NCBI RefSeq assembly: GCF_009914335.1 | Contig: NZ_CP043925.1 | Location: 3,348,001-3,412,000 of the forward strand | Reading direction: 5' to 3' | From: Proteus columbae | GTDB taxonomy: Bacteria; Pseudomonadota; Gammaproteobacteria; Enterobacterales; Enterobacteriaceae | Length of the DNA stretch: 64,000 nucleotides | Shown: positions 1-64,000 of the stretch, in pieces | How positions within the stretch are numbered: the stretch's first letter is position 1 | Layout: every line of letters begins with the position of its first letter | Translations under genes and position numbers: made by a program | Notes under the pieces: generated by a model | What the model was told of the DNA's origin: nothing | What the model saw: the letters and a program-made list of their open reading frames with translations, nothing else | Database searches by the model: none

Positions 1-1125
1 AATTTGAATGGTTCCGTGGTTGTGAAGACCAATAATATCCCCAGGATAAGCATGCTCAACATGAGAACGGTCACCCGCCATAAAGGTTAATGCATCTGAA
101 ATTACCACATCTTTTTTGAGACGAACTTGATGCAGTTTCATGCCTTTATCATACATACCAGATACAACACGTAAGAATGCAACACGGTCGCGGTGTTTAG
201 GATCCATATTTGCTTGGATCTTAAAGACGAAACCTGTGAAAGTTTCTTCAGAAGCGGTAACTTTACGCACATCGGTTTCGCGAGGCATTGGTGCTGGCGC
301 CCATTTTACAAGGCCATCAAGCATATGGTTAACACCAAAGTTACCTAATGCTGTACCAAAGAACACTGGAGTTAATTCGCCAGCTAAAAATGCCTCATGA
401 TCAAATTCATGAGAAGCACCTAATACTAATTCTAATTCATCACGTAATTGACTTGCTAAATCATCGCCAATAGCTTCATCAAGCTCAGGGTTATCTAACC
501 CTTTGATGACACGAGAATCCTGAATAGTGTGACCTTGACCTGTTTGATAAAGATAAGTTTCATCTTTCAGAATGTGGTAAACCCCTTTGAAGAGCTTTCC
601 GCAACCAATAGGCCAATTAACTGGGCTACACGCAATTTTTAATTCTGTTTCAACTTCGTCCATGACTTCCATTGGATCACGAATATCACGGTCGAGTTTA
701 TTCATAAAGGTCAGAATTGGGGTATCACGTAAACGTGTTACTTCCATTAACTTACGAGTACGATCTTCGACCCCTTTAGAGGAGTCAATAACCATTAAAC
801 AGCAGTCAACTGCGGTTAAAGTACGATAAGTATCTTCAGAGAAGTCTTCATGCCCCGGGGTATCTAATAAGTTAACTAAGCAATCTGCATAAGGGAACTG
901 CATGACTGAGGTTGTAATAGAAATACCACGTTGTTTTTCCATTTCCATCCAGTCAGACTTTGCATGCTGATTTGAACCGCGACCTTTTACGGTTCCTGCA
1001 CGTTGAATTGCTTGTCCGAATAACAACACTTTTTCAGTGATGGTTGTCTTACCCGCATCGGGGTGGGAGATGATAGCAAAGGTCCTTCGCTTATTGATTT
1101 CATTGAGAAAATCTTGGTTTGCCAT
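1..1125 (-). CDS. prfC: Peptide chain release factor 3 (partial, chimeric 5' end)
   Basis: GTPase that recycles RF1/RF2 from the ribosome after termination. The reading frame starts at ATG 1125 ([16 protein letters not shown]) and leaves the window after 375 codons of a family length near 530. The P-loop HPDAGKTT, the DTPGHED motif and NKLD are visible. From about residue 13 the protein follows the enterobacterial RF3 sequence closely, but the first dozen residues differ from the E. coli start (MTLSPYLQEVAKRRTF). This fits the known outcome of SXT integration, in which the element supplies a new promoter and first codons and keeps prfC functional. Third positions are AT-rich, suggesting Proteus or Providencia; that is inference. 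Confidence 0.95.
1040..1125. other. Probable attR region (ICE-chromosome junction in prfC)
   Basis: SXT/R391 elements recombine at a short core inside the 5' end of prfC. Here an SXT-type repressor gene lies immediately outside a prfC whose first codons look ICE-derived, so the junction must fall within roughly the first 28 codons, most likely around the codons for ISHPDAGKT. The other end of the element is outside the window, so the exact core cannot be fixed by comparing attL and attR. Confidence 0.55.
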
Positions 1126-1381
1126 GTATAAATTCTTTTAGTTTGTACACGGATTTGTACACACTTTTGGAAGTACTCTCTTTTCAGTTCTTCGCTTGTC
1201 AAATCCGTCGTGTTAATCGTAATTGGCCGCTATTTTCGCTGATCTTGACTTTATAAACAATCAATGGTTATCTAATCGGTTACCATTTACTCTCAGCGTG
1301 CGCCAATGCTCAGTTGTAGCTGTTTGCAATCGTTGCTTCTTCAGCTCATGAACAACTGTGGCTAAACCACAAATTCCTTCG
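1126..1381. promoter_or_regulatory. ICE right end: non-coding, expected prfC promoter
   Basis: About 256 bases without a convincing gene between prfC and setR. On the minus strand, just upstream of prfC, there are two copies of TGTACAAA separated by four bases (around 1146-1165). Because the element separates prfC from its native promoter, a replacement promoter is expected here, as described for SXT. I cannot point to a clear -35/-10 pair. Confidence 0.45.
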
Positions 1382-2029
1382 CTACCAGAAATCGATGATA
1401 GCTTGTCGTACTACACCGATTATGGTGCAGTTGCCGTTGATCGGTATTGCCGGGTATTGCGGGTTCAAAGGTTTTAGATACTTCTGTTCACCATCAATAA
1501 CCAACTGCTTAAAGGTTGCTTCTTTCGAATCATCCAAACGCGCAACAACCAATGAACCTGAAGAGTAAGGTAACTCAGGATCAACAACGATCACTGCTCC
1601 CTCAGGTATGGATTTTTTTCCGCTTGGATTTTCCATACTGTCGCCTTTTACGCGAAGTGCGAAACAACCCTCATGTGCTTTCCCAGTGACTTCACGCCAC
1701 TCCTCAGCATCTTCATGGGCAAATCCCTCCGCTATTTCAGTCCAATCACCGGCCTGAACCCAGTTAATGAGAGGAATTCTTCCCTTAATGTCAGGCCCGA
1801 CTTCTACATTACCGACCCCCAAGCCAATCTCGCCATCACCTGTGGCGAGCCAATGAGCATTCACGCGAAGCGCTTCCGCGATCTGCATGGTGTAACGAGA
1901 CCTAGCCGATTTACCAGAGCAAATCTGGCTGATCGACTGCTGTTTGATACCAATGCGGCGAGCCAACTCAGACTGAGTCACCCCAGTAAGCTGCAAGGCA
2001 TGGTTTAGTCGTTCGGATAAAGTTTTCAT
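1382..2029 (-). CDS. setR: SetR, CI/LexA-type master repressor
   Basis: Represses the setDC operon of SXT/R391 elements and is inactivated by RecA-dependent self-cleavage during SOS. The N-terminal helix-turn-helix spans about residues 5-60 (VTQSELARRIGIKQQSIS). The C-terminal S24 peptidase domain has the likely cleavage pair Ala93-Gly94, the nucleophile Ser131 in KGDSM and the general base Lys174 in EATFKQL. The length of 215 residues is normal for the family. It is transcribed divergently from the Cro-like gene across a set of four operator-like palindromes. It is the last gene before the chromosome. Confidence 0.95.
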   Translation of the reverse strand: MKTLSERLNHALQLTGVTQSELARRIGIKQQSISQICSGKSARSRYTMQIAEALRVNAHWLATGDGEIGLGVGNVEVGPDIKGRIPLINWVQAGDWTEIAEGFAHEDAEEWREVTGKAHEGCFALRVKGDSMENPSGKKSIPEGAVIVVDPELPYSSGSLVVARLDDSKEATFKQLVIDGEQKYLKPLNPQYPAIPINGNCTIIGVVRQAIIDFW

Positions 2030-2040
2030 AAGCCCGTATT

Positions 2041-2135
2041 CTACAAATAAAACTGTAGCCTTTCAACAATTTTAACTGTTGACTAATCTACAGTTTAAAC
2101 TGTAACATTCAATCTTGTAACAGTTATTATTGTAA
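2041..2135. promoter_or_regulatory. SetR/CroS operator cluster (four 18-bp palindromes)
   Basis: Four related imperfect palindromes lie between the divergent setR and croS starts, at 2041-2058, 2064-2081, 2088-2105 and 2118-2135. Each has outer half-sites of the type (C/T)(T/A)ACA...TGT(T/A)(G/A). The third contains a perfect 16-base palindrome (TACAGTTTAAACTGTA, 2089-2104). SXT is known to carry four operators bound by both SetR and CroS here, so these should control both the setR promoter and the rightward setDC promoter. Confidence 0.85.
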
Positions 2136-2146
2136 CAGGAGACGGT

Positions 2147-2398
2147 ATGGAAGTGTTCAACACAACACAAAAACATCTCCGCCGTGCCATTGACTTGGTC
2201 GGCGGGCAATCAGCATTAGCACGAGCCATCAACTCAAAACAGCAAAACGTCTGGTTTTGGTTGAATAAATCAGGGCGTGTTCCCGCTGAATTCGTTTTAC
2301 CCATCGAACAAGCTACGCAAGGACAGGTAACCCGATCCCAGTTAAGACCGGACATCTATCCCGAATGCCCAAGCGAGCTGAAAGCCAGTAACCAGTAG
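2147..2398 (+). CDS. croS: CroS, Cro-like repressor
   Basis: Small DNA-binding protein (83 residues) opposing SetR at the shared operators. The helix-turn-helix region is about residues 12-50 (VGGQSALARAINSKQQNVWFW), the YdaS/Cro-like form that ends in a Trp-rich recognition segment. The start is ATG 2147, after AGGAGACGGT. It is the first gene of the rightward operon leading to setD and setC. The assignment rests on position and fold. In SXT this gene is known as s086/croS. Confidence 0.88.
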   Translation: MEVFNTTQKHLRRAIDLVGGQSALARAINSKQQNVWFWLNKSGRVPAEFVLPIEQATQGQVTRSQLRPDIYPECPSELKASNQ

Positions 2399-2453
2399 GA
2401 TTAAGGGCAAATAATGGTCAGCATTTTACGTAAACACAAAAGCGAGTTCCTCC

Positions 2454-3323
2454 ATGCGTGATTATGGCAAGGTCTATACCCGCTTTTGGCTAAAGCAAAA
2501 TGTTTTGTCCTGGAGTGACTCAGCGAAGTTGCTAGGACTGTATTTGCTTACATGCCCACATTGTAATTTGCTTGGCTGCTTTCGACTGCCGATTGGTTAC
2601 GTTGCTTCTGACTTGAACTGGGATGAGCAACAGGTTGCCAAGACGTTAAGTGAGTTAGAACAAGATCAGTTCCTGATTCGTTGCGAGGCATCTGGTTGGA
2701 CTTTGATTCGAAGCTTTCTGAAGCACAACCCAATCGAAAACCCAAACCAAGGTAAGGCAGCCTTTCGGTTGCTTAAAGATGTACCTGCCGACTTCATTGG
2801 TATGGCATCGCTTTTGAAATCTCTTGCCGCTTTTCAAGCTCGGCTACCAGAAGAATTTTCATCATTGTTTATGCCTGATGGCAACCCGGTAAGGGACTCT
2901 CAACGGTCGGATGACTCTGAGAGAAGCAATAAACCAACAGTTAAAACTGTTGACCACATACAGTTTGAAGACTTCTGGGATGTACAAATACGCAAAGAAA
3001 AAAAAGCGAAAGCCAAAGAAGAATGGCTACGCATGGGCCTCAATGAAGACCATGAACTCGCCTTGGAAGTGCTAACACGCTGGAAAGAGCAACGAGACAA
3101 CCGATTACAGTATCAAGATCGGACTAAGACCCCTATGCCACATAACTGGCTTTTAAACCGGCAATGGGAAGACGAGTACGTTCGCATTGATGAAGTACAG
3201 CAATCATCGACGAGCCTAAAGGGCAGCAATCACCAATTGAATATTGAAGAAAGCAATCGCCGCATTGCTGAAAGCTGGGCCGGACCAGGTATTCGGGAGG
3301 TTCGTTCAAGTGCAGGAGGTTGA
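2454..3323 (+). CDS. Conserved ICE protein, replication-initiator-like N-terminus
   Basis: A protein of 289 residues in the rightward regulatory operon. Residues 1-120 resemble the winged-helix part of phage replisome-organiser or GpO/DnaT-like proteins (a KVYTRFW start, then SDSAKLLGLYLLTCPHCN and an LSELEQDQFL helix). The middle is charged and Lys/Glu-rich, and the C-terminal part has the helical PMPHNWLLNRQW segment often seen at the end of such proteins. No catalytic residues are evident. The function in the element is unknown. The stop at 3321-3323 lies just upstream of the next gene's likely GTG start. Confidence 0.75.
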   Translation: MRDYGKVYTRFWLKQNVLSWSDSAKLLGLYLLTCPHCNLLGCFRLPIGYVASDLNWDEQQVAKTLSELEQDQFLIRCEASGWTLIRSFLKHNPIENPNQGKAAFRLLKDVPADFIGMASLLKSLAAFQARLPEEFSSLFMPDGNPVRDSQRSDDSERSNKPTVKTVDHIQFEDFWDVQIRKEKKAKAKEEWLRMGLNEDHELALEVLTRWKEQRDNRLQYQDRTKTPMPHNWLLNRQWEDEYVRIDEVQQSSTSLKGSNHQLNIEESNRRIAESWAGPGIREVRSSAGG

Positions 3324-3330
3324 TAAACGC

Positions 3331-3972
3331 GTGTTTGCTGAAGTTTGGGGAGCAGCTTGGGCCATGTATGGCAAAAGCGTATCACCACAATTGCTATCCA
3401 TCGCATTTGAAGCCCTTCGTGCTTATAGCATTGAAGAAGTGCGAATCGGTCTGACTCGGCATATTCAATCACCGGATACTGGGCAATTTTTTCCAAAGCC
3501 CGCTGACGTCATCAAGCATATCGACGGCAACTCAGGTTCAAGAGCCATGGTTGCTTGGAACAAAGTTGACAAGGCTGTTCGTCAGGTTGGCGCTTGGACA
3601 TCCGTGATGTTTGACGATGCGCTTATCCACCGCGTGATTTCAGACATGGGTGGATGGGTTGAACTCTGCAAGGTTGATGACAGGGAATACCCCTTTAAGC
3701 AAAAAGAGTTTTTAACACGCTACCAGGCTTACTTGCTACGGGACGAAGTGGGTGAATACCCAAGGCTATTACAGGGTATTGCAGACCATCAGAACCAGCA
3801 AAAAGGATTTGATATGCAAGCGCCTGTTGCCGTAGGCGACTGGTCAAAAGCGGCACAAGTTTATACGAGAGGCATCGCCGACTTTAGCGCAGTGCCATTA
3901 AAAAGAATAAGCCCGAAAGCCATTCAGGCGCTTCTCGGAAATCAATTAGAGGACAAAAATGAAAACGATTAA
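3331..3972 (+). CDS. Conserved ICE protein, DUF6475-like
   Basis: Soluble protein of about 213 residues with no visible catalytic motif. The open frame reaches back to 3244, but I place the start at GTG 3331: a strong AGGAGG lies at 3314-3319, eleven bases upstream, and the preceding gene stops at 3323, so an earlier start would force an 80-base overlap. It contains the helical segment FEALRAYSIEEVRIGLTRH followed by FFPKPADVIKHI, typical of small plasmid and phage proteins that accompany replication-like partners. Its stop overlaps the start of the next gene. Confidence 0.7.
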   Translation: MFAEVWGAAWAMYGKSVSPQLLSIAFEALRAYSIEEVRIGLTRHIQSPDTGQFFPKPADVIKHIDGNSGSRAMVAWNKVDKAVRQVGAWTSVMFDDALIHRVISDMGGWVELCKVDDREYPFKQKEFLTRYQAYLLRDEVGEYPRLLQGIADHQNQQKGFDMQAPVAVGDWSKAAQVYTRGIADFSAVPLKRISPKAIQALLGNQLEDKNEND

Positions 3973-4507
3973 AGCAAAAACCATTGCCCTAGTGATAGCC
4001 ATGTCCGCAAGCACTTCAGTCTATGCGTTTCCGGGCTATCAGTGGGAAAAAGCAGCACAAAGCGTTGGTATTGATCCAGTCATGCTCTACGCCGTTGCCT
4101 TGGCTGAGTCGGCCTCACATCGTGGTCTCAACATGACCAGTCCATGGCCATACGCAATTCGCAATGGTTCAAACGCAACCTACGCCAAATCTAAGACAGA
4201 AGCAGAGCAACTGTTAAACCAGGCACTGCAAGAGACTGAAAAATATCAGCTCGATATTGGCCTTATGCAAATCAATTTGCATTGGCATGGGCATCGGGTG
4301 AGCTCAGCAGCGGAACTGCTAGACCCCATCACCAACCTTACGGTCGGCTCAAGTATTTTGGCCGAAGCAATCAAGTCTTCACCAAATGATTTAGAGCTTG
4401 GCATAGGCCGCTATCACAGTTGGAACGAAGATCGTGCACGCTGGTATGGGCAAAGAGTGCTTTCTATCTATCGCAATATTTTACATGAACTGGAGGTCCG
4501 TCAATGA
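3959..4507 (+). CDS. Secreted lytic transglycosylase-like protein
   Basis: Predicted periplasmic muramidase that locally opens peptidoglycan. Residues 1-23 form a signal peptide ending at VYA-F. The SLT-type domain has the likely catalytic Glu50 in VALAESA, a GLMQINLHWHG motif near residue 100 and the C-terminal IGRYHSWNEDRARWYGQ segment. This is the VirB1-like enzyme encoded next to setDC in SXT-family elements. It overlaps the gene before by 14 bases and setD by 4 bases, so the genes are translationally coupled. The 182-residue length is usual for conjugation-associated transglycosylases. Confidence 0.88.
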   Translation: MKTIKAKTIALVIAMSASTSVYAFPGYQWEKAAQSVGIDPVMLYAVALAESASHRGLNMTSPWPYAIRNGSNATYAKSKTEAEQLLNQALQETEKYQLDIGLMQINLHWHGHRVSSAAELLDPITNLTVGSSILAEAIKSSPNDLELGIGRYHSWNEDRARWYGQRVLSIYRNILHELEVRQ

Positions 4508-4803
4508 CAACCAATCAACAAGACTTCTATCAATTAAATTTGGCGTACCTACACGCAGCACGAGAATTGGCGCGAATTGATCCGCAAGAGGCCGTCTTGC
4601 GCTTTGGACTTACACGCGACGTGGTTGATGCTCTGATTAATGCTGGTGTTGACGACCTGCAACGAGTGGCGACCTCATCATTCATGCTGTTTCAACCAAG
4701 GGGTAACCAAAGCCAACTGATTGAGATGGTGAAGAGCAAAGGCACAGGTATCCCAAGAATCGCTTATTTATTATCAACCCTAAACAACAAGGGGGATGCA
4801 TGA
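4504..4803 (+). CDS. setD: SetD, FlhD-like transcriptional activator subunit
   Basis: With SetC it forms the master activator of SXT/R391 transfer genes. The 99-residue protein has the FlhD-like helical fold signature (YQLNLAYLHAARELARIDPQEA, then an AGVDDLQRVATSSFMLFQPR segment). The start ATG overlaps the transglycosylase stop (ATGA), and its own stop overlaps setC. Expression is expected from the SetR-controlled promoter upstream of croS. Confidence 0.93.
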   Translation: MTTNQQDFYQLNLAYLHAARELARIDPQEAVLRFGLTRDVVDALINAGVDDLQRVATSSFMLFQPRGNQSQLIEMVKSKGTGIPRIAYLLSTLNNKGDA

Positions 4804-5333
4804 TTGATAACCTGTCCAAAAGTGAGCTATTTACCCGAGCCTCGCTGCTTATTAAATACGGATTTCGAACAACCATTATCGCGCTCGATACAGGTTTGCC
4901 AATCCACATTATCAGAAGGCTCCACAAAGAAGTGACTGGCAAGTCACCTTGTCCTGGTCAATTGCCAGAATCTGATGCCATCGTCAAAAGCAGAAGAGCA
5001 TTAGTTGAAGGCTCCCTGCTTATGGCGCTTTATGTCAATATTGGTGGTGATAATGTCTACAAGCAATTAAATATCGATGCTTTGATGAAGGCTTACGATG
5101 CGTATTTGGTTGCAAGAAAAGAAGCAGATCTTCCAGCTGAAATCCCCTGGAAAAAACTAACCATCAATGAAGGTTGGGTTCTAGCTCGTGATTTAAGATC
5201 ACAGCTTGCATCCTTACACCGGTGTCGGTGCGGCAGTCTGTATTTGACGGTATCACAACAGCGCATTCAGCTTAAATGCCCTGTGTGTGAGATTATGGCC
5301 GAGCAAACCACTAGAGCACTTTTTGAGAACTAA
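4800..5333 (+). CDS. setC: SetC, FlhC-like transcriptional activator subunit
   Basis: Partner of SetD in the heteromeric FlhD/FlhC-like activator. The protein has 177 residues. The C-terminal half carries the zinc-binding cysteine set of FlhC, with two cysteines in RCRCGS and two in KCPVCE. The N-terminal half contains the FlhC-like IRRLHKEVTGKSPCPGQLP segment. The 4-base overlap with setD (ATGA) indicates coupled translation and a fixed ratio of the two subunits. Confidence 0.93.
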   Translation: MIDNLSKSELFTRASLLIKYGFRTTIIALDTGLPIHIIRRLHKEVTGKSPCPGQLPESDAIVKSRRALVEGSLLMALYVNIGGDNVYKQLNIDALMKAYDAYLVARKEADLPAEIPWKKLTINEGWVLARDLRSQLASLHRCRCGSLYLTVSQQRIQLKCPVCEIMAEQTTRALFEN

Positions 5334-5390
5334 CATGGTGATGCATGATTTGATTGTGCACCGCCCGTGCACTTTGAGAGTACTAAGAAG

Positions 5391-5822
5391 ATGACAAACT
5401 TACTTAAATCTTTACCAGCACGCTGCTGGTTTATATCTCTGGGGCTTTTTCTGGCGACTTTGGCTGCGGCTCATTTTTTTCCATCAGAAATATTAACAGC
5501 ATTTGCCAAGTTAGCGGCTTTGCCATTTCTGATTTGCACCATCGTTTTTTTCAGCTACTTGGGATTCAAAGCGACCTGTAATCCCATCGGACTTATAGCC
5601 ATCATCACTCTGCTTGTAGCAATCGCATATTGGCAAGCGAGTTGGACAATTGTTGGATTGGGACTCTTTTTCTTAGCTATTTGTACTGGAATTAGATTCT
5701 TGAGCAGCCAAGTTAAAGATTCGGGTAGAACTTTGAGCATTGAAGAAAAATGGTATTGGTATAAGCTCCATTCGTTTTTTGATGGCTTTTATCCAAGGTA
5801 TCCCAAAAAGCCAAAAAAATAG
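5391..5822 (+). CDS. eex: Entry exclusion protein
   Basis: Inner-membrane protein that blocks entry of a second element of the same exclusion group by acting on the donor's TraG. I start it at ATG 5391, giving 143 residues, the length I recall for SXT Eex. An upstream GTG at 5367 would add eight residues with no good ribosome site. Several hydrophobic segments cover residues 10-100, followed by a basic, Pro/Lys-rich tail (YPRYPKKPKK). It converges on traG. TraG here carries the S-group signature, so this is predicted to be EexS-type. Confidence 0.9.
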   Translation: MTNLLKSLPARCWFISLGLFLATLAAAHFFPSEILTAFAKLAALPFLICTIVFFSYLGFKATCNPIGLIAIITLLVAIAYWQASWTIVGLGLFFLAICTGIRFLSSQVKDSGRTLSIEEKWYWYKLHSFFDGFYPRYPKKPKK

Positions 5823-5843
5823 CCAGCCAACCACAAGCTGGCT
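5800..5843 (-). terminator. Terminator between eex and traG
   Basis: The arms AGCCAGC (5821-5827) and GCTGGCT (5837-5843) form a perfect 7-bp stem. Read on the minus strand it is followed directly by a run of seven T, so it should end leftward traG transcripts. It sits exactly between the convergent eex and traG stops and may also act on rightward eex transcripts, where the T-rich tail is weaker. Confidence 0.75.
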
Positions 5844-5854
5844 ACCTTCTATTT

Positions 5855-8800
5855 TCAGTTCCTTCCTGATGCTTGGTTATAGGCCCTAATATCGATCAAG
5901 TTGTTCTGAGCATAATCTCCCGCAAGCGATGCATTTGAGATCACCGCTATCTGCTTATCCACAAATGCTTTATCTTCTTCGGACACACTGTCAGGAATGT
6001 AAGCGCCACTCTCATCCTTTTGACGATACTCGTTTAGCATTTGCTCCCTTAGACCTAGCATTTCAGGCGACCAACTCGATGAGTCTTCAGAGTTGAATAC
6101 GCGCCCCGCCAAACCTTCATTGAAAGCTTGAGCGAACACTTGACTTTGAATCGGGGTCAATCCCATTCTCTGCCCTTCGCTGTATGCTTCCTGTTTAAAA
6201 TCATCGGCGTACTGTTCTAAGAACTCACCGTATCGATTGTTAACTGCCGCACCGAATGCCCCCGCCAACATGGCTTCAGACTTAGTGCCCCAGTTAACTT
6301 CGGAGACATACTGCGAACTCGATCCACTGTATGCATCATTAAACGCCGTCAAAGGGTTCTCCAAAGAGGTTCCGGCATCAACGGCGGCTTTTAACCCATC
6401 CCATGTTGATTTGCTGGCCACCGCTGCATTGTGCAAGAAACCTCGTGAGCCAGGTTCTGCAAGGGCTTGCTCCTTGTAACTCTCATAGTCCTCGCCAAAA
6501 TGATTCAAGGTATGCAATGCTGCATCAGTATGCTTGCCACTGAAATCACCAATAGCACTGGCGCTGTTGAAGAACATTTCAGCACCAGAGACTCCGCTAT
6601 CATCAGCCATAATGCGAGATCGCCACTGAGAGCCAGCTTCACTGTTTAGTCCAGATTGATAGGTACTTGTGTCAGAAGCTACGGCCTGCTGGGCTTGTTG
6701 CTGATGCGCATTCAGCTGTCCATCTACACTGGACAGATTGGCTTGGTAAGCTGATTGAGCTGAGTTGAACTGCGTTTGAACTGTTGCAGCATCCTCATAG
6801 CCTCCCAGAACACCGGATTCAACTTGGCTTTGAGTGCCTCCAAAAGTAGGTGCTGTTGATGACAAGCCTTCATTAGAGCGCGGTTGAATAGATCGTAAAT
6901 CGGCTCCGGTAGCCATAGCCATAACAGTCATTGCTGCTTGATAATCATTGTCTCGTTCAGCGGGCGTTGAGGAGTTGCTATAGGTTAAAGACTCCATAGC
7001 TGCGGCCACATACGCCTGATTATCATCAGGTAGCAAGCGCTGATACATTGGAAGGTTTTCACGTAATCGGTTACCTGCTTCAACATGCTGGTTCATATAG
7101 CGACCTAAATAATCCATGACTTCAGGATTATCCGCTGCTAATCGAGTTAACGTCGCACCATCCGTGTTCCTTTGTCCTGATAGACTGTAGCTGGCCTGAT
7201 CAAGCTCACTAAAGCGGTTTGATGCCGTTATAACGTCTTGTGCTGAACTCTGAAGTGACTGATAGTCTTGATTAGACAACGACATCTCAACGCCAGAGCG
7301 TCTTGAATCTGAAAGGTCCTTAACCATCGCATCGCGAAACTCAGCACGTCGTGAATCACTCGATGCCAAGCTTTGCATCTCCCCAGTGAGCGTATTTGCC
7401 GTCGTAGACCGAGAACTGCCTTCTGACGACTCAACTTGGCCACTAAAGTTACCACCTAGATCCAACCCAGCTCGTACCCTTGATAGTTTTGGTACACGAG
7501 ATGAATCTGGCTTATCAACTCCAGGCAAATTACCCTGTGGAGAATCATTGCCGCCCGTTCCAAGAAGCCTCCCAAGAAACCCCTTATCGGCAACTTCTTT
7601 CTCACCGGGATTAGTAATGGTTCCATCGCCTCCAACCCTTAGTCCGCCAGATAACACGCCCGATACCAAGCCACGTACAGCATCTTTTTTATCGTCTCCA
7701 AAACCATACCGAGTTTGTAGGTCATCAGTAACCTGATTAACAACGGCGCTAGATGCGGAGTTAGATGAGCCGATCTGACGTCCAACCGAAGACAGGTTGT
7801 CGTAACTTAGCTTTTCACCAAAAGTTCGACTCATAGTATTCCCAACCTGACGACTAAAGGCTTGGGTTGCCTGAGTCATGGATTCTTTTGCAGAGCCGAT
7901 CATTGAACCCACTGCGCTTCCTACAGAGAAACTGCTTAGTAGGTTTGACGCTCCGGTCATAGCAGAACCCGTAAGGGCTGAATTCTGGAACATTGACTGT
8001 GATTGAATTACCGGGGCATTTTTCGCGACGTCTGGACTTGCCATCTTTTCATCAATGGCATCACCGTTTTGAAGACGTCCAGCCAAGTGGGTTGCAGTTA
8101 TTGCTGAGCCATACACGAGCATGAGCGAAATTGCCGGAACACTCGACGCCAACATGCCGCCAGTAGCTATCCAGGTTTGCAGCACTGAATCCATCTGCAT
8201 CATCCCAGCAAAAGATGGCACTTCTGTACCTGCAAAGGCATCAAGAGCCGACATTTTCCCTGCAACGGTTAAATGAATATACAGGTTAATGATAGCCATG
8301 ACAGGCATCCAAAGTTGAATCCAAAGCAGGATTAACAAGTACTTCCCAGCCATTCGCATCCCGATTTGGCCAAGGGCTATCACAAAGGCCATCAAAGGGG
8401 TGATGGCGTAAATGAAACCCTCAAAAAACGTCATCATCGGACGAACGATACTTTGGAAAAGAGTCTGCTCCGCCGCCCATTGTGTATTGCGCTGTTCAAT
8501 CGCTTGATTAACCATAACGGCGGCGGTGAAAGCTTGATCATCCATATACTTGCCCGTCACGCTTTGCTCATAAATAGGCAAAAGCACTGAGGCGGTCATG
8601 TACTCTTGGGTGTTAACCGAAGCCAAACCAAGGTTATTCAGTGCATTTCGGATCACGTCATCAGTGTCAGTGGCGGACGAAGTCCCCAATGAGGCTGACA
8701 GAACCTGTTTAAGCCTCGGAATGAAGGTTGATTCTGTCATGAGTTTCAGTTGGCTATAGGCATCGGTGCAGTCCAGATCGCTACTGCTACCACTGAGCAT

Positions 8801-9424
8801 GATGCGTGTGCCATATATGCGCGAATCAAACCTAATCGCAGTCATCGGGTTAGGATCACTCAGCACCTGATCTAGGTTCTTTTGGCCGATGTCGATGCCA
8901 ATCAAGGTGCATTCTTTGATGTAGTTAAACCACGATTGCTCGATATCTGAGCCAGCGACACGATTTGCATCACCCAACCCAGAGCGATCCATCACCTGTT
9001 TTCTCACTTTAATCAGTGACTGTAAACTGGATGCAAAGCCGTATTCCGTCATGGCGGGAGTTGAGAACGCCGTTTCAAACAATCGCGTGATTTGAAAGCC
9101 AACAGTCGAAATCGTACTACCTGCGGCAGCAACACCGATGGGCACATTATCAACCACTCGAACTTGTCCCGTGTACGCATCCTCAATGCTCACTCGGGTA
9201 CTGGGCCCAAACATGGTTGCAAAGACTAGCCATGAGACTAAGACGTGTTGAAAGTTAATCCCACGACCACCTTGCATTAAGGCCTGAACAGAGACCATCA
9301 ATACCCCAATGAGCAAGCCAATGCGAACCATTGAAGTAAAGTCGCCTGTACCAGTGATCATCGCGACAGCGTTCAGGACCTGCTCTAAAAAAGCCGAATC
9401 CCCGATGGAATAGATTTCCCACAT
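5855..9424 (-). CDS. traG: TraG, mating-pair stabilisation and exclusion-target protein
   Basis: Large inner-membrane component of the F-like transfer apparatus, 1189 residues. Transmembrane helices cluster in the first 60 residues and around 330-440, followed by a long periplasmic Ser/Gln/Ala-rich C-terminal domain. Residues 606-608 are Pro-Gly-Glu (codons at 7601-7609). In the published SXT/R391 work this tripeptide defines exclusion group S, while R391 has Thr-Asp-Asp. The ATG is at 9424, three bases after the traH stop. It is the last gene of the leftward traF-traH-traG operon. Confidence 0.96.
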   Translation of the reverse strand: MWEIYSIGDSAFLEQVLNAVAMITGTGDFTSMVRIGLLIGVLMVSVQALMQGGRGINFQHVLVSWLVFATMFGPSTRVSIEDAYTGQVRVVDNVPIGVAAAGSTISTVGFQITRLFETAFSTPAMTEYGFASSLQSLIKVRKQVMDRSGLGDANRVAGSDIEQSWFNYIKECTLIGIDIGQKNLDQVLSDPNPMTAIRFDSRIYGTRIMLSGSSSDLDCTDAYSQLKLMTESTFIPRLKQVLSASLGTSSATDTDDVIRNALNNLGLASVNTQEYMTASVLLPIYEQSVTGKYMDDQAFTAAVMVNQAIEQRNTQWAAEQTLFQSIVRPMMTFFEGFIYAITPLMAFVIALGQIGMRMAGKYLLILLWIQLWMPVMAIINLYIHLTVAGKMSALDAFAGTEVPSFAGMMQMDSVLQTWIATGGMLASSVPAISLMLVYGSAITATHLAGRLQNGDAIDEKMASPDVAKNAPVIQSQSMFQNSALTGSAMTGASNLLSSFSVGSAVGSMIGSAKESMTQATQAFSRQVGNTMSRTFGEKLSYDNLSSVGRQIGSSNSASSAVVNQVTDDLQTRYGFGDDKKDAVRGLVSGVLSGGLRVGGDGTITNPGEKEVADKGFLGRLLGTGGNDSPQGNLPGVDKPDSSRVPKLSRVRAGLDLGGNFSGQVESSEGSSRSTTANTLTGEMQSLASSDSRRAEFRDAMVKDLSDSRRSGVEMSLSNQDYQSLQSSAQDVITASNRFSELDQASYSLSGQRNTDGATLTRLAADNPEVMDYLGRYMNQHVEAGNRLRENLPMYQRLLPDDNQAYVAAAMESLTYSNSSTPAERDNDYQAAMTVMAMATGADLRSIQPRSNEGLSSTAPTFGGTQSQVESGVLGGYEDAATVQTQFNSAQSAYQANLSSVDGQLNAHQQQAQQAVASDTSTYQSGLNSEAGSQWRSRIMADDSGVSGAEMFFNSASAIGDFSGKHTDAALHTLNHFGEDYESYKEQALAEPGSRGFLHNAAVASKSTWDGLKAAVDAGTSLENPLTAFNDAYSGSSSQYVSEVNWGTKSEAMLAGAFGAAVNNRYGEFLEQYADDFKQEAYSEGQRMGLTPIQSQVFAQAFNEGLAGRVFNSEDSSSWSPEMLGLREQMLNEYRQKDESGAYIPDSVSEEDKAFVDKQIAVISNASLAGDYAQNNLIDIRAYNQASGRN

Positions 9425-9427
9425 GAC

Positions 9428-10816
9428 CTATTCCCCCAGCGCCGTAGATTTAACGGTGTAATAACGCTGTTTGCGAATGGTCTGAATCACCTGGTTAAAA
9501 TGCGCCAGCAATTCTTGCTCTGAGCCGTATCTTCGCTGCAACGCAGCGTACTCCTCATTGATTTGGCGACGTGCACGTTCAAGGTCTTCAGTTAACAACT
9601 TCGCATAGGCATGATCTTCTACACCAGAGGTGCTTCTAGCTGCATTGAGCATGTCTTCAACCAATGCCCGGGCCATCTCAACAGCAATAAATGGTGCAGC
9701 TCTTGAAGCAAACGACCTAGCAGCCCCTTCATTTAATGCAGAAAGTGTTCGAATCATGCCGCCAATGCTCGCGGGAGCCGAGGTCATAAAAGCCTTTTCG
9801 GTGGTGCTAGCAGCCCCTGTATTTCGAGCAAATTTAAAAATAATGCCGTTACTAGAACCTGTACCAAGAAGTAAATTTTCGACCTGAGTTGATAACCCGG
9901 TTAGGGTCACGTTAGTGATTGTTGGATTCAGACAGCCGTCTTGTGTCACTGTGTCACATCGGTACATAGCGACGTTACCGCCATGAATTAGATGCTCAAT
10001 AGTCACTTTATTGCCATTCAGTCTGGTCAGTTTTGGGGCTTTACCTTGACCATCAGCCGCATTAGCCAAATCACCAACGATGATCGAACCCGTCACCGAC
10101 ATAACCGCTTCAAGAAAACGATCATCCCCCGATGCAAACCAGCTTGATGCCGAGTGACGTTTCAGTGCTCGCCAGACCAAGTTACCTTTAATTGTTTTGT
10201 TCACATCAGATGCCGCGACACTTGAAGCGTTCTCATAAGGGTTCTTACCATTGGACTCACTCCAACTGGTAAAAATGTCTCCAGCCCCTTTAAGTGAGCT
10301 CAACATGCTGGCTTCTGTTTGCCCCTTTTTACCAAAAGCAGCCAGGGTATCGTTCACGACTCCCTGAGCCATTTGACAGGAATTGCCAAAATACTCGTTT
10401 AACTGCTGGATTTTCTTTTGCAGTGTCTCCATGTGCTGAGAGCATTTCTCACACATAGCACTGAGCGCTAATTGGAATGCGTATCCCTTGGCATTTGCCG
10501 CTACAGAGCGAAGTAATTGAACAAACTGATCTGCATTAACAAATGACAAACTTCCAGCGAACATATCAATGCCGCCACAACCTGCTTGGAATGACGGAGG
10601 CACCATTGAGACGAGGTTCTCGTTCATGATCCTGTTACGGACAACAACGCTTCCACCAGATATAACGCCACGCCGCTGACTCTCGAATACACCAGGCGCA
10701 GTGGTGTTGGTCATTGAACCAAACAACTGATTCAACTCCTGTTGCAAGCTTGCTTGGCTCATAGACGAAAAACCAATCGAACAGGCGATTAGCGATACTC
10801 GGAATACTTTTTTCAT
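9428..10816 (-). CDS. traH: TraH, F-type pilus assembly protein
   Basis: Periplasmic or outer-membrane-associated protein of the F-type secretion system, needed for pilus assembly. It has 462 residues. The signal peptide (residues 1-22) ends in SQASLQ. A cysteine motif CEKC is near residue 115, and the C-terminus is a long coiled-coil-like helix (DLERARRQINEEYAALQRRY). It lies tightly between traF and traG with 2-3 base gaps, so the three are one transcription unit. Confidence 0.95.
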   Translation of the reverse strand: MKKVFRVSLIACSIGFSSMSQASLQQELNQLFGSMTNTTAPGVFESQRRGVISGGSVVVRNRIMNENLVSMVPPSFQAGCGGIDMFAGSLSFVNADQFVQLLRSVAANAKGYAFQLALSAMCEKCSQHMETLQKKIQQLNEYFGNSCQMAQGVVNDTLAAFGKKGQTEASMLSSLKGAGDIFTSWSESNGKNPYENASSVAASDVNKTIKGNLVWRALKRHSASSWFASGDDRFLEAVMSVTGSIIVGDLANAADGQGKAPKLTRLNGNKVTIEHLIHGGNVAMYRCDTVTQDGCLNPTITNVTLTGLSTQVENLLLGTGSSNGIIFKFARNTGAASTTEKAFMTSAPASIGGMIRTLSALNEGAARSFASRAAPFIAVEMARALVEDMLNAARSTSGVEDHAYAKLLTEDLERARRQINEEYAALQRRYGSEQELLAHFNQVIQTIRKQRYYTVKSTALGE

Positions 10817-10818
10817 TG

Positions 10819-11763
10819 TTATAACCCTCCTTGTGCACGCAGATAGCGAACAAGGAACTCAGGGTCCTGTAATATCTTTTCGTTAAGCTCTTGGGCTGAC
10901 ATCGCGAGTGACACGCCGGGTTGAACAGGTCTTGTGGCAGAGTAAGTTTGATCATCAATCCAACCGGCTTGATGGGCTGCAAGAATGATTCGATTATTGA
11001 GCTCATCAAGGCTCATTGCGCCTTGGCCAATCGGAGTGATGACATTAGGCGGATCAACTAAGAACACGGCAGGGACAGTCGTAACGGACAAGGATTGTGC
11101 TTGTCCTGAATCGACTTTGTAATTGGGAAACTCTCCACCCGGTAAAGGCATGCCATCGACAGCAATAGCAAACACCTCGAAACCGTAGTTCAAAGCCATG
11201 GATTCGATGATAGGCGCTTGAGCGTGGCAGTAAGGGCAATCCGAACGATAGAAGAAGAACAAGCCAGCCCGTTTTGCTACTTCACCTAAAGCTACATCAC
11301 GTTGAGCGCCAGCTTCTCGATCCATCCGATTGGCAGCATAGGTCGCCAAGGGTCTGCGACTGATTTCATCCAAAACTGGATCGCCCATGACCACCTGCTG
11401 ACTAACATCAGCAAACTGTGAGCCCTTATCCAACATGACGCGCTGGAGATACAGATAGGCTCTGACGTTCTCATTCGTCGGCTCATCAATTGCCTTGTCC
11501 ATGAAAGACTGCATGTGCTCACGAAACCAGGCAGCACTAAAAGGCTTTAGCTCGCTCTGACTCGACTCTTCCGCACCAAATTCCGGCTTCGTAAGCTCAT
11601 CAGGCTGTTTAGGTTCAGGAATGACCTGATACCAAAACCAGCCTTCCTGACCACGCTGATAGAATTGCCCATCACTAGCATGGGCGGGTAAAATGAATAG
11701 AAAGAAAATAATGATTGGGATGGTCACCCATAGGATGAACCAAGGTAACAAGGGGGTTCTCAT
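10819..11763 (-). CDS. traF: TraF, thioredoxin-fold conjugation protein
   Basis: Periplasmic thioredoxin-like protein of F-type systems, 314 residues, with an N-terminal membrane or signal segment (residues 8-29, ending AHA-S). The thioredoxin domain has a redox CPYC motif in RSDCPYCHAQ and the cis-proline segment TTVPAVFLVDP. An intact CXXC suggests real disulfide chemistry, useful for the cysteine-rich TraN and TraU. It is the first gene of traF-traH-traG, and the hotspot with cassette cargo begins just upstream. Confidence 0.95.
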   Translation of the reverse strand: MRTPLLPWFILWVTIPIIIFFLFILPAHASDGQFYQRGQEGWFWYQVIPEPKQPDELTKPEFGAEESSQSELKPFSAAWFREHMQSFMDKAIDEPTNENVRAYLYLQRVMLDKGSQFADVSQQVVMGDPVLDEISRRPLATYAANRMDREAGAQRDVALGEVAKRAGLFFFYRSDCPYCHAQAPIIESMALNYGFEVFAIAVDGMPLPGGEFPNYKVDSGQAQSLSVTTVPAVFLVDPPNVITPIGQGAMSLDELNNRIILAAHQAGWIDDQTYSATRPVQPGVSLAMSAQELNEKILQDPEFLVRYLRAQGGL

Positions 11764-11935
11764 TGTCAGCTCCAGAATTTTTCATAGAGCTAACATGCTA
11801 AAGATCCCCGAAAGTTCGATTGACCAGATAGATGAATGAATCGTGTGTGTTTCTGACTAGCTGTTGTGACCAGTAACAACAGCTAAATTTAACGAGCCAA
11901 ATTTATGATTGGACCGCTTTGAGCGAAAAACGGAC

Positions 11936-11990
11936 ATTATCGCTTCAATCAGCCGACGCGTTAGCGGTCGGCTGCATTGGTTTGTTAAGT
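11936..11990 (-). repeat. Degraded attC-like site at the end of the NYN cassette
   Basis: Read on the minus strand it begins with ACTTAAC (a good outer core site) and carries an AGCCGAC/GTCGGCT stem (11951-11957 with 11967-11973). Where the closing GTTRRRY core should stand, the sequence reads GATAATGTC instead. The first half of the site overlaps the last codons of the NYN gene, which encode MQPTANASAD before the stop. The site looks truncated at the border with element backbone, so this cassette may no longer be excisable. Confidence 0.5.
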
Positions 11991-12697
11991 TGCTTTGCTC
12001 GTTTCTTATCCTTAACCCACAATACAGAACCATTTGTTTTTTTCATTTCAAACAAATCTATTGCCATGAATAGATCACTCAGTTTTTTGAATCCGTAATT
12101 TCGCTGATCAAAAGATGCATGGTTAGAAATATGAGTGCCGATAGGCCCAAGCATAGCCCAACCGTCTTCATCTTCCACTGCTTCGATAGCCTGCCGTAGC
12201 AATTTAATTAGTTTAGTATCGCTTTTAATATTCCGGCTTTGTTTCTGAATGGGTTGTTCAACCTCTGCTTCATCGTCTAAATACAGAAAGCGAGAGCAAC
12301 TGTTCACAAAAGCTACTGGGGCTTTACGCTCACCAAAACCAATAACGAATTTACCATCAGCCAGAGTCCTCGTTACCAAGGGAGTAAAATCGCAATCGGA
12401 TGATACAAGGCAAATGACATCGACATTTTTCGTATATAGAACATCCATGACATCAATCACCAACGCCATATCAGTCGCATTTTTGCCTTTTGTAAGATCA
12501 AATTGTTGAATCGGTTGAATAGCAAACTCATGCAGCACATCTTCCCAAGCTTTCAGGTTTTGATTTTTCCAGTTCCCATAAGCTTTTCTGATATTGACCA
12601 CACCATAGCGAGCAAGCTCAGATAGCACTTTATCAATCTTTTTTGCTGGAGCATTATCAGCATCAATGAATACTGCAATTTTTTCTTTATCTTTCAC
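11945..12697 (-). CDS. NYN-domain/OST-HTH (LOTUS) protein, cassette gene
   Basis: Predicted PIN-like ribonuclease with an RNA-binding tail, 250 residues. The NYN domain (about residues 6-145) has the acidic set VFIDADN, the central GKNATDMALVIDVMD and VSSDCDF. Residues 160-235 resemble an OST-HTH/LOTUS domain (LLRQAIEAVEDEDGWAMLGPIGTHI). The start is GTG 12697 with AAGGAGG seven bases upstream, right after the attC of the upstream cassette. The last codons run through its own attC-like site. Cellular role unknown; related proteins act in RNA turnover or defence. Confidence 0.8.
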   Translation of the reverse strand: MKDKEKIAVFIDADNAPAKKIDKVLSELARYGVVNIRKAYGNWKNQNLKAWEDVLHEFAIQPIQQFDLTKGKNATDMALVIDVMDVLYTKNVDVICLVSSDCDFTPLVTRTLADGKFVIGFGERKAPVAFVNSCSRFLYLDDEAEVEQPIQKQSRNIKSDTKLIKLLRQAIEAVEDEDGWAMLGPIGTHISNHASFDQRNYGFKKLSDLFMAIDLFEMKKTNGSVLWVKDKKRAKQLNKPMQPTANASAD

Positions 12698-12712
12698 TTA
12701 TGCCTCCTTGCA

Positions 12713-12796
12713 ACTTAACGCCCGCAGCACGCGCGGCTTTGTAGTGGAGGCGCAGCCGAAACGAAAAAGCCGTCGCCGTGCCTGCGATTGTTAGAT
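12713..12796 (-). repeat. attC recombination site of the SMR cassette
   Basis: Read on the minus strand this 84-base site opens with ATCTAAC (12790-12796 on the complementary strand) and closes with GTTAAGT (12713-12719), the two outer core sites of an integron attC. Between them is an imperfect inverted repeat (CACGGCGACGGCTTTTTCG... with ...CAAAGCCGCGCGTG). It follows the SMR gene by ten bases and directly precedes the ribosome site of the NYN gene, the normal position between two cassettes. Confidence 0.8.
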
Positions 12797-12806
12797 GCCT
12801 GACTGC

Positions 12807-13139
12807 TCAATGAACGCTAGTCTTGGATAATAGGTTAAGAATTGCCACACCGCTCACAATAAACCCGATACCAACAAAGCCCCAAGCGTCCAACTTCTGC
12901 CCATAAACACCCCATGCAATCAAAGTCACCAAAGCGATTCCCAAACCTGCCCAAACCGCATACGCTATACCTACAGGGATTGATTTAAGAGATAGCGAAA
13001 GAAAGTAGAAAGCAATTCCATAACCAACCAAAACCACAAGGGACGGGCCTAGTTTAGTAAACCCATTGGTAGATTTTAGTGCAGTAGTTGCAACTACTTC
13101 TCCAAATATTGCAATAGTTAAGAACATCCAATTTTTCAT
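12807..13139 (-). CDS. SMR-family quaternary ammonium efflux protein (QacE-like)
   Basis: Proton-coupled multidrug exporter of 110 residues with four transmembrane helices. It has the essential Glu in [12 protein letters not shown] (residue 14), [26 protein letters not shown] and the [13 protein letters not shown] segment, matching QacE/QacF-type proteins closely. It acts as a dimer in the inner membrane on quaternary ammonium disinfectants and dyes. It is the first gene of a two-cassette array in the s073-traF hotspot. It is not identical to the QacE sequence I recall, so I give no allele. Confidence 0.92.
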
Positions 13140-13237
13140 AAAAATTAACCCCTAAGCGTCAAGAAGGAGCCAAATTTTAAGGAACATTTTTTGAAAATGT
13201 CAGTCTTGTTGTAAAAAATTATCTGTGAGCAAACAAC

Positions 13238-13244
13238 ATCTAAC
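13238..13244 (-). other. Cassette boundary core site upstream of the SMR gene
   Basis: On the minus strand GTTAGAT stands about 100 bases upstream of the SMR start. It matches the GTTRRRY core where the first cassette joins an attI or preceding attC. With the downstream attC it defines a cassette of about 525 bases. No integrase gene or recognisable attI extends beyond it in the next 350 bases. Confidence 0.5.
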
Positions 13245-13254
13245 AGTTGTATAT

Positions 13255-13370
13255 TGTGCCAGCACACTTTCTCTGGTTGAACCAGATGACACAGCAACGT
13301 TAACATATTGATAAAAATTAAATAATTACAAACGACGACTACGAGCTGCGACCCAAAGCGTGCTGGCACA
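13255..13370. repeat. 116-bp segment bounded by 11-bp perfect inverted repeats
   Basis: TGTGCCAGCAC (13255-13265) is repeated as its exact reverse complement (GTGCTGGCACA, 13360-13370), enclosing about 94 AT-rich bases without a coding frame. It could be a miniature transposable element or a relic of an integron or insertion-sequence end. No obvious target duplication flanks it. It lies between the cassette array and s073. Confidence 0.45.
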
Positions 13371-13594
13371 TTATTACTTTTCTGTGGCCTGTTATTTTTA
13401 AGTTGGTCCGCGCTAAGTAACTAAATTAGTGTGTTTTTCCTTCTTCAGCAACAGATAAATGAGCCTGTTGATCTGCTCAAAGTGTGCCTATCTTATGGTT
13501 AACACAAATAACACTGTGTATTTGTCCACGTGTACGACTAATGTCAGGTTTTGGCACATAAGTAATATTCAGAAAGTGCGAATACTACATTAGC
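13371..13594. other. Non-coding remainder of the traF-s073 hotspot
   Basis: No gene is supported here. The sequence is AT-rich and follows the inverted-repeat segment up to the s073 stop. I see no integrase remnant that I can identify and no strong terminator. Confidence 0.4.
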
Positions 13595-14302
13595 TTACTT
13601 TACTGCAAAAACCGTAACCAATGTCTTCATTGAGTCACCCGTAATCATAACAAAGTGCATTTTGCTACCAAGATGCTGCCAGAACTCGGCCTCTTGTGCA
13701 TATTTTTTAGCTTTTTTAGTAGCGACGCTTTCTGGTAACTCGGCTTTAGTTAGCGCAGAACATAGCAGCTTTGAGCATAAAGCCTTCCAAGGATGCTTAG
13801 GTACGCCGTCTGAAAGCCGTTCCACGAACCTTTCAAGCGCGTGACGAGTCACCACGACAGGTCCAATGTTCGGAACGTTGATGACCTCATCGATTTCTCT
13901 CACTGTAGCATTATCGACGCTGTATTCTTCGAAGGAATGTGAGAGCCAATCGTCCCGCTTCTCTACCGAGATCTGTGCTTCCTGGTATCGAGTGAGCAAA
14001 AACCTAGTCAGGCTGTAAAGTGAATGCTGAGTTGAGCGTTGTTTCTGTAACTTTTTGATGGCTCCTTTACTGACTCGGATTTGAAGCCCATTGCCGCTTC
14101 GGTTACTCCCGATCACCTCTTTCACTGACAATAGGTGATGAATCGCATAGAGCTCAGCTGCAATTGGCTTTTGCTGCTCAGAAAGCATGTCGTACTGCTC
14201 ACCTAAATTGACCTTTAGCTCGCCACCTCTTCGAATGCCGGTCTTCCAGTAAACTGTAAACTCACCTTCAATCTGCTTTGTTAAAAGGGTTAATACCATC
14301 AT
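13595..14302 (-). CDS. S073-like conserved ICE protein
   Basis: Conserved protein of SXT/R391 elements that marks one side of the traF-proximal hotspot, 235 residues, function unknown. It is rich in Lys/Arg in the middle (VSKGAIKKLQKQRSTQHSLY) and has a conserved-looking VVTRHALERFVERL motif near residue 155, where the His-Ala-x-x-Arg pattern resembles the core of small RNA-interacting or toxin-like proteins. That resemblance is weak. ATG 14302 follows AGGAGAAATAAAC. A terminator upstream separates it from the primase-like gene, so it should have its own promoter at 14303-14363. Confidence 0.75.
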   Translation of the reverse strand: MMVLTLLTKQIEGEFTVYWKTGIRRGGELKVNLGEQYDMLSEQQKPIAAELYAIHHLLSVKEVIGSNRSGNGLQIRVSKGAIKKLQKQRSTQHSLYSLTRFLLTRYQEAQISVEKRDDWLSHSFEEYSVDNATVREIDEVINVPNIGPVVVTRHALERFVERLSDGVPKHPWKALCSKLLCSALTKAELPESVATKKAKKYAQEAEFWQHLGSKMHFVMITGDSMKTLVTVFAVK

Positions 14303-14363
14303 GTTTATTTCTCCTATTGGTTATCTATTTTTCATTCTCCATGTTTTTTTAAATATGCAAGGC

Positions 14364-14388
14364 GCAAAAAAAGGGGCCGAAGCCCCTT
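14364..14388 (-). terminator. Rho-independent terminator after the Toprim gene
   Basis: On the minus strand AAGGGGC-TTCG-GCCCCTT (14371-14388) makes a tight stem with a TTCG tetraloop, followed by seven T. It ends leftward transcription of the DNA-processing cluster before s073. Confidence 0.9.
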
Positions 14389-14391
14389 GGA

Positions 14392-15465
14392 TTAGATATG
14401 AACTTTAGGAAAGCCCATGGCACCGTAAACATTCAGCACATCATTCCAATCCCAACTTTTCACGCCAAGTGACGTTGGTATCGGAGGGATCAGGACTTGT
14501 GTCAGAATGCCTTTCTGCCAAGCTTTTTTCTTGAGTTCATTCGCTGCATTCAGGCCGGTCTCAGAGAGATCGTGATCTGCCCAGATGTACAGCATTTTCA
14601 CATTACTTGGTGGTTCAAACCTAGCCAGTAGCGTTGCATTCACAACCGACCAACATGTTTGTCCCGTTGCTCTGGTAACCGCTAAAGCTGTCTCTATCCC
14701 TTCAGAAACACCTAGTACCTCACCAGGCTCACCAATCGGAATGGCACCGCCAGTGATTGTTCTGTCACTTGGTATCGGCATCATCTTTTTAGGCTTTTCA
14801 ACCGGTGCTTTGAATCCATCTTCACTTAGGTAGATCCGATGAAATGTGGCCGAACGCCCTTGCTGAGTAACGATTTTACCTAGCAGCGCTGGGTAGCTAT
14901 CGATAAACAGACCATCTTCATCATGGTAAGGCAAGTTTGGATGAAACCTCAGCACCGAATCCCATTCAGGACGAAGCCGGGTAACAATGCCACGACGATG
15001 CAAGTAGTTCCAAACTGGTTGCGCACGAGTATCTGCAAGAGATAACGTTTCTCCCCAGGCTTGATTCAAGCGATGGATAATCGCTTTGTCCTCGTCCTGC
15101 TTTCTAGCCTTCCAATCAACAGCGTTACTCGGTATTGCCCGAGATGGTGCTTGTATTTGTCCGGGTTGAATACCTAGAACTTGGCCAATTGCTTCAACAG
15201 ACTGGGCAAAGTTCCATCCATTAATCCAAGACAACAGTTCAAAGCCATCATGAAAGATACCGCAGGTATTACAAACGCCACCACCGGTATATTCAGCATC
15301 TTTGAACAGCCTAAAGCCATCACGACCGCCATGAACAGGACAAGCCACATGACGGCCTTTTCGAGCAATAGCGGCATCAAGTTTTGGCACCAATGCCGCC
15401 AAGACTTGAAGCCATTGGCCATTAAGATATGGCCTTACTGTTTCAATTTGTAAAGGTAACGCCAT
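14392..15465 (-). CDS. Toprim-domain primase-like protein
   Basis: Resembles the P4-alpha/DnaG-type primase family (zinc ribbon plus Toprim), 357 residues. The zinc ribbon lies near residues 42-70 (CPVHGGRDGF, then CNTC). The Toprim domain shows VSEGIETALA around residue 252 and the acidic YIWADHD around residue 292. It could prime the incoming single strand or act in element replication. ATG 15465 follows AAGGAGGTTAT. No helicase domain is fused, unlike full-length P4 alpha. It is the last gene before the terminator. Confidence 0.82.
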   Translation of the reverse strand: MALPLQIETVRPYLNGQWLQVLAALVPKLDAAIARKGRHVACPVHGGRDGFRLFKDAEYTGGGVCNTCGIFHDGFELLSWINGWNFAQSVEAIGQVLGIQPGQIQAPSRAIPSNAVDWKARKQDEDKAIIHRLNQAWGETLSLADTRAQPVWNYLHRRGIVTRLRPEWDSVLRFHPNLPYHDEDGLFIDSYPALLGKIVTQQGRSATFHRIYLSEDGFKAPVEKPKKMMPIPSDRTITGGAIPIGEPGEVLGVSEGIETALAVTRATGQTCWSVVNATLLARFEPPSNVKMLYIWADHDLSETGLNAANELKKKAWQKGILTQVLIPPIPTSLGVKSWDWNDVLNVYGAMGFPKVHI

Positions 15466-15494
15466 ATAACCTCCTTAAGTAAAATGCCGACTCC

Positions 15495-15553
15495 TACCAC
15501 AGGTGGTAAAAGTCAGCTTAGGTCCTGCATTGAGCCGTTTGGTTAATGCAGGA
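15495..15553 (-). promoter_or_regulatory. Structured leader of the Toprim gene
   Basis: Two stems lie in the 90-base gap upstream of the gene: TCCTGCATT/AATGCAGGA (15523-15531 with 15545-15553, a perfect 9-bp stem) and TACCAC/GTGGTA (15495-15508). The layout of stem, short linker and gene start resembles the other leaders of this cluster, but the sequence differs, so I list it separately. Confidence 0.5.
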
Positions 15554-15556
15554 ACG

Positions 15557-15898
15557 TTAGTCAAGCTGGATACCATGTCGTCTTAATAGCCACATGATGG
15601 AATCACGAAGCACATCAGGATCGACAACCGCAGCCATCGCGCAAACACGAAAGCAAAATGGCGCTATTTCGTCATTTTGAATCCACGACAACACATCCTT
15701 GCGCAATCGAGTACTGACACGACCGTCCAGCAATACACGGATCGCATCCAATAAAATGCCTTCGCGTAACTGCCAGATTTCCGTGTCAGACCAAGTGACT
15801 GGGCCATCATCAAACTCAAATAGAAATTCGAGCTGTGATGATGTGTGTTGATGGGACTGCTTTTGTGATGTAGGAGAATGGGCAATGCGCCCATTCAT
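15557..15898 (-). CDS. Conserved ICE hypothetical protein (113 residues)
   Basis: No domain recognised. The first 30 residues are His/Ser/Gln-rich and likely disordered. The rest is predicted helical, ending MWLLRRHGIQLD. Its ATG overlaps the RadC stop (TAATG), so it is probably translated by re-initiation on the same mRNA. Confidence 0.65.
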   Translation of the reverse strand: MNGRIAHSPTSQKQSHQHTSSQLEFLFEFDDGPVTWSDTEIWQLREGILLDAIRVLLDGRVSTRLRKDVLSWIQNDEIAPFCFRVCAMAAVVDPDVLRDSIMWLLRRHGIQLD

Positions 15899-16395
15899 TA
15901 AAGATAACCGCGTTCGGCAAGCGAAACGCAGCCCTCGGATGCGACCACAACATGGTCAAGCGTTCGAATATCAACAAGTGACAAGGCGTCACGGAGTCGA
16001 TGAGTAATGCGTTTATCAGCTTCACTTGGCTCAGGATCACCCGATGGATGGTTATGAACCAATATCACTGCTGCTGCATTAAGTTCTAGCGCTCGCTTTG
16101 TTACTTCCCTTGGATACACGCTCGCCGCATCTAAAGTGCCTTTGAACAGCTCTTCAAATCGAATAACGCGATGCTTTGTATCAAGAAACAGTACGCCAAA
16201 GACTTCGTGCTCATACTCGTGCATCAGTGTTTGCAGGTATGAGAACGCCGACGATGGCTGTTCAATTTTTCGACCTTTACTCAATCGACCACGGGCAAGC
16301 TTGAGCGCCATATCTAAGATATCCGCTTCAGTCACTTGCTCAGGAACGATATAAGTACCGACTTCTTCGCCAGCTAAGAACTTTTTGTTTTTCAT
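15898..16395 (-). CDS. RadC-like JAB/MPN-domain protein
   Basis: JAB1/MPN+ metalloprotein of the RadC family, common on mobile elements; the true biochemical role is unsettled. The JAMM motif is visible (Glu in HEYEHEVFGVLFL; HNHPSGDPEPSEAD; then a Thr-rich helix). The open frame reaches 16431, but I choose ATG 16395 (MKNKKFLAGEEVG), which has GGGGAG just upstream and gives 165 residues. The upstream part is a stem-rich leader. The N-terminal helix-hairpin-helix of chromosomal RadC is missing, as usual for ICE forms. Confidence 0.88.
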   Translation of the reverse strand: MKNKKFLAGEEVGTYIVPEQVTEADILDMALKLARGRLSKGRKIEQPSSAFSYLQTLMHEYEHEVFGVLFLDTKHRVIRFEELFKGTLDAASVYPREVTKRALELNAAAVILVHNHPSGDPEPSEADKRITHRLRDALSLVDIRTLDHVVVASEGCVSLAERGYL

Positions 16396-16397
16396 AG

Positions 16398-16469
16398 GAG
16401 TCTCCCCAAAGAAAAGCGGAGACGAACCCATGCCCTGAAGGGGACGGAATCGTCCCCGCAGGGTGGTAA
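16398..16469 (-). ncRNA. radC-motif-like leader upstream of radC-like gene
   Basis: On the mRNA strand the core reads CCCTG-c-GGGGAC-loop-GTCCCC-tt-CAGGG (16433-16463), two stacked stems with a small bulge, preceded by CCACC and followed by GCATGGGTTCGTC and the ribosome site. The same architecture recurs upstream of at least seven further genes in this cluster. It fits the radC RNA motif in Rfam, which is found in leaders of RadC and DNA-binding proteins of mobile elements. Confidence 0.7.
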
Positions 16470-16480
16470 AATTGATGTGG

Positions 16481-18136
16481 TTACTGAATTAACAGTTGTT
16501 GTGTTACTTCGAATAACTCACGCTTCAGATCTTTGACGTCGTTAATCACGATGCTTTGTGGAAAGAATTTCTCAACACTGCGTGTTTGAATCCCGATCCC
16601 CAGCAGCTCAAAGCCACTGCGTCTGCACCGGTCAACAATGTCATGCGTGGCAGCCCAATCATCTGGGTCACCATCCGTTAGCACTATCATTAGCTTTCGC
16701 TTCTGTTTTTGCGCTAACAAACTGTTTGCCGCAAACCACATCGCTTGTGCCATAGGCGTACAACCTCGTGGTTTTTGGTCAAAACAGGCGGCCCGATGTC
16801 GAACCGATTGCTTGGGCAATAACGCGATAGATACTTCCTGATGAATACCAGGAAAATAACTGACCGCAGGTACAACACCCGGTATGCCTTCCAGTGCCAT
16901 GGCCAAAGCCAAAGCGGCTTCATTGGCAACATGAAAGTACTTTCGATTACCTTCTCCAATGGGTTTACCCATTGAACCCGATATATCGACCAGCAAGTGC
17001 ACAGCAGCATTAGGCGCAATGCGAGGTCGCCTTTGAATAAACAATCTCGACTCACCTGCTTGTGAAGCGGCAAGACGATGGGTTGCAACTCGAAGACCGT
17101 GCCTTTTGGCATGATTCCGATTGTCCTGACTGGACTGAACCATGCCCCTAAGTCGGGCTCGAATTTGAGCGGACTCAGACGCCGATAAGGTCAAGATGGC
17201 CTCATCACCCAACATAGCTTGCTCTGCTTGGGGCAAACTGAGTGGAGTGACACCCTGATGTCCTTCAGCTTGTTCCGACAACACTTCTGCCACTTGTGCA
17301 AAGGTATCGGATTCAAACTGAGCGGCACTGGCCTCTAAGGCTTGTCGCAAATTGTCAGCTTGCTCAGAGTTATCAGAATCTCCCGTTTCAGCAGCATCCA
17401 CCATTGCAGACGAGTCTGCTTCCGGGGTTTGACTGTCACTACTGTTATTGCTGTCATTACTCGCATCTTGTCCAATGTCATTACCGTTATCAGCATCCGA
17501 CTCACCCTGTGGTGGACGAGATTCGTCTTCCAACATGGCAACGATGGCATCGACAAGTTTCAGCACTTCACCTGTAGAGCCTAAGCTAGGCACTGCTGTC
17601 AGCATGGCGCTTAACCGGCTCATCGCTGCGGCAGGAAAGAGTTGTCTCACTCTTTCATCAACTGCTTGATACAAAGGCGTCAGTGCTTTCTGACCGAGAA
17701 AATGGCATCTCAAGCGGAACAACAACCATGCTTGCAAGTTAGATGCAGGCTCAAGCTGTTCAGGTACACACATTTGCTGAGTGTCCACCATGTACTCAAT
17801 CACTTGCGAAATACTGCGCCGGGTTCCGGGGTAATCCTTTGCCAATTCGTTTTCAATTCGCACATCCTCAATGATATTGAGAAGTGCCTTACGGATCGGC
17901 TTGGACGACGCCTTCTGCACCATGTCAAAATTAGTATGCCGAATATGCGCCGCTTCATGAGCCAGATAACCCCAAGCTATCTGTTGATAGTGTGGGTCGT
18001 CTGGGTTTGCTGTTGGGATCACAATCCGCTCACCATCGGTAAACGCATCTTGTCCTTGAATAAGCACCTTCACACCAAACTTTTCGCCATAAGCGGCGGC
18101 AACGATTGGCAGTGCGTTTTTTAATGGATGATTCAT
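16481..18136 (-). CDS. VWA-domain CobT-like protein
   Basis: Partner of the AAA+ CobS-like protein encoded upstream; such MoxR/VWA pairs act as chaperones or metal-insertion machines. It has 551 residues: an N-terminal Zn-peptidase-like helical part with AHEAAHIRH near residue 59, an acidic low-complexity linker (residues 205-265, Asp/Ser/Glu-rich), and a C-terminal VWA domain with the MIDAS motif VDISGSMG near residue 389 and VLTDGDPDD near 500. Conserved in SXT/R391 and IncA/C-type elements; role in transfer unknown. ATG 18136 follows GGAGACTCCC. Confidence 0.82.
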   Translation of the reverse strand: MNHPLKNALPIVAAAYGEKFGVKVLIQGQDAFTDGERIVIPTANPDDPHYQQIAWGYLAHEAAHIRHTNFDMVQKASSKPIRKALLNIIEDVRIENELAKDYPGTRRSISQVIEYMVDTQQMCVPEQLEPASNLQAWLLFRLRCHFLGQKALTPLYQAVDERVRQLFPAAAMSRLSAMLTAVPSLGSTGEVLKLVDAIVAMLEDESRPPQGESDADNGNDIGQDASNDSNNSSDSQTPEADSSAMVDAAETGDSDNSEQADNLRQALEASAAQFESDTFAQVAEVLSEQAEGHQGVTPLSLPQAEQAMLGDEAILTLSASESAQIRARLRGMVQSSQDNRNHAKRHGLRVATHRLAASQAGESRLFIQRRPRIAPNAAVHLLVDISGSMGKPIGEGNRKYFHVANEAALALAMALEGIPGVVPAVSYFPGIHQEVSIALLPKQSVRHRAACFDQKPRGCTPMAQAMWFAANSLLAQKQKRKLMIVLTDGDPDDWAATHDIVDRCRRSGFELLGIGIQTRSVEKFFPQSIVINDVKDLKRELFEVTQQLLIQ

Positions 18137-18139
18137 GGG

Positions 18140-18195
18140 AGTCTCCTAATCATTAGGGGGAATACTCCCTCAGCGGGAGCGTTTCCCCGCTGGTA
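18140..18195 (-). ncRNA. radC-motif-like leader upstream of the CobT-like gene
   Basis: The mRNA strand has CAGCGGG-loop-CCCGCTG (18171-18192, a perfect 7-bp stem) followed by AGGGAGTATTCCCCC and a GGAGACTCCC ribosome-site region that ends at the ATG. It is a variant of the double-stem leaders in this cluster. Confidence 0.6.
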
Positions 18196-18205
18196 ATGTA
18201 AGTGT

Positions 18206-18646
18206 TTAAACCTGTGCTTTTAGCTTATCCAGGTCGTATTTTTGACCTAACCAAGCCACCAATTGAGCTGGACTCTCGTGCTGTTCAAATGACGTTTTAA
18301 GCTGGTCTAAACTCAGGATGTCATCTAATGTCAGACCGTACTGGTCTTGTAACTGAGTAGACACCTCGTGTTGATATTGCAGCCAGGCCCGCTCATGAGC
18401 AGTTTGCTGCAATGCCATGTTTGGAACAAATACCATGGCCGTTACCCAAGCTCCTTGTGCGTCCGCATCTGCGATCAGCACAGGGTTCTTGGGGATCACG
18501 ACACTATGTGTTGAGTACGACCGTTGTGCTAACGTTCGACAACACGCCACTTCTGGTATCGATTCACTTTCAACCGCATCAGTCACACCACGAAAATGTG
18601 GTTCAAACTGGTTCAGTTGGCTGGGGTTATGGATGGTTGATTGCAT
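18206..18646 (-). CDS. Conserved ICE hypothetical protein (146 residues)
   Basis: No domain recognised. There is no signal peptide or membrane segment. The C-terminal half is Gln/Leu-rich and likely helical (LQDQYGLTLDDILSLDQLKTSFEQ). It lies between the DUF3150 and CobT-like genes in the same direction and has its own stem-loop leader, so it belongs to the same regulated set. The start ATG 18646 follows AAGAGGAAATT. Confidence 0.7.
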   Translation of the reverse strand: MQSTIHNPSQLNQFEPHFRGVTDAVESESIPEVACCRTLAQRSYSTHSVVIPKNPVLIADADAQGAWVTAMVFVPNMALQQTAHERAWLQYQHEVSTQLQDQYGLTLDDILSLDQLKTSFEQHESPAQLVAWLGQKYDLDKLKAQV

Positions 18647-18664
18647 AATTTCCTCTTACATAGT

Positions 18665-18705
18665 TCAGAGGACATGCGCCCTTCAGGGCAACATGCCCTC
18701 AAGGA
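18665..18705 (-). ncRNA. radC-motif-like leader upstream of the 146-residue gene
   Basis: The mRNA strand has GAGGGCA-TGT-TGCCCTG (18684-18700) with flanking CCTT...AAGG pairing, then GCGCATGTCCTC, matching the GCATG(G) segment after the stem in the other copies. Confidence 0.55.
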
Positions 18706-18707
18706 CG

Positions 18708-19661
18708 TTAGAAATAAAATGAGTTTGGTAAAGTCGAACCAAGGTTTGGTCTGACGGTTGGTTGTGGTATTGCACGTAAGTTATCTGCCTGAGCAGATAC
18801 TGGCTGTGCGGGTTTAGGTTCAGGTTTGGGCATCAGTTGTCTGATATCCAATTGACCTTCACCGTGCATTCTCATCTTGTCTGGATCAGACAAAATTAAA
18901 ATGGTCGCCATCAGTTCGTGATAGAGATTGTCTGTCACAGGGCCGGTCTTCGGCAGACGAACAAATAAATTGTCCATCGCTTCAACCATCGGCTGGACTC
19001 GATGATCCAGGAATGACAAACCATCCAACTTGTCTCTTAACCGTTTCAGAGGATTAAGGGCTCGCTGGCTGATTTGATTCTTACCTGCAACGGAACGCTC
19101 AAACAGTTCATTGGCATCACGAGCCACCTCCCTAAAGAGGGTGTGTCCCATGCCATTGACCTTGTCATCTAAGCCACCAGCTTGTTCAGCCGGTTGCATT
19201 CGATAGATGGCATAATCGAACTGAAGCCGTTGTTCCACGTCTTCGATGGGTGACAGCGCACGCCGGATTGCATCTGCAAATTCCGGGTGTTTTGCAACCC
19301 AGTCAAACGTCACCTGGTCATAGTTGTCCAAGAACAACTGCTTGCACTGCGCAAACTCCTGACCGATCCGGTCAAGCTCTGGAACAATCTGATCAATTCG
19401 GTCCTCAGGGACGGCATAGCCACCTAAAAACCGCACACCGACTTGCTCACACAAGCGCTGCGCTTCTTTCTTAAGCCTTTCAAAGTTCGCCAATGCCTCT
19501 GGGTCGCAAATTTTTTTACTACCTAAACTGGCAACATCCTTCGGTGGAAGTTGGCTGCCATTAGCTAATCTGAAATCTTCAGGCCTTAGTTTTTTTCTAC
19601 CGCTCCAGATGGAACAGTCGATGTGACAAATCAAAAGTTTGTCGAGGGTTTGAATACTCAT
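18708..19661 (-). CDS. DUF3150-domain protein
   Basis: Member of the family represented by DUF3150, 317 residues, soluble and mostly helical, with the N-terminal signature SIWSGRKKLRPEDF. Function unknown; it commonly sits between CobS-like AAA+ and CobT-like VWA genes, as it does here, and probably works with them. The C-terminus is Pro-rich and ends NSFYF, a tail shared with Exo and, in a YYF form, with the WGR-like protein of this cluster. Confidence 0.8.
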   Translation of the reverse strand: MSIQTLDKLLICHIDCSIWSGRKKLRPEDFRLANGSQLPPKDVASLGSKKICDPEALANFERLKKEAQRLCEQVGVRFLGGYAVPEDRIDQIVPELDRIGQEFAQCKQLFLDNYDQVTFDWVAKHPEFADAIRRALSPIEDVEQRLQFDYAIYRMQPAEQAGGLDDKVNGMGHTLFREVARDANELFERSVAGKNQISQRALNPLKRLRDKLDGLSFLDHRVQPMVEAMDNLFVRLPKTGPVTDNLYHELMATILILSDPDKMRMHGEGQLDIRQLMPKPEPKPAQPVSAQADNLRAIPQPTVRPNLGSTLPNSFYF

Positions 19662-19677
19662 AGTGCATCCTCATGTA

Positions 19678-19730
19678 AGATGGGGACGCACCACTCCCAA
19701 CAGGAGCAATGGCCCCCGTTTGGGTGGTAG
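19678..19730 (-). ncRNA. radC-motif-like leader upstream of the DUF3150 gene
   Basis: The mRNA strand reads CCACCC-AAAC-GGGGGCCATTGCTCC-TGTTGGG (stem region 19696-19724) followed by AGTGGTGCGTCCCC. It has the same outer CCC/GGG and inner GGGG/CTCC pairing order as its neighbours. Confidence 0.65.
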
Positions 19731-19759
19731 TAGTTGACGCGCTAATGGCAACATCACTA

Positions 19760-20524
19760 TCAGAAATAGTAATTTTGCGAATCAGGCGACGATTGGTTGA
19801 GATCGATTTTCACAGGCATTAAGTCCAGTGCTTCAGCTATCGGGCGAACCCGCTCTAAATCACTGCCTAGCAACCGCAATACATCTTTTTCCAACTTCAG
19901 TTGGTCGGATACTTCTATCCCTTCAGGACTCGCTACTGTGAGCGAACACAATGCTGGTAATTGACGCTTAAAGGCCAGTAACAGCAACAATGGCCACGGG
20001 CCATCATCAGTGTTAACAATGCCAGCGCCTTCACCTGACACCATGCTGATTTGATTGGTACTAGGTAATCCGCTTTTGCAAAACCCTAATGACCATTCTC
20101 CAATCCTGACCTGGTTATCATCAATGACAGCCAAGCCATAGGCTTCAAGCAGCTTTGCCATATCGAACAACGCTTTTTGCGCCAGCGAGATTTGGCCATT
20201 GACGTCCTTGCGAGTACGAAACTCCCAACTGACGTTATTGGCGCACGCGACGCTATCTAGCGCATTTGAGAGTTCAAATGGCCGCCCTTGATGATCAATG
20301 CCGACTTGTCCAACAAATCGATAACCCTTGTTGATTTTCTCATTGATTCTTCGGTCTGCTTCTGCGTTAGGATCAGTCGAGTCAATCAATCGCTGCTGCG
20401 ACAATTGACCAGATTTTCCAAACCGAACTTCAATCGCCCGGGTATCTGATCCAACGTAAATGGCCCATTCTTTGGCTGTCCCATCAGAATGACTGTAACG
20501 GTAAAGAGCAAAGCACTTTTCCAT
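19760..20524 (-). CDS. WGR-like domain protein
   Basis: About 254 residues. The N-terminal 80 residues look like a WGR-type nucleic-acid-binding domain (YRYSHSDGTAKEWAIYV, then VRFGKSGQLSQQR and INKGYRFVGQV). The rest is unassigned and ends QNYYF. The frame could open at 20539, but the ribosome site GGGAGGATTG and the overlap with the AAA+ stop favour ATG 20527 or 20524. Translation is coupled to the AAA+ gene. It probably brings the AAA+/VWA machine to DNA; that is inference. Confidence 0.7.
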   Translation of the reverse strand: MEKCFALYRYSHSDGTAKEWAIYVGSDTRAIEVRFGKSGQLSQQRLIDSTDPNAEADRRINEKINKGYRFVGQVGIDHQGRPFELSNALDSVACANNVSWEFRTRKDVNGQISLAQKALFDMAKLLEAYGLAVIDDNQVRIGEWSLGFCKSGLPSTNQISMVSGEGAGIVNTDDGPWPLLLLLAFKRQLPALCSLTVASPEGIEVSDQLKLEKDVLRLLGSDLERVRPIAEALDLMPVKIDLNQSSPDSQNYYF

Positions 20525-20526
20525 CA

Positions 20527-21486
20527 TCAATCCTCCCAATGGTCACCGAAGACATCAGCGGCAATACGGTGAATGGCTTCTCGTTGCTCCAACTCAGCAC
20601 GAGCCGTCAAAGACCGAACCAGTGCATATTCCACTGCGTTAGGAGCGCCTTTAAAAGCAAGTGTTAACTTTGCCCAGCGCACTAAGGTTCGAGTAGACAT
20701 GGTGATACTAAGCTCAGCACCGCCATCCGCTCCCCCAATAAAAAGACGACGAATGTCACCAGCCACCTTCACCATTTTTTGGCGAAAGACTTCTGGCAAG
20801 CCAGGCGCAACGTTCTCCAGAATGGCTTCCTCTACAGAAGGCTCTGCATAGGTCGCTTCGATGATTCTAAAGCGATCAAGAAAAGCCAAATTCTGTTGGA
20901 GCACACCTTGATACAAGCCCGTTTGGTCACCGCTGCCCGCACTGTTGCCGGTTGCGATAAAACGAAACTTGGTATGTGGCATGATGATCTCTCCGCCATT
21001 TTGTGCAATGACCAACGGGGCACCTTCCAAAATGTCATTGAGCCCAGCCAGTTCAGCAGGCTCAGCAAGATCCATTTCATTAATGATCAGCAAATGGCCA
21101 TGCTTGACAGCCAGTGCCAGCGGTCCATATACAAAAGTCATGTTGCCATTAACCAGCGTGTGGTGACCGATAAGATCGGACAACTCCAATCGACCGTGCG
21201 CAGTAATTTGCTGAACAGGCCAATTCAATCGAGAAGCAACTTGGCAAATTAGCGAGGTCTTACCGCATCCCGTGGGGCCTGTAATATACAAACCGTCACC
21301 GTCTGGGTGAGACAAGAACGCCAATACATCACGTAAGTCTTCTTTTCTAAAAACATACTCGTCCTTGCGAACGGGAATGTTTGGATGGGTAGTGTCGGCA
21401 CTAAATCCTTCCAGAACGAAAGCATCAGGAGCCGGGACATTAAACGCTTGATTCACTTGAACCAAAAATGGGGATTGTTCAGTCAT
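20527..21486 (-). CDS. MoxR/CobS-like AAA+ ATPase
   Basis: AAA+ ATPase that pairs with the CobT-like VWA protein. Walker A is GPTGCGKTSL and Walker B is LLIINEMDLAEP; the sensor-1 Asn is in RFIATGNSAG, followed by an arginine-finger region (FLDRFRI). The frame extends to 21603, but the stretch before ATG 21486 (MTEQSPFLVQ) is a stem-loop leader, and GAGG precedes this ATG by six bases, so I use 319 residues. Known in SXT-family elements as a conserved gene of unknown purpose. Confidence 0.85.
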   Translation of the reverse strand: MTEQSPFLVQVNQAFNVPAPDAFVLEGFSADTTHPNIPVRKDEYVFRKEDLRDVLAFLSHPDGDGLYITGPTGCGKTSLICQVASRLNWPVQQITAHGRLELSDLIGHHTLVNGNMTFVYGPLALAVKHGHLLIINEMDLAEPAELAGLNDILEGAPLVIAQNGGEIIMPHTKFRFIATGNSAGSGDQTGLYQGVLQQNLAFLDRFRIIEATYAEPSVEEAILENVAPGLPEVFRQKMVKVAGDIRRLFIGGADGGAELSITMSTRTLVRWAKLTLAFKGAPNAVEYALVRSLTARAELEQREAIHRIAADVFGDHWED

Positions 21487-21504
21487 GGTAAACCTCATCA
21501 GTTT

Positions 21505-21552
21505 TGACGAGGCCCCATGCCCCAACAGGGAATGAAGTCCCCGTCGGGTGGT
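21505..21552 (-). ncRNA. radC-motif-like leader upstream of the AAA+ gene
   Basis: The mRNA strand reads CCACCC-GAC-GGGGA-cttca-TTCCC-TGTT-GGGG-CATGGGGCCTCGTC (stem 21520-21548). This is one of the clearest copies: outer CCCGAC/GTTGGG, inner GGGGA/TTCCC, then a GCATGGGG stretch. Confidence 0.7.
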
Positions 21553-21659
21553 GTGTTGATTGTGGTATGGCTGTGTATGTAAGAGTTCAGCTCGCTCTAT
21601 CATTCGTACCCAGCATTGGCTACGAGTGAAACTGCTTTCTGATGCACTCGATGTAAGCG

Positions 21660-21686
21660 CATGAGAAAGGAGCCGAAATCGGCTCC
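21660..21686 (-). terminator. Terminator downstream of exo
   Basis: GGAGCCGATTTCGGCTCC on the minus strand (21669-21686) forms a strong 7-8 bp stem followed by TTTCTC. It lies ten bases past the exo stop. It may attenuate rather than block transcription into the AAA+ gene. Confidence 0.65.
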
Positions 21687-21695
21687 AAGTGAACG

Positions 21696-22712
21696 TTAAA
21701 AATAAAATGAGCTCAGCGAGTCACCTGGCAGAACCAAGTTCTCTTGCTCAAGGCTGATTTTGATTGGTGTTTCAACGGGCTGATCTGGCTTATTGGTGCT
21801 GATGCGCAACCGCTCTTGTGGCGCTTTTCGGTAAGCGGCTAAAACCTTTTCATCCAGCTCGCCTAACTTATCGGTGGCCAATTGCTTATAGTCCACCGTG
21901 CCCGCCATCATGTAGCGGCTGAGTTTGACCCCAGCATAATCCGCATGAGCGTAGTTACCCATCATGGCGACCAATTTTGACTGAGCGTCTCGCATTTCCT
22001 CTTTCAAAGATTTAATGTGATTTTCCAGTCGGACCACTTCGGCATGTGCTGAGCAATACTGTCGAGACAGCGATGTCCAACGGTATTGGGCTTCACCCTT
22101 GGGAACAAAACAATCTTGCTCAGGGCATTTTGACGGTTCTTTTTTGGTCTGTACTAACTCCCAAAACTGTAGCGCTGTTTCTTGCAACTCAGTTAAGAAA
22201 GCCGCGTCTCGTTGTATTTCAAACTCAATCAGTTGATCCTCAAAATAGAATACCAACCAACCACGCGTGCTATTGGCGACCAGTATTTGATGCTGTACTT
22301 GTACCCAATACAACTGGTACGCCTCGCTTTGTTCTCTGTGAGCTTGCACATCCTCAAAAACTGACTGGCTAGGACATTTCAGTTCAACGGGTTCGCCCGC
22401 ATCGTTGATGCCATCAAAGCTGGCTCGAAAGATTGCGTTATGATCGGCTTCTGCACATAACGGCAGAAGAAAGTCATTATGCGCATTCTCAAATGCTCGC
22501 CTTGCTTGAGGCTCCAACCGTATACCGCGAAGCACATTTGGATTATTCGACAGGTCTTCCGGTAATACGAATCCGGTTTTTTCTGCCCATAATCGCCAAG
22601 GTGTTTTGTAGGGTGAACGCCCCATAATAATTGGGGCTTCAGATGCCGTAACCCCTGCAATGCGCCACTGGTGCCATGCAGGAGTACGCTGTGATAGGTC
22701 GATAACCTTCAT
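21696..22712 (-). CDS. exo: Exo, lambda-type (YqaJ) exonuclease
   Basis: 5'-to-3' double-strand exonuclease that pairs with Bet for homologous recombination, known in SXT to create hybrid elements. It has 338 residues. The YqaJ nuclease core is visible: QWRIAGVTASEAPIIMGRSPY, RASFDGINDAG, VELKCPS and YWVQVQHQ. Those supply the acidic metal ligands and the catalytic Lys. The C-terminal extension is helical and ends SSFYF. It has a leader stem upstream and a small membrane ORF and bet before it. Confidence 0.94.
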   Translation of the reverse strand: MKVIDLSQRTPAWHQWRIAGVTASEAPIIMGRSPYKTPWRLWAEKTGFVLPEDLSNNPNVLRGIRLEPQARRAFENAHNDFLLPLCAEADHNAIFRASFDGINDAGEPVELKCPSQSVFEDVQAHREQSEAYQLYWVQVQHQILVANSTRGWLVFYFEDQLIEFEIQRDAAFLTELQETALQFWELVQTKKEPSKCPEQDCFVPKGEAQYRWTSLSRQYCSAHAEVVRLENHIKSLKEEMRDAQSKLVAMMGNYAHADYAGVKLSRYMMAGTVDYKQLATDKLGELDEKVLAAYRKAPQERLRISTNKPDQPVETPIKISLEQENLVLPGDSLSSFYF

Positions 22713-22722
22713 ATTGCCTCCT

Positions 22723-22767
22723 TTGAGGGGAGACTCCCCCGAAGGAGAGAACTCCCCTTCAGGGTTA
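22723..22767 (-). ncRNA. radC-motif-like leader upstream of exo
   Basis: The mRNA strand reads CCCTGAAGGGGAG-ttctc-TCCTTC-GGGGGAGTCTCCCC (stem region 22738-22764), then the GGAGGC ribosome site before the exo ATG. Confidence 0.65.
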
Positions 22768-22772
22768 AGTGG

Positions 22773-22916
22773 TTACTTTGCAGCTTGTGCTAACGCTGTT
22801 TGGTGCTGAACAACACTTGCTTGAACCGAATCAATTGCCGCTTTACCGGCTTGAATCGAACCTACGACAAGGGCAACAACCAATACCAAGCGAAAAAGTG
22901 AGACTGATTTAGTCAT
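22773..22916 (-). CDS. Small single-span membrane protein (47 residues)
   Basis: Short ORF between bet and exo: start ATG 22916 with GGAGATC just upstream, stop TAA at 22773. The protein begins MTKSVSLFRLVLVVALVVGS, a hydrophobic segment that is either a signal anchor or a transmembrane helix, and ends Gln/Ala-rich (HQTALAQAAK). It has its own double-stem leader like its neighbours, which is good evidence that it is expressed. No function known. Confidence 0.7.
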   Translation of the reverse strand: MTKSVSLFRLVLVVALVVGSIQAGKAAIDSVQASVVQHQTALAQAAK

Positions 22917-22934
22917 GGAAGATCTCCAAAAAAA

Positions 22935-22980
22935 AGACGAGACCTTCCCCCTGACGGGAGAATAATCCCGCCAGGGTTAG
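22935..22980 (-). ncRNA. radC-motif-like leader upstream of the 47-residue ORF
   Basis: The mRNA strand reads CCCTG-g-CGGGA-ttattc-TCCCG-t-CAGGG (22949-22976), two perfect stacked 5-bp stems with one-base bulges. It is the most symmetrical copy in the window. Confidence 0.7.
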
Positions 22981-22998
22981 TAAAATGAATGCGTGGCG

Positions 22999-23817
22999 CT
23001 AAGAAGCTAAAGGCTGTGTGAGCGCTTTGACTGCTTGTTGCTGTGCATTAAATATTTCTTGTTTCGCAAACGTCAGTTCAACACCTTGAAAATGTTCATT
23101 GGCATATTCCAATGCACTATTCCAAGCGTTTGAAGCTTCCGCCCGCTCTATAAGCTTGTAAACAAGCCCTCGGGTTCGATCATCAACTTGCTCGGGTGGA
23201 ATCACTGATGGCTCAACAACGTGTGTTGCTTGGCCTTCGATAATTCGCTCCGCTTCGTCTTGATCGAAAATTCCCACAAAGCCAAACGCAATGCGGGAAC
23301 ACTGGATCATGGATTTATGTCTTAGCATTCGCTTAGTGTGCGTCTGCCATGGACCATCTACACGGTAAGGGCCATTTTTGCCGTTACCTTCAAAAGGCGG
23401 TCGATAGACTTCATCCAGATACTCAGTGATTTTAACTGGGTGCGAACGGTCGCGCCGGTAGATGATGCATTCCATCCATTCCGGGCATTCTTTCGCGCCA
23501 TCCAGTGAGACTTTGTTTTCTGAAGTCTTAAACTCCATGCCATCAAACTGGTCGTGTTGATTAATGATGCGAGACCATCCATCGACACCTACCACTGGAA
23601 TAATCCCAGCTTGTTTATCAGGGAACGCAAAAATCTCTTTGGTGAAAGGGTTCAAGCCGTACTGATCTGCAACCACCAAAAGCGCCATCATCTGCTCATT
23701 GGTAGGTGCACTACCGTCACGTTGCTTGAATGCTGTTGCTTTTAGGGTATCGAACAATTTGTTTGGATCGACACTAAAGCGCTCAGCAAAGCGTTGGATT
23801 AGCTTTGGTTTTTCCAT
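22999..23817 (-). CDS. bet: Bet, RecT/Red-beta-type annealing protein
   Basis: Single-strand annealing recombinase, partner of Exo and SSB. The RecT-family core is seen in KQRDGSAPTNEQMMALLVVADQYGLNPFTKEIFAFPD and GIIPVVGVDGWSRIIN. I start at ATG 23817 (MEKPKLIQRFAERF): GGAG lies eight bases upstream and it gives 272 residues; the longer frame begins with TTG at 23832. SXT is known to use this protein for element recombination and diversification. Confidence 0.94.
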   Translation of the reverse strand: MEKPKLIQRFAERFSVDPNKLFDTLKATAFKQRDGSAPTNEQMMALLVVADQYGLNPFTKEIFAFPDKQAGIIPVVGVDGWSRIINQHDQFDGMEFKTSENKVSLDGAKECPEWMECIIYRRDRSHPVKITEYLDEVYRPPFEGNGKNGPYRVDGPWQTHTKRMLRHKSMIQCSRIAFGFVGIFDQDEAERIIEGQATHVVEPSVIPPEQVDDRTRGLVYKLIERAEASNAWNSALEYANEHFQGVELTFAKQEIFNAQQQAVKALTQPLAS

Positions 23818-23839
23818 TATGGACTCCGACAATCAAAGT

Positions 23840-23880
23840 GGGAGTCTGCCCCTGACGGGAAAGTACTCCCGGCTGGGTTA
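23840..23880 (-). ncRNA. radC-motif-like leader upstream of bet
   Basis: The mRNA strand reads CCCAGC-CGGGA-gtactt-TCCCG-TCAGGGG-CAGACTCCC (23849-23877), the same two-stem plan. Confidence 0.7.
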
Positions 23881-23896
23881 AAGCGTTTTCGCTCGG

Positions 23897-24316
23897 TTAA
23901 AAATCTGGTTCAGGATATGTTTGTGCCCAATTACCTTGGGAGCCCGCATCATCTGCCGGTGATGGCTCGGATGCTTTGTTCACACTATCAAGAAGCAGAA
24001 ACTCGTCCGCGTCCACTTCGGTCAATCGATGCTTAATGCCATCTTTCTCCCATGAGCGCGTGCGCTGGGGCCCTTGAACAAAAAGCTTCGCTCCTTTTTG
24101 GATCAAATCTTTTGCCCTTAGCCCTAACTTAAATCCACCACGATCTCGAAAAACAACCCGATGCCATTCCGTATGCTCTTTGAGCTCATTGGATTGACGG
24201 TCGCGCCATTTCTCAGAAGTGGCCAGCGAAATGCTGGTCACCAAATCACCTGATGGATAGGCTCGCGTCTCTGGCTCAGAGCCAACGTAGCCTATGAGTG
24301 TTACTTGGTTTTTCAT
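23897..24316 (-). CDS. ssb: Single-stranded DNA-binding protein
   Basis: OB-fold SSB of 139 residues. The SSB signature is clear: MKNQVTLIGYVGSEPETRAYPSG, VTSISLATSEKWRD, TEWHRVVF. The C-terminal tip is PEPDF, a reduced form of the usual acidic DDDIPF protein-docking tip. It coats incoming single strands and works with Bet. ATG 24316 has GAGGAG upstream. It is co-transcribed with the small gene before it (15-base gap). Confidence 0.93.
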   Translation of the reverse strand: MKNQVTLIGYVGSEPETRAYPSGDLVTSISLATSEKWRDRQSNELKEHTEWHRVVFRDRGGFKLGLRAKDLIQKGAKLFVQGPQRTRSWEKDGIKHRLTEVDADEFLLLDSVNKASEPSPADDAGSQGNWAQTYPEPDF

Positions 24317-24331
24317 GATGTTCTCCTCGTC

Positions 24332-24658
24332 TTAGTTGAACTCTGTGCACACAGTTGCTTCTACCCGGCTGGGCAAAGAAGACTGACGACGCAGATAGGT
24401 TGGTATTTCGAGTAAAGCCATGTCGTACTGATGTGGCTCTTTGTAAAACGCAGATGTCAAACGGGGCATACCAGGAGCTTTAGGCACTGCCATTGGACGA
24501 CGTTTTGGTTTTGGTGTGAGCAATCGCTTGATTTGAGTAAATACAAATCGAAACGGGCGCACGCTTTGACGAGCAAGCAATCGCAAAAGCGACCAGCTCA
24601 GTTTTGCAAGCAACATAATGCCTGCGATTTGGATAATAAATCCGAAGATATATTCCAT
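24332..24658 (-). CDS. Small ICE membrane-anchored protein upstream of ssb
   Basis: Conserved hypothetical protein of 108 residues. The N-terminal hydrophobic helix (FGFIIQIAGIMLLAKLSWSLL) is followed by a strongly basic segment (RSVRPFRFVFTQIKRLLTPKPKRRP). It is the first gene of the leftward operon and is preceded by a leader stem. Function unknown. Confidence 0.65.
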   Translation of the reverse strand: MEYIFGFIIQIAGIMLLAKLSWSLLRLLARQSVRPFRFVFTQIKRLLTPKPKRRPMAVPKAPGMPRLTSAFYKEPHQYDMALLEIPTYLRRQSSLPSRVEATVCTEFN

Positions 24659-24681
24659 TGGTGACTCCTTATGTTGGTTTT

Positions 24682-24727
24682 GAAGGAGTCACCCCCAACT
24701 GGGGAAAACTCCCCCAGTTGGGTGGTG
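24682..24727 (-). ncRNA. radC-motif-like leader at the head of the ssb operon
   Basis: The mRNA strand reads CCACCCAACTGGGGGAGTTTTCCCCAGTTGGGGG (stem 24693-24722), the longest uninterrupted stem of the set, followed by TGACTCCTTC and the gene's ribosome-site region. This is probably the first leader on the operon transcript. Confidence 0.7.
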
Positions 24728-25025
24728 AAAAGGCGAACCGTAAGGAACGCATGGTTGAGCATGTAAAAACATGCAGGCTATTTGTTTAAGGAGGCTAGCT
24801 ACCTCTTAGTACCACTGAGAAAACTCAGCAGCGGGCTTCCTTTGAGCTCATGCTCTCAGGCGCAGATATCACTGAAACAGATCAGCAATATTTGATAGTC
24901 AGTGTAACCGTCTTATCCAGACAGGATAGTCAGAAAGATGCTCAATTCTTCCACCTAGCTGAAAGGTCATTACCTCACAGAGGATTAGGCTAGGGACTGA
25001 TTATTGTCATATCAGGAGCAAACTT
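24728..25025. promoter_or_regulatory. Divergent promoter region between the ssb operon and the AcaB-like gene
   Basis: About 300 bases without a gene. It must hold the promoters for the leftward ssb-to-Toprim cluster and the rightward gene at 25026. It contains several short inverted repeats (for example GCATG...CATGC near 24750-24772 and CCACTGAGAAAACTCAG near 24812-24830). I cannot place a SetCD site with confidence, although one is expected from SXT biology. Confidence 0.45.
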
Positions 25026-25628
25026 ATGGCCCAAGAAAAACCCAATTACTCAAAACCCATCTTTGAACAATCATTCACAATTAACAGCTTACAGGCGCAA
25101 CGTGTCGTTGACCGTGTTTTTAGACGGACGGTCAGTGCGCTTTACGGAATCGATGTCATCCTACGCATCATTGGCGATGAGACCGAAATTGATGAAGTGG
25201 AACAGATCATTAGCCAGTTGATCGGGGATTGCGCTAAGGCGGTAGACAACGAACAAGCTCGTTTGGACAAACTGATGGAGTCCAACGGCATCGATGAAGT
25301 ACCTGACTACACCGACCCGATTACCTTCAACGCCAAAATCAGCTCGCCTCAGGTTGGCCAGTTTGTTGGCTTAGTTCGCAAACTCGATGCATTGATGATC
25401 TCAATGGACACCCTCTGGTTATCTAGCGTGCTTAGTAACAAGCAACGTGTTGATGGCAACTACGCATGGCAACAGCGCATCATCAAACTGGCTCGACGCA
25501 TAATTGATATCGAAATTCGAGCACGAAAATCAGCCCAAGCTAAGGGTAAAGAAGCAGAAGTTGAGCAAGCGGTGCCTTCAAACGATGACGATATCACTGA
25601 AGAGGAAACGGATAACCCCGCCAACTAG
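25026..25628 (+). CDS. AcaB/PFL_4669-like ICE protein (S063-like position)
   Basis: Conserved conjugative-element protein of 200 residues, soluble and helical, with the signature MDTLWLSSVLSNKQR followed by YAWQQRIIKLARRI, as in the PFL_4669/DUF1845 family that includes the IncC regulator AcaB. It may therefore be a DNA-binding regulator, but no experimental role is implied by sequence alone. It is transcribed against its neighbours and marks the border of the traN-proximal hotspot. ATG 25026 follows CAGGAGCAAACTT. Confidence 0.75.
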   Translation: MAQEKPNYSKPIFEQSFTINSLQAQRVVDRVFRRTVSALYGIDVILRIIGDETEIDEVEQIISQLIGDCAKAVDNEQARLDKLMESNGIDEVPDYTDPITFNAKISSPQVGQFVGLVRKLDALMISMDTLWLSSVLSNKQRVDGNYAWQQRIIKLARRIIDIEIRARKSAQAKGKEAEVEQAVPSNDDDITEEETDNPAN

Positions 25629-25649
25629 CCAGCTAGGCTCCCATCACAC

Positions 25650-25668
25650 AGCCCCTCTCGAAGGGGCT
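25650..25668 (+). terminator. Stem-loop after the AcaB-like gene
   Basis: AGCCCCTCTCGAAGGGGCT forms a perfect stem over a TCTCGA-type loop, 22 bases past the stop. The following ATTGAAATTT is only moderately T-rich. It likely separates this gene from the convergent defence operon. Confidence 0.6.
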
Positions 25669-25794
25669 ATTGAAATTTAGTGTTGTGGATTTTGAAACAC
25701 AGTTTTGGACATAAATGAGTCGCGGTTTCGCCTAATTAGCAGTTAACAATTTAGCAACGGTATCACAAAAAACCAAATGGGGTGGCCAAATTCA

Positions 25795-27699
25795 CTATGA
25801 CACTACACTTGGTGGAATCACATACTCCTGAACACCAGCGGCTTCCAACAATGCATAGAAGTCTGCGACATTCGCTCTTTGTCCTCTTTGCTGACAATAG
25901 GAAAATATTGCCCTTTGTTTTGCACGAGACAGTGCTACAAAAAATGTCGATAACCCTTCGGAATCGCCAGGTCGATAGGACCACCAAGCATTATCATCGA
26001 TCCCCATGAAAATAGTTGTATCGAATTCCAGTCCCTTGCTTTTATGGATAGTCATCAGAGGAATCTGATTTGTACCTTCAAATTCTTCCAGGAAATTTTC
26101 CCAGGAACTCTGGGTATCAACACAGTTTGTAAAAAACTCTTCAAGCGCTGTCAGGTTAATTTCAAGCAGATCTCCAGTAGCATAACGAGCAAATGTTTTC
26201 CGAAGATCATTCAAATCAATAAAGGTAATAATTCGTTCAAAAACGAGACGAGCATTGTCTGGTGTAAGCGATTGTCGCATCAACTCCTTGAGTTCAGAAA
26301 TAAATAATGCTAATCGGCGTTCAACCTGTCTCAGTGCTTTGTCATCTTCTGGCGTTGTGTTACGAAGCAGCTGTACATCTGCTGATAATTGATTCCAAAC
26401 TTGCGCATTTCGATGCCCAAGTCCCAGCCTTAGAAGATTAGTAAACAAAATAGTCAGCTCCTCAGCAAGTAAATCCTGAAGAGTAGTTTTACCTATTTTT
26501 ACGCTTTCATTTCTCAAGCGAAGCCCGTACTGAGTTAAATATGAAGACAGCTGCTCTTCGTAATCCTCAGGTCTTTGACGCACCAGAACGGAATAGTCCC
26601 TTGGATTCAATGATCTGCTTCGCATGTCACTCGCAATCCACTGCGCCAAGTAATTGGCCTCATGATCTACGTTACGACTAAAACAAATCCAAGCTGCATC
26701 ACCAGAGACCTGACTGTGGTTACTTGTTTGAACCTCTCTAACCTCATGGTCAATAGCTTGTGCAATAACATGTTGTATCCTGACCAGTTCAGGAGAAGAG
26801 CGGTGATTAAGCAACAGCGGATATCGTTGTGCCGAAAAATCGGCCTCAAACTGATGAAACGCATCACCTCGGGCTCCTGCCCAACCCATGATCCTCTGCT
26901 TATAATCCCCCACAACCGTTACAGTTGTTTCACTATAACCGAAGGCTGACAACAGGAAATCATATTGACCATAAGTCGTATCTTGGAATTCATCCACAAA
27001 GACATATGGATACGTTGCTCTCAGAGCTCGCCGCACATGGTCATTGGTACGAATTATATATTCAGCCAGCCGATTTATTGTCATAAATGTCAGCTGTGAT
27101 GGCTCTTCATCTCCGCAACTTACTTGTTCGGATAACCAATTATCATAAAGAGTCCGTTCCCCTATGTCGTGCGAAGCTAAACCAAGTCTCCTTGAGCCAA
27201 CAAATGTAGACTCAAAAGTTATTGGGTTTATTCTGGCTATAGCATTCAACAATCCAGAGATATGACTATTTTTTTGCCGCTCTCTACCTAAAAAACAAGT
27301 TATCTGCTGGCGAGTTGCAAAAGTGACATCATATGGTTTTGTTGGTCTCCATTGTGGTGGCAACGCCATACGAAAACGGTCAACTATATTTTTAGAAAAA
27401 GCGTCGAAAGTCATCGAAACAAATCGCCTACCTAGCTCTTCTGGACACCGTTTTTCCACCCTATCTGCGAGAATTTTTGCAGCGTCGGTCTTGAATGATA
27501 TGGCTAGAATTTTCTTGTTTGGTGGGCATAGGCCTGTCTCAAGTAGATATGCAGCCTTTTGCGCTAAAAACTCTGTCTTTCCCGCTCCAGGTCCAGCTAT
27601 GACGCTTATGGATTCTCTTCGCCTTAGTGCTTGCCATGCATTTGGCTCAAGATCATCGATACCCTGGGGCTGCCAGTGCTCAGATTGAATAAACTTCAC
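25795..27699 (-). CDS. UvrD/PcrA-like superfamily 1 helicase, Gabija GajB-like
   Basis: SF1A helicase of 634 residues. Motif I is GPGAGKT (36-42); motif II is VFVDEFQDTTYGQ; motif III is VGDYKQRIMGWAGA; the C-terminal motifs are IHKSKGLEFD and VALSRAKQR. It follows the OLD-nuclease gene by eight bases with a GTG start after GGGGGA, so the two are one operon. An OLD nuclease plus a UvrD-like helicase is the composition of Gabija, a phage-defence system. At 634 residues it is longer than the usual GajB (about 500), so it may be a divergent subtype. Confidence 0.82.
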   Translation of the reverse strand: MKFIQSEHWQPQGIDDLEPNAWQALRRRESISVIAGPGAGKTEFLAQKAAYLLETGLCPPNKKILAISFKTDAAKILADRVEKRCPEELGRRFVSMTFDAFSKNIVDRFRMALPPQWRPTKPYDVTFATRQQITCFLGRERQKNSHISGLLNAIARINPITFESTFVGSRRLGLASHDIGERTLYDNWLSEQVSCGDEEPSQLTFMTINRLAEYIIRTNDHVRRALRATYPYVFVDEFQDTTYGQYDFLLSAFGYSETTVTVVGDYKQRIMGWAGARGDAFHQFEADFSAQRYPLLLNHRSSPELVRIQHVIAQAIDHEVREVQTSNHSQVSGDAAWICFSRNVDHEANYLAQWIASDMRSRSLNPRDYSVLVRQRPEDYEEQLSSYLTQYGLRLRNESVKIGKTTLQDLLAEELTILFTNLLRLGLGHRNAQVWNQLSADVQLLRNTTPEDDKALRQVERRLALFISELKELMRQSLTPDNARLVFERIITFIDLNDLRKTFARYATGDLLEINLTALEEFFTNCVDTQSSWENFLEEFEGTNQIPLMTIHKSKGLEFDTTIFMGIDDNAWWSYRPGDSEGLSTFFVALSRAKQRAIFSYCQQRGQRANVADFYALLEAAGVQEYVIPPSVVS

Positions 27700-27707
27700 T
27701 TTCCCCC

Positions 27708-29660
27708 CTATCTCTGAAGGGCTGCGTGAATAGACTGAACCAAAGACCGCAATTCTTCTGGCGCGTTCTGAGCCAACTGAACTGACGGAATAGATCCAAG
27801 CACTCGGATGTGCGTGCTAGGCTTACCTCTTCCTAAAAACAGGTACCTGTACCAGCGCAAATTTTGCAGATCATCTGCATAAAATTCAGGACTTCCCTCG
27901 TCCCCCATAACTGCATTCCCAGGCTCACCACGATTAGATGGCCCGTTAGAACTTTCGTCTGGAGCAACGCAATATTGGTCAGGAAATGCCTTCAACATCG
28001 AATAATCAATATCTAATGGGCTTGAGAAGTAAACAGCATAGTGCCTGAGTGCGTTAACCCAAGAGCTAATGCTAGTCCAATCAGCAGCAGACCCGGTATC
28101 AAATGCAGCAAGATTATGCTGGTATCCTAACGGGTTGAGGTATTGCCCAAATATCTCACTTGGTTCTACCCCATACTCTATCAACTTGGAGACTGCGTTC
28201 TTAATCCTACCCCAGCCACCGCCGTGCCGCCCCCAATCCAGATCGAGTAATGTAATAAAAGGAATCTGTAAATCTGTTAGTAGACGCCACATGTGGTTTA
28301 CATGGCGGCCCCCTAATGGAACCATGGCAACAAAAGACTTATCAATTGGTATTCCCATCGCTTCTGATATGGCAGGAAGAATTACCTCTTCTGAAGCCCC
28401 CTCCCCGAGAACCACGACCTTAGCAAAATACAATTCTGGATAGGCTCTCACCGCCTGCTGAATATACTTTGCAGCTTCATTCTCTTCATCGGGTAAAGTA
28501 AGTTGACGAACAACAGTGGTGTTTGATTCTGTTGCTAGCCTGAAGTGTCTTACTTGCTTTGGTTGGATCCTGGCGAGAATACTCGGCGAATGGCTAGATA
28601 GTACTGCTTGAGCTCTTAAGCCATGCACTAGGCTGCTGATCTGGCTAATAATTCGAGATAGATAGTATGGGGCTAGGTTATTCTCCGGCTCCTCAAGTGC
28701 CAAAATAGTCAATGAGGGCAAGGGCAAGTCTGCACCCAGAAAATCTTCACTCTCTGGTTGGGCTAAGATCTCGGTTTCAACATCAAGAGTGGCTGAAGTC
28801 ATGGCGATGTGAAACAACGAACTTTGGCCATCACTTAGCTCATCAATGCTCCGATCGCGACCACTTTCATCAGGGTGCAGCAGTACCTCTACCTTACGAA
28901 CAAATTCTTCAAAACGTAGGTCGACCGGACGAAACTTCGGTGTACTATCAGTTCCAGCAGAATGCAGCTCCTGCCAGCGGCCTGTGAGCTTTTCAGTAAC
29001 GATACTAATCGCATTTTCACCCTCAAAGGATTCATTCAGCTCTGTAGCCTTTTGAGTAAAAGATGACCGTACTTGTTCTGACCAGTTAATAGCTTTCCAA
29101 AGCCGACCTTTCAGAAAGGCTGATACCTGGGAAGCTGCACATCGTGTGGCAGGTACGTAAATTAATTGGATTCGAGAACGATCCGCTGGGCGCACATTGT
29201 GAAAATCAGCATCTTCTGGCTCACCCCAGGTTGTAACCGCGCGGAACTGGCTCGTGATGTACCCATCTATTGAACCATCATCTTCCCATTGTGCGTCCAA
29301 ACGCAAACGGCATTTCAGCTTGCCCCCCTCATCAGTCACGCTCATATGGTGAAAGAAGTCTGGTATCACGGAGTGGTCTCCGTCTTCATCATCCAGTTCA
29401 GGAAAGGCGACAATGGCTTCAAGCGTTAGAGTCCGCTTACTGGGGCTATCTTCTTCAGAAGAGGGAATGTGAAAATCCTGACGGCGAATCGTCCGTTGTT
29501 CATTTGAGATGCCAAACATGCGCTGTAAGGCCTGCATCAAGACCGTTTTCCCAGCACCATTTGCTCCAACCAAGGTGGTTAGATCCGGATCGACAGCTAT
29601 GCTCTGGACCTCTGGTCCGAAGCTTCTAAAGTTCTGTAGTTTTATCCTCTCGATATGCAC
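27708..29660 (-). CDS. OLD-family ATPase/Toprim nuclease, Gabija GajA-like
   Basis: ATP-binding endonuclease of 650 residues. The N-terminal ABC-type ATPase has Walker A GANGAGKT (32-39), a signature-like ELSDGQSSLFH near 275 and Walker B LTILALEEPENNL near 317. The C-terminal Toprim nuclease has VVLGEGASEE near 415 and the LLDLDWGR acidic pair near 475. GTG 29660 is the likely start (GAGAGGATCTGCT upstream). In Gabija the nuclease nicks DNA when nucleotide pools fall during infection. The hotspot location supports a cargo defence role. Confidence 0.82.
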   Translation of the reverse strand: MHIERIKLQNFRSFGPEVQSIAVDPDLTTLVGANGAGKTVLMQALQRMFGISNEQRTIRRQDFHIPSSEEDSPSKRTLTLEAIVAFPELDDEDGDHSVIPDFFHHMSVTDEGGKLKCRLRLDAQWEDDGSIDGYITSQFRAVTTWGEPEDADFHNVRPADRSRIQLIYVPATRCAASQVSAFLKGRLWKAINWSEQVRSSFTQKATELNESFEGENAISIVTEKLTGRWQELHSAGTDSTPKFRPVDLRFEEFVRKVEVLLHPDESGRDRSIDELSDGQSSLFHIAMTSATLDVETEILAQPESEDFLGADLPLPSLTILALEEPENNLAPYYLSRIISQISSLVHGLRAQAVLSSHSPSILARIQPKQVRHFRLATESNTTVVRQLTLPDEENEAAKYIQQAVRAYPELYFAKVVVLGEGASEEVILPAISEAMGIPIDKSFVAMVPLGGRHVNHMWRLLTDLQIPFITLLDLDWGRHGGGWGRIKNAVSKLIEYGVEPSEIFGQYLNPLGYQHNLAAFDTGSAADWTSISSWVNALRHYAVYFSSPLDIDYSMLKAFPDQYCVAPDESSNGPSNRGEPGNAVMGDEGSPEFYADDLQNLRWYRYLFLGRGKPSTHIRVLGSIPSVQLAQNAPEELRSLVQSIHAALQR

Positions 29661-30140
29661 AGCAGATCCTCTCTCCTAAATACCCATATATTAGATGGGG
29701 TTTCTATTGCAAACTTTCAACTGACAAAGCACGGCCATGTGATCGCATATGGGGTACTGGATCAAATACGTCCACCTAACCTAGGGAAGACTATAATGAA
29801 AGCAACGTTGAAGTCGCTTCTAAGCAGTGTTATCAGGTGAGTTATGTCCCTGACAGCTGTTTGCAAACTTTATGAGAATCATCTTCAGATATCGAAGCAC
29901 TGACATCGTATGCCAAGCCATCACACTAGCTCTCTCCTAATGGCTTTATCTACAATTGGCGGCATCAACGCTTCTAGCTCAAATGAAGCGAACATGGGCA
30001 CCATATTCTTCTCACCAAATATTAGAAAAAGTAAGGCAGACTGCCTAACGCTGTTTGAGAGGTTATGCCTTGCTGGCACGGAATGGGGCAAAAGCGCGTT
30101 AGCTGAAATATGTTCGATCTGTGATCACAAAGTGCAAAAA
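29661..30140. promoter_or_regulatory. Gap upstream of the Gabija-like operon
   Basis: About 480 bases without a supported gene. It should carry the promoter of the leftward OLD/helicase operon. A frame for about 80 residues on the plus strand (29910-30152) runs into the traN terminator stem, lacks a ribosome site and has no recognisable domain, so I do not call it. Confidence 0.4.
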
Positions 30141-30178
30141 TGGTTACTTTAAAGCGGAAAAACACATTAAAGTAACCA
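30134..30178 (-). terminator. Terminator downstream of traN
   Basis: TGGTTACTTTAA (30141-30152) pairs perfectly over 12 bp with TTAAAGTAACCA (30167-30178). On the minus strand the stem is followed by TTTTTG. It lies about 40 bases past the traN stop and marks the edge of the hotspot. Confidence 0.8.
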
Positions 30179-30219
30179 ATATGGAACATTATTGGCGCAG
30201 CTATTTTAGAAGGACGTGC

Positions 30220-33200
30220 TCAATTATTCCCCGAAATTTCTTCCGTCGCATCCTGACGCAGTTTCTGTGCATCCATTCCGTTTAGCCTTTCAATAGCTCT
30301 GTCTGCGGCACTCTGACGGTTTCCATCCACGTTTAGCGTACTTCCTGAGCCAGTGAGTCTTTCCAGATCCAGTGACGGTACTTCGGGTAGGTTGCCCGTG
30401 ATCGACAAGATACCTATCCATTCATCGAGATTGACTTGGCTCCAATCTACCTGGTTTAACTGACTCGCGGTCAAACCTTCACAGTTTGGTGACTTCGCAC
30501 TGCCCCAGCCAAGGCCCAATTGAGGACGTACTTGTTCTTGAATGATCCGTGAAAGCGGCGAAGTAAAGCAGCAATATGACTGCCGTTTCTCAACACAGGC
30601 ACCCAAGAACTTAGACTTGCAGTAAGAGCCTACATAATGGCAACTCTTCAATACCCGCTTAGCGTTCATTTCAAACTCACTCTGCTCACATTTCCAGATA
30701 AGCTGAATGAGGATCATGGTGACTGAATAAATCATGTAGGCCGTCATAACCGTACTCAGAACCGCGCCCGCAGCGCCACCCAGCGCAAAGTTACCACCCG
30801 ATACAACACCATCGGCTCCAACCGCGCCACCAACGTTACTAAACAGTGCCGATTGCGCCCCCGAACCAAAGGTAGAGCCTACCCACTCAGCCGTTTTGTT
30901 GGTCAACACCTGCATAAAGCCAGTCGCAGCTTGCTCCGCTCCCGCGCCAGCAGTCGTTGATGGCCCAGCCCCCATGAGAGAGTCCCATGCAGACACAAAA
31001 GGCTCTTTAACCGCACTCCAGGTACTCGTGATCGGTTCCCTAAGCGTATTCCACGAACCATAGATTGCAGAAGACGGATTCATGGCCATGACTGCCGTAT
31101 CAAGCTTGTTAACCGCCACTATCATCGTGATGTAGTCCGATAACGACACGCCACTTGGCTTTTCACAGCAATCCACTATGCCACCAACGGCTTTTTTGCA
31201 CTGGCCAGCATTACCTTTAAAGACCGTACACTCGACGTTATCTTGGCCATCAGCTCCCGTGCATGACATATCATTGGTCATAAACTGCGCAGCATTGAGC
31301 ATCGCAGCGGCCTCTGCAAAGTTAGCCTGCTTGATTGACTCTGGCTCTAAACAATCAGTGCCCATACAGCGAACTGGCCCCTCACAGTTGTATTGAGTTT
31401 CCATTCGTGCATTTTGCACTTCAACGCTTTGTCCGCAGTCATACACCAAACTTTGGATATAACAGAAGCCTTCATGACCAGCCCCGCCTTCAGTGCATTC
31501 GGTTCTGACATACTGGCAGGCAGGGTTTTGCTCTAGCGCGGCACACGTATTGGTGGTCGTGTTTTGTCCGTTATTGACGATGGTTTGTGTATTACCATTG
31601 GCATCTACCCAGCTATCTGAGCTGCCCATGTTGAACTCTGGATGAGCAGTCGAAGCATTGTAGGTTGCTCTTGCCCTCCAGCATGAGAGCCCCAGTCCAT
31701 CAGAACTGCCGCGACTGGTTAAATGAGCAGGAGACGAAACTACCGCCGGATAAAGGCTTCCAAGATTGGCCAACTCGCCACTACCAACCGTTAACCCGTC
31801 GATTCGTTTTGTGCCCGTATCCAAACACTGCCACTGCACCGCAGTGAACTGATCTGTTTGCATCAAGCATTGGTCTATGCCGGGATCACTTGATTGATGA
31901 ACAATGTCCTGTTCTAAGTACTTGCCGGAGAAGGTCAATGAAGCTCTCAGTTTCGCAGGCGCCAAACACTTCTGAACTTCTCGGCTGCAAGTATCGAAAT
32001 CGACTTTGTTCCAGCCGGACTCACATCTGGAACGCGTGACTTCCTGCGGTTCATGCCACGAAATAATCGACCCATTAACGACCTTGCACAATGAGCCAAC
32101 CAAGGTTCCTTTTGGACAGGTCATTTCAGGGTATTTAATGGACGGTTTCGTCTCAGTCACCGTTTCCTTATTGCCCGTCAGTGAGAGTGTCGTTTTCCAA
32201 CCATTTGCCTTGGATGGCGACTCGGTGATTTTTATCTCAGTATTTTGATTATCAAACACTCTCAGCGTCGCGTTTCCAGTTTGCATAGTGCTGCTGTGCT
32301 GTGGAACAAAGCTGAGCGTTTCAGAGCTAAAGCAACCACGCTCAATGGACCAGCTTTGTTGATGGGTTTCAGCGGATACACGTCGCTCTAACTGACACTC
32401 AGTAAGCGTGCTGATCTTCTCGCACACCTGGTAATCCGGTACATGCTTGGTTTCAGTAAATGGCGTAATCGTCTGAGTAGGCTCACAGGCCTCAAAACTA
32501 CTCGGCATAAGATTGGATACCACGCACTTTGGATCGCTGGTTTGTAATCCACAGTCATAGGTATCGGTAAAACGAATGCATTCACCTTTATCATTGGTCT
32601 CGGCACATTCTGACGACATGAATCCACAGGAAGGATTCGCTTCAAGCACTTGGCAGGCCTGATTTTCAATCCCCTTATAGCTTTCATCATCCACACTGAC
32701 TTGTACACGCCGACACAAAGGCGATATGCCAGCCACTGGGCTTGGGGCAAAGTAGGATTCACAAACTGAAACACCATTGACCACCGTACATCCGTTGGTT
32801 GAAGACGGCTGATCCGTGCATTGAATGCTGTAGTCTGAAAACTTCGTCGGGATATCCGCTGCTTGTTCGATACAGGACTGTGGTGACCAACTATCATTCA
32901 TCACCACCTTGGTTGGATCAAAGCGCACCTTGATGCGTGCATAGCCCTCACCACTACCCGTAACCGATACGCGAATTTTTACCGGCACTTCTAAACCGGG
33001 CTCTACCGCTTTTAGCTTGGCGGTGAGGTCAGTATTAGGATTGCGTTCCCAACTGGTACTGAGCTCGCAGCGACCTGCCGTTTCTGGTGGAAAGTTATTG
33101 TTCGGCCCAGACCAGACTTTCTGATCGCCAAGCCACACTTGCATGTAGTCATCCCATTTTGCGTACTCAAGTACGGCTGAGGTAATCGCATCGGGATTCA

Positions 33201-33912
33201 CAACTTTGAGTGTGATGGCCTGTTCAAATACTTTACAGTTGCCACTCCAGTAGTCGTCTCCCATACGACCAATCCAAACTTCAAGGCATCCCTCACCACA
33301 AGAGCGAAGGTTCATCGGCCCTGAAACATGCTCAATAATGCCTGCTTTGTAATCGTGAGTAATAGTGCAGCTATTAACCGCTGTATTGAGCCTGTCGCAT
33401 TGCTGGTAATTTGGGCTACCTTCACCTTGAGACTCACAGCCTGGGAAGCTTTGTGTTAATAGATTTGGGTCAGTTTGAACCGCATCGGTTAATGCCCAAA
33501 GCGGATCATTGACCATATCTGGCCGCGACCTGTCTTTGATTTGCTGTAGCGAACGAAATGCTTCACCCGTAGCGCCACTTTCGGATGCCAAGCTCTCTTG
33601 GCGCTGCGTCCCCAATTGATTCATACTGGCATCAGAGCCATAAACGCCCGTTAAGACATCCAATGAGCCCTGATCCATACCGGGGAAAAGCTCTTGCAAG
33701 TTAATCGTCTCATTACCACTGCCATTCGGCACCGACAATGTATTGCCATTGAGTGCGGGCATCGTCCAGTTTTGCAGCAATTGCTTACCTTCTTGTTGTC
33801 CGCTTAAGCCGGATTGGCGCTGCACATCAGCGGCGACACCATGTAGGGGCAAGCACGCCATAGTGATAGATAAAATACCCGCTAACACTCGGGTAAAAAG
33901 TGTTGGTTTCAT
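30220..33912 (-). CDS. traN: TraN, mating-pair stabilisation protein
   Basis: Large outer-membrane, cysteine-rich adhesin that stabilises donor-recipient contact. It has 1230 residues with a signal peptide ending HGVAA-D (residues 1-28). Dozens of cysteines are spread through the body (for example CGEGCLEVW, CGFMSSEC, CIRFTDTYDCG) and the C-terminal domain has CCFTSPLSRIIQEQ, a TraN/TrbC-type hallmark. It is longer than F TraN (about 600), as is usual for this family. It is last in the dsbC-to-traN operon, and ATG follows GGGAGGTTAACC. Confidence 0.94.
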   Translation of the reverse strand: MKPTLFTRVLAGILSITMACLPLHGVAADVQRQSGLSGQQEGKQLLQNWTMPALNGNTLSVPNGSGNETINLQELFPGMDQGSLDVLTGVYGSDASMNQLGTQRQESLASESGATGEAFRSLQQIKDRSRPDMVNDPLWALTDAVQTDPNLLTQSFPGCESQGEGSPNYQQCDRLNTAVNSCTITHDYKAGIIEHVSGPMNLRSCGEGCLEVWIGRMGDDYWSGNCKVFEQAITLKVVNPDAITSAVLEYAKWDDYMQVWLGDQKVWSGPNNNFPPETAGRCELSTSWERNPNTDLTAKLKAVEPGLEVPVKIRVSVTGSGEGYARIKVRFDPTKVVMNDSWSPQSCIEQAADIPTKFSDYSIQCTDQPSSTNGCTVVNGVSVCESYFAPSPVAGISPLCRRVQVSVDDESYKGIENQACQVLEANPSCGFMSSECAETNDKGECIRFTDTYDCGLQTSDPKCVVSNLMPSSFEACEPTQTITPFTETKHVPDYQVCEKISTLTECQLERRVSAETHQQSWSIERGCFSSETLSFVPQHSSTMQTGNATLRVFDNQNTEIKITESPSKANGWKTTLSLTGNKETVTETKPSIKYPEMTCPKGTLVGSLCKVVNGSIISWHEPQEVTRSRCESGWNKVDFDTCSREVQKCLAPAKLRASLTFSGKYLEQDIVHQSSDPGIDQCLMQTDQFTAVQWQCLDTGTKRIDGLTVGSGELANLGSLYPAVVSSPAHLTSRGSSDGLGLSCWRARATYNASTAHPEFNMGSSDSWVDANGNTQTIVNNGQNTTTNTCAALEQNPACQYVRTECTEGGAGHEGFCYIQSLVYDCGQSVEVQNARMETQYNCEGPVRCMGTDCLEPESIKQANFAEAAAMLNAAQFMTNDMSCTGADGQDNVECTVFKGNAGQCKKAVGGIVDCCEKPSGVSLSDYITMIVAVNKLDTAVMAMNPSSAIYGSWNTLREPITSTWSAVKEPFVSAWDSLMGAGPSTTAGAGAEQAATGFMQVLTNKTAEWVGSTFGSGAQSALFSNVGGAVGADGVVSGGNFALGGAAGAVLSTVMTAYMIYSVTMILIQLIWKCEQSEFEMNAKRVLKSCHYVGSYCKSKFLGACVEKRQSYCCFTSPLSRIIQEQVRPQLGLGWGSAKSPNCEGLTASQLNQVDWSQVNLDEWIGILSITGNLPEVPSLDLERLTGSGSTLNVDGNRQSAADRAIERLNGMDAQKLRQDATEEISGNN

Positions 33913-33914
33913 GG

Positions 33915-34943
33915 TTAACCTCCCGAGTTACAGCAGTCTTGCCAGCGCCACAAAATGTAGAGCGCATCTTCACCGGCACCAGGGATTGTTCGCCACTCTC
34001 CCCATTTCATGGTGCTTTCACCGATGACATGCGCACTTTCAGTTTCCGGTACAGGGAAGAACATACTCATCTTGTATTGGGATTTCGGTAGCATGGGTTC
34101 GATAACAGGTCGGCATAGCGCACTGTTCCCCATTGTTCGCCTAGCAAGACCACGCCTGTGTTGAGCCGCGATTGCACGCGCCGCTAAATGGCTGGTGTTT
34201 TCTGCTAATGAGCCGAAGGCTAAGGTGTGGCCAGATAACGGGTAGAGATGGCCCCAACTGCCAGCACACCAAAACAACTGGTCTATGGGTTTACCAAGCG
34301 TTGATGAAGCAGCGTCAGCGGTACAAGCAGATATAGCCAATGGATTGGCAACGGCAGCCGCTTCAGGCTGAGTAAAAAAGGCCAGTTCATCGTTCAGCCA
34401 TGTTGGGTCCAATTCCGACAAATACATCAAGTCAAAGTCCATGTAACCATCGGCATTGCAATTGCCATCCATGAACAAATCGAGCATGACCAAAAGCGGA
34501 AAGGCGTAATAATGGTAATGGTAGAAAGCAAGATCACCGGTGTCGTATTCACCCTCGCCATGACCACCTTGCAGTCGCCTATCACCTAACGGTAAACGAA
34601 TCCCTCCCAGTGAAGGCGAACAACCTGGCGTTCTGACTAGTTCAATCAGACGCGCTGGCTCCCACATGCTGGTAACAATACCTGGCCTTGGCACACCTAA
34701 GTTGTCTTCACATAAGCAAAATGACTTGTTTGATGCGCCGCTTGGGACACTGCCAGAGCCAAGAGGAAGACCCGCAACTCGGATAGGAAAAATGCATGAC
34801 CAGCAAACATCCGTCAGCAACTTGCCGGACAATAACCCCGCGTCTGGGCAGGTCAGTTCGGCTTTTGCAGGAATAGATGCGCCAAGGACAAACATTACAA
34901 CGAGAGTCCGCAACAGACGATACGTATTATTGAGCTTTTTCAT
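33915..34943 (-). CDS. traU: TraU, F-type pilus assembly protein
   Basis: Periplasmic protein of the F-type system needed for DNA transfer and pilus assembly, 342 residues from ATG 34943 (the TTG at 34949 lacks support; AAGGAGC precedes the ATG). The signal peptide ends PAKA-E. Cysteine-rich motifs include CWSCIFPIRVAG, SNKSFCLCEDN and a C-terminal CRPVIEPMLPKSQY, as in TraU. It overlaps the traW end. Confidence 0.94.
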   Translation of the reverse strand: MKKLNNTYRLLRTLVVMFVLGASIPAKAELTCPDAGLLSGKLLTDVCWSCIFPIRVAGLPLGSGSVPSGASNKSFCLCEDNLGVPRPGIVTSMWEPARLIELVRTPGCSPSLGGIRLPLGDRRLQGGHGEGEYDTGDLAFYHYHYYAFPLLVMLDLFMDGNCNADGYMDFDLMYLSELDPTWLNDELAFFTQPEAAAVANPLAISACTADAASSTLGKPIDQLFWCAGSWGHLYPLSGHTLAFGSLAENTSHLAARAIAAQHRRGLARRTMGNSALCRPVIEPMLPKSQYKMSMFFPVPETESAHVIGESTMKWGEWRTIPGAGEDALYILWRWQDCCNSGG

Positions 34944-36051
34944 GAACAAGCTCCTTTGCTGGAATTTCTTCTATTTCAAACGCGAGTCCCTTTGCTTGAA
35001 CAAACGATGGGGTGACTTGCAAATCAAAGCGCTGCTTTAGCGAGGCATTGAGAAGATAAACCGGACTGTCCAATGTCTTTTCGAGCGCATTGAGGCTATT
35101 CCAACCTTGAGCACGGTCGAGCTGCGTGGTGATAAGCGTAATGCGGCGCAGCGTCCTATCTTGGCCCTCAAGCCAATGCGCTACTGCGTCCACTTCTTCA
35201 GCGTTCGACGCATTAAACACCACGAGCTGCTGAGTAAATGGCAAGGCTTTTAGCGGGTTAATACGCGTTCCTGCTGGGATCAATGTTCGGCCATTGGCAT
35301 CCAATAGTGGCCGCTTCATGACGATGGTTGGATCAACCATTCTTATCCGATACTGCGTGGCTTTGGGTAAGTCAGTGAAAGTTTGGCGAGACCAGAAACG
35401 CTCAATGGCTTTTTTCTTTAACGCGCCCAGGTCAAGCGACTGTAAACGCTGCATCGCCACTTGCATCAAATCCGGTTCTAAAATGGAATGAATCGGACCG
35501 CGTTGACCCAAAGATCCGGTATTGCCTGTTTCAATTTGACGTTGCAACCAGTCCTTGCTGTAAACCCCTAGTGCACTTGCAGTCACCTTGTCATCTTCTA
35601 TGCGGAAAATGGCAGGCACGCTAGTCACCCGCCAGTGCACAAAGGCTTTCGGATCGATTCGAACCTGAGGAACAGGATCAAGTCCCGCCATCAGGGTATG
35701 CCAATCACGGATAGCCGCCCCCAAGGTCTTTCCTTCAGGAATTCCCCGAAACAACACAATAGCGCCGGTAGCACTGGCCTCTTTAAATAGCTGCATCAGT
35801 GAGGAATCCCCCAGTGAGGACGACGCAAATATCAACCATTCATCGTTGTGTTTGAGCGACTTAGGTTGTTCAATCGGTGAAAAAGGCTCGATAAATTCAG
35901 ATGAACCATCCACAGCACTTTGTAAAATGCTGCGGCTCATTTCGACGATCTTTTTGTCCTCGTCAGACAACGGATAAGGCTCTTGTGCCCAGGACACTTG
36001 ACTAAAAGCCAATGGCGCAACCAACAAAAATAAGAGGCATAGTCTTCTCAT
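34927..36051 (-). CDS. traW: TraW (with TrbC-like part), pilus assembly protein
   Basis: Periplasmic pilus-assembly protein, about 374 residues. The start is ATG 36051 (MRRLCLLFLLV), with TAGGAGG eight bases upstream, rather than the frame opening at 36111, because this places a signal peptide (ending SWA-Q) at the N-terminus. The N-terminal half has a thioredoxin-like TrbC-type region (LIFASSSLGDSSLMQLF), and the C-terminal half matches TraW (PTIVMKRPLLDANGRTLIPAGTRINPL). In F these are separate proteins, so this is the fused form seen in SXT-type systems. Confidence 0.92.
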   Translation of the reverse strand: MRRLCLLFLLVAPLAFSQVSWAQEPYPLSDEDKKIVEMSRSILQSAVDGSSEFIEPFSPIEQPKSLKHNDEWLIFASSSLGDSSLMQLFKEASATGAIVLFRGIPEGKTLGAAIRDWHTLMAGLDPVPQVRIDPKAFVHWRVTSVPAIFRIEDDKVTASALGVYSKDWLQRQIETGNTGSLGQRGPIHSILEPDLMQVAMQRLQSLDLGALKKKAIERFWSRQTFTDLPKATQYRIRMVDPTIVMKRPLLDANGRTLIPAGTRINPLKALPFTQQLVVFNASNAEEVDAVAHWLEGQDRTLRRITLITTQLDRAQGWNSLNALEKTLDSPVYLLNASLKQRFDLQVTPSFVQAKGLAFEIEEIPAKELVHEKAQ

Positions 36052-36061
36052 CTTCCACCTC

Positions 36062-36574
36062 CTACCAAAGCGGCCAAGCGCGACCAACAATCTGCTCGCG
36101 CTTAACGGCATTCCAATAGCGGGAGTCGAAACTCGTAGCAGCCTCGCCGGAAAACCAATATTCGTTTTCTTGCAGCGTCAATGAGCGGCTAAATTGTGAT
36201 TCCGCCGCACCAAGACGCTGGGCTAATGCCATGCCGGTAGAAACTTCAGCACCGTTCACCAGCACATGCTCAGGCGTCACATTGACTTCATCCCCAGGCA
36301 TCCCTGTTAGGCGTTTCAGCATCCGAGTACCGTCGTTATATAACGGAGCGAGTCCTTTTGAGTGGAAGGCATACAAACCATCCTTAACGGGCTCTTTATT
36401 CCATAGGTCAATCAGATACACCGTGGTATCAGGCAGGCAGCGCTCTTGCTGGGTATCAATACCTATTCGGTAGCGCATCATGGCGTAGGTGCCTACCAAG
36501 GCCATGATTAACGCAAGAACAGTCAACCGGATGAGGTATGGCCGCCAAGGCATTCTTTTACGGAGTATCTGCAT
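36062..36574 (-). CDS. trhF: TrhF, S26-type signal peptidase-like protein
   Basis: Inner-membrane peptidase-like protein of 170 residues related to TraF of RP4. One transmembrane helix (residues 13-33), then ERCLPDTTVYLIDL, RMLKRLTGMPGDEV with the general-base Lys, and YWFSGEAATSFDSRYWNAV, the S26 box E. The usual nucleophile Ser in (S)xPxG is replaced by Cys in CLP, so it may use a Cys nucleophile or be inactive. It probably acts on pilin. The TAG stop overlaps the traW ribosome site. Confidence 0.85.
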   Translation of the reverse strand: MQILRKRMPWRPYLIRLTVLALIMALVGTYAMMRYRIGIDTQQERCLPDTTVYLIDLWNKEPVKDGLYAFHSKGLAPLYNDGTRMLKRLTGMPGDEVNVTPEHVLVNGAEVSTGMALAQRLGAAESQFSRSLTLQENEYWFSGEAATSFDSRYWNAVKREQIVGRAWPLW

Positions 36575-36905
36575 GAGACACCTCCTTTGAGCCTACTGGC
36601 ACAAATACGGAATCATCAGCACCCACCACCGCTTGGGCATCCAGCACGATAAAACCGGCTGCTTTTAATTTTTCAATTTGCTGATTGGTCTGAAGCAACC
36701 TGGATTCGATGTCTTGTTCGCTGGCATTGGGGCCCAGTGACAACACCGCCTCCCCAAAATCCACGACTGCAATGGGCGTACTTAACGCCAACTGGCTGTG
36801 GATGGGTTCGAGTGTTTTCATTAAAAGCCAGCTGGTCATTAAACCGCTGCCTGCAATAGACAAAGTAATAGAGGCCATAAATGGCCAAAGCGTGGACTTA
36901 TTCAT
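36558..36905 (-). CDS. TrbI-like small conjugation protein
   Basis: Single-span membrane protein of 115 residues with an N-terminal helix (residues 8-30) and a periplasmic domain with a helical VLSLGPNASEQDIESRLLQTNQQIEKLKAAG segment. Position and architecture fit the TrbI/Orf169-like protein between traC and trhF in SXT-type systems; in F, TrbI influences pilus retraction. It overlaps traC by 8 bases and trhF by 17. Confidence 0.7.
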   Translation of the reverse strand: MNKSTLWPFMASITLSIAGSGLMTSWLLMKTLEPIHSQLALSTPIAVVDFGEAVLSLGPNASEQDIESRLLQTNQQIEKLKAAGFIVLDAQAVVGADDSVFVPVGSKEVSHADTP

Positions 36906-39297
36906 AGCCTCGCTCCTTCAACAACTGAGAGATGGCATCAGCAACAGAAAGGCCTTTGCGCGTTAACTGCTTAATCGCGTTTACATCTTCTGCACGGGAC
37001 GAGTACAACAGCTTGTGAAACGGATCGACGATGAGGCGGCCAATCCCGGTGCCCATCTCGGTAATAAAGAAAATTTCGGAATAGACACCCGTGACGGTAT
37101 GAACCGTTTTTAGGTATTCGTAGCCGCCTTCACCTAATGGCAAACGGCCTTCTTTTTTGAGCGCGTTGATGGTTTCGGCTTTTTGACCAAGCAGGTACAT
37201 ATTGGCCGAGTTTTCAGCGATGGCTTTACCTGTAGGGCTGTCATACAAATCGTTGACCGACTGCGTTACCGTTACAGCGCTGCCGCCATATTTTCGAAAT
37301 CGACGGTAACCCGTCTCGATGAACTTACCGACATCACCTTGAGTCAGCAGATCCCAGGCTTCGTCAATGAACACAATCTTGCGACGATCCCGCTCACCTA
37401 AGTACATCTCTTGTTGGATTTGGTAGATAAGCTGAAGCAACACCACTTGTTGTAGATGCTTACGCCCCTTGAGCTCTTCTAACTCCAGAACGGTGAATCG
37501 GTTTTTGAAGCGAATATTGTTGTGGCCATTAAAGAAGCGGCCATATTCGCCCTGTGTCGTAAACGGATAGAGCTGCTCACCCACGTCTTGCACACGACGG
37601 TCTTCATGATTTTTTAAGGCCTCTGCCACATCATCAACCAACATGGCACGACCTTTTTTCTCCCACAGTTCACGGGTCTGACGCTTTAGGTTGGCCATCT
37701 GAAAATCGGTTAATGACTGCGTAGGTGCGGCCATTGCGGCCAATAACCCAACCAACACATCCGCTTCTTCGTCATAGTCCTCAACGATTTCAAACGGATT
37801 CAAGCAAATGCCACTGTCCCGCCCGAACTGTAAGAACTCACCGTCATAGACTTCACACAGCTTTTCATAAGAGCGGCCAACATCAATCACCCAGCATTGC
37901 CCGCCTTCAGATAAGTAGGAGGAGATGATTTCGTTCACCAGGAAAGACTTGCCCGACCCCGATTGCGCCGCGATGCAACAGTTGTAATTACTGCCCGAGT
38001 CATAAAGGGACACACTCATGATCTGACCATTACGGGAAACAAAGTTAATCACCGGCGTGCCAGTGCCTTTCCAATCCGCAAACAAAGGCAACAGAGGGAT
38101 GACATGCCGTGTCGCCATGGTCTTGAATCGAAACAAGTCGTTCATCGCCTGGCGGTCAGCACCAAATGGCAGGGCATTCAGAAAAATGGGCAAACAGAAG
38201 TACTTGTCTTCCATCAGCTCAAATCCAAGTTCTTTGAAATAGGTTCGAGCATTTGAAACAGAGCTGATGGACGCCTCTTCCGTCGGGGAAAACAGCGTTA
38301 AGGTCATATTTGCCCGAATAGGACGATCACCTTCTTGCAAAGCTTCAAAAAGAACATCAAACCCCTTTTTCTTGGCTGCAAGCACCGGCACAAACTTGAG
38401 CATCGGGCCATAGGCCTGATTGACCGCCCATTGACGCTTCGTCTCTAAACGAGATCGCATCGCCTCGGCTGAAGGAAAGTGAATGGTGACATTTAGCAAA
38501 AAGCTGCCGCGTAAACCGCGACTGCCCGTCATCATATCGCCCGCAAAACTTGCGGCATGACCAAACCAGATCCGCTCAGGCAAGCGCTTAAACGATAAGG
38601 TTTTAACTCGGTAATCACCCAGCATCAGACCTTGGCTATCCACCTTGATAGCTCGGTCATAATCCAACACTTGCTCTCGAAGTGGTTTATCTGCCTCACT
38701 GCGGATTGGTGATGGATTGCGCCAGGAAGCATCTTTTCCCCAGTTAAGCTGAGCACTTAATGCCGCGAGCCAATTTCGGTCAGTCATCTCAGTGACGCGA
38801 AAACCAACCGTTGCCAGCGCTTGCGAGAAAGAAGCCCGAAGCGCGGATGCTCGACTCAACTCACGCTCCGTCGGAATAGGACTTTCCAAAGGCAATTTGC
38901 AGGTGACGATCAGTTGAAAGTTGCGAACCTGAGTCTGGGTCGATTCTTCTATCGGTTGAACCGTGCCCCCATCGAGAAAATCCGCACGTTTGCGTATCGA
39001 CGCCCTGAGTAATGGATCGGATTGACGATGCCGTAAGCCCATCATGCGCTGAAGGTCGGTTTGAATATCAGGCGAGGCGTACAGGCCAAATTGCAGCAAA
39101 GTGTCTTTTGGCCAGTCGTTGTTGAGTAGAACATTAACCCTGTCTGCAACAGACTCATCACCACCCGGCAATGGGTCACATAGAAAACCAAAGCCAACAC
39201 TTTGGTCTTCCATGAAAAACAGTTGCTCATCGTCTGAATAGGCCAATACTGGCAATAGCTCTGAAGCGCGTTGCCCTGAATACAGAGAGGCTTTCAT
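36898..39297 (-). CDS. traC: TraC, VirB4-type ATPase
   Basis: Cytoplasmic ATPase that powers pilus assembly, 799 residues from ATG 39297 (TAATG overlap with the dsbC stop; GGAGG upstream). Walker A is AAQSGSGKSFL near 460, and Walker B is RRKIVFIDEAWDLL near 645. The N-terminal TraC_F_IV domain is seen in ELLPVLAYSDDEQLFFMED. The six extra N-terminal residues of the open frame have no ribosome site. Confidence 0.95.
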   Translation of the reverse strand: MKASLYSGQRASELLPVLAYSDDEQLFFMEDQSVGFGFLCDPLPGGDESVADRVNVLLNNDWPKDTLLQFGLYASPDIQTDLQRMMGLRHRQSDPLLRASIRKRADFLDGGTVQPIEESTQTQVRNFQLIVTCKLPLESPIPTERELSRASALRASFSQALATVGFRVTEMTDRNWLAALSAQLNWGKDASWRNPSPIRSEADKPLREQVLDYDRAIKVDSQGLMLGDYRVKTLSFKRLPERIWFGHAASFAGDMMTGSRGLRGSFLLNVTIHFPSAEAMRSRLETKRQWAVNQAYGPMLKFVPVLAAKKKGFDVLFEALQEGDRPIRANMTLTLFSPTEEASISSVSNARTYFKELGFELMEDKYFCLPIFLNALPFGADRQAMNDLFRFKTMATRHVIPLLPLFADWKGTGTPVINFVSRNGQIMSVSLYDSGSNYNCCIAAQSGSGKSFLVNEIISSYLSEGGQCWVIDVGRSYEKLCEVYDGEFLQFGRDSGICLNPFEIVEDYDEEADVLVGLLAAMAAPTQSLTDFQMANLKRQTRELWEKKGRAMLVDDVAEALKNHEDRRVQDVGEQLYPFTTQGEYGRFFNGHNNIRFKNRFTVLELEELKGRKHLQQVVLLQLIYQIQQEMYLGERDRRKIVFIDEAWDLLTQGDVGKFIETGYRRFRKYGGSAVTVTQSVNDLYDSPTGKAIAENSANMYLLGQKAETINALKKEGRLPLGEGGYEYLKTVHTVTGVYSEIFFITEMGTGIGRLIVDPFHKLLYSSRAEDVNAIKQLTRKGLSVADAISQLLKERGYE

Positions 39298-39989
39298 TAA
39301 CGCCCCTCCAACCAAGCAGAAAGATCATAAGGACGGCCTCGGCTGATGCGACCATCATTGGCGACGATGAAAGGCACACCTTGAATGCCCAGGATTTGAG
39401 CCGTCACCAAGGTACGCTGCATTGGCTCTAAGTTGCAGGCATCATCCTGCTCTAAGTTACTAATTCGACCATTGAGCAATGCATCGGTGGCCGCTTTTTT
39501 GTCACGCGCACAGCCAAGCTGGCGAACCTGACGCTCTGAATCAGGACCAAGCACTGGCACAGGGAGTATTTGGAAGGTGTATTCTTTGGTTAGCGGTAAA
39601 GCTTGTTTCAAAAGCTCATGGCAGTGCGGGCATCGTGGATCAACAAAGACCACCACTTTCTTTTTGCCTTCACCCAGCGTCAGTGGATTCAAATCATCCA
39701 TTTTTAAGCCAAGACGACTTAAGTCCAGCGTGTTTCCCGCTTCTCGAATTTCTTCAAGGCTGGTAAGCGGCTTTTTCGACCAGGCATCATAGAGCGTGCC
39801 ATCAATGACGAACCGGCCACTGTCTGACATGAAAACAATACGGCCATTGCTTTCGACCGCTTTCATACCGGTGACCGGCAAAGAAACCATGCCGTCAATT
39901 TTGCCAACGGGCGACACTTCAGACACAGGTTCAGCTTGAACCAAAGGAGACAGCGCAAGCGCCAGAATAATAGGAGATAGTTTTCGCAT
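39297..39989 (-). CDS. dsbC: DsbC-like periplasmic disulfide isomerase
   Basis: Thioredoxin-fold isomerase of 230 residues with a signal peptide ending VQA-E and an active-site CPHC in FVDPRCPHCHELL. An N-terminal dimerisation domain (residues 20-90) precedes it. It most likely corrects disulfides in TraN, TraU and TraH. It is first in the dsbC-traC-...-traN operon. Confidence 0.93.
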   Translation of the reverse strand: MRKLSPIILALALSPLVQAEPVSEVSPVGKIDGMVSLPVTGMKAVESNGRIVFMSDSGRFVIDGTLYDAWSKKPLTSLEEIREAGNTLDLSRLGLKMDDLNPLTLGEGKKKVVVFVDPRCPHCHELLKQALPLTKEYTFQILPVPVLGPDSERQVRQLGCARDKKAATDALLNGRISNLEQDDACNLEPMQRTLVTAQILGIQGVPFIVANDGRISRGRPYDLSAWLEGR

Positions 39990-40120
39990 GAGGAGTCCTC
40001 GTTAATGTAAATCGAGGCTCCAGTCTATGCAGTTGTCCTATGTGGACTCGGTTAGATAGATTGAAGAAATCGCAATCTAACTAGGGGTCTTATAGCTCGT
40101 TTAGGTTTGTTATAAACGAA
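39990..40120. other. Gap between dsbC and mosT
   Basis: 130 bases with no gene. It should hold a promoter for the leftward dsbC-traN operon, because the maintenance cassette upstream can be absent in other elements. No terminator is obvious. Confidence 0.35.
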
Positions 40121-41071
40121 TTACTTGGCGTTTGCGTTAACAAGCCAATCATCAAGCACTTGCTTCAATTTATCTAATTGCTCTTGATGTTTTGCTTGAT
40201 TCTTTGCCAATTTGTTAATGTTCTGCAACTTCCAACGAATCGCTGGCAAGTCTGCTGCATTAGGATAATCAAACAATGCCCAGTCAGGCTGCCCTCTTTT
40301 GAATGACATGAGGAAGGCATGATCCCTTTCTGTGAAATGTTTTTGCAGTTCAATTAACATCATGGGCCTAACAGAGGCTAAGTCTTCGCATTCAACTTTT
40401 TCAAAAGTCATTCCGTCAAATTCTGCCTGAAATTTCTCATTTAGAGGCTGCCAGTTTGGCGACATGACTTCATTAATAGGCCGAGGGTGACTTAATGTAT
40501 AGGTTAAAAAACCCACCAAAATCTCTCTCGAAATCCCTTCACTGCCAAGTAACATACGCACATCAAATAAGTCGCGAGGATGTTGGCGATCCATTGCAGC
40601 ACACAATTTTCCACCATACAGATCGGGAAGACTGACTACCTGAATCTCAGCATAACCAAACTCGTCTTCAACAGACTCTTGAACTGGCATTATTTCTGCA
40701 CTATGCAATGTACCTCTGGCGACGGGCGACACTTCAATTTTGATCGTCGCAACCGGACTTGATACAACGATTCTCAGTTCATCAGCTTTATTATCCTGAA
40801 ATGCCGCTCTGATATCTGGTTGAGTATTGATTCTGTCTGTAATGCGCTGCAATGCAGCCCTGACATTAACCAAAGCCTCATCTCTTGGTTCAAGTGGAAG
40901 ATAAGCAAGATCAATATCTACAGATAACCGAGGAAAATCTCTCACAAATAAATTAATGGCGGTGCCGCCTTTAAGTGCAAAAACCGTCTCTGTGGCTACC
41001 ACAGGAAGCATTCTTATGAGCAAGGAAACCTGTTTGTAATATGGGCTGTCTTTATCCATTATGTTGTTCAC
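40121..41071 (-). CDS. mosT: MosT toxin (AbiEii-like nucleotidyltransferase)
   Basis: Nucleotidyltransferase-fold toxin, DUF1814/AbiEii family, 316 residues. The nucleotidyltransferase core is seen in FALKGGTAINLFVRDFPRLSVDIDLAYLP, with the DID metal pair, and a KLCAAMDRQHPRDLFD segment follows. SXT's MosAT pair promotes element maintenance when the element is excised, and it sits in this very hotspot next to dsbC (s054). It overlaps the antitoxin by 20 bases, giving coupled expression. Confidence 0.87.
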   Translation of the reverse strand: MNNIMDKDSPYYKQVSLLIRMLPVVATETVFALKGGTAINLFVRDFPRLSVDIDLAYLPLEPRDEALVNVRAALQRITDRINTQPDIRAAFQDNKADELRIVVSSPVATIKIEVSPVARGTLHSAEIMPVQESVEDEFGYAEIQVVSLPDLYGGKLCAAMDRQHPRDLFDVRMLLGSEGISREILVGFLTYTLSHPRPINEVMSPNWQPLNEKFQAEFDGMTFEKVECEDLASVRPMMLIELQKHFTERDHAFLMSFKRGQPDWALFDYPNAADLPAIRWKLQNINKLAKNQAKHQEQLDKLKQVLDDWLVNANAK

Positions 41072-41885
41072 CTTTTTTGACGCTTAATATCTCTGGCACT
41101 GTGATTTGATATCGCTCATCAAAACGTCCTTTTTCGACAACCTGCCGCTTTCCTGCACCTAATTTAATTCTTGTTTCATCTACGCGATTGACCCACTGGT
41201 GATCGTAGTATCGACCCAGAAATAGAAATATTCGGTTTGCCTGAACAGAGCTGCTTCGTTCAAGAATATCTTGTACTTTTCTAGGACTAAGATTGACTAA
41301 ACCCTGAAATAATTCTGCGACATGCTCAAATGAAATCAGCTTTCCAATCGCGTCTACCACTTCATAGGCAGCAAGTTCTGCACAGCTGACAGTGAGTTCT
41401 TTCTCTTTGACCGTGATCCTTTTCAAATCTTTCTCGGGATTCACTTCAAGCTTATGGTTTCCACAGTAAAACCAATTCTGATAAGGGAATTCACGAAACC
41501 ATTTCGGTAAGGACGACTTGTTTTTAACGCAAATCCAAACTTGCTCTTTGTTCAGCTGTAAATAGTGACTCAGTCCCTGGTGAGTTAAGCTGCTCAATCC
41601 AGCCAAATGAACTGAAACGCCCAATTGCACATCCAATGCTTGAATGGCATCAACCCAAGTTGGCTTTATATCGCCCTGCGCATTTGGACGATAGTACACA
41701 CCAGAACTAAGCTTCTTTAGCCAACCGTTCTGCGCGTACTTTTGAGCCAACGAGTAGCTCACGCCGTTTTCAGTCAGCCATTGCTGAAGTACTAGCGCAC
41801 CAGGAGAAGTATGAGCAACAAGCCAGTTTATTTTAGATGACATTTTAACACCCAAAGTATGAATATCACGAACAGTATAAACCAT
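41052..41885 (-). CDS. mosA: MosA antitoxin (AbiEi-like)
   Basis: Antitoxin and probable autoregulator, up to 277 residues; an alternative start at ATG 41843 (MSSKINWLVAHTSPG) gives 263. Both have poor ribosome sites, so the longer one is not proven. The N-terminal winged helix matches AbiEi-type proteins (VLQQWLTENGVSYSLAQKYAQNGWLKKLSSGVYYR), followed by an AbiEi C-terminal domain. It is the first gene of the pair. The upstream region contains near-palindromic GGTATTAATATACC (41921-41934), a plausible self-operator. Confidence 0.85.
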   Translation of the reverse strand: MVYTVRDIHTLGVKMSSKINWLVAHTSPGALVLQQWLTENGVSYSLAQKYAQNGWLKKLSSGVYYRPNAQGDIKPTWVDAIQALDVQLGVSVHLAGLSSLTHQGLSHYLQLNKEQVWICVKNKSSLPKWFREFPYQNWFYCGNHKLEVNPEKDLKRITVKEKELTVSCAELAAYEVVDAIGKLISFEHVAELFQGLVNLSPRKVQDILERSSSVQANRIFLFLGRYYDHQWVNRVDETRIKLGAGKRQVVEKGRFDERYQITVPEILSVKKGEQHNG

Positions 41886-41899
41886 ATAGTTTATTACGA

Positions 41900-41940
41900 T
41901 AGGAATTTTAACACTTTAGGTATTAATATACCAAATACTG
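41900..41940. promoter_or_regulatory. Putative MosA autoregulatory promoter region
   Basis: AT-rich region upstream of mosA containing the near-palindrome GGTATTAATATACC and two related words (AGTATAAACCA and CTGTAAACCA) 50-60 bases apart. AbiEi-type antitoxins bind inverted repeats in such positions. The exact operator is not provable by eye. Confidence 0.35.
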
Positions 41941-41975
41941 TAAACCAAGTTCGTTAATGTGGCGTCGCTGAAATG

Positions 41976-42022
41976 AAAAGGTCTACACAACATCACCAAT
42001 AACCCGATGTTGTGTAGACCTA
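41976..42022 (-). terminator. Terminator downstream of traA
   Basis: A perfect 16-bp stem: AGGTCTACACAACATC (41980-41995) with GATGTTGTGTAGACCT (42007-42022), loop of 11. On the minus strand it is followed by TTTTCATTT. It ends the traL-to-traA operon and marks the border of the maintenance hotspot. Confidence 0.85.
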
Positions 42023-42063
42023 AGTTTGATTGCCTTAAGTGAACTGCCTACTGTGGTTCACAT

Positions 42064-42450
42064 TCAGGTGCCCAGTAAAACGGCGCTGATTGCTGGAACT
42101 GTTGTGCCAATGACTTCTTGAGTGCTGGCAACAACAGGTAAAGTTGCAGACATAACACTTTCAACGACTGTTGGCGTATTGTAGAGACCCATACCGCCAC
42201 CAATGCCCAAGGCAAAAGCCATCAAGCTTTGGCGAGCGATACCGCCCACAATACCCACCAGTACCATGGCTCCCGCTACGATCCGTCCCAAAGTACCTTG
42301 GGTCCAATCTTTTAGGGTATCCCACACATCAGTGAAAGCATCACCACCGGTGCCCGCAAATGAGGGCTCCGAAATCATTAACGCCATTAAACCAAGCGCA
42401 CCAATGGTCATTAGGCGCTGAGTTTGAATGGTGCGAACTGCATTTGTCAT
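42064..42450 (-). CDS. traA: TraA, F-type pilin precursor
   Basis: Pilin subunit of 128 residues. A long leader (residues 1-33 with LGLMALMISEPSFA-G) precedes the mature pilin, which has two hydrophobic helices (LGRIVAGAMVLVGIVGG and LMAFALGIGGGMGLYN). This is the TraA/TrhA type without a F-type TraQ need evident. It is last in the traL-E-K-B-V-A operon and its ATG overlaps the traV stop. Confidence 0.9.
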   Translation of the reverse strand: MTNAVRTIQTQRLMTIGALGLMALMISEPSFAGTGGDAFTDVWDTLKDWTQGTLGRIVAGAMVLVGIVGGIARQSLMAFALGIGGGMGLYNTPTVVESVMSATLPVVASTQEVIGTTVPAISAVLLGT

Positions 42451-43019
42451 TCGTTAGTTTCTCCGTAGATACTCAAGTTATCGCGCTTACCATCAGCTCC
42501 CGCTGAGGATGAATCGCTTTGAGTCTGAAGTGGACGTAGCACTGGCGAAACCGTTCGAGGTGCTGACACCCCAATATCCCACCGGCGCGGTTCAATTTCG
42601 GTAAACACGTAGCTGGATAAATTCAGATCTCCACGGTCATCCTCCCAAGGCGCAATCCAAATTCGCATCACCCTTGAAGGAATGCGAATAGGTGCAGATT
42701 GCTGCGTCTCAGGTAATGCTGGATGGCTCAGCAGTCCTGTCTCTAAATCCGATTGTGAATACCCAGAGGGAGAACCAATTCGAGTCGCCACAGCATCAAT
42801 CGTCTTGGGTGCAGCGCCATTACTGGTCAGCTCATAGACTTCACGAGCGGATAAACAGCGCACACCGTCAGGCATACCTGGGCATCCATATTCACTACTC
42901 CCGAGACCCAATGAACTACAGCCAGACAATAAGGTTGAGCCGACTGCCAATAAAAGTAATCCAGCTTTAGACCACTGTTTTGACTGGTGCTTTGGGTTGT
43001 TCTGCATTGATGTCGTCAT
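42447..43019 (-). CDS. traV: TraV, outer-membrane lipoprotein of the transfer core complex
   Basis: Lipoprotein that anchors the core complex, 190 residues from ATG 43019 (MTTSMQNNPK), chosen for AGGAGAG immediately upstream. The longer frame to 43097 would overlap traB but would place a poor N-terminus before the signal. The lipobox is LLSG-C near residue 34. TraV-type cysteine motif in YGCPGMPDGVRCLSAREVYE. Confidence 0.9.
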   Translation of the reverse strand: MTTSMQNNPKHQSKQWSKAGLLLLAVGSTLLSGCSSLGLGSSEYGCPGMPDGVRCLSAREVYELTSNGAAPKTIDAVATRIGSPSGYSQSDLETGLLSHPALPETQQSAPIRIPSRVMRIWIAPWEDDRGDLNLSSYVFTEIEPRRWDIGVSAPRTVSPVLRPLQTQSDSSSAGADGKRDNLSIYGETNE

Positions 43020-43093
43020 GGTTAACTCTCCTCTGGATACACATCTTATTGTCTGAAACGGACTTCGATCGGTTAGCAACATGCAGGATTTTT

Positions 43094-44383
43094 TCATCTT
43101 CTTGCACCTCCCCCTTGCGAAGTGGCCAACGACAACGAGGCACCACGAGTGACTATGACTTCAATTTTCCTTGCAGCGTCTACCTCTATGACTGGGAACA
43201 TATTTTCAGCCATGTCCAAATAGAACTTGGCCACTCGATCCAATGCTTTACCGGTGCCTTTAATCGCAGCACCTTGTAATGCTTCTTGGCTCATGACTTG
43301 CTGGTACAGCTGGGTATCACCTGCATTACCCGTCTGAATCGTCGGAACAGGATTTACATCAAATGCGCCAGCCAACCCCTGAAGGAACCCGGCCATCATT
43401 GATTTGGCCACCAGTTGGCCTTGTTTCGACACTAATCGGCCACGAATACCGGCTTTGCCGTCTTCACCCACAGCATAAGAATCCAGTCGTGTTTCAATGA
43501 CGCCACCATCTTCTCTCACACATGAAATGGTCTCGCCTCGCAAATAAGCACGCTCAGAGCTTAAATCACCGTAACCTGCGGCGATCAAGAAACACTCTTT
43601 GATATCCGCTCTAAATCGGTTGGGTAAAATGGCTTCCTTTTGAATCCTCAGCAATGCAGGAAAAGGTTCGCGTCTTGCGGACTCGTGAGTAGGTGCATCC
43701 AAACCTGTGATCAAAGTACCTGAGATGATGCTGCCCGCCGGTAAATACAAAGGCGGCGCTTCTTGCACAACAACCTCTGGTTCAGCAACCACTTCAGGCT
43801 CAATCATACGAATCGTGATTGGCGGCAATGGAACATCCCGTGCTCGTGAACCTTGGCCACTGGCTGGCTGCTGATAGAGCGGATCTGGCAGCGGCGCATT
43901 GGCAAAATAGTCGTCTGGGTTAGACGGCAGTGGCTTTTCTTCTTTGGGCAATTCCATGGCAGATAAAGGCACTTCAAAACGACTATTTGTGCCTTCAACT
44001 GCTGCATCACCTCCAGCGCGAACATCATCAAGTTCCGCTCTAAGGCGGGCCAGCTCCGCATTGACCTCACTTGGTATAGAAGGCGAACCTGGGCTTAGCC
44101 GTCCTGAATCGACGTCACGACGCAAGCGCTCAACTTCACGGCGTAACTGTTCATTGCGCTCACTGAGTAGTTTTACGTTTGCAGCCAAACTATCGACCCC
44201 AACATCACGAGTATTGGTATCCGTAAGAATGTGCCGGATCGTTTCCTGTCGGTTCCGACTGTTCGCGCCATCATCAGGATTAGGTGAAAACACCATAACC
44301 ATAAGAATGAGACCACCAGCAATACCAGCAACCGATAGACCCCGCTTCATGTTCGGGCTCATTTGTTCCCATTGTGCTTTCAT
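43094..44383 (-). CDS. traB: TraB, VirB10-like core complex protein
   Basis: Spans the envelope as part of the core complex with TraK and TraV, 429 residues. N-terminal transmembrane helix (GLSVAGIAGGLILMVMVF), coiled-coil region (VKLLSERNEQLRREVERLRRDVD), Pro-rich segment, then the VirB10-like domain with SIISGTLITGLDAPT and FLIAAGYGDLSSERAYLRGETISC. Confidence 0.94.
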   Translation of the reverse strand: MKAQWEQMSPNMKRGLSVAGIAGGLILMVMVFSPNPDDGANSRNRQETIRHILTDTNTRDVGVDSLAANVKLLSERNEQLRREVERLRRDVDSGRLSPGSPSIPSEVNAELARLRAELDDVRAGGDAAVEGTNSRFEVPLSAMELPKEEKPLPSNPDDYFANAPLPDPLYQQPASGQGSRARDVPLPPITIRMIEPEVVAEPEVVVQEAPPLYLPAGSIISGTLITGLDAPTHESARREPFPALLRIQKEAILPNRFRADIKECFLIAAGYGDLSSERAYLRGETISCVREDGGVIETRLDSYAVGEDGKAGIRGRLVSKQGQLVAKSMMAGFLQGLAGAFDVNPVPTIQTGNAGDTQLYQQVMSQEALQGAAIKGTGKALDRVAKFYLDMAENMFPVIEVDAARKIEVIVTRGASLSLATSQGGGARR

Positions 44384-44385
44384 CG

Positions 44386-45285
44386 TTATTCACCTCCCAC
44401 AAGAAGCGAAGGTCGCTGACTTTCCACCGCTTCTTCACGATGATTGCGAACAACCACATACAACTCAGTCTTTTCACCCGGCAACAAGATATTGCGAGGC
44501 CAGTAGGCGCTTGCCACTATATCTGGTGCATGACAAGCTATTTCACTGGCTTCTATCGGCTCATCGGCAAAGCTTTCAACCAGTCCTACATAGACGGTGA
44601 AGTAATGTCCCGTCACAATTTGCCCCTGCTTAAAACCAAACTTTAAGCCCGGCTGAAAACATTTCGGGCTTGTGTCAGTTTGGCCAGCCAAACGGATGTC
44701 ATAGCCTTGTGGTAGTTCATTTAGTGCAAGTCGTCTGAGTAAATCACGTAGGCTATCGACGTATGGCTGAGCCGTTTCCCAAGTGGCGGCTTTTCGGTTC
44801 ACGACGCCCTTAATAGGCCACTGCTGACCATCAATAGCTAAGGTGATTTCACGCGGTGGAATACGACGAGGTACTAAGGTGACAGATAACGCAGGCGCTT
44901 CCTGACCAGGCGGAGTGATGTAAAGTGAAACCGGTGATTCTTTGTCCGTGGCCACATATACAACATTCCCCTTGATTTGCGTCTGAGCATCACTGGTTGT
45001 TCTCACCTGAGGCGATTCAAACGGCGTCACAATCCGATTCAGATGGCCAAGTGCTACAGGGATCAGTTCATTAACCCCCGGTGTCATCAGTAGCGTTGTT
45101 GGCACATCCGTTGAAGCCGTATTGGTTTGAGTCGGTGGATTTGCAGTAGCAGACTGCTTCATCACACTGGCTGGCACAATCGGCAATTCCACGTCTGCAT
45201 ACGACGCTTGAGATAACAGGACGCCACTCAAGCTCATTGCGATTAAGCTTGGTGTCATCCATCGACTAATTTTGGTTCGCATCAT
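44386..45285 (-). CDS. traK: TraK, VirB9-like core complex protein
   Basis: Periplasmic/outer-membrane core component, 299 residues, with signal peptide ending ASYA-D. The TraK family signature is seen in LGHLNRIVTPFESPQVRTTSD and PGQEAPALSVTLVPRRIPPREI. Between traE and traB with short gaps. Confidence 0.94.
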   Translation of the reverse strand: MMRTKISRWMTPSLIAMSLSGVLLSQASYADVELPIVPASVMKQSATANPPTQTNTASTDVPTTLLMTPGVNELIPVALGHLNRIVTPFESPQVRTTSDAQTQIKGNVVYVATDKESPVSLYITPPGQEAPALSVTLVPRRIPPREITLAIDGQQWPIKGVVNRKAATWETAQPYVDSLRDLLRRLALNELPQGYDIRLAGQTDTSPKCFQPGLKFGFKQGQIVTGHYFTVYVGLVESFADEPIEASEIACHAPDIVASAYWPRNILLPGEKTELYVVVRNHREEAVESQRPSLLVGGE

Positions 45286-45892
45286 TCACCCTCCGGTTTT
45301 GCTCTTGGGTCAACTTTTCACGAACGCGCTTCGTTCTAGCTTGCCCCTCATACGTATCCATCCAGCTAAGTTTTGGACGGTATTGCTCAATATCGATGTC
45401 AAACTCATAGGTGCGAGTTTGGCGCTGCTCATCTCCAGATGGCCCAGAAACCAAGGAATAACCGGTCACAAAGACATGGCCGGTTTCATACTCATATTCC
45501 ACTTGTCTGGGTTGGAATTTGAGCGTGACCCGGTCTTCGCGGATTTGTCTTGCCTGAATCTCCAGTGCATCGACCACTTGCTGGTACACCGCTGGAGAAA
45601 GTAGCGGCTCAATGGCAACCCGGATGAAAGACACATTACCTGGCGTCACGTTACCCATAAGCTCAGCCAGGTAGAGTCCCCAGGATTCAAGGTAAGGTTG
45701 AGTGGCTTGGTTTCGTGACACTTCAGCCGGTTCAGACAAAGTTGGTGGTTGAATGGCTACCACGGTATTGCGAGAAAATGCCGCTACCGCAAGCAGCAAG
45801 TTAGATAGCACCAGCACCGCAATCAGGAACCGTTGCCATCGGTTCTCTAATTGCGTGCCTTGCCATGATTTTAAAAACACGTCGAACTTCAC
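45266..45892 (-). CDS. traE: TraE, VirB5/F-TraE-like pilus assembly protein
   Basis: Inner-membrane-anchored periplasmic protein of 208 residues needed for pilus assembly. Transmembrane helix at residues 22-43 (FLIAVLVLSNLLLAVAAF). The TraE/TrbE family motifs are YLESWGLYLAELMGNVTPGNV and FVTGYSLVSGPSG. It overlaps traK by 20 bases and traL by 4. Confidence 0.94.
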   Translation of the reverse strand: MKFDVFLKSWQGTQLENRWQRFLIAVLVLSNLLLAVAAFSRNTVVAIQPPTLSEPAEVSRNQATQPYLESWGLYLAELMGNVTPGNVSFIRVAIEPLLSPAVYQQVVDALEIQARQIREDRVTLKFQPRQVEYEYETGHVFVTGYSLVSGPSGDEQRQTRTYEFDIDIEQYRPKLSWMDTYEGQARTKRVREKLTQEQNRRVNDANQN

Positions 45893-46176
45893 GGCAGATA
45901 GCTCCTGATAAATGGGTTAGGGATCGTCTTGGCTTTGGTTGGCAACAGTCCGGCCCAGTAGATGGCGTGAAGAATAAAACCATCCGGGCGACCATCACGA
46001 AAACGCCGATAGAGCTTGGTTGTCACCAACCCCAACAGGCATAAAACCAAGGCATTACCGGTAAAAATGCCGATCACTAGCCCCAACAGAATGGGAGCCA
46101 TCTCGTCGGCACTCCAAAGCAGGAAGTGCGGCGGGTCATCGATATAGGACGGAATACTCACAGGTTCCATAGTCAC
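45889..46176 (-). CDS. traL: TraL, VirB3-like inner-membrane protein
   Basis: Small membrane protein of 95 residues with a typical SIPSYIDDPPHFLLWSADE start and a hydrophobic hairpin (LLGLVIGIFTGNALVLCLLGLVTT). It is the first gene of the traL-E-K-B-V-A operon, so the promoter must lie upstream at 46177-46458. Confidence 0.95.
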   Translation of the reverse strand: MTMEPVSIPSYIDDPPHFLLWSADEMAPILLGLVIGIFTGNALVLCLLGLVTTKLYRRFRDGRPDGFILHAIYWAGLLPTKAKTIPNPFIRSYLP

Positions 46177-46458
46177 TCCTCGTTGTTTGAATTGAGAAGT
46201 GAAGGATGCCTTGGGATTGGCAGGTTCAGTGGTCAGCTAGATGCCGAATTCTTGAAGGTTTTGAGGGTTCTACTCAGACAATACTAACAATTGATCTTTT
46301 TGATGCGGTTGATATGATGGAGATATTGGTCGTGTCGAGACCAGCTGCCCACTTTAGCAAACCCGGACGGGACGACATGCATATCAAATTTATTTTTTGC
46401 TTAGGTTTTTTCTGCGACCTCGGCAGTGGGCACCGTATTCGCTAATAGGAGAAACTCA
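46177..46458. promoter_or_regulatory. Divergent promoter region upstream of traL
   Basis: 280 bases without a gene, lying between traL (leftward) and a rightward cargo gene. It must contain the traL operon promoter, which in SXT is SetCD-dependent. No clear SetCD site is identifiable by eye. A T-rich run at 46388-46412 may belong to the cargo gene's promoter. Confidence 0.4.
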
Positions 46459-47046
46459 ATGCAAATTACTAAAATCATTTCCTCTGCCACGGTTGAACGT
46501 TTAAAGCAAAAAGCACGAAAGCTTAAACGTGAAAAATCTATTCCACACACTCAAGCACTCGATGAAATTGCAGTAACTGCTGGTTTTAATCATTGGAATC
46601 AGGTTGTACAAGCTAATGACGTACTGAAACCATCAGAAGTGGCATTATCTTCTGGATGTGTCATGGCTTTTGATGTCAAAGATGGTATGGATGTCGATAC
46701 TAGTGATGGGGTCTTAATTGAAGACCACTTCTTGGAGATGCTCACTGAAAAGCAGCTATTTGAAATTTATGCCAATTCCCCTGATGAGGACGACGAACAA
46801 AACAGACCGCTAAAAGAAACGCTATCGGATTCAGAGCTTCAGGAGTACTTTCGAGATTATTGCTCATTCATGTACTTCCGTCTTGCCGAGCCTCATGCAA
46901 ACAAACCGTTAAAAGAAGTATTGGCTCTTATACGACAGTACTCTTTTTGGATGCCTCAATATATTTGGCTTCAAGGCCACCTTATTGATACTTACCATTT
47001 GCCTGCTGAAGACGAGAACGGCAATACCGTAGGCGTGAGATTTTAG
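46459..47046 (+). CDS. Hypothetical cargo protein of the s043-traL hotspot
   Basis: Acidic soluble protein of 195 residues. The N-terminal 50 residues carry the recurrent plasmid/prophage motif LKQKARKLKREKSIPHTQALDEIAVTAGF-NHWN, a short helical module seen in proteins of unknown role. The rest is Asp/Glu-rich. The start is ATG 46459 (TAGGAG eight bases upstream) rather than the open frame at 46426. It is transcribed against the transfer genes, so it is likely accessory. Confidence 0.65.
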   Translation: MQITKIISSATVERLKQKARKLKREKSIPHTQALDEIAVTAGFNHWNQVVQANDVLKPSEVALSSGCVMAFDVKDGMDVDTSDGVLIEDHFLEMLTEKQLFEIYANSPDEDDEQNRPLKETLSDSELQEYFRDYCSFMYFRLAEPHANKPLKEVLALIRQYSFWMPQYIWLQGHLIDTYHLPAEDENGNTVGVRF

Positions 47047-47052
47047 CTCTAC

Positions 47053-47080
47053 AAGATGAGGCCTGACAGGCCTCATATCT
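47053..47080. terminator. Bidirectional stem-loop between the cargo gene and s043
   Basis: ATGAGGCCTG (47056-47065) is repeated inverted as CAGGCCTCAT (47067-47076) between two convergent stops. Strong stem, but no long T-run follows on either side, so termination is inferred. Confidence 0.5.
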
Positions 47081-47708
47081 TCTTCTGCAAGTGGCTTAAC
47101 GCCAACCCCGCCATCAATGCCAAACCGATGATCAGCGACGGTAACACCACCGGTGGAATAGCCAGCGGGGCGAACAATCCCATAAACAGCAAAATGACAC
47201 CTGAGCCCAGGATAATCATGCTGTAGCGGTGAATGATTGGGCTCGAAAAATCAAAGGTTGTCTTCTTAATCTTCCAGGTCATCAAACCGTCCCACAACGC
47301 CGGTAACATGAGAATAAGCGCAAAGGGCAACCAGACTATCAGCAAAGCAAATCGAGTGAACACCTGGTACAACACATCAAAAAATGCCTGAATACGATCT
47401 TCCACCCAAACAAACCAAAAGCCTCCCATGTTCTCCATCCCTTTAGAGCGCAGTCGCTGCTCTTCAGTGGGGATTAGAAAATCTCGCACAGATTGCTCCA
47501 TCTGCGTATCCACAATCCATGACTGATACCAGCGATGGCTAGTTTGACCAATCCAATAGCTTGTTTGTGCGCCCAATTGATTTTGGATCATCTGCTTCTC
47601 TTTACTGATGACCCGGCCAGTCCAATCACCGGGCACTAACACGCCAATGGCAATAATCTCCAGCATCAGTGCCAGACACAGCAGCCAAACCGACTTATGC
47701 TTGCTCAT
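47073..47708 (-). CDS. S043-like DUF4400 membrane protein
   Basis: Membrane protein of 211 residues from ATG 47708 (MSKHKSVWLL); the open frame begins at 47747. Four hydrophobic segments: residues 5-22, 105-130, 160-182 and 186-205. It matches the DUF4400 family of SXT/IncA-C-type elements. It follows traJ with a 14-base overlap. Role unknown; probably in transfer. Confidence 0.8.
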   Translation of the reverse strand: MSKHKSVWLLCLALMLEIIAIGVLVPGDWTGRVISKEKQMIQNQLGAQTSYWIGQTSHRWYQSWIVDTQMEQSVRDFLIPTEEQRLRSKGMENMGGFWFVWVEDRIQAFFDVLYQVFTRFALLIVWLPFALILMLPALWDGLMTWKIKKTTFDFSSPIIHRYSMIILGSGVILLFMGLFAPLAIPPVVLPSLIIGLALMAGLALSHLQKKI

Positions 47709-48255
47709 GCCAAACATCCTCTTCGACTCGCGCCAGCATGGCAGCAACGGTTGGCGTCATAATCCGGGCTTTAATCACTTGTTGAAGCCGCTTTGTCGTC
47801 GTATGACCACTGACATAACGCACCTCGATGCGTCCTTCAGCCAAATACGTCATCCGATTTGGACGATTACGAATCCAGGAGTAGAAATACACACCATCCA
47901 CGGCGGCCCACTCGAAATGATCAGGATCACGCAGGCGAATCCCCGTTAAAGCACTGGCGGCAGTCCAGGTCAGCGCCTCAATGAAATGCCAAAGGCGTAC
48001 ACTGTCATCATCACAACTGACTTCTTCATAACTACCCAAGCCATTGCACAGACACAAATCAAAGATGGAATGGCCATCTAACGTGAACGCATCCGTTAAG
48101 TAGTCCGCCAAGCAATACACCGAGGCCAAAGCATGAGGCCAGTCGGTTTCAAGCAGTCTTAAGGTTTCCTTGAACTGGGGGTTATGTTGCTGCCACTGAG
48201 CGAGCATTTCTTTACTGATAAGTGTTGTCATTTTCAGACAGACTGAATGATGCAT
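47695..48255 (-). CDS. traJ: TraJ-like conserved ICE protein
   Basis: Conserved protein of 186 residues between traD and s043. No transmembrane helix. The N-terminus may be at ATG 48255 (GGAGTCTGC upstream) or at ATG 48231 (MTTLISKEML). Motif-free except for a WTAASALTGIRLRDPDHFEWAAVDGVYFYSWIRN core. Named from its position in SXT maps; it is unrelated to the F plasmid activator TraJ. Confidence 0.7.
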   Translation of the reverse strand: MHHSVCLKMTTLISKEMLAQWQQHNPQFKETLRLLETDWPHALASVYCLADYLTDAFTLDGHSIFDLCLCNGLGSYEEVSCDDDSVRLWHFIEALTWTAASALTGIRLRDPDHFEWAAVDGVYFYSWIRNRPNRMTYLAEGRIEVRYVSGHTTTKRLQQVIKARIMTPTVAAMLARVEEDVWHEQA

Positions 48256-48264
48256 GCAGACTCC

Positions 48265-50085
48265 TTATGCTGCCTGTGTAGAGCTGGTTAAAATAGGAAT
48301 GCGGCCTTTGATCACGCGGCCACCTGAAAGCTTGGCGATGTACTCCAGGTTGGGAAGCTGGCCTAATAACTGCGGTGGAAACATATCGCCTTCTTCCTCC
48401 ATCAAGCGTTCGCCATGATTGCCGGTAAACAACGCGGGGCTGTCCGAGTTGGACGACATACCCTGAGTTTGCATGATGTACTGCAACCGAGTCTTTGGCA
48501 GATTGTCAGTAATGTACTGCTGCGTTTCGGCATCCATCACCCGAAGAGCTATCAAGTTATTGATGTTACCTAACACCTGGCGAGCCTTAGCTTCACTGCC
48601 TGTTCGAGCTGCAAAGTCAGCAAAGGTCTGAGTAGCAATCACACAACGCATTTTTGCGCCACGGCCTTTGTTGAGCAGTTGAATGAAGGGATCGTTGACG
48701 ACTTCAGCCGCCTCATCGATGAAGATATTTACGGGACGATTTTCAACACCATAGTTATAGCGGTCACCGGCCACGGCGGTGAGATCGGATAAAAGCAACG
48801 AACCAATAGCGCTGCCAACCATGGCGTCGGTCAATGAATCCAACCCGATATAGGCCACTTGGGCATTGTTGATAATACGGCCAGAATCCGTAATTAACCG
48901 GCTGTCATCCACGTCGTTTGCAATCGGTGATAGCAATGGGCCTAGTTCACTTGAGGTGAGCATATTGAGCACCGGCATCAGTGAAGCCACCATCTTGGAA
49001 TAGTGGGTTCTGTCATGTTCAAACATGCTCAAAAGGCCTTCCAAATCGGTATTGGCGGCAACGGGCTGAATGCGTTCGTAGTAAAAAAGCAGCATCGCCA
49101 TAGCTTGTTTAGCTAATGTGTTGGCTTTTTCGGTAAAGCGCTTGATCTCCACACTAAAGCTTGGATACACCTGCTCACCCCAAGCCGTGACGGCTTTTAC
49201 TACCAAACCTTCTGGACCGCCTTCCAAGAATCGTCTCAGTGTTTTCAGATCAGGACGTTGTGACGTAAGCAACAAACCTTGCACGATGTTATTCAGTGCC
49301 ATTTGGCCAAAGGCTTTAAATGGATCAGCACCGGTTTCAGATGGGATTAATGCCGCAATTCGGCTGGCGATTTCAGTACCCCGGTTAAAGTTCCTCAGGG
49401 GATTAAGACGTACTGAATGCTCTGGAAAACCCGGATGAAAATACACAAAGCGCTCAGGACTACCGGCGGCAATACAGGCTCGCTGCGCATTATCCTTAAG
49501 TTCTTTGTCTCCCTTAGGATCAATAATAATCACGGCTTCATTGCGCAAAATGGCCTGAGTGATCATCGCATCAAAGCATCGGGTTTTTCCGGCACCGGTC
49601 GTACCGACAATTAAGGTATGGCCTTCTGTGTGACCAACTGGCTGGTACACATCTTCTTCTTTGGGCTCAACACCATGAATCCAGGTTGAACCCATTTGTT
49701 TGCCGTGACCTTGATTAAGCAAGGTTTGCTTATCCCGCTTTAGGATTTCATAAGCGCGTTGGGCATGACGTTGGTCCCACTCAAAGCCATACCCTAACCA
49801 CAATTCATCAGGATGTTTTGCCATCACTTTTTGCAAATGCGACAGCTCCATAAAAGCCAAAGGTTTGCCTTTTAGTCCCTTCTGTAACTTATGAAGACGG
49901 TAAGCCTCAGGCAGGCGGTACAACGCCATGCCCGAGGAAATCCCTGTCATCCACCAAAATGGCTCAGGTGGTAGCTCAGTCAGCATTTCTGCGGCAATCG
50001 CCCCAGTGGCCCCAACCAGCCAACCTGCTGCTGCCATGGCTTCATAATTCGTGCGCCAAGGCATCTCATATGCATTTTCTTTCAT
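48265..50085 (-). CDS. traD: TraD, coupling ATPase
   Basis: Type IV coupling protein that links the relaxosome to the secretion channel, 606 residues. N-terminal transmembrane pair (AMAAAGWLVGATGAIAAEML, WWMTGISSGMALY), Walker A VGTTGAGKTRCFD near 160, Walker B NIFIDEAAEVV near 455 and the TraG/VirD4 ADFAARTGSEAKARQVLGNINNLIA C-terminal segment. It follows traI by 47 bases. Confidence 0.95.
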   Translation of the reverse strand: MKENAYEMPWRTNYEAMAAAGWLVGATGAIAAEMLTELPPEPFWWMTGISSGMALYRLPEAYRLHKLQKGLKGKPLAFMELSHLQKVMAKHPDELWLGYGFEWDQRHAQRAYEILKRDKQTLLNQGHGKQMGSTWIHGVEPKEEDVYQPVGHTEGHTLIVGTTGAGKTRCFDAMITQAILRNEAVIIIDPKGDKELKDNAQRACIAAGSPERFVYFHPGFPEHSVRLNPLRNFNRGTEIASRIAALIPSETGADPFKAFGQMALNNIVQGLLLTSQRPDLKTLRRFLEGGPEGLVVKAVTAWGEQVYPSFSVEIKRFTEKANTLAKQAMAMLLFYYERIQPVAANTDLEGLLSMFEHDRTHYSKMVASLMPVLNMLTSSELGPLLSPIANDVDDSRLITDSGRIINNAQVAYIGLDSLTDAMVGSAIGSLLLSDLTAVAGDRYNYGVENRPVNIFIDEAAEVVNDPFIQLLNKGRGAKMRCVIATQTFADFAARTGSEAKARQVLGNINNLIALRVMDAETQQYITDNLPKTRLQYIMQTQGMSSNSDSPALFTGNHGERLMEEEGDMFPPQLLGQLPNLEYIAKLSGGRVIKGRIPILTSSTQAA

Positions 50086-50132
50086 TCATGCTCCGCAAAT
50101 AACCGTTTGCAATCCGATTCATTTCAAATGGA

Positions 50133-52283
50133 TTAACGTTTAGCGTGAGCGGTAAACAGAACCGTTTCCCCCTCATCAAACTGGCATTCGTCACTGGCCG
50201 AGATCCCCCGAAGCAGTTGTCCGGCTGGAATGCCATGCGCATTGGCGACTTGGCGTAAGGTTTGAATCGTGACGCGAATACCATCGGCACTATGATCCAC
50301 GTCTGGGTAATCACCATCGGTCAGTAAGATGGGCAAATCTTTCACAAAATTAACCATCTGTTGCCGCTGCGCGTGTTTGGGGTCTGTACTTGAGTTCGCA
50401 TTGGGCGCAATCGGCTTTTGCTTACGCTCCGCTCTTGTGGCGAGCTCTTTTGCTTGGGCATTGGCTGTCTCAGTTCGACTCGGACGCTGTGAAGCCTCTT
50501 CGTTCTGAATTGCTGTCACTGATTCTGCGTCTTGTTTGGAAAAGTCTATCAGTGCAGTTAGCCCTTTAGAAATCGATACTTTCAGCAGTAACCCTTGCTC
50601 ATGAACTCCATCATTTGTAGTCACAGTTCTGGCTTTACGCGTCGGGTTTGCCGGATCTAGTTCAAGCCAATCTAATCGACTGAGTTCAGCAAGCAGTTTT
50701 CGGGGGGCACACCAAGGTCTTACGGCATCGGGATAGCGGATCAGTATCTGTTCACCAACCATAACCAACGCACTGCTGGCCTCTGGGAGCCACACCAAAG
50801 ATTCAGTGAGATTCAATGCCTCTGCATCGTGCTGGTTTACGTTATTTGAGATAGCGCCATCATATGAATTGTTAGGCTTTTCACATCCATCACCTGGAGC
50901 ATTTTCAGTTGCCTGAAGGTGATTAACATCACTGGCATGACTAAGTTCATCATCTTGTTCGGACGAGTTTGTCGATGGCGACTCAGACGAATTGCCGTGT
51001 TCGATTGATGATGACGCTTCAGGCAAGTCTGAATGCTCACTGGAGCGACTCTGTGACTCTGCTTGTGTTTGCTGTGTAGCTTCCCACTCAGATTTGCTAA
51101 ACAGTCTCACGCTACTTGGTACATTCGAGCTGAACAATAAATCGGCCTCAGATATATGCAGCATGGGTAGCCAGATTGGCTTGTCGTCTTTGATCAGCAC
51201 TTCAGGGGCAAGGCTTTCGTATCGCTCATTTGAGGCGGATTTAGTGGCCAATCCTCGCTCAATAAGGATGTCCGCAAGGGTATCAGGATCTCTTGGAATG
51301 CCAGGTATCTTGTCTTTGGCCAACAGCTCAATGATGTCCTTAGCCGCGCTTTTCCAAACCAGGTAAAGATGGGTTGATTGATTCGATTTTCGTATCCAAA
51401 CTCTGGCATCCCGCTGATTAACTAACCACTGGGAACTGGCAAGTAAACGCCTCATGGCATCAAGTAGATAGCGTTCAACTGGGACACCAAGGGCATTGTC
51501 GTCAACGGAAATTCGTTGAGCTTTAAGGTCTCGCTGGACACTGGTTTGGTCAGCTTCAATGACCAGTTTAGACAGGACATGCTCGGGATCGGTATTGCCA
51601 ATTGCTTCCAGCATGGCTTGCAAAATTTCAGGGCCCGGCTGGGTTAACCAGGCGAGCAACTCAGGTGTCATCACCCGGTTTAACACCAGAATTGAGAATT
51701 GCTCGTGCCGCTTGCACCGTCCGTCGCGCCAGCGAATAAAATAGCGTTCAATGCTGTTATTAGTGGTCCACTGAGATAAGGTTTCTAAAAAAGGGTTCCA
51801 CTGATAGCGTCCATCTTCATCAGTGATGGACAAGTCTGAAACGGGCTTACCAATATCATGGAACAAACCGCCTAATGCCGCCGCAACACGCCACCTTGGC
51901 TCTAGCTCTTTTTTCTCAACCGGTGTGCCACTGGCAACAAAGATGATCCCTTCCGCTGCTTGTGCCGCCCAGAAAGCAACTTCCAACGAGTGACGTAATA
52001 AACCACCAGCGCCACTGTGATGATGATGCTCAGAAGCTGGCAGCAAGTGGACATAAGCAGCCAGATGATCAATGCAGGGCTGAATCAACCGTTGAAAATC
52101 ACGCTGGTTGAAGCCAAGTACCTGGCGAAGTTTGGCAATTAGCTCGTCTTGTGTGGACTGCAAATCCTTGGGTGACGCAGCAGGCAACCCCTTCAGAAAT
52201 GGAGGATAGCGTGGAATGTCCGCATCCAGTTGAGATGACAGCTCTGGTATTGCTTTGGCTTGAAAAAATAGGTTTTTGAACAT
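50133..52283 (-). CDS. traI: TraI, MOBH-family relaxase
   Basis: Nicks oriT and pilots the strand, 716 residues. The MOBH HD-like signature is visible: HHHHSGAGGLLRHSLEVAFW (HHHH at 86-89, H98) and FHDIGKPVSD (HD at 142-143). The centre (residues 400-500) is Ser/Glu/Asn-rich and probably disordered. The C-terminal TraI_2 domain is seen in SLVWLPEASSALVMVGEQILIRYPDAVRPW. The oriT it acts on is not in this window. Confidence 0.95.
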   Translation of the reverse strand: MFKNLFFQAKAIPELSSQLDADIPRYPPFLKGLPAASPKDLQSTQDELIAKLRQVLGFNQRDFQRLIQPCIDHLAAYVHLLPASEHHHHSGAGGLLRHSLEVAFWAAQAAEGIIFVASGTPVEKKELEPRWRVAAALGGLFHDIGKPVSDLSITDEDGRYQWNPFLETLSQWTTNNSIERYFIRWRDGRCKRHEQFSILVLNRVMTPELLAWLTQPGPEILQAMLEAIGNTDPEHVLSKLVIEADQTSVQRDLKAQRISVDDNALGVPVERYLLDAMRRLLASSQWLVNQRDARVWIRKSNQSTHLYLVWKSAAKDIIELLAKDKIPGIPRDPDTLADILIERGLATKSASNERYESLAPEVLIKDDKPIWLPMLHISEADLLFSSNVPSSVRLFSKSEWEATQQTQAESQSRSSEHSDLPEASSSIEHGNSSESPSTNSSEQDDELSHASDVNHLQATENAPGDGCEKPNNSYDGAISNNVNQHDAEALNLTESLVWLPEASSALVMVGEQILIRYPDAVRPWCAPRKLLAELSRLDWLELDPANPTRKARTVTTNDGVHEQGLLLKVSISKGLTALIDFSKQDAESVTAIQNEEASQRPSRTETANAQAKELATRAERKQKPIAPNANSSTDPKHAQRQQMVNFVKDLPILLTDGDYPDVDHSADGIRVTIQTLRQVANAHGIPAGQLLRGISASDECQFDEGETVLFTAHAKR

Positions 52284-52400
52284 GATGAACCTCCGACACG
52301 ATAGTGTGAAGGTTCAATCTGCTGTTGCCGGTTGATTAGACTCAAAAATCCGATATGTATTAACACATATGCCATAAAATGCCCGAGAGAGCTTATCAAG

Positions 52401-53114
52401 CTAAGGCGTATTTCTACTTGGCCTTTTAGTTTTTTTTCCAACTATCCTTTTGGGTTTTTCAATCGGTGTAAAAGCTTCTTGTAGGTGATCGCGAAACCAT
52501 CGGCGTCGCTCAACTTGGCGAAACTCGTTCAAGACAAACCGATAGTCACACGAGCCAAGACGATCACCACAACCACATGGACACGGTAATTTATTTGCCT
52601 CGCGCTTGCGCAAACCTAACGCTTTCAGTGCCCGTAGCACTGATGCTTTACCATTAACATTGAACAACTGAGAATAATCATCAATCAGCCCTTTCTCACC
52701 ATGGTCCAGTTCGCCATAGGGAAAGTTGCCAAATTCAACCCTATGGGACACCGAATAAAGAAACCTGACAACAATCTTTTCGAAAAAGGTTGTCAATGAC
52801 GAGTCGGTTTTCAAAATTGACTTAATTTTCAGGTCTGAGCCAAGACAAAATGATCCATCAGAGTAAGTATGGAAGTCCTGATTACGAGGAAAGTAACCAG
52901 CGGTATCAAACACCACTGGTAAAGCCCTAGGATAATCACTTGGGCATACAATCCTTAGAGAAAATGTTCGCTCTATAAACCGACTTCCAGCTAGCTGTGC
53001 TTTTAACAGATACTCTCCCTGCAACTCAACCTTATCTGCATGGACATCTACTAATCTAATGTTCGGATAGGTCGAGAGAAAAGCCTCTAGGCCTACAGCC
53101 TTCCAGTGCTTCAT
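52401..53114 (-). CDS. E2-like ubiquitin-conjugating protein of a short type II CBASS
   Basis: E2-fold protein of 237 residues. The active-site Cys90 stands in HTYSDGSFCLGSD (His82 before it), the pattern of bacterial E2 domains. The C-terminal part has a four-cysteine zinc-ribbon-like CPCGCGDRLGSC (Cys178, 180, 182, 189). No E1 or JAB gene lies next to it, so it is the E2-only form. In type II CBASS such proteins conjugate or regulate the cyclic-nucleotide synthase. Its ATG is one base after the synthase stop: one operon. Confidence 0.8.
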   Translation of the reverse strand: MKHWKAVGLEAFLSTYPNIRLVDVHADKVELQGEYLLKAQLAGSRFIERTFSLRIVCPSDYPRALPVVFDTAGYFPRNQDFHTYSDGSFCLGSDLKIKSILKTDSSLTTFFEKIVVRFLYSVSHRVEFGNFPYGELDHGEKGLIDDYSQLFNVNGKASVLRALKALGLRKREANKLPCPCGCGDRLGSCDYRFVLNEFRQVERRRWFRDHLQEAFTPIEKPKRIVGKKTKRPSRNTP

Positions 53115-62525: not shown

Positions 62526-64000
62526 AGTGCGATAGCCTCATCCAGTTGTTTTAACTCTTCCTCTAGTGCTGCGATTTCCTTTAAAACATCTTCAACACTG
62601 TGTTGCGCCTCTGGCTTGTAGAAAATTTTGTTAAAGTTAATTTCTACACCCACAACATTTTCAAGATATTCAAACGGTTTACTGATGTATTTCGCCATAA
62701 AGGCTTCAATAGCTTGCTGATTAAGCACAGAATCTTTGTTAAATGGAATAACTTCGTAGTCTTTTTGATAATCCGGAGTCAACTCAACAGTAATTTCAAT
62801 TCGTTCCGGTAGTTTTTTTGTGGCTTTCTTGAGTGCAGCCTTAATGATAATTTTCCCGCATCCTAATGCTTGAGCAGCCCCTGTTTTACGATCTTCTTTG
62901 ATTAAGGTTTCTTGCTCGTCATCGTAATAGTAGGTGCTTGAATTGGTCGTGACCTTAAGCGGCTGTTCTTTATAGTTAAGACCTGAAACAAATGGTTTGA
63001 TATCTTGTTCAAAATACTCAAATAAAGAACTGTAAGATTCACTACTAAATTCTGTAATAGAAAACTCATTAAGCATTCTCTCGCCGTCAGTCAAAGACGT
63101 AACCGTTAATGGTTTAGAGGCAGCTCTCTTCATTTCGCCAGTTTTTTTATCTTCTTTCATTGGCAGCTGCGATTCAAAACTTAACCCGTTTTGATCTACA
63201 TTGGTTAGCATGATCGCTTGTTTATTGAAGTAAAAGTGTTCCTTTTCAAAGACCTTGGTAAATTCATTGTCCTGACATTCAACCAGTGCTTTCACTATTT
63301 CGGTTCTTTGCTCTTCGGCAACTTCACGCTTTTTGGAGCCTTTGTTTTTTATCAGTAAGGACCACTTTTCGCTCGCATTAATAACTGTTACTTTATCTTT
63401 TATATTCATGGGCTTGTTTTTATTTATTACCCATAGATAAGTGTATATAGGCGTGTTGAAGAACTCATCTGTAGGTAATTGAATTATTGCTTCAACTAAA
63501 TCCTTATCAAGCATCCATTTTCGGATGTTGCTCTCCGCCGAACCAGCATCACCACTAAATAATGTAGAGCCATTATGAACAACAACACCTATACCATTGG
63601 CATCCAATTTTGAGATTAAGTGCTGCATAAAGAGCAACTGACCATCAGAGATCGATGGTAAAAATTTGAAGCGTTCGGTTTTGTCGTTTTGAATGTCTTT
63701 GGCATAGCCAGACCAACTTACACCATAAGGTGGATTGGCAATAACCACATCAAACTCTTCGTTGTCGAATTTATCATCAACTAAAGTGTTGCCATGTTCG
63801 ATTTTTGAATCAGGGCGAAAACGACTTTCGATCTTTGCTAGTGCATAAAGCGCGTCGTTCCAATCTTGCCCATATGTTTGAGTTAGACGCTTAAACTTTT
63901 TGTTTATGCGGTCTTCAACACCAAATAGCATGTTGCCGCCACCGCAGGTACAGTCATAAATTTTAAGAAGCTTGTCGGATTCTTCTATTTTCGAAGCGAC
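62522..64000 (-). CDS. hsdM: HsdM, type I methyltransferase subunit (5' end outside window)
   Basis: N6-adenine methyltransferase subunit; the frame stays open to the window edge. At the edge it reads IYDCTCGGGNMLFG, a variant of the SAM-binding motif I (usually DPxxGSGG), followed by motif IV in FDVVIANPPYG. Because motif I precedes the first in-frame ATG at 63931, that ATG cannot be the real start; at least another 150-200 residues (the helical N-terminal domain) lie upstream. The C-terminal coiled region ends EEELKQLDEAIAL. Confidence 0.93.
   Translation of the reverse strand, partial: VASKIEESDKLLKIYDCTCGGGNMLFGVEDRINKKFKRLTQTYGQDWNDALYALAKIESRFRPDSKIEHGNTLVDDKFDNEEFDVVIANPPYGVSWSGYAKDIQNDKTERFKFLPSISDGQLLFMQHLISKLDANGIGVVVHNGSTLFSGDAGSAESNIRKWMLDKDLVEAIIQLPTDEFFNTPIYTYLWVINKNKPMNIKDKVTVINASEKWSLLIKNKGSKKREVAEEQRTEIVKALVECQDNEFTKVFEKEHFYFNKQAIMLTNVDQNGLSFESQLPMKEDKKTGEMKRAASKPLTVTSLTDGERMLNEFSITEFSSESYSSLFEYFEQDIKPFVSGLNYKEQPLKVTTNSSTYYYDDEQETLIKEDRKTGAAQALGCGKIIIKAALKKATKKLPERIEITVELTPDYQKDYEVIPFNKDSVLNQQAIEAFMAKYISKPFEYLENVVGVEINFNKIFYKPEAQHSVEDVLKEIAALEEELKQLDEAIAL

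Follow-up and report, generated by a model that had tools for sequence, protein, structure and literature searches.

Leaders of the DNA-processing operon

Nine leaders on the minus strand, spanning nt 16396-24722 of the window (the whole 64,000-nt stretch of DNA analysed), preceded DNA-recombination genes of one DNA-processing operon within a mobile element, and all nine possessed a hairpin of the plan CCC..GGG..CCC..GGG, designated hairpin I (HP I). Hairpin II (HP II) began 0-4 nt further on in every case, and in the predicted folds its 3' arm carried the Shine-Dalgarno sequence (SD) of the gene, next to the start codon (9/9). A preliminary description of this DNA had claimed that one structured element with a shared plan is repeated before these genes; this was borne out in 9/9 leaders, and the stem pairs quoted there were present in the sequence. 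HP II and its SD were absent from that description. The GCATG(G)GG stretch that it included in the plan was not general, with CATG, ATGG or GTGG found at this position in 26 of 103 leaders.

S1 and S2 denote the arms of HP I (S1 being the 5' arm plus the loop), and S3 and S4 those of HP II, with the SD in S4; S1:S3 denotes the alternative pairing considered below. Start codons were chosen by the preceding SD, namely nt 16395 for radC, not the longer ORF from nt 16431, and nt 21486 for the AAA+ gene, not the longer ORF from nt 21603. The features are as follows.

24777-24802, minus strand: operon-leading hairpin upstream of the first gene, loop TAGCTAG, tail AAACAAATAGC
24660-24722, minus strand: leader of the 108-aa gene; HP I 24694-24722 (-22.8 kcal/mol), HP II 24660-24693 (-16.3 kcal/mol), SD AAGGAG
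23822-23877, minus strand: leader of bet; HP I 23850-23877, HP II 23822-23846; S1:S3 of 6 bp, -11.3 kcal/mol
22917-22976, minus strand: leader of the 47-aa gene; HP I 22949-22976, HP II 22917-22948; S1:S3 weak (-5.0)
22716-22764, minus strand: leader of exo (product of the YqaJ family); HP I 22737-22764, HP II 22716-22734
21492-21551, minus strand: leader of the AAA+ (CbbQ/CobS-like) gene; HP I 21515-21551, HP II 21492-21513
19665-19728, minus strand: leader of the DUF3150 gene; HP I 19690-19728, HP II 19665-19689
18651-18707, minus strand: leader of the 146-aa gene; HP I 18677-18707, HP II 18651-18672; S1:S3 of 9 bp
18137-18192, minus strand: leader of the CobT-like VWA gene; HP I 18171-18192, HP II 18137-18169; S1:S3 the weakest among the nine (-3.7)
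16396-16463, minus strand: leader of the RadC-like gene; HP I 16433-16463, HP II 16396-16429; S1:S3 of 10 bp, -18.3 kcal/mol

By gene order and position, we assigned the 108-aa gene to s089, the operon's first gene; according to PMC4344509, SetCD drives transcription of this operon and s089 is its first gene. The operon-leading hairpin, found again in loci L043-L049, L055 and L073, is probably an element separate from the two-hairpin leaders.

Mean energies in the window were -19.5 kcal/mol for HP I and -11.1 kcal/mol for HP II. A two-hairpin cut-off (HP I <= -12 and HP II <= -6 kcal/mol) was passed by 9/9 window leaders, 1/145 control genes, 40/775 dinucleotide shuffles and 33/42 distant leaders; when S1:S3 <= -5 was added, the counts were 8/9, 0/145, 21/775 and 29/42, respectively. 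The control genes were drawn from 16 other stretches of this genome; two of these lie beside the window and could belong to the element. The distant leaders were hand-picked from 59, the 17 dropped being mostly without a clear device, and both of their rates are favourable because the leaders were picked by eye. Freeing the SD in nested folding had a median cost of 6.6 kcal/mol in 101 leaders versus 2.2 kcal/mol in the 145 controls, while the gap in median unpaired probability of the SD was modest (0.244 in leaders with the device versus 0.440 in controls) and the exo SD was half open in the predicted ensemble. By predicted energy, the SD is thus paired in a stable hairpin beside the start codon in 9/9 leaders, and this covering of the SD by HP II supports the shared translation-control step suggested in the preliminary description.

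Hairpin I and the occurrence of similar leaders

Alignment of whole leaders with MAFFT gave no useful consensus fold, and therefore segment-wise tests and a model of HP I were used. The model, R1, comprised HP I plus the linker and was built from 19 training sequences, 4 of them from the nine window leaders. Searched against 382 kb of the genome, R1 recovered 8/9 leaders at E<1, missing that of the 146-aa gene (p146); outside the window, no match was better than E=5.6. Against the whole genome there were 6 matches at E<=1, all inside the cluster, of which the top one, the leader of the 47-aa gene, was itself a training sequence.

HP I conserved mainly CCC/GGG, and no aptamer core or ligand domain was recognised in the leaders. 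In an alignment of 49 rows (47 distinct), made to fit the structure and containing one row from the wrong strand, two-sided changes occurred in 90 cells versus 39.5 in shuffles (0/500 as high) and 43 at slide +1, in agreement with the earlier claim that pairing is kept by covariation. The number of HP I pairs showing a two-sided change, 6 versus 5.1, was not unusual (59/500 shuffles as high). Among SXT/R391 leaders, variable sites numbered 21/218 in HP I stems, 15/158 in HP II stems and 19/88 in HP II loops, rows with more than 14 mismatches being excluded; covariation within this family was uninformative because the leaders hardly vary.

The two-hairpin design was also found ahead of related genes in other large conjugative elements, several in number, among them IncC, IncHI2, Vibrio and Halomonas elements. 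Loci L075 and L076, with a similar gene cluster, had leaders with the device at 0/21 and 0/24 starts, respectively. Counts from L091-L100 (at least 109/288 starts at a loose cut-off) were set aside because GC-rich sequence yields many false positives.

Predicted alternative pairing between the two hairpins

S1 fitted the S3 of its own leader far better than the S3 of other leaders in a set of five plasmids with 55 leaders; thus, S3 can be expected to pair with either the SD arm or S1. This set gave the cleanest test of S1:S3: the leaders were chosen without regard to S1:S3 (111 annotated starts examined, 90 with any such fold, 55 passing the two-hairpin cut-off) and permutation was carried out within plasmids. 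The observed value was -11.97 versus -8.58 (sd 0.35) after permutation, with 0/10,000 permutations as good, and a narrower S1 gave -10.59 versus -7.06 (0/10,000). For homologue leaders outside the window (21 leaders, 5 loci), the corresponding counts were 0/10,000 and, with the narrower S1, 3/10,000.

The nine window leaders alone gave -10.51 versus -7.82 after permutation (5/5000). With a narrower S1 of 5 arm bases their S1:S3 was indistinguishable from permutation (823/5000), while wider S1, at widths selected after the first result had been seen, gave 72, 5 and 8 per 5000. Varied results were obtained from single loci: the effect was absent in L055 and small in L080, and in L079 it was lacking with wider S1 (1134, 2196 and 2872 per 5000) and present with narrow S1 (11/5000).

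No excess pairing was found between S2 and S3 (7592/20,000) in a control set from which the near-duplicate loci L041, L044 and L054 were omitted, whereas a reversed-S3 control departed slightly (4/20,000; -5.83 versus -5.25), mostly owing to L073. S1:S4, for which no pairing was predicted, gave 218/3000 permutations, and S3:S4 in fixed windows of 135 leaders gave z -6.6 (0/3000), the leaders in these two tests being partly selected for having hairpins.

The median length of S1:S3 was 9 bp, with G-U making up 152/874 of its pairs, and at least 3 bases of S3 were common to S1:S3 and S3:S4 in 90/103 leaders. S1:S3 was stronger on the mRNA strand in 83/103 leaders and weaker in 19. The 103-leader figures take in 15 leaders, among the matches listed, from a scan that itself used S1:S3; in the five-plasmid and homologue sets the S1:S3 test was repeated without these 15, the plasmid set consisting of annotated starts alone. 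In the predicted pairings, the leaders thus have an SD-freeing alternative with covariation support, which for the window alone depends on the width of S1.

A putative translation-initiation switch and its relation to known RNAs

We propose, with a probability of about two in three (0.66), that each leader is a cis-acting bistable switch of translation initiation, in which HP I and HP II hide the SD and S1:S3 frees it. The ground state would be OFF, with S1:S2 and S3:S4 formed. Once released from S2, S1 would pair with S3, beginning at the HP I loop and extending by strand exchange, whereupon S4 would be let go and the ribosome could bind (ON). HP I would serve as an anti-anti-sequestor, a role known from translational riboswitches and their expression platforms; it is likely the sensing part. 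Since HP I plus HP II are far more stable than S1:S3 alone, ON would need outside help or kinetics; in our opinion, the translation machinery or a factor acting in trans is most likely to open HP I. Each cistron or coupled pair of cistrons would have a copy to itself, with an S1:S3 code not shared by the others; copies in one mRNA would thus not have to cross-react and could share one input.

A ribosome finishing the upstream gene might by itself open HP I and let S1 meet S3 by translational coupling, handing translation down from one gene to the next, so that no trans-acting regulator is involved. The end of an upstream ORF was in reach for 96/103 leaders, the stop lying -2 to 0 nt from HP I in 9 and 1 to 44 nt in 52, and IncI/IncB repZ offers a precedent; seven of the window leaders had distances of 0-31 nt. 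However, the AAA+ leader lies at 144 nt and the first gene has no upstream ORF; 7/103 leaders lack one within 400 nt, 17 have it at 100-400 nt, and in 11 the assigned ORF terminates beyond the start of HP I, which makes the assignment doubtful. Plain coupling as the sole trigger does not fit the operon-first genes, which carry the device too, and we regard it as unlikely. Slightly less probable still is that the hairpins statically protect the mRNA or merely lower translation, with S1:S3 irrelevant: the stability of HP I and HP II (window means -19.5/-11.1 kcal/mol) and the much greater stability of OFF agree with this, but the matching of S1 to S3 beats permutation (0/10,000), the negative controls being S2 x S3 and S1 x S4. 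Action of the hairpins in single-stranded DNA during transfer, as a promoter or protein site, would suit conjugative elements and genes that bind or process DNA; it is nevertheless improbable, being disfavoured by the mRNA-strand preference of S1:S3 (83/103) and by the position of the HP II 3' arm over the SD beside all nine window start codons.

The preliminary description also saw agreement with the radC RNA motif (RF01754), which is associated with DNA-acting genes, a theme shared with the present leaders, one of whose downstream genes is RadC-like; membership of that family was rejected and is close to impossible, for RF01754 gave no match at the gathering level in the window, at E<=10 in nt 14300-25000, or genome-wide, a refutation at that model's sensitivity. 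True radC RNA, found in 1/247 genomes of the order and present in L056, is 149 nt long with another structure.

Instead of any of these, the bistable switch is our preferred reading, and the elements with such leaders spread drug resistance. Control of these elements has been described at the level of transcription, by SetCD and AcaCD (PMC4344509, PMC4207636). If our reading is true, the recombination genes, each with a translation switch, would be under a second layer of control, which could account for genes being transcribed yet remaining silent. As an RNA family open to experimental test, the leaders would offer dozens of naturally occurring variants; they would likewise be a natural experiment in how a single design can accommodate many codes in one mRNA without cross-reaction. 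More tentatively, and at somewhat less than even odds, they may represent a class of RNA not described before: a compact switch working by three-way strand exchange, repeated ahead of most genes in the DNA-processing operons of SXT/R391, IncC, IncHI2 and other large conjugative elements of proteobacteria. Each copy would have its own pairing code and all would answer one common signal, such that all the recombination genes of an operon would be kept silent at translation and then released together. A literature search found no description of these leaders; a 2013 paper on bet/exo expression was outside its scope, and the leaders may have been noted previously by others.

Sequestor/anti-sequestor logic involving the SD is familiar from the expression platforms of translational riboswitches and from the IncI/IncB repZ pseudoknot. 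The present leaders differ in being repeated per gene; no ligand domain was recognised in them and no antisense RNA was seen. The RF01754 motif is of the cis-regulatory type in Rfam, as is proposed for these leaders, but its model has 149 positions with other stems. No Rfam family matched the leaders in the sources tested, and a scan of the whole library gave no above-cut-off match to STAXI (RF01728) in the window or in 18 other loci. STAXI, as described in PMC2864571, resembles the leaders in being of pseudoknot type and occurring in multiple copies close to genes with DNA-binding or DNA-manipulating functions, and a role as a single-stranded DNA promoter or protein site has been raised for it in print as a possibility; it differs in consisting of tandem copies of one pseudoknot, with no SD link in the passages considered. 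A mutually exclusive fold of this kind has an experimental precedent in timP mRNA (timPR type I toxin-antitoxin system), in which the SD is locked in a stable hairpin and an upstream stem-loop takes part in a covarying, exclusive fold needed for translation (PMC11228461). In timP, a single gene under an antisense sRNA, stem-loop 1 pairs with stem-loop 3 and the SD lies in stem-loop 4 (PMC11228461), whereas the present leaders occur in many copies per operon and it is the anti-SD arm itself to which S1 is complementary.

Two-hairpin leaders in the gene cluster

The genome was a single contig of 4.11 Mb, the cluster DNA was 97% identical to four Proteus and Vibrio records, and the element was read as SXT/R391. 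The minus-strand gene order was 108-aa, ssb, bet, 47-aa, exo, AAA+, 254-aa, DUF3150, 146-aa, CobT-like VWA, and RadC-like. The predicted proteins included members of the Pfam families SSB, RecT, YqaJ, AAA_5/CbbQ_C, DUF3150, VWA/CobT_C, and RadC; no Pfam family matched the 108-, 47- and 146-aa proteins.

Nine cluster genes possessed a leader in which hairpin II comes 0–4 nt after hairpin I; counted from the base of hairpin I, the two hairpins with their gap span 49–68 nt. Hairpin I had the layout CCC-n-GGG-loop-CCC-n-GGG, the outer CCC not being kept in the leaders of cobT and the 146-aa gene, and the Shine-Dalgarno (SD) sequence lay inside the 3′ arm of hairpin II. The preliminary description had recognized hairpin I but overlooked hairpin II with its SD. 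Its assignment of these leaders to the radC RNA motif (RF01754) was rejected: the window gave no Rfam match at gathering level, a search of nt 14300–25000 at E ≤ 10 returned just three unrelated low-scoring families, and RF01754 was not found genome-wide. In 247 genomes of the order, the same model detected a single true radC RNA, which covers 149 model positions and has unrelated stems.

The joint two-hairpin criterion selected 9/9 window leaders, 33/42 distant-relative leaders (hand-picked by eye out of 59), 1/145 control genes, and 40/775 shuffles, in which the last 15 nt were left unchanged. The 11 nt preceding the CCC of hairpin I contained 5.1% G (83 leaders) versus 17.5–18% in controls, a composition that would suit an unstructured landing site. 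Similar aromatic tails (FYF, YYF) end the otherwise unrelated proteins of exo, the 254-aa gene and DUF3150, as well as those of some genes in distant loci; they may be a protein-level feature or a by-product of this G-poor tract.

The leader-less genes were ssb, the 254-aa gene, and a 113-aa gene, which start 15 nt and 2 nt after, and with a 1-base overlap of, the preceding gene, respectively; they look coupled to it. On the same strand, a hairpin of another design precedes a 357-aa gene (nt 15486–15517), and a terminator-like hairpin lies between exo and the AAA+ leader (nt 21669–21686). A probably separate motif leads the operon:

24777–24802, minus strand: operon-leading motif with a 4-bp stem, loop TAGCT[A/G]G, and tail AAACAAA[T/C]AGC

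Other copies were located in the IncC plasmid L073 (11825, 12868, 17703, 21535, and 25949) and in the compared loci L043–L049 and L055. The stems of the copies covaried (GAGG/CCTC, GCGA/TCGC, GAGA/TCTC, ACGG/CCGT), except for one L046 copy with a broken pair (AAGG/CCTG). The IncC loop GCTG and tail CAGC were replaced by GCTA and TAGC in the window; since the change is compensatory, it suggests pseudoknot formation. An exact-pattern search found one copy in this genome and none in the 368 further genomes of the class that it covered.

A predicted third pairing between the hairpins

The upper 5′ arm plus loop of hairpin I (S1) and the 5′ arm of hairpin II (S3) had complementary sequences. This pairing, first spotted by eye in relatives, was evaluated against permutations that exchanged S3 between leaders from one source. 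The cleanest set comprised 55 leaders, namely all annotated starts passing the two-hairpin cut-off in five plasmid regions, chosen independently of S1:S3; own S3 gave -11.97 kcal/mol versus -8.58 (sd 0.35) when permuted (0/10,000). Values for a 103-leader set (100 tested) were -12.08 versus -8.78 (0/10,000), 15 of its members being drawn from a scan that already used S1:S3; without these 15 (n = 85) they were -11.88 versus -8.76 (0/10,000). The effect was strong in sources L046, L047, L052, L053, L073, L074 and L078; it was weak in L080, and the somewhat diverged SXT/R391-type L055 lacked it. L079 showed it with a narrow S1 (11/5000) and not with wider ones. For the window leaders alone, the outcome depended on S1 width (5/5000 with a 9-base arm, 823/5000 with a 5-base arm). 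When starts in the window that had an SD and an ORF of 40 or more codons were scanned, with S1:S3 complementarity as a further requirement, the matches listed included 8/9 leaders (cobT was missed) and five scattered others.

As controls, the 3′ arm of hairpin I (S2) against S3 gave nothing above permutation (7592/20,000), and S1 against reversed S3 gave a slight effect (4/20,000; -5.83 versus -5.25). With fixed windows on 135 leaders, partly selected for having hairpins, S3 paired with the SD-bearing 3′ arm of hairpin II (S4) better than permutation (0/3000), and S1:S4 did not (218/3000). S1:S3 was weaker on the complementary strand in 83/103 leaders. Its median length was 9 bp. In the 92 leaders where it reached 5 bp or more, the median number of pairs was 3.5 in the loop of hairpin I and 5 in its arm; because the pairs reach into the arm, S1:S3 would represent a strand exchange, not a loop-only pseudoknot. 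S1:S3 and S3:S4 overlapped by at least 3 S3 bases in 90/103 leaders, and S1:S3 would compete with both hairpins.

Distribution among conjugative elements

An AAA+ protein search yielded 55 loci, of which 13 were diverged and the other 42, L055 with some divergence among them, were close SXT/R391-type clusters. With cut-offs of ≤ -11 for hairpin I, ≤ -5 for hairpin II, and ≤ -5 for S1:S3, the device was observed at 15/29 annotated starts of the IncC plasmid, 13/28 of a Vibrio plasmid, 8/16 of an IncHI2 plasmid, 3/18 of a betaproteobacterial plasmid, and 5/20 of a Pseudomonas plasmid, the last being doubtful owing to inconsistent S1:S3. It was found at 0/21 Moellerella, 0/24 Citrobacter, and 0/14 Acinetobacter plasmid starts; the Moellerella and Citrobacter regions had a similar gene order, and the leaders inspected there (8 and 9, respectively) were AT-rich and lacked the device. 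At E ≤ 0.01, a model of hairpin I plus linker, trained on 19 sequences including four window leaders, matched 21/369 genomes of the class, the present one among them. Rfam, run at gathering level on 18 of the loci surveyed, matched nothing except an insertion-sequence frameshift element, which lay in L078.

In the IncC plasmid, the AAA+ and DUF3150 leaders (upstream of 12977 and 17812) had at least 80 identical bases in common, which suggests that leaders were copied within the element. L046 had a comparable, non-identical pair. In the Vibrio plasmid L074, a near-identical, probably structured leader of about 200 nt occurred twice (upstream of 8517 and 20980).

Proposed switching and related systems

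At equilibrium, the predicted folds would be dominated by hairpins I and II, with the SD largely covered. Folding without pseudoknots gave mean unpaired probabilities of the SD bases of 0.000 to 0.499 for the nine window leaders, and medians of 0.244 in 101 device leaders versus 0.440 in 145 controls. Once free, S1 would pair with S3 and draw it off the SD. Hairpin I could be opened by a terminating upstream ribosome where the stop codon adjoins it, but the device also precedes operon-first genes.

Leaders that sequester the SD and have alternative folds are an already known kind. As far as literature searches go, three things are new: the leader family itself, its repetition ahead of most genes in an operon, where every copy has a private code, and its occurrence in separate groups of conjugative elements. 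Translational riboswitches use a sequestor, anti-sequestor and anti-anti-sequestor logic, and the proposed pairing scheme of the device follows the same logic. The device would act downstream of SetCD or AcaCD control: in published work, SetCD controls the operon, of which s089 is the first gene (PMC4344509), and bet/exo of IncA/C plasmids are activated by AcaCD (PMC4207636). Translation of timP is reported to need a pseudoknot within a mutually exclusive fold, which compensatory mutations restore (PMC11228461). For the proposed device, timP is the nearest experimental precedent found.
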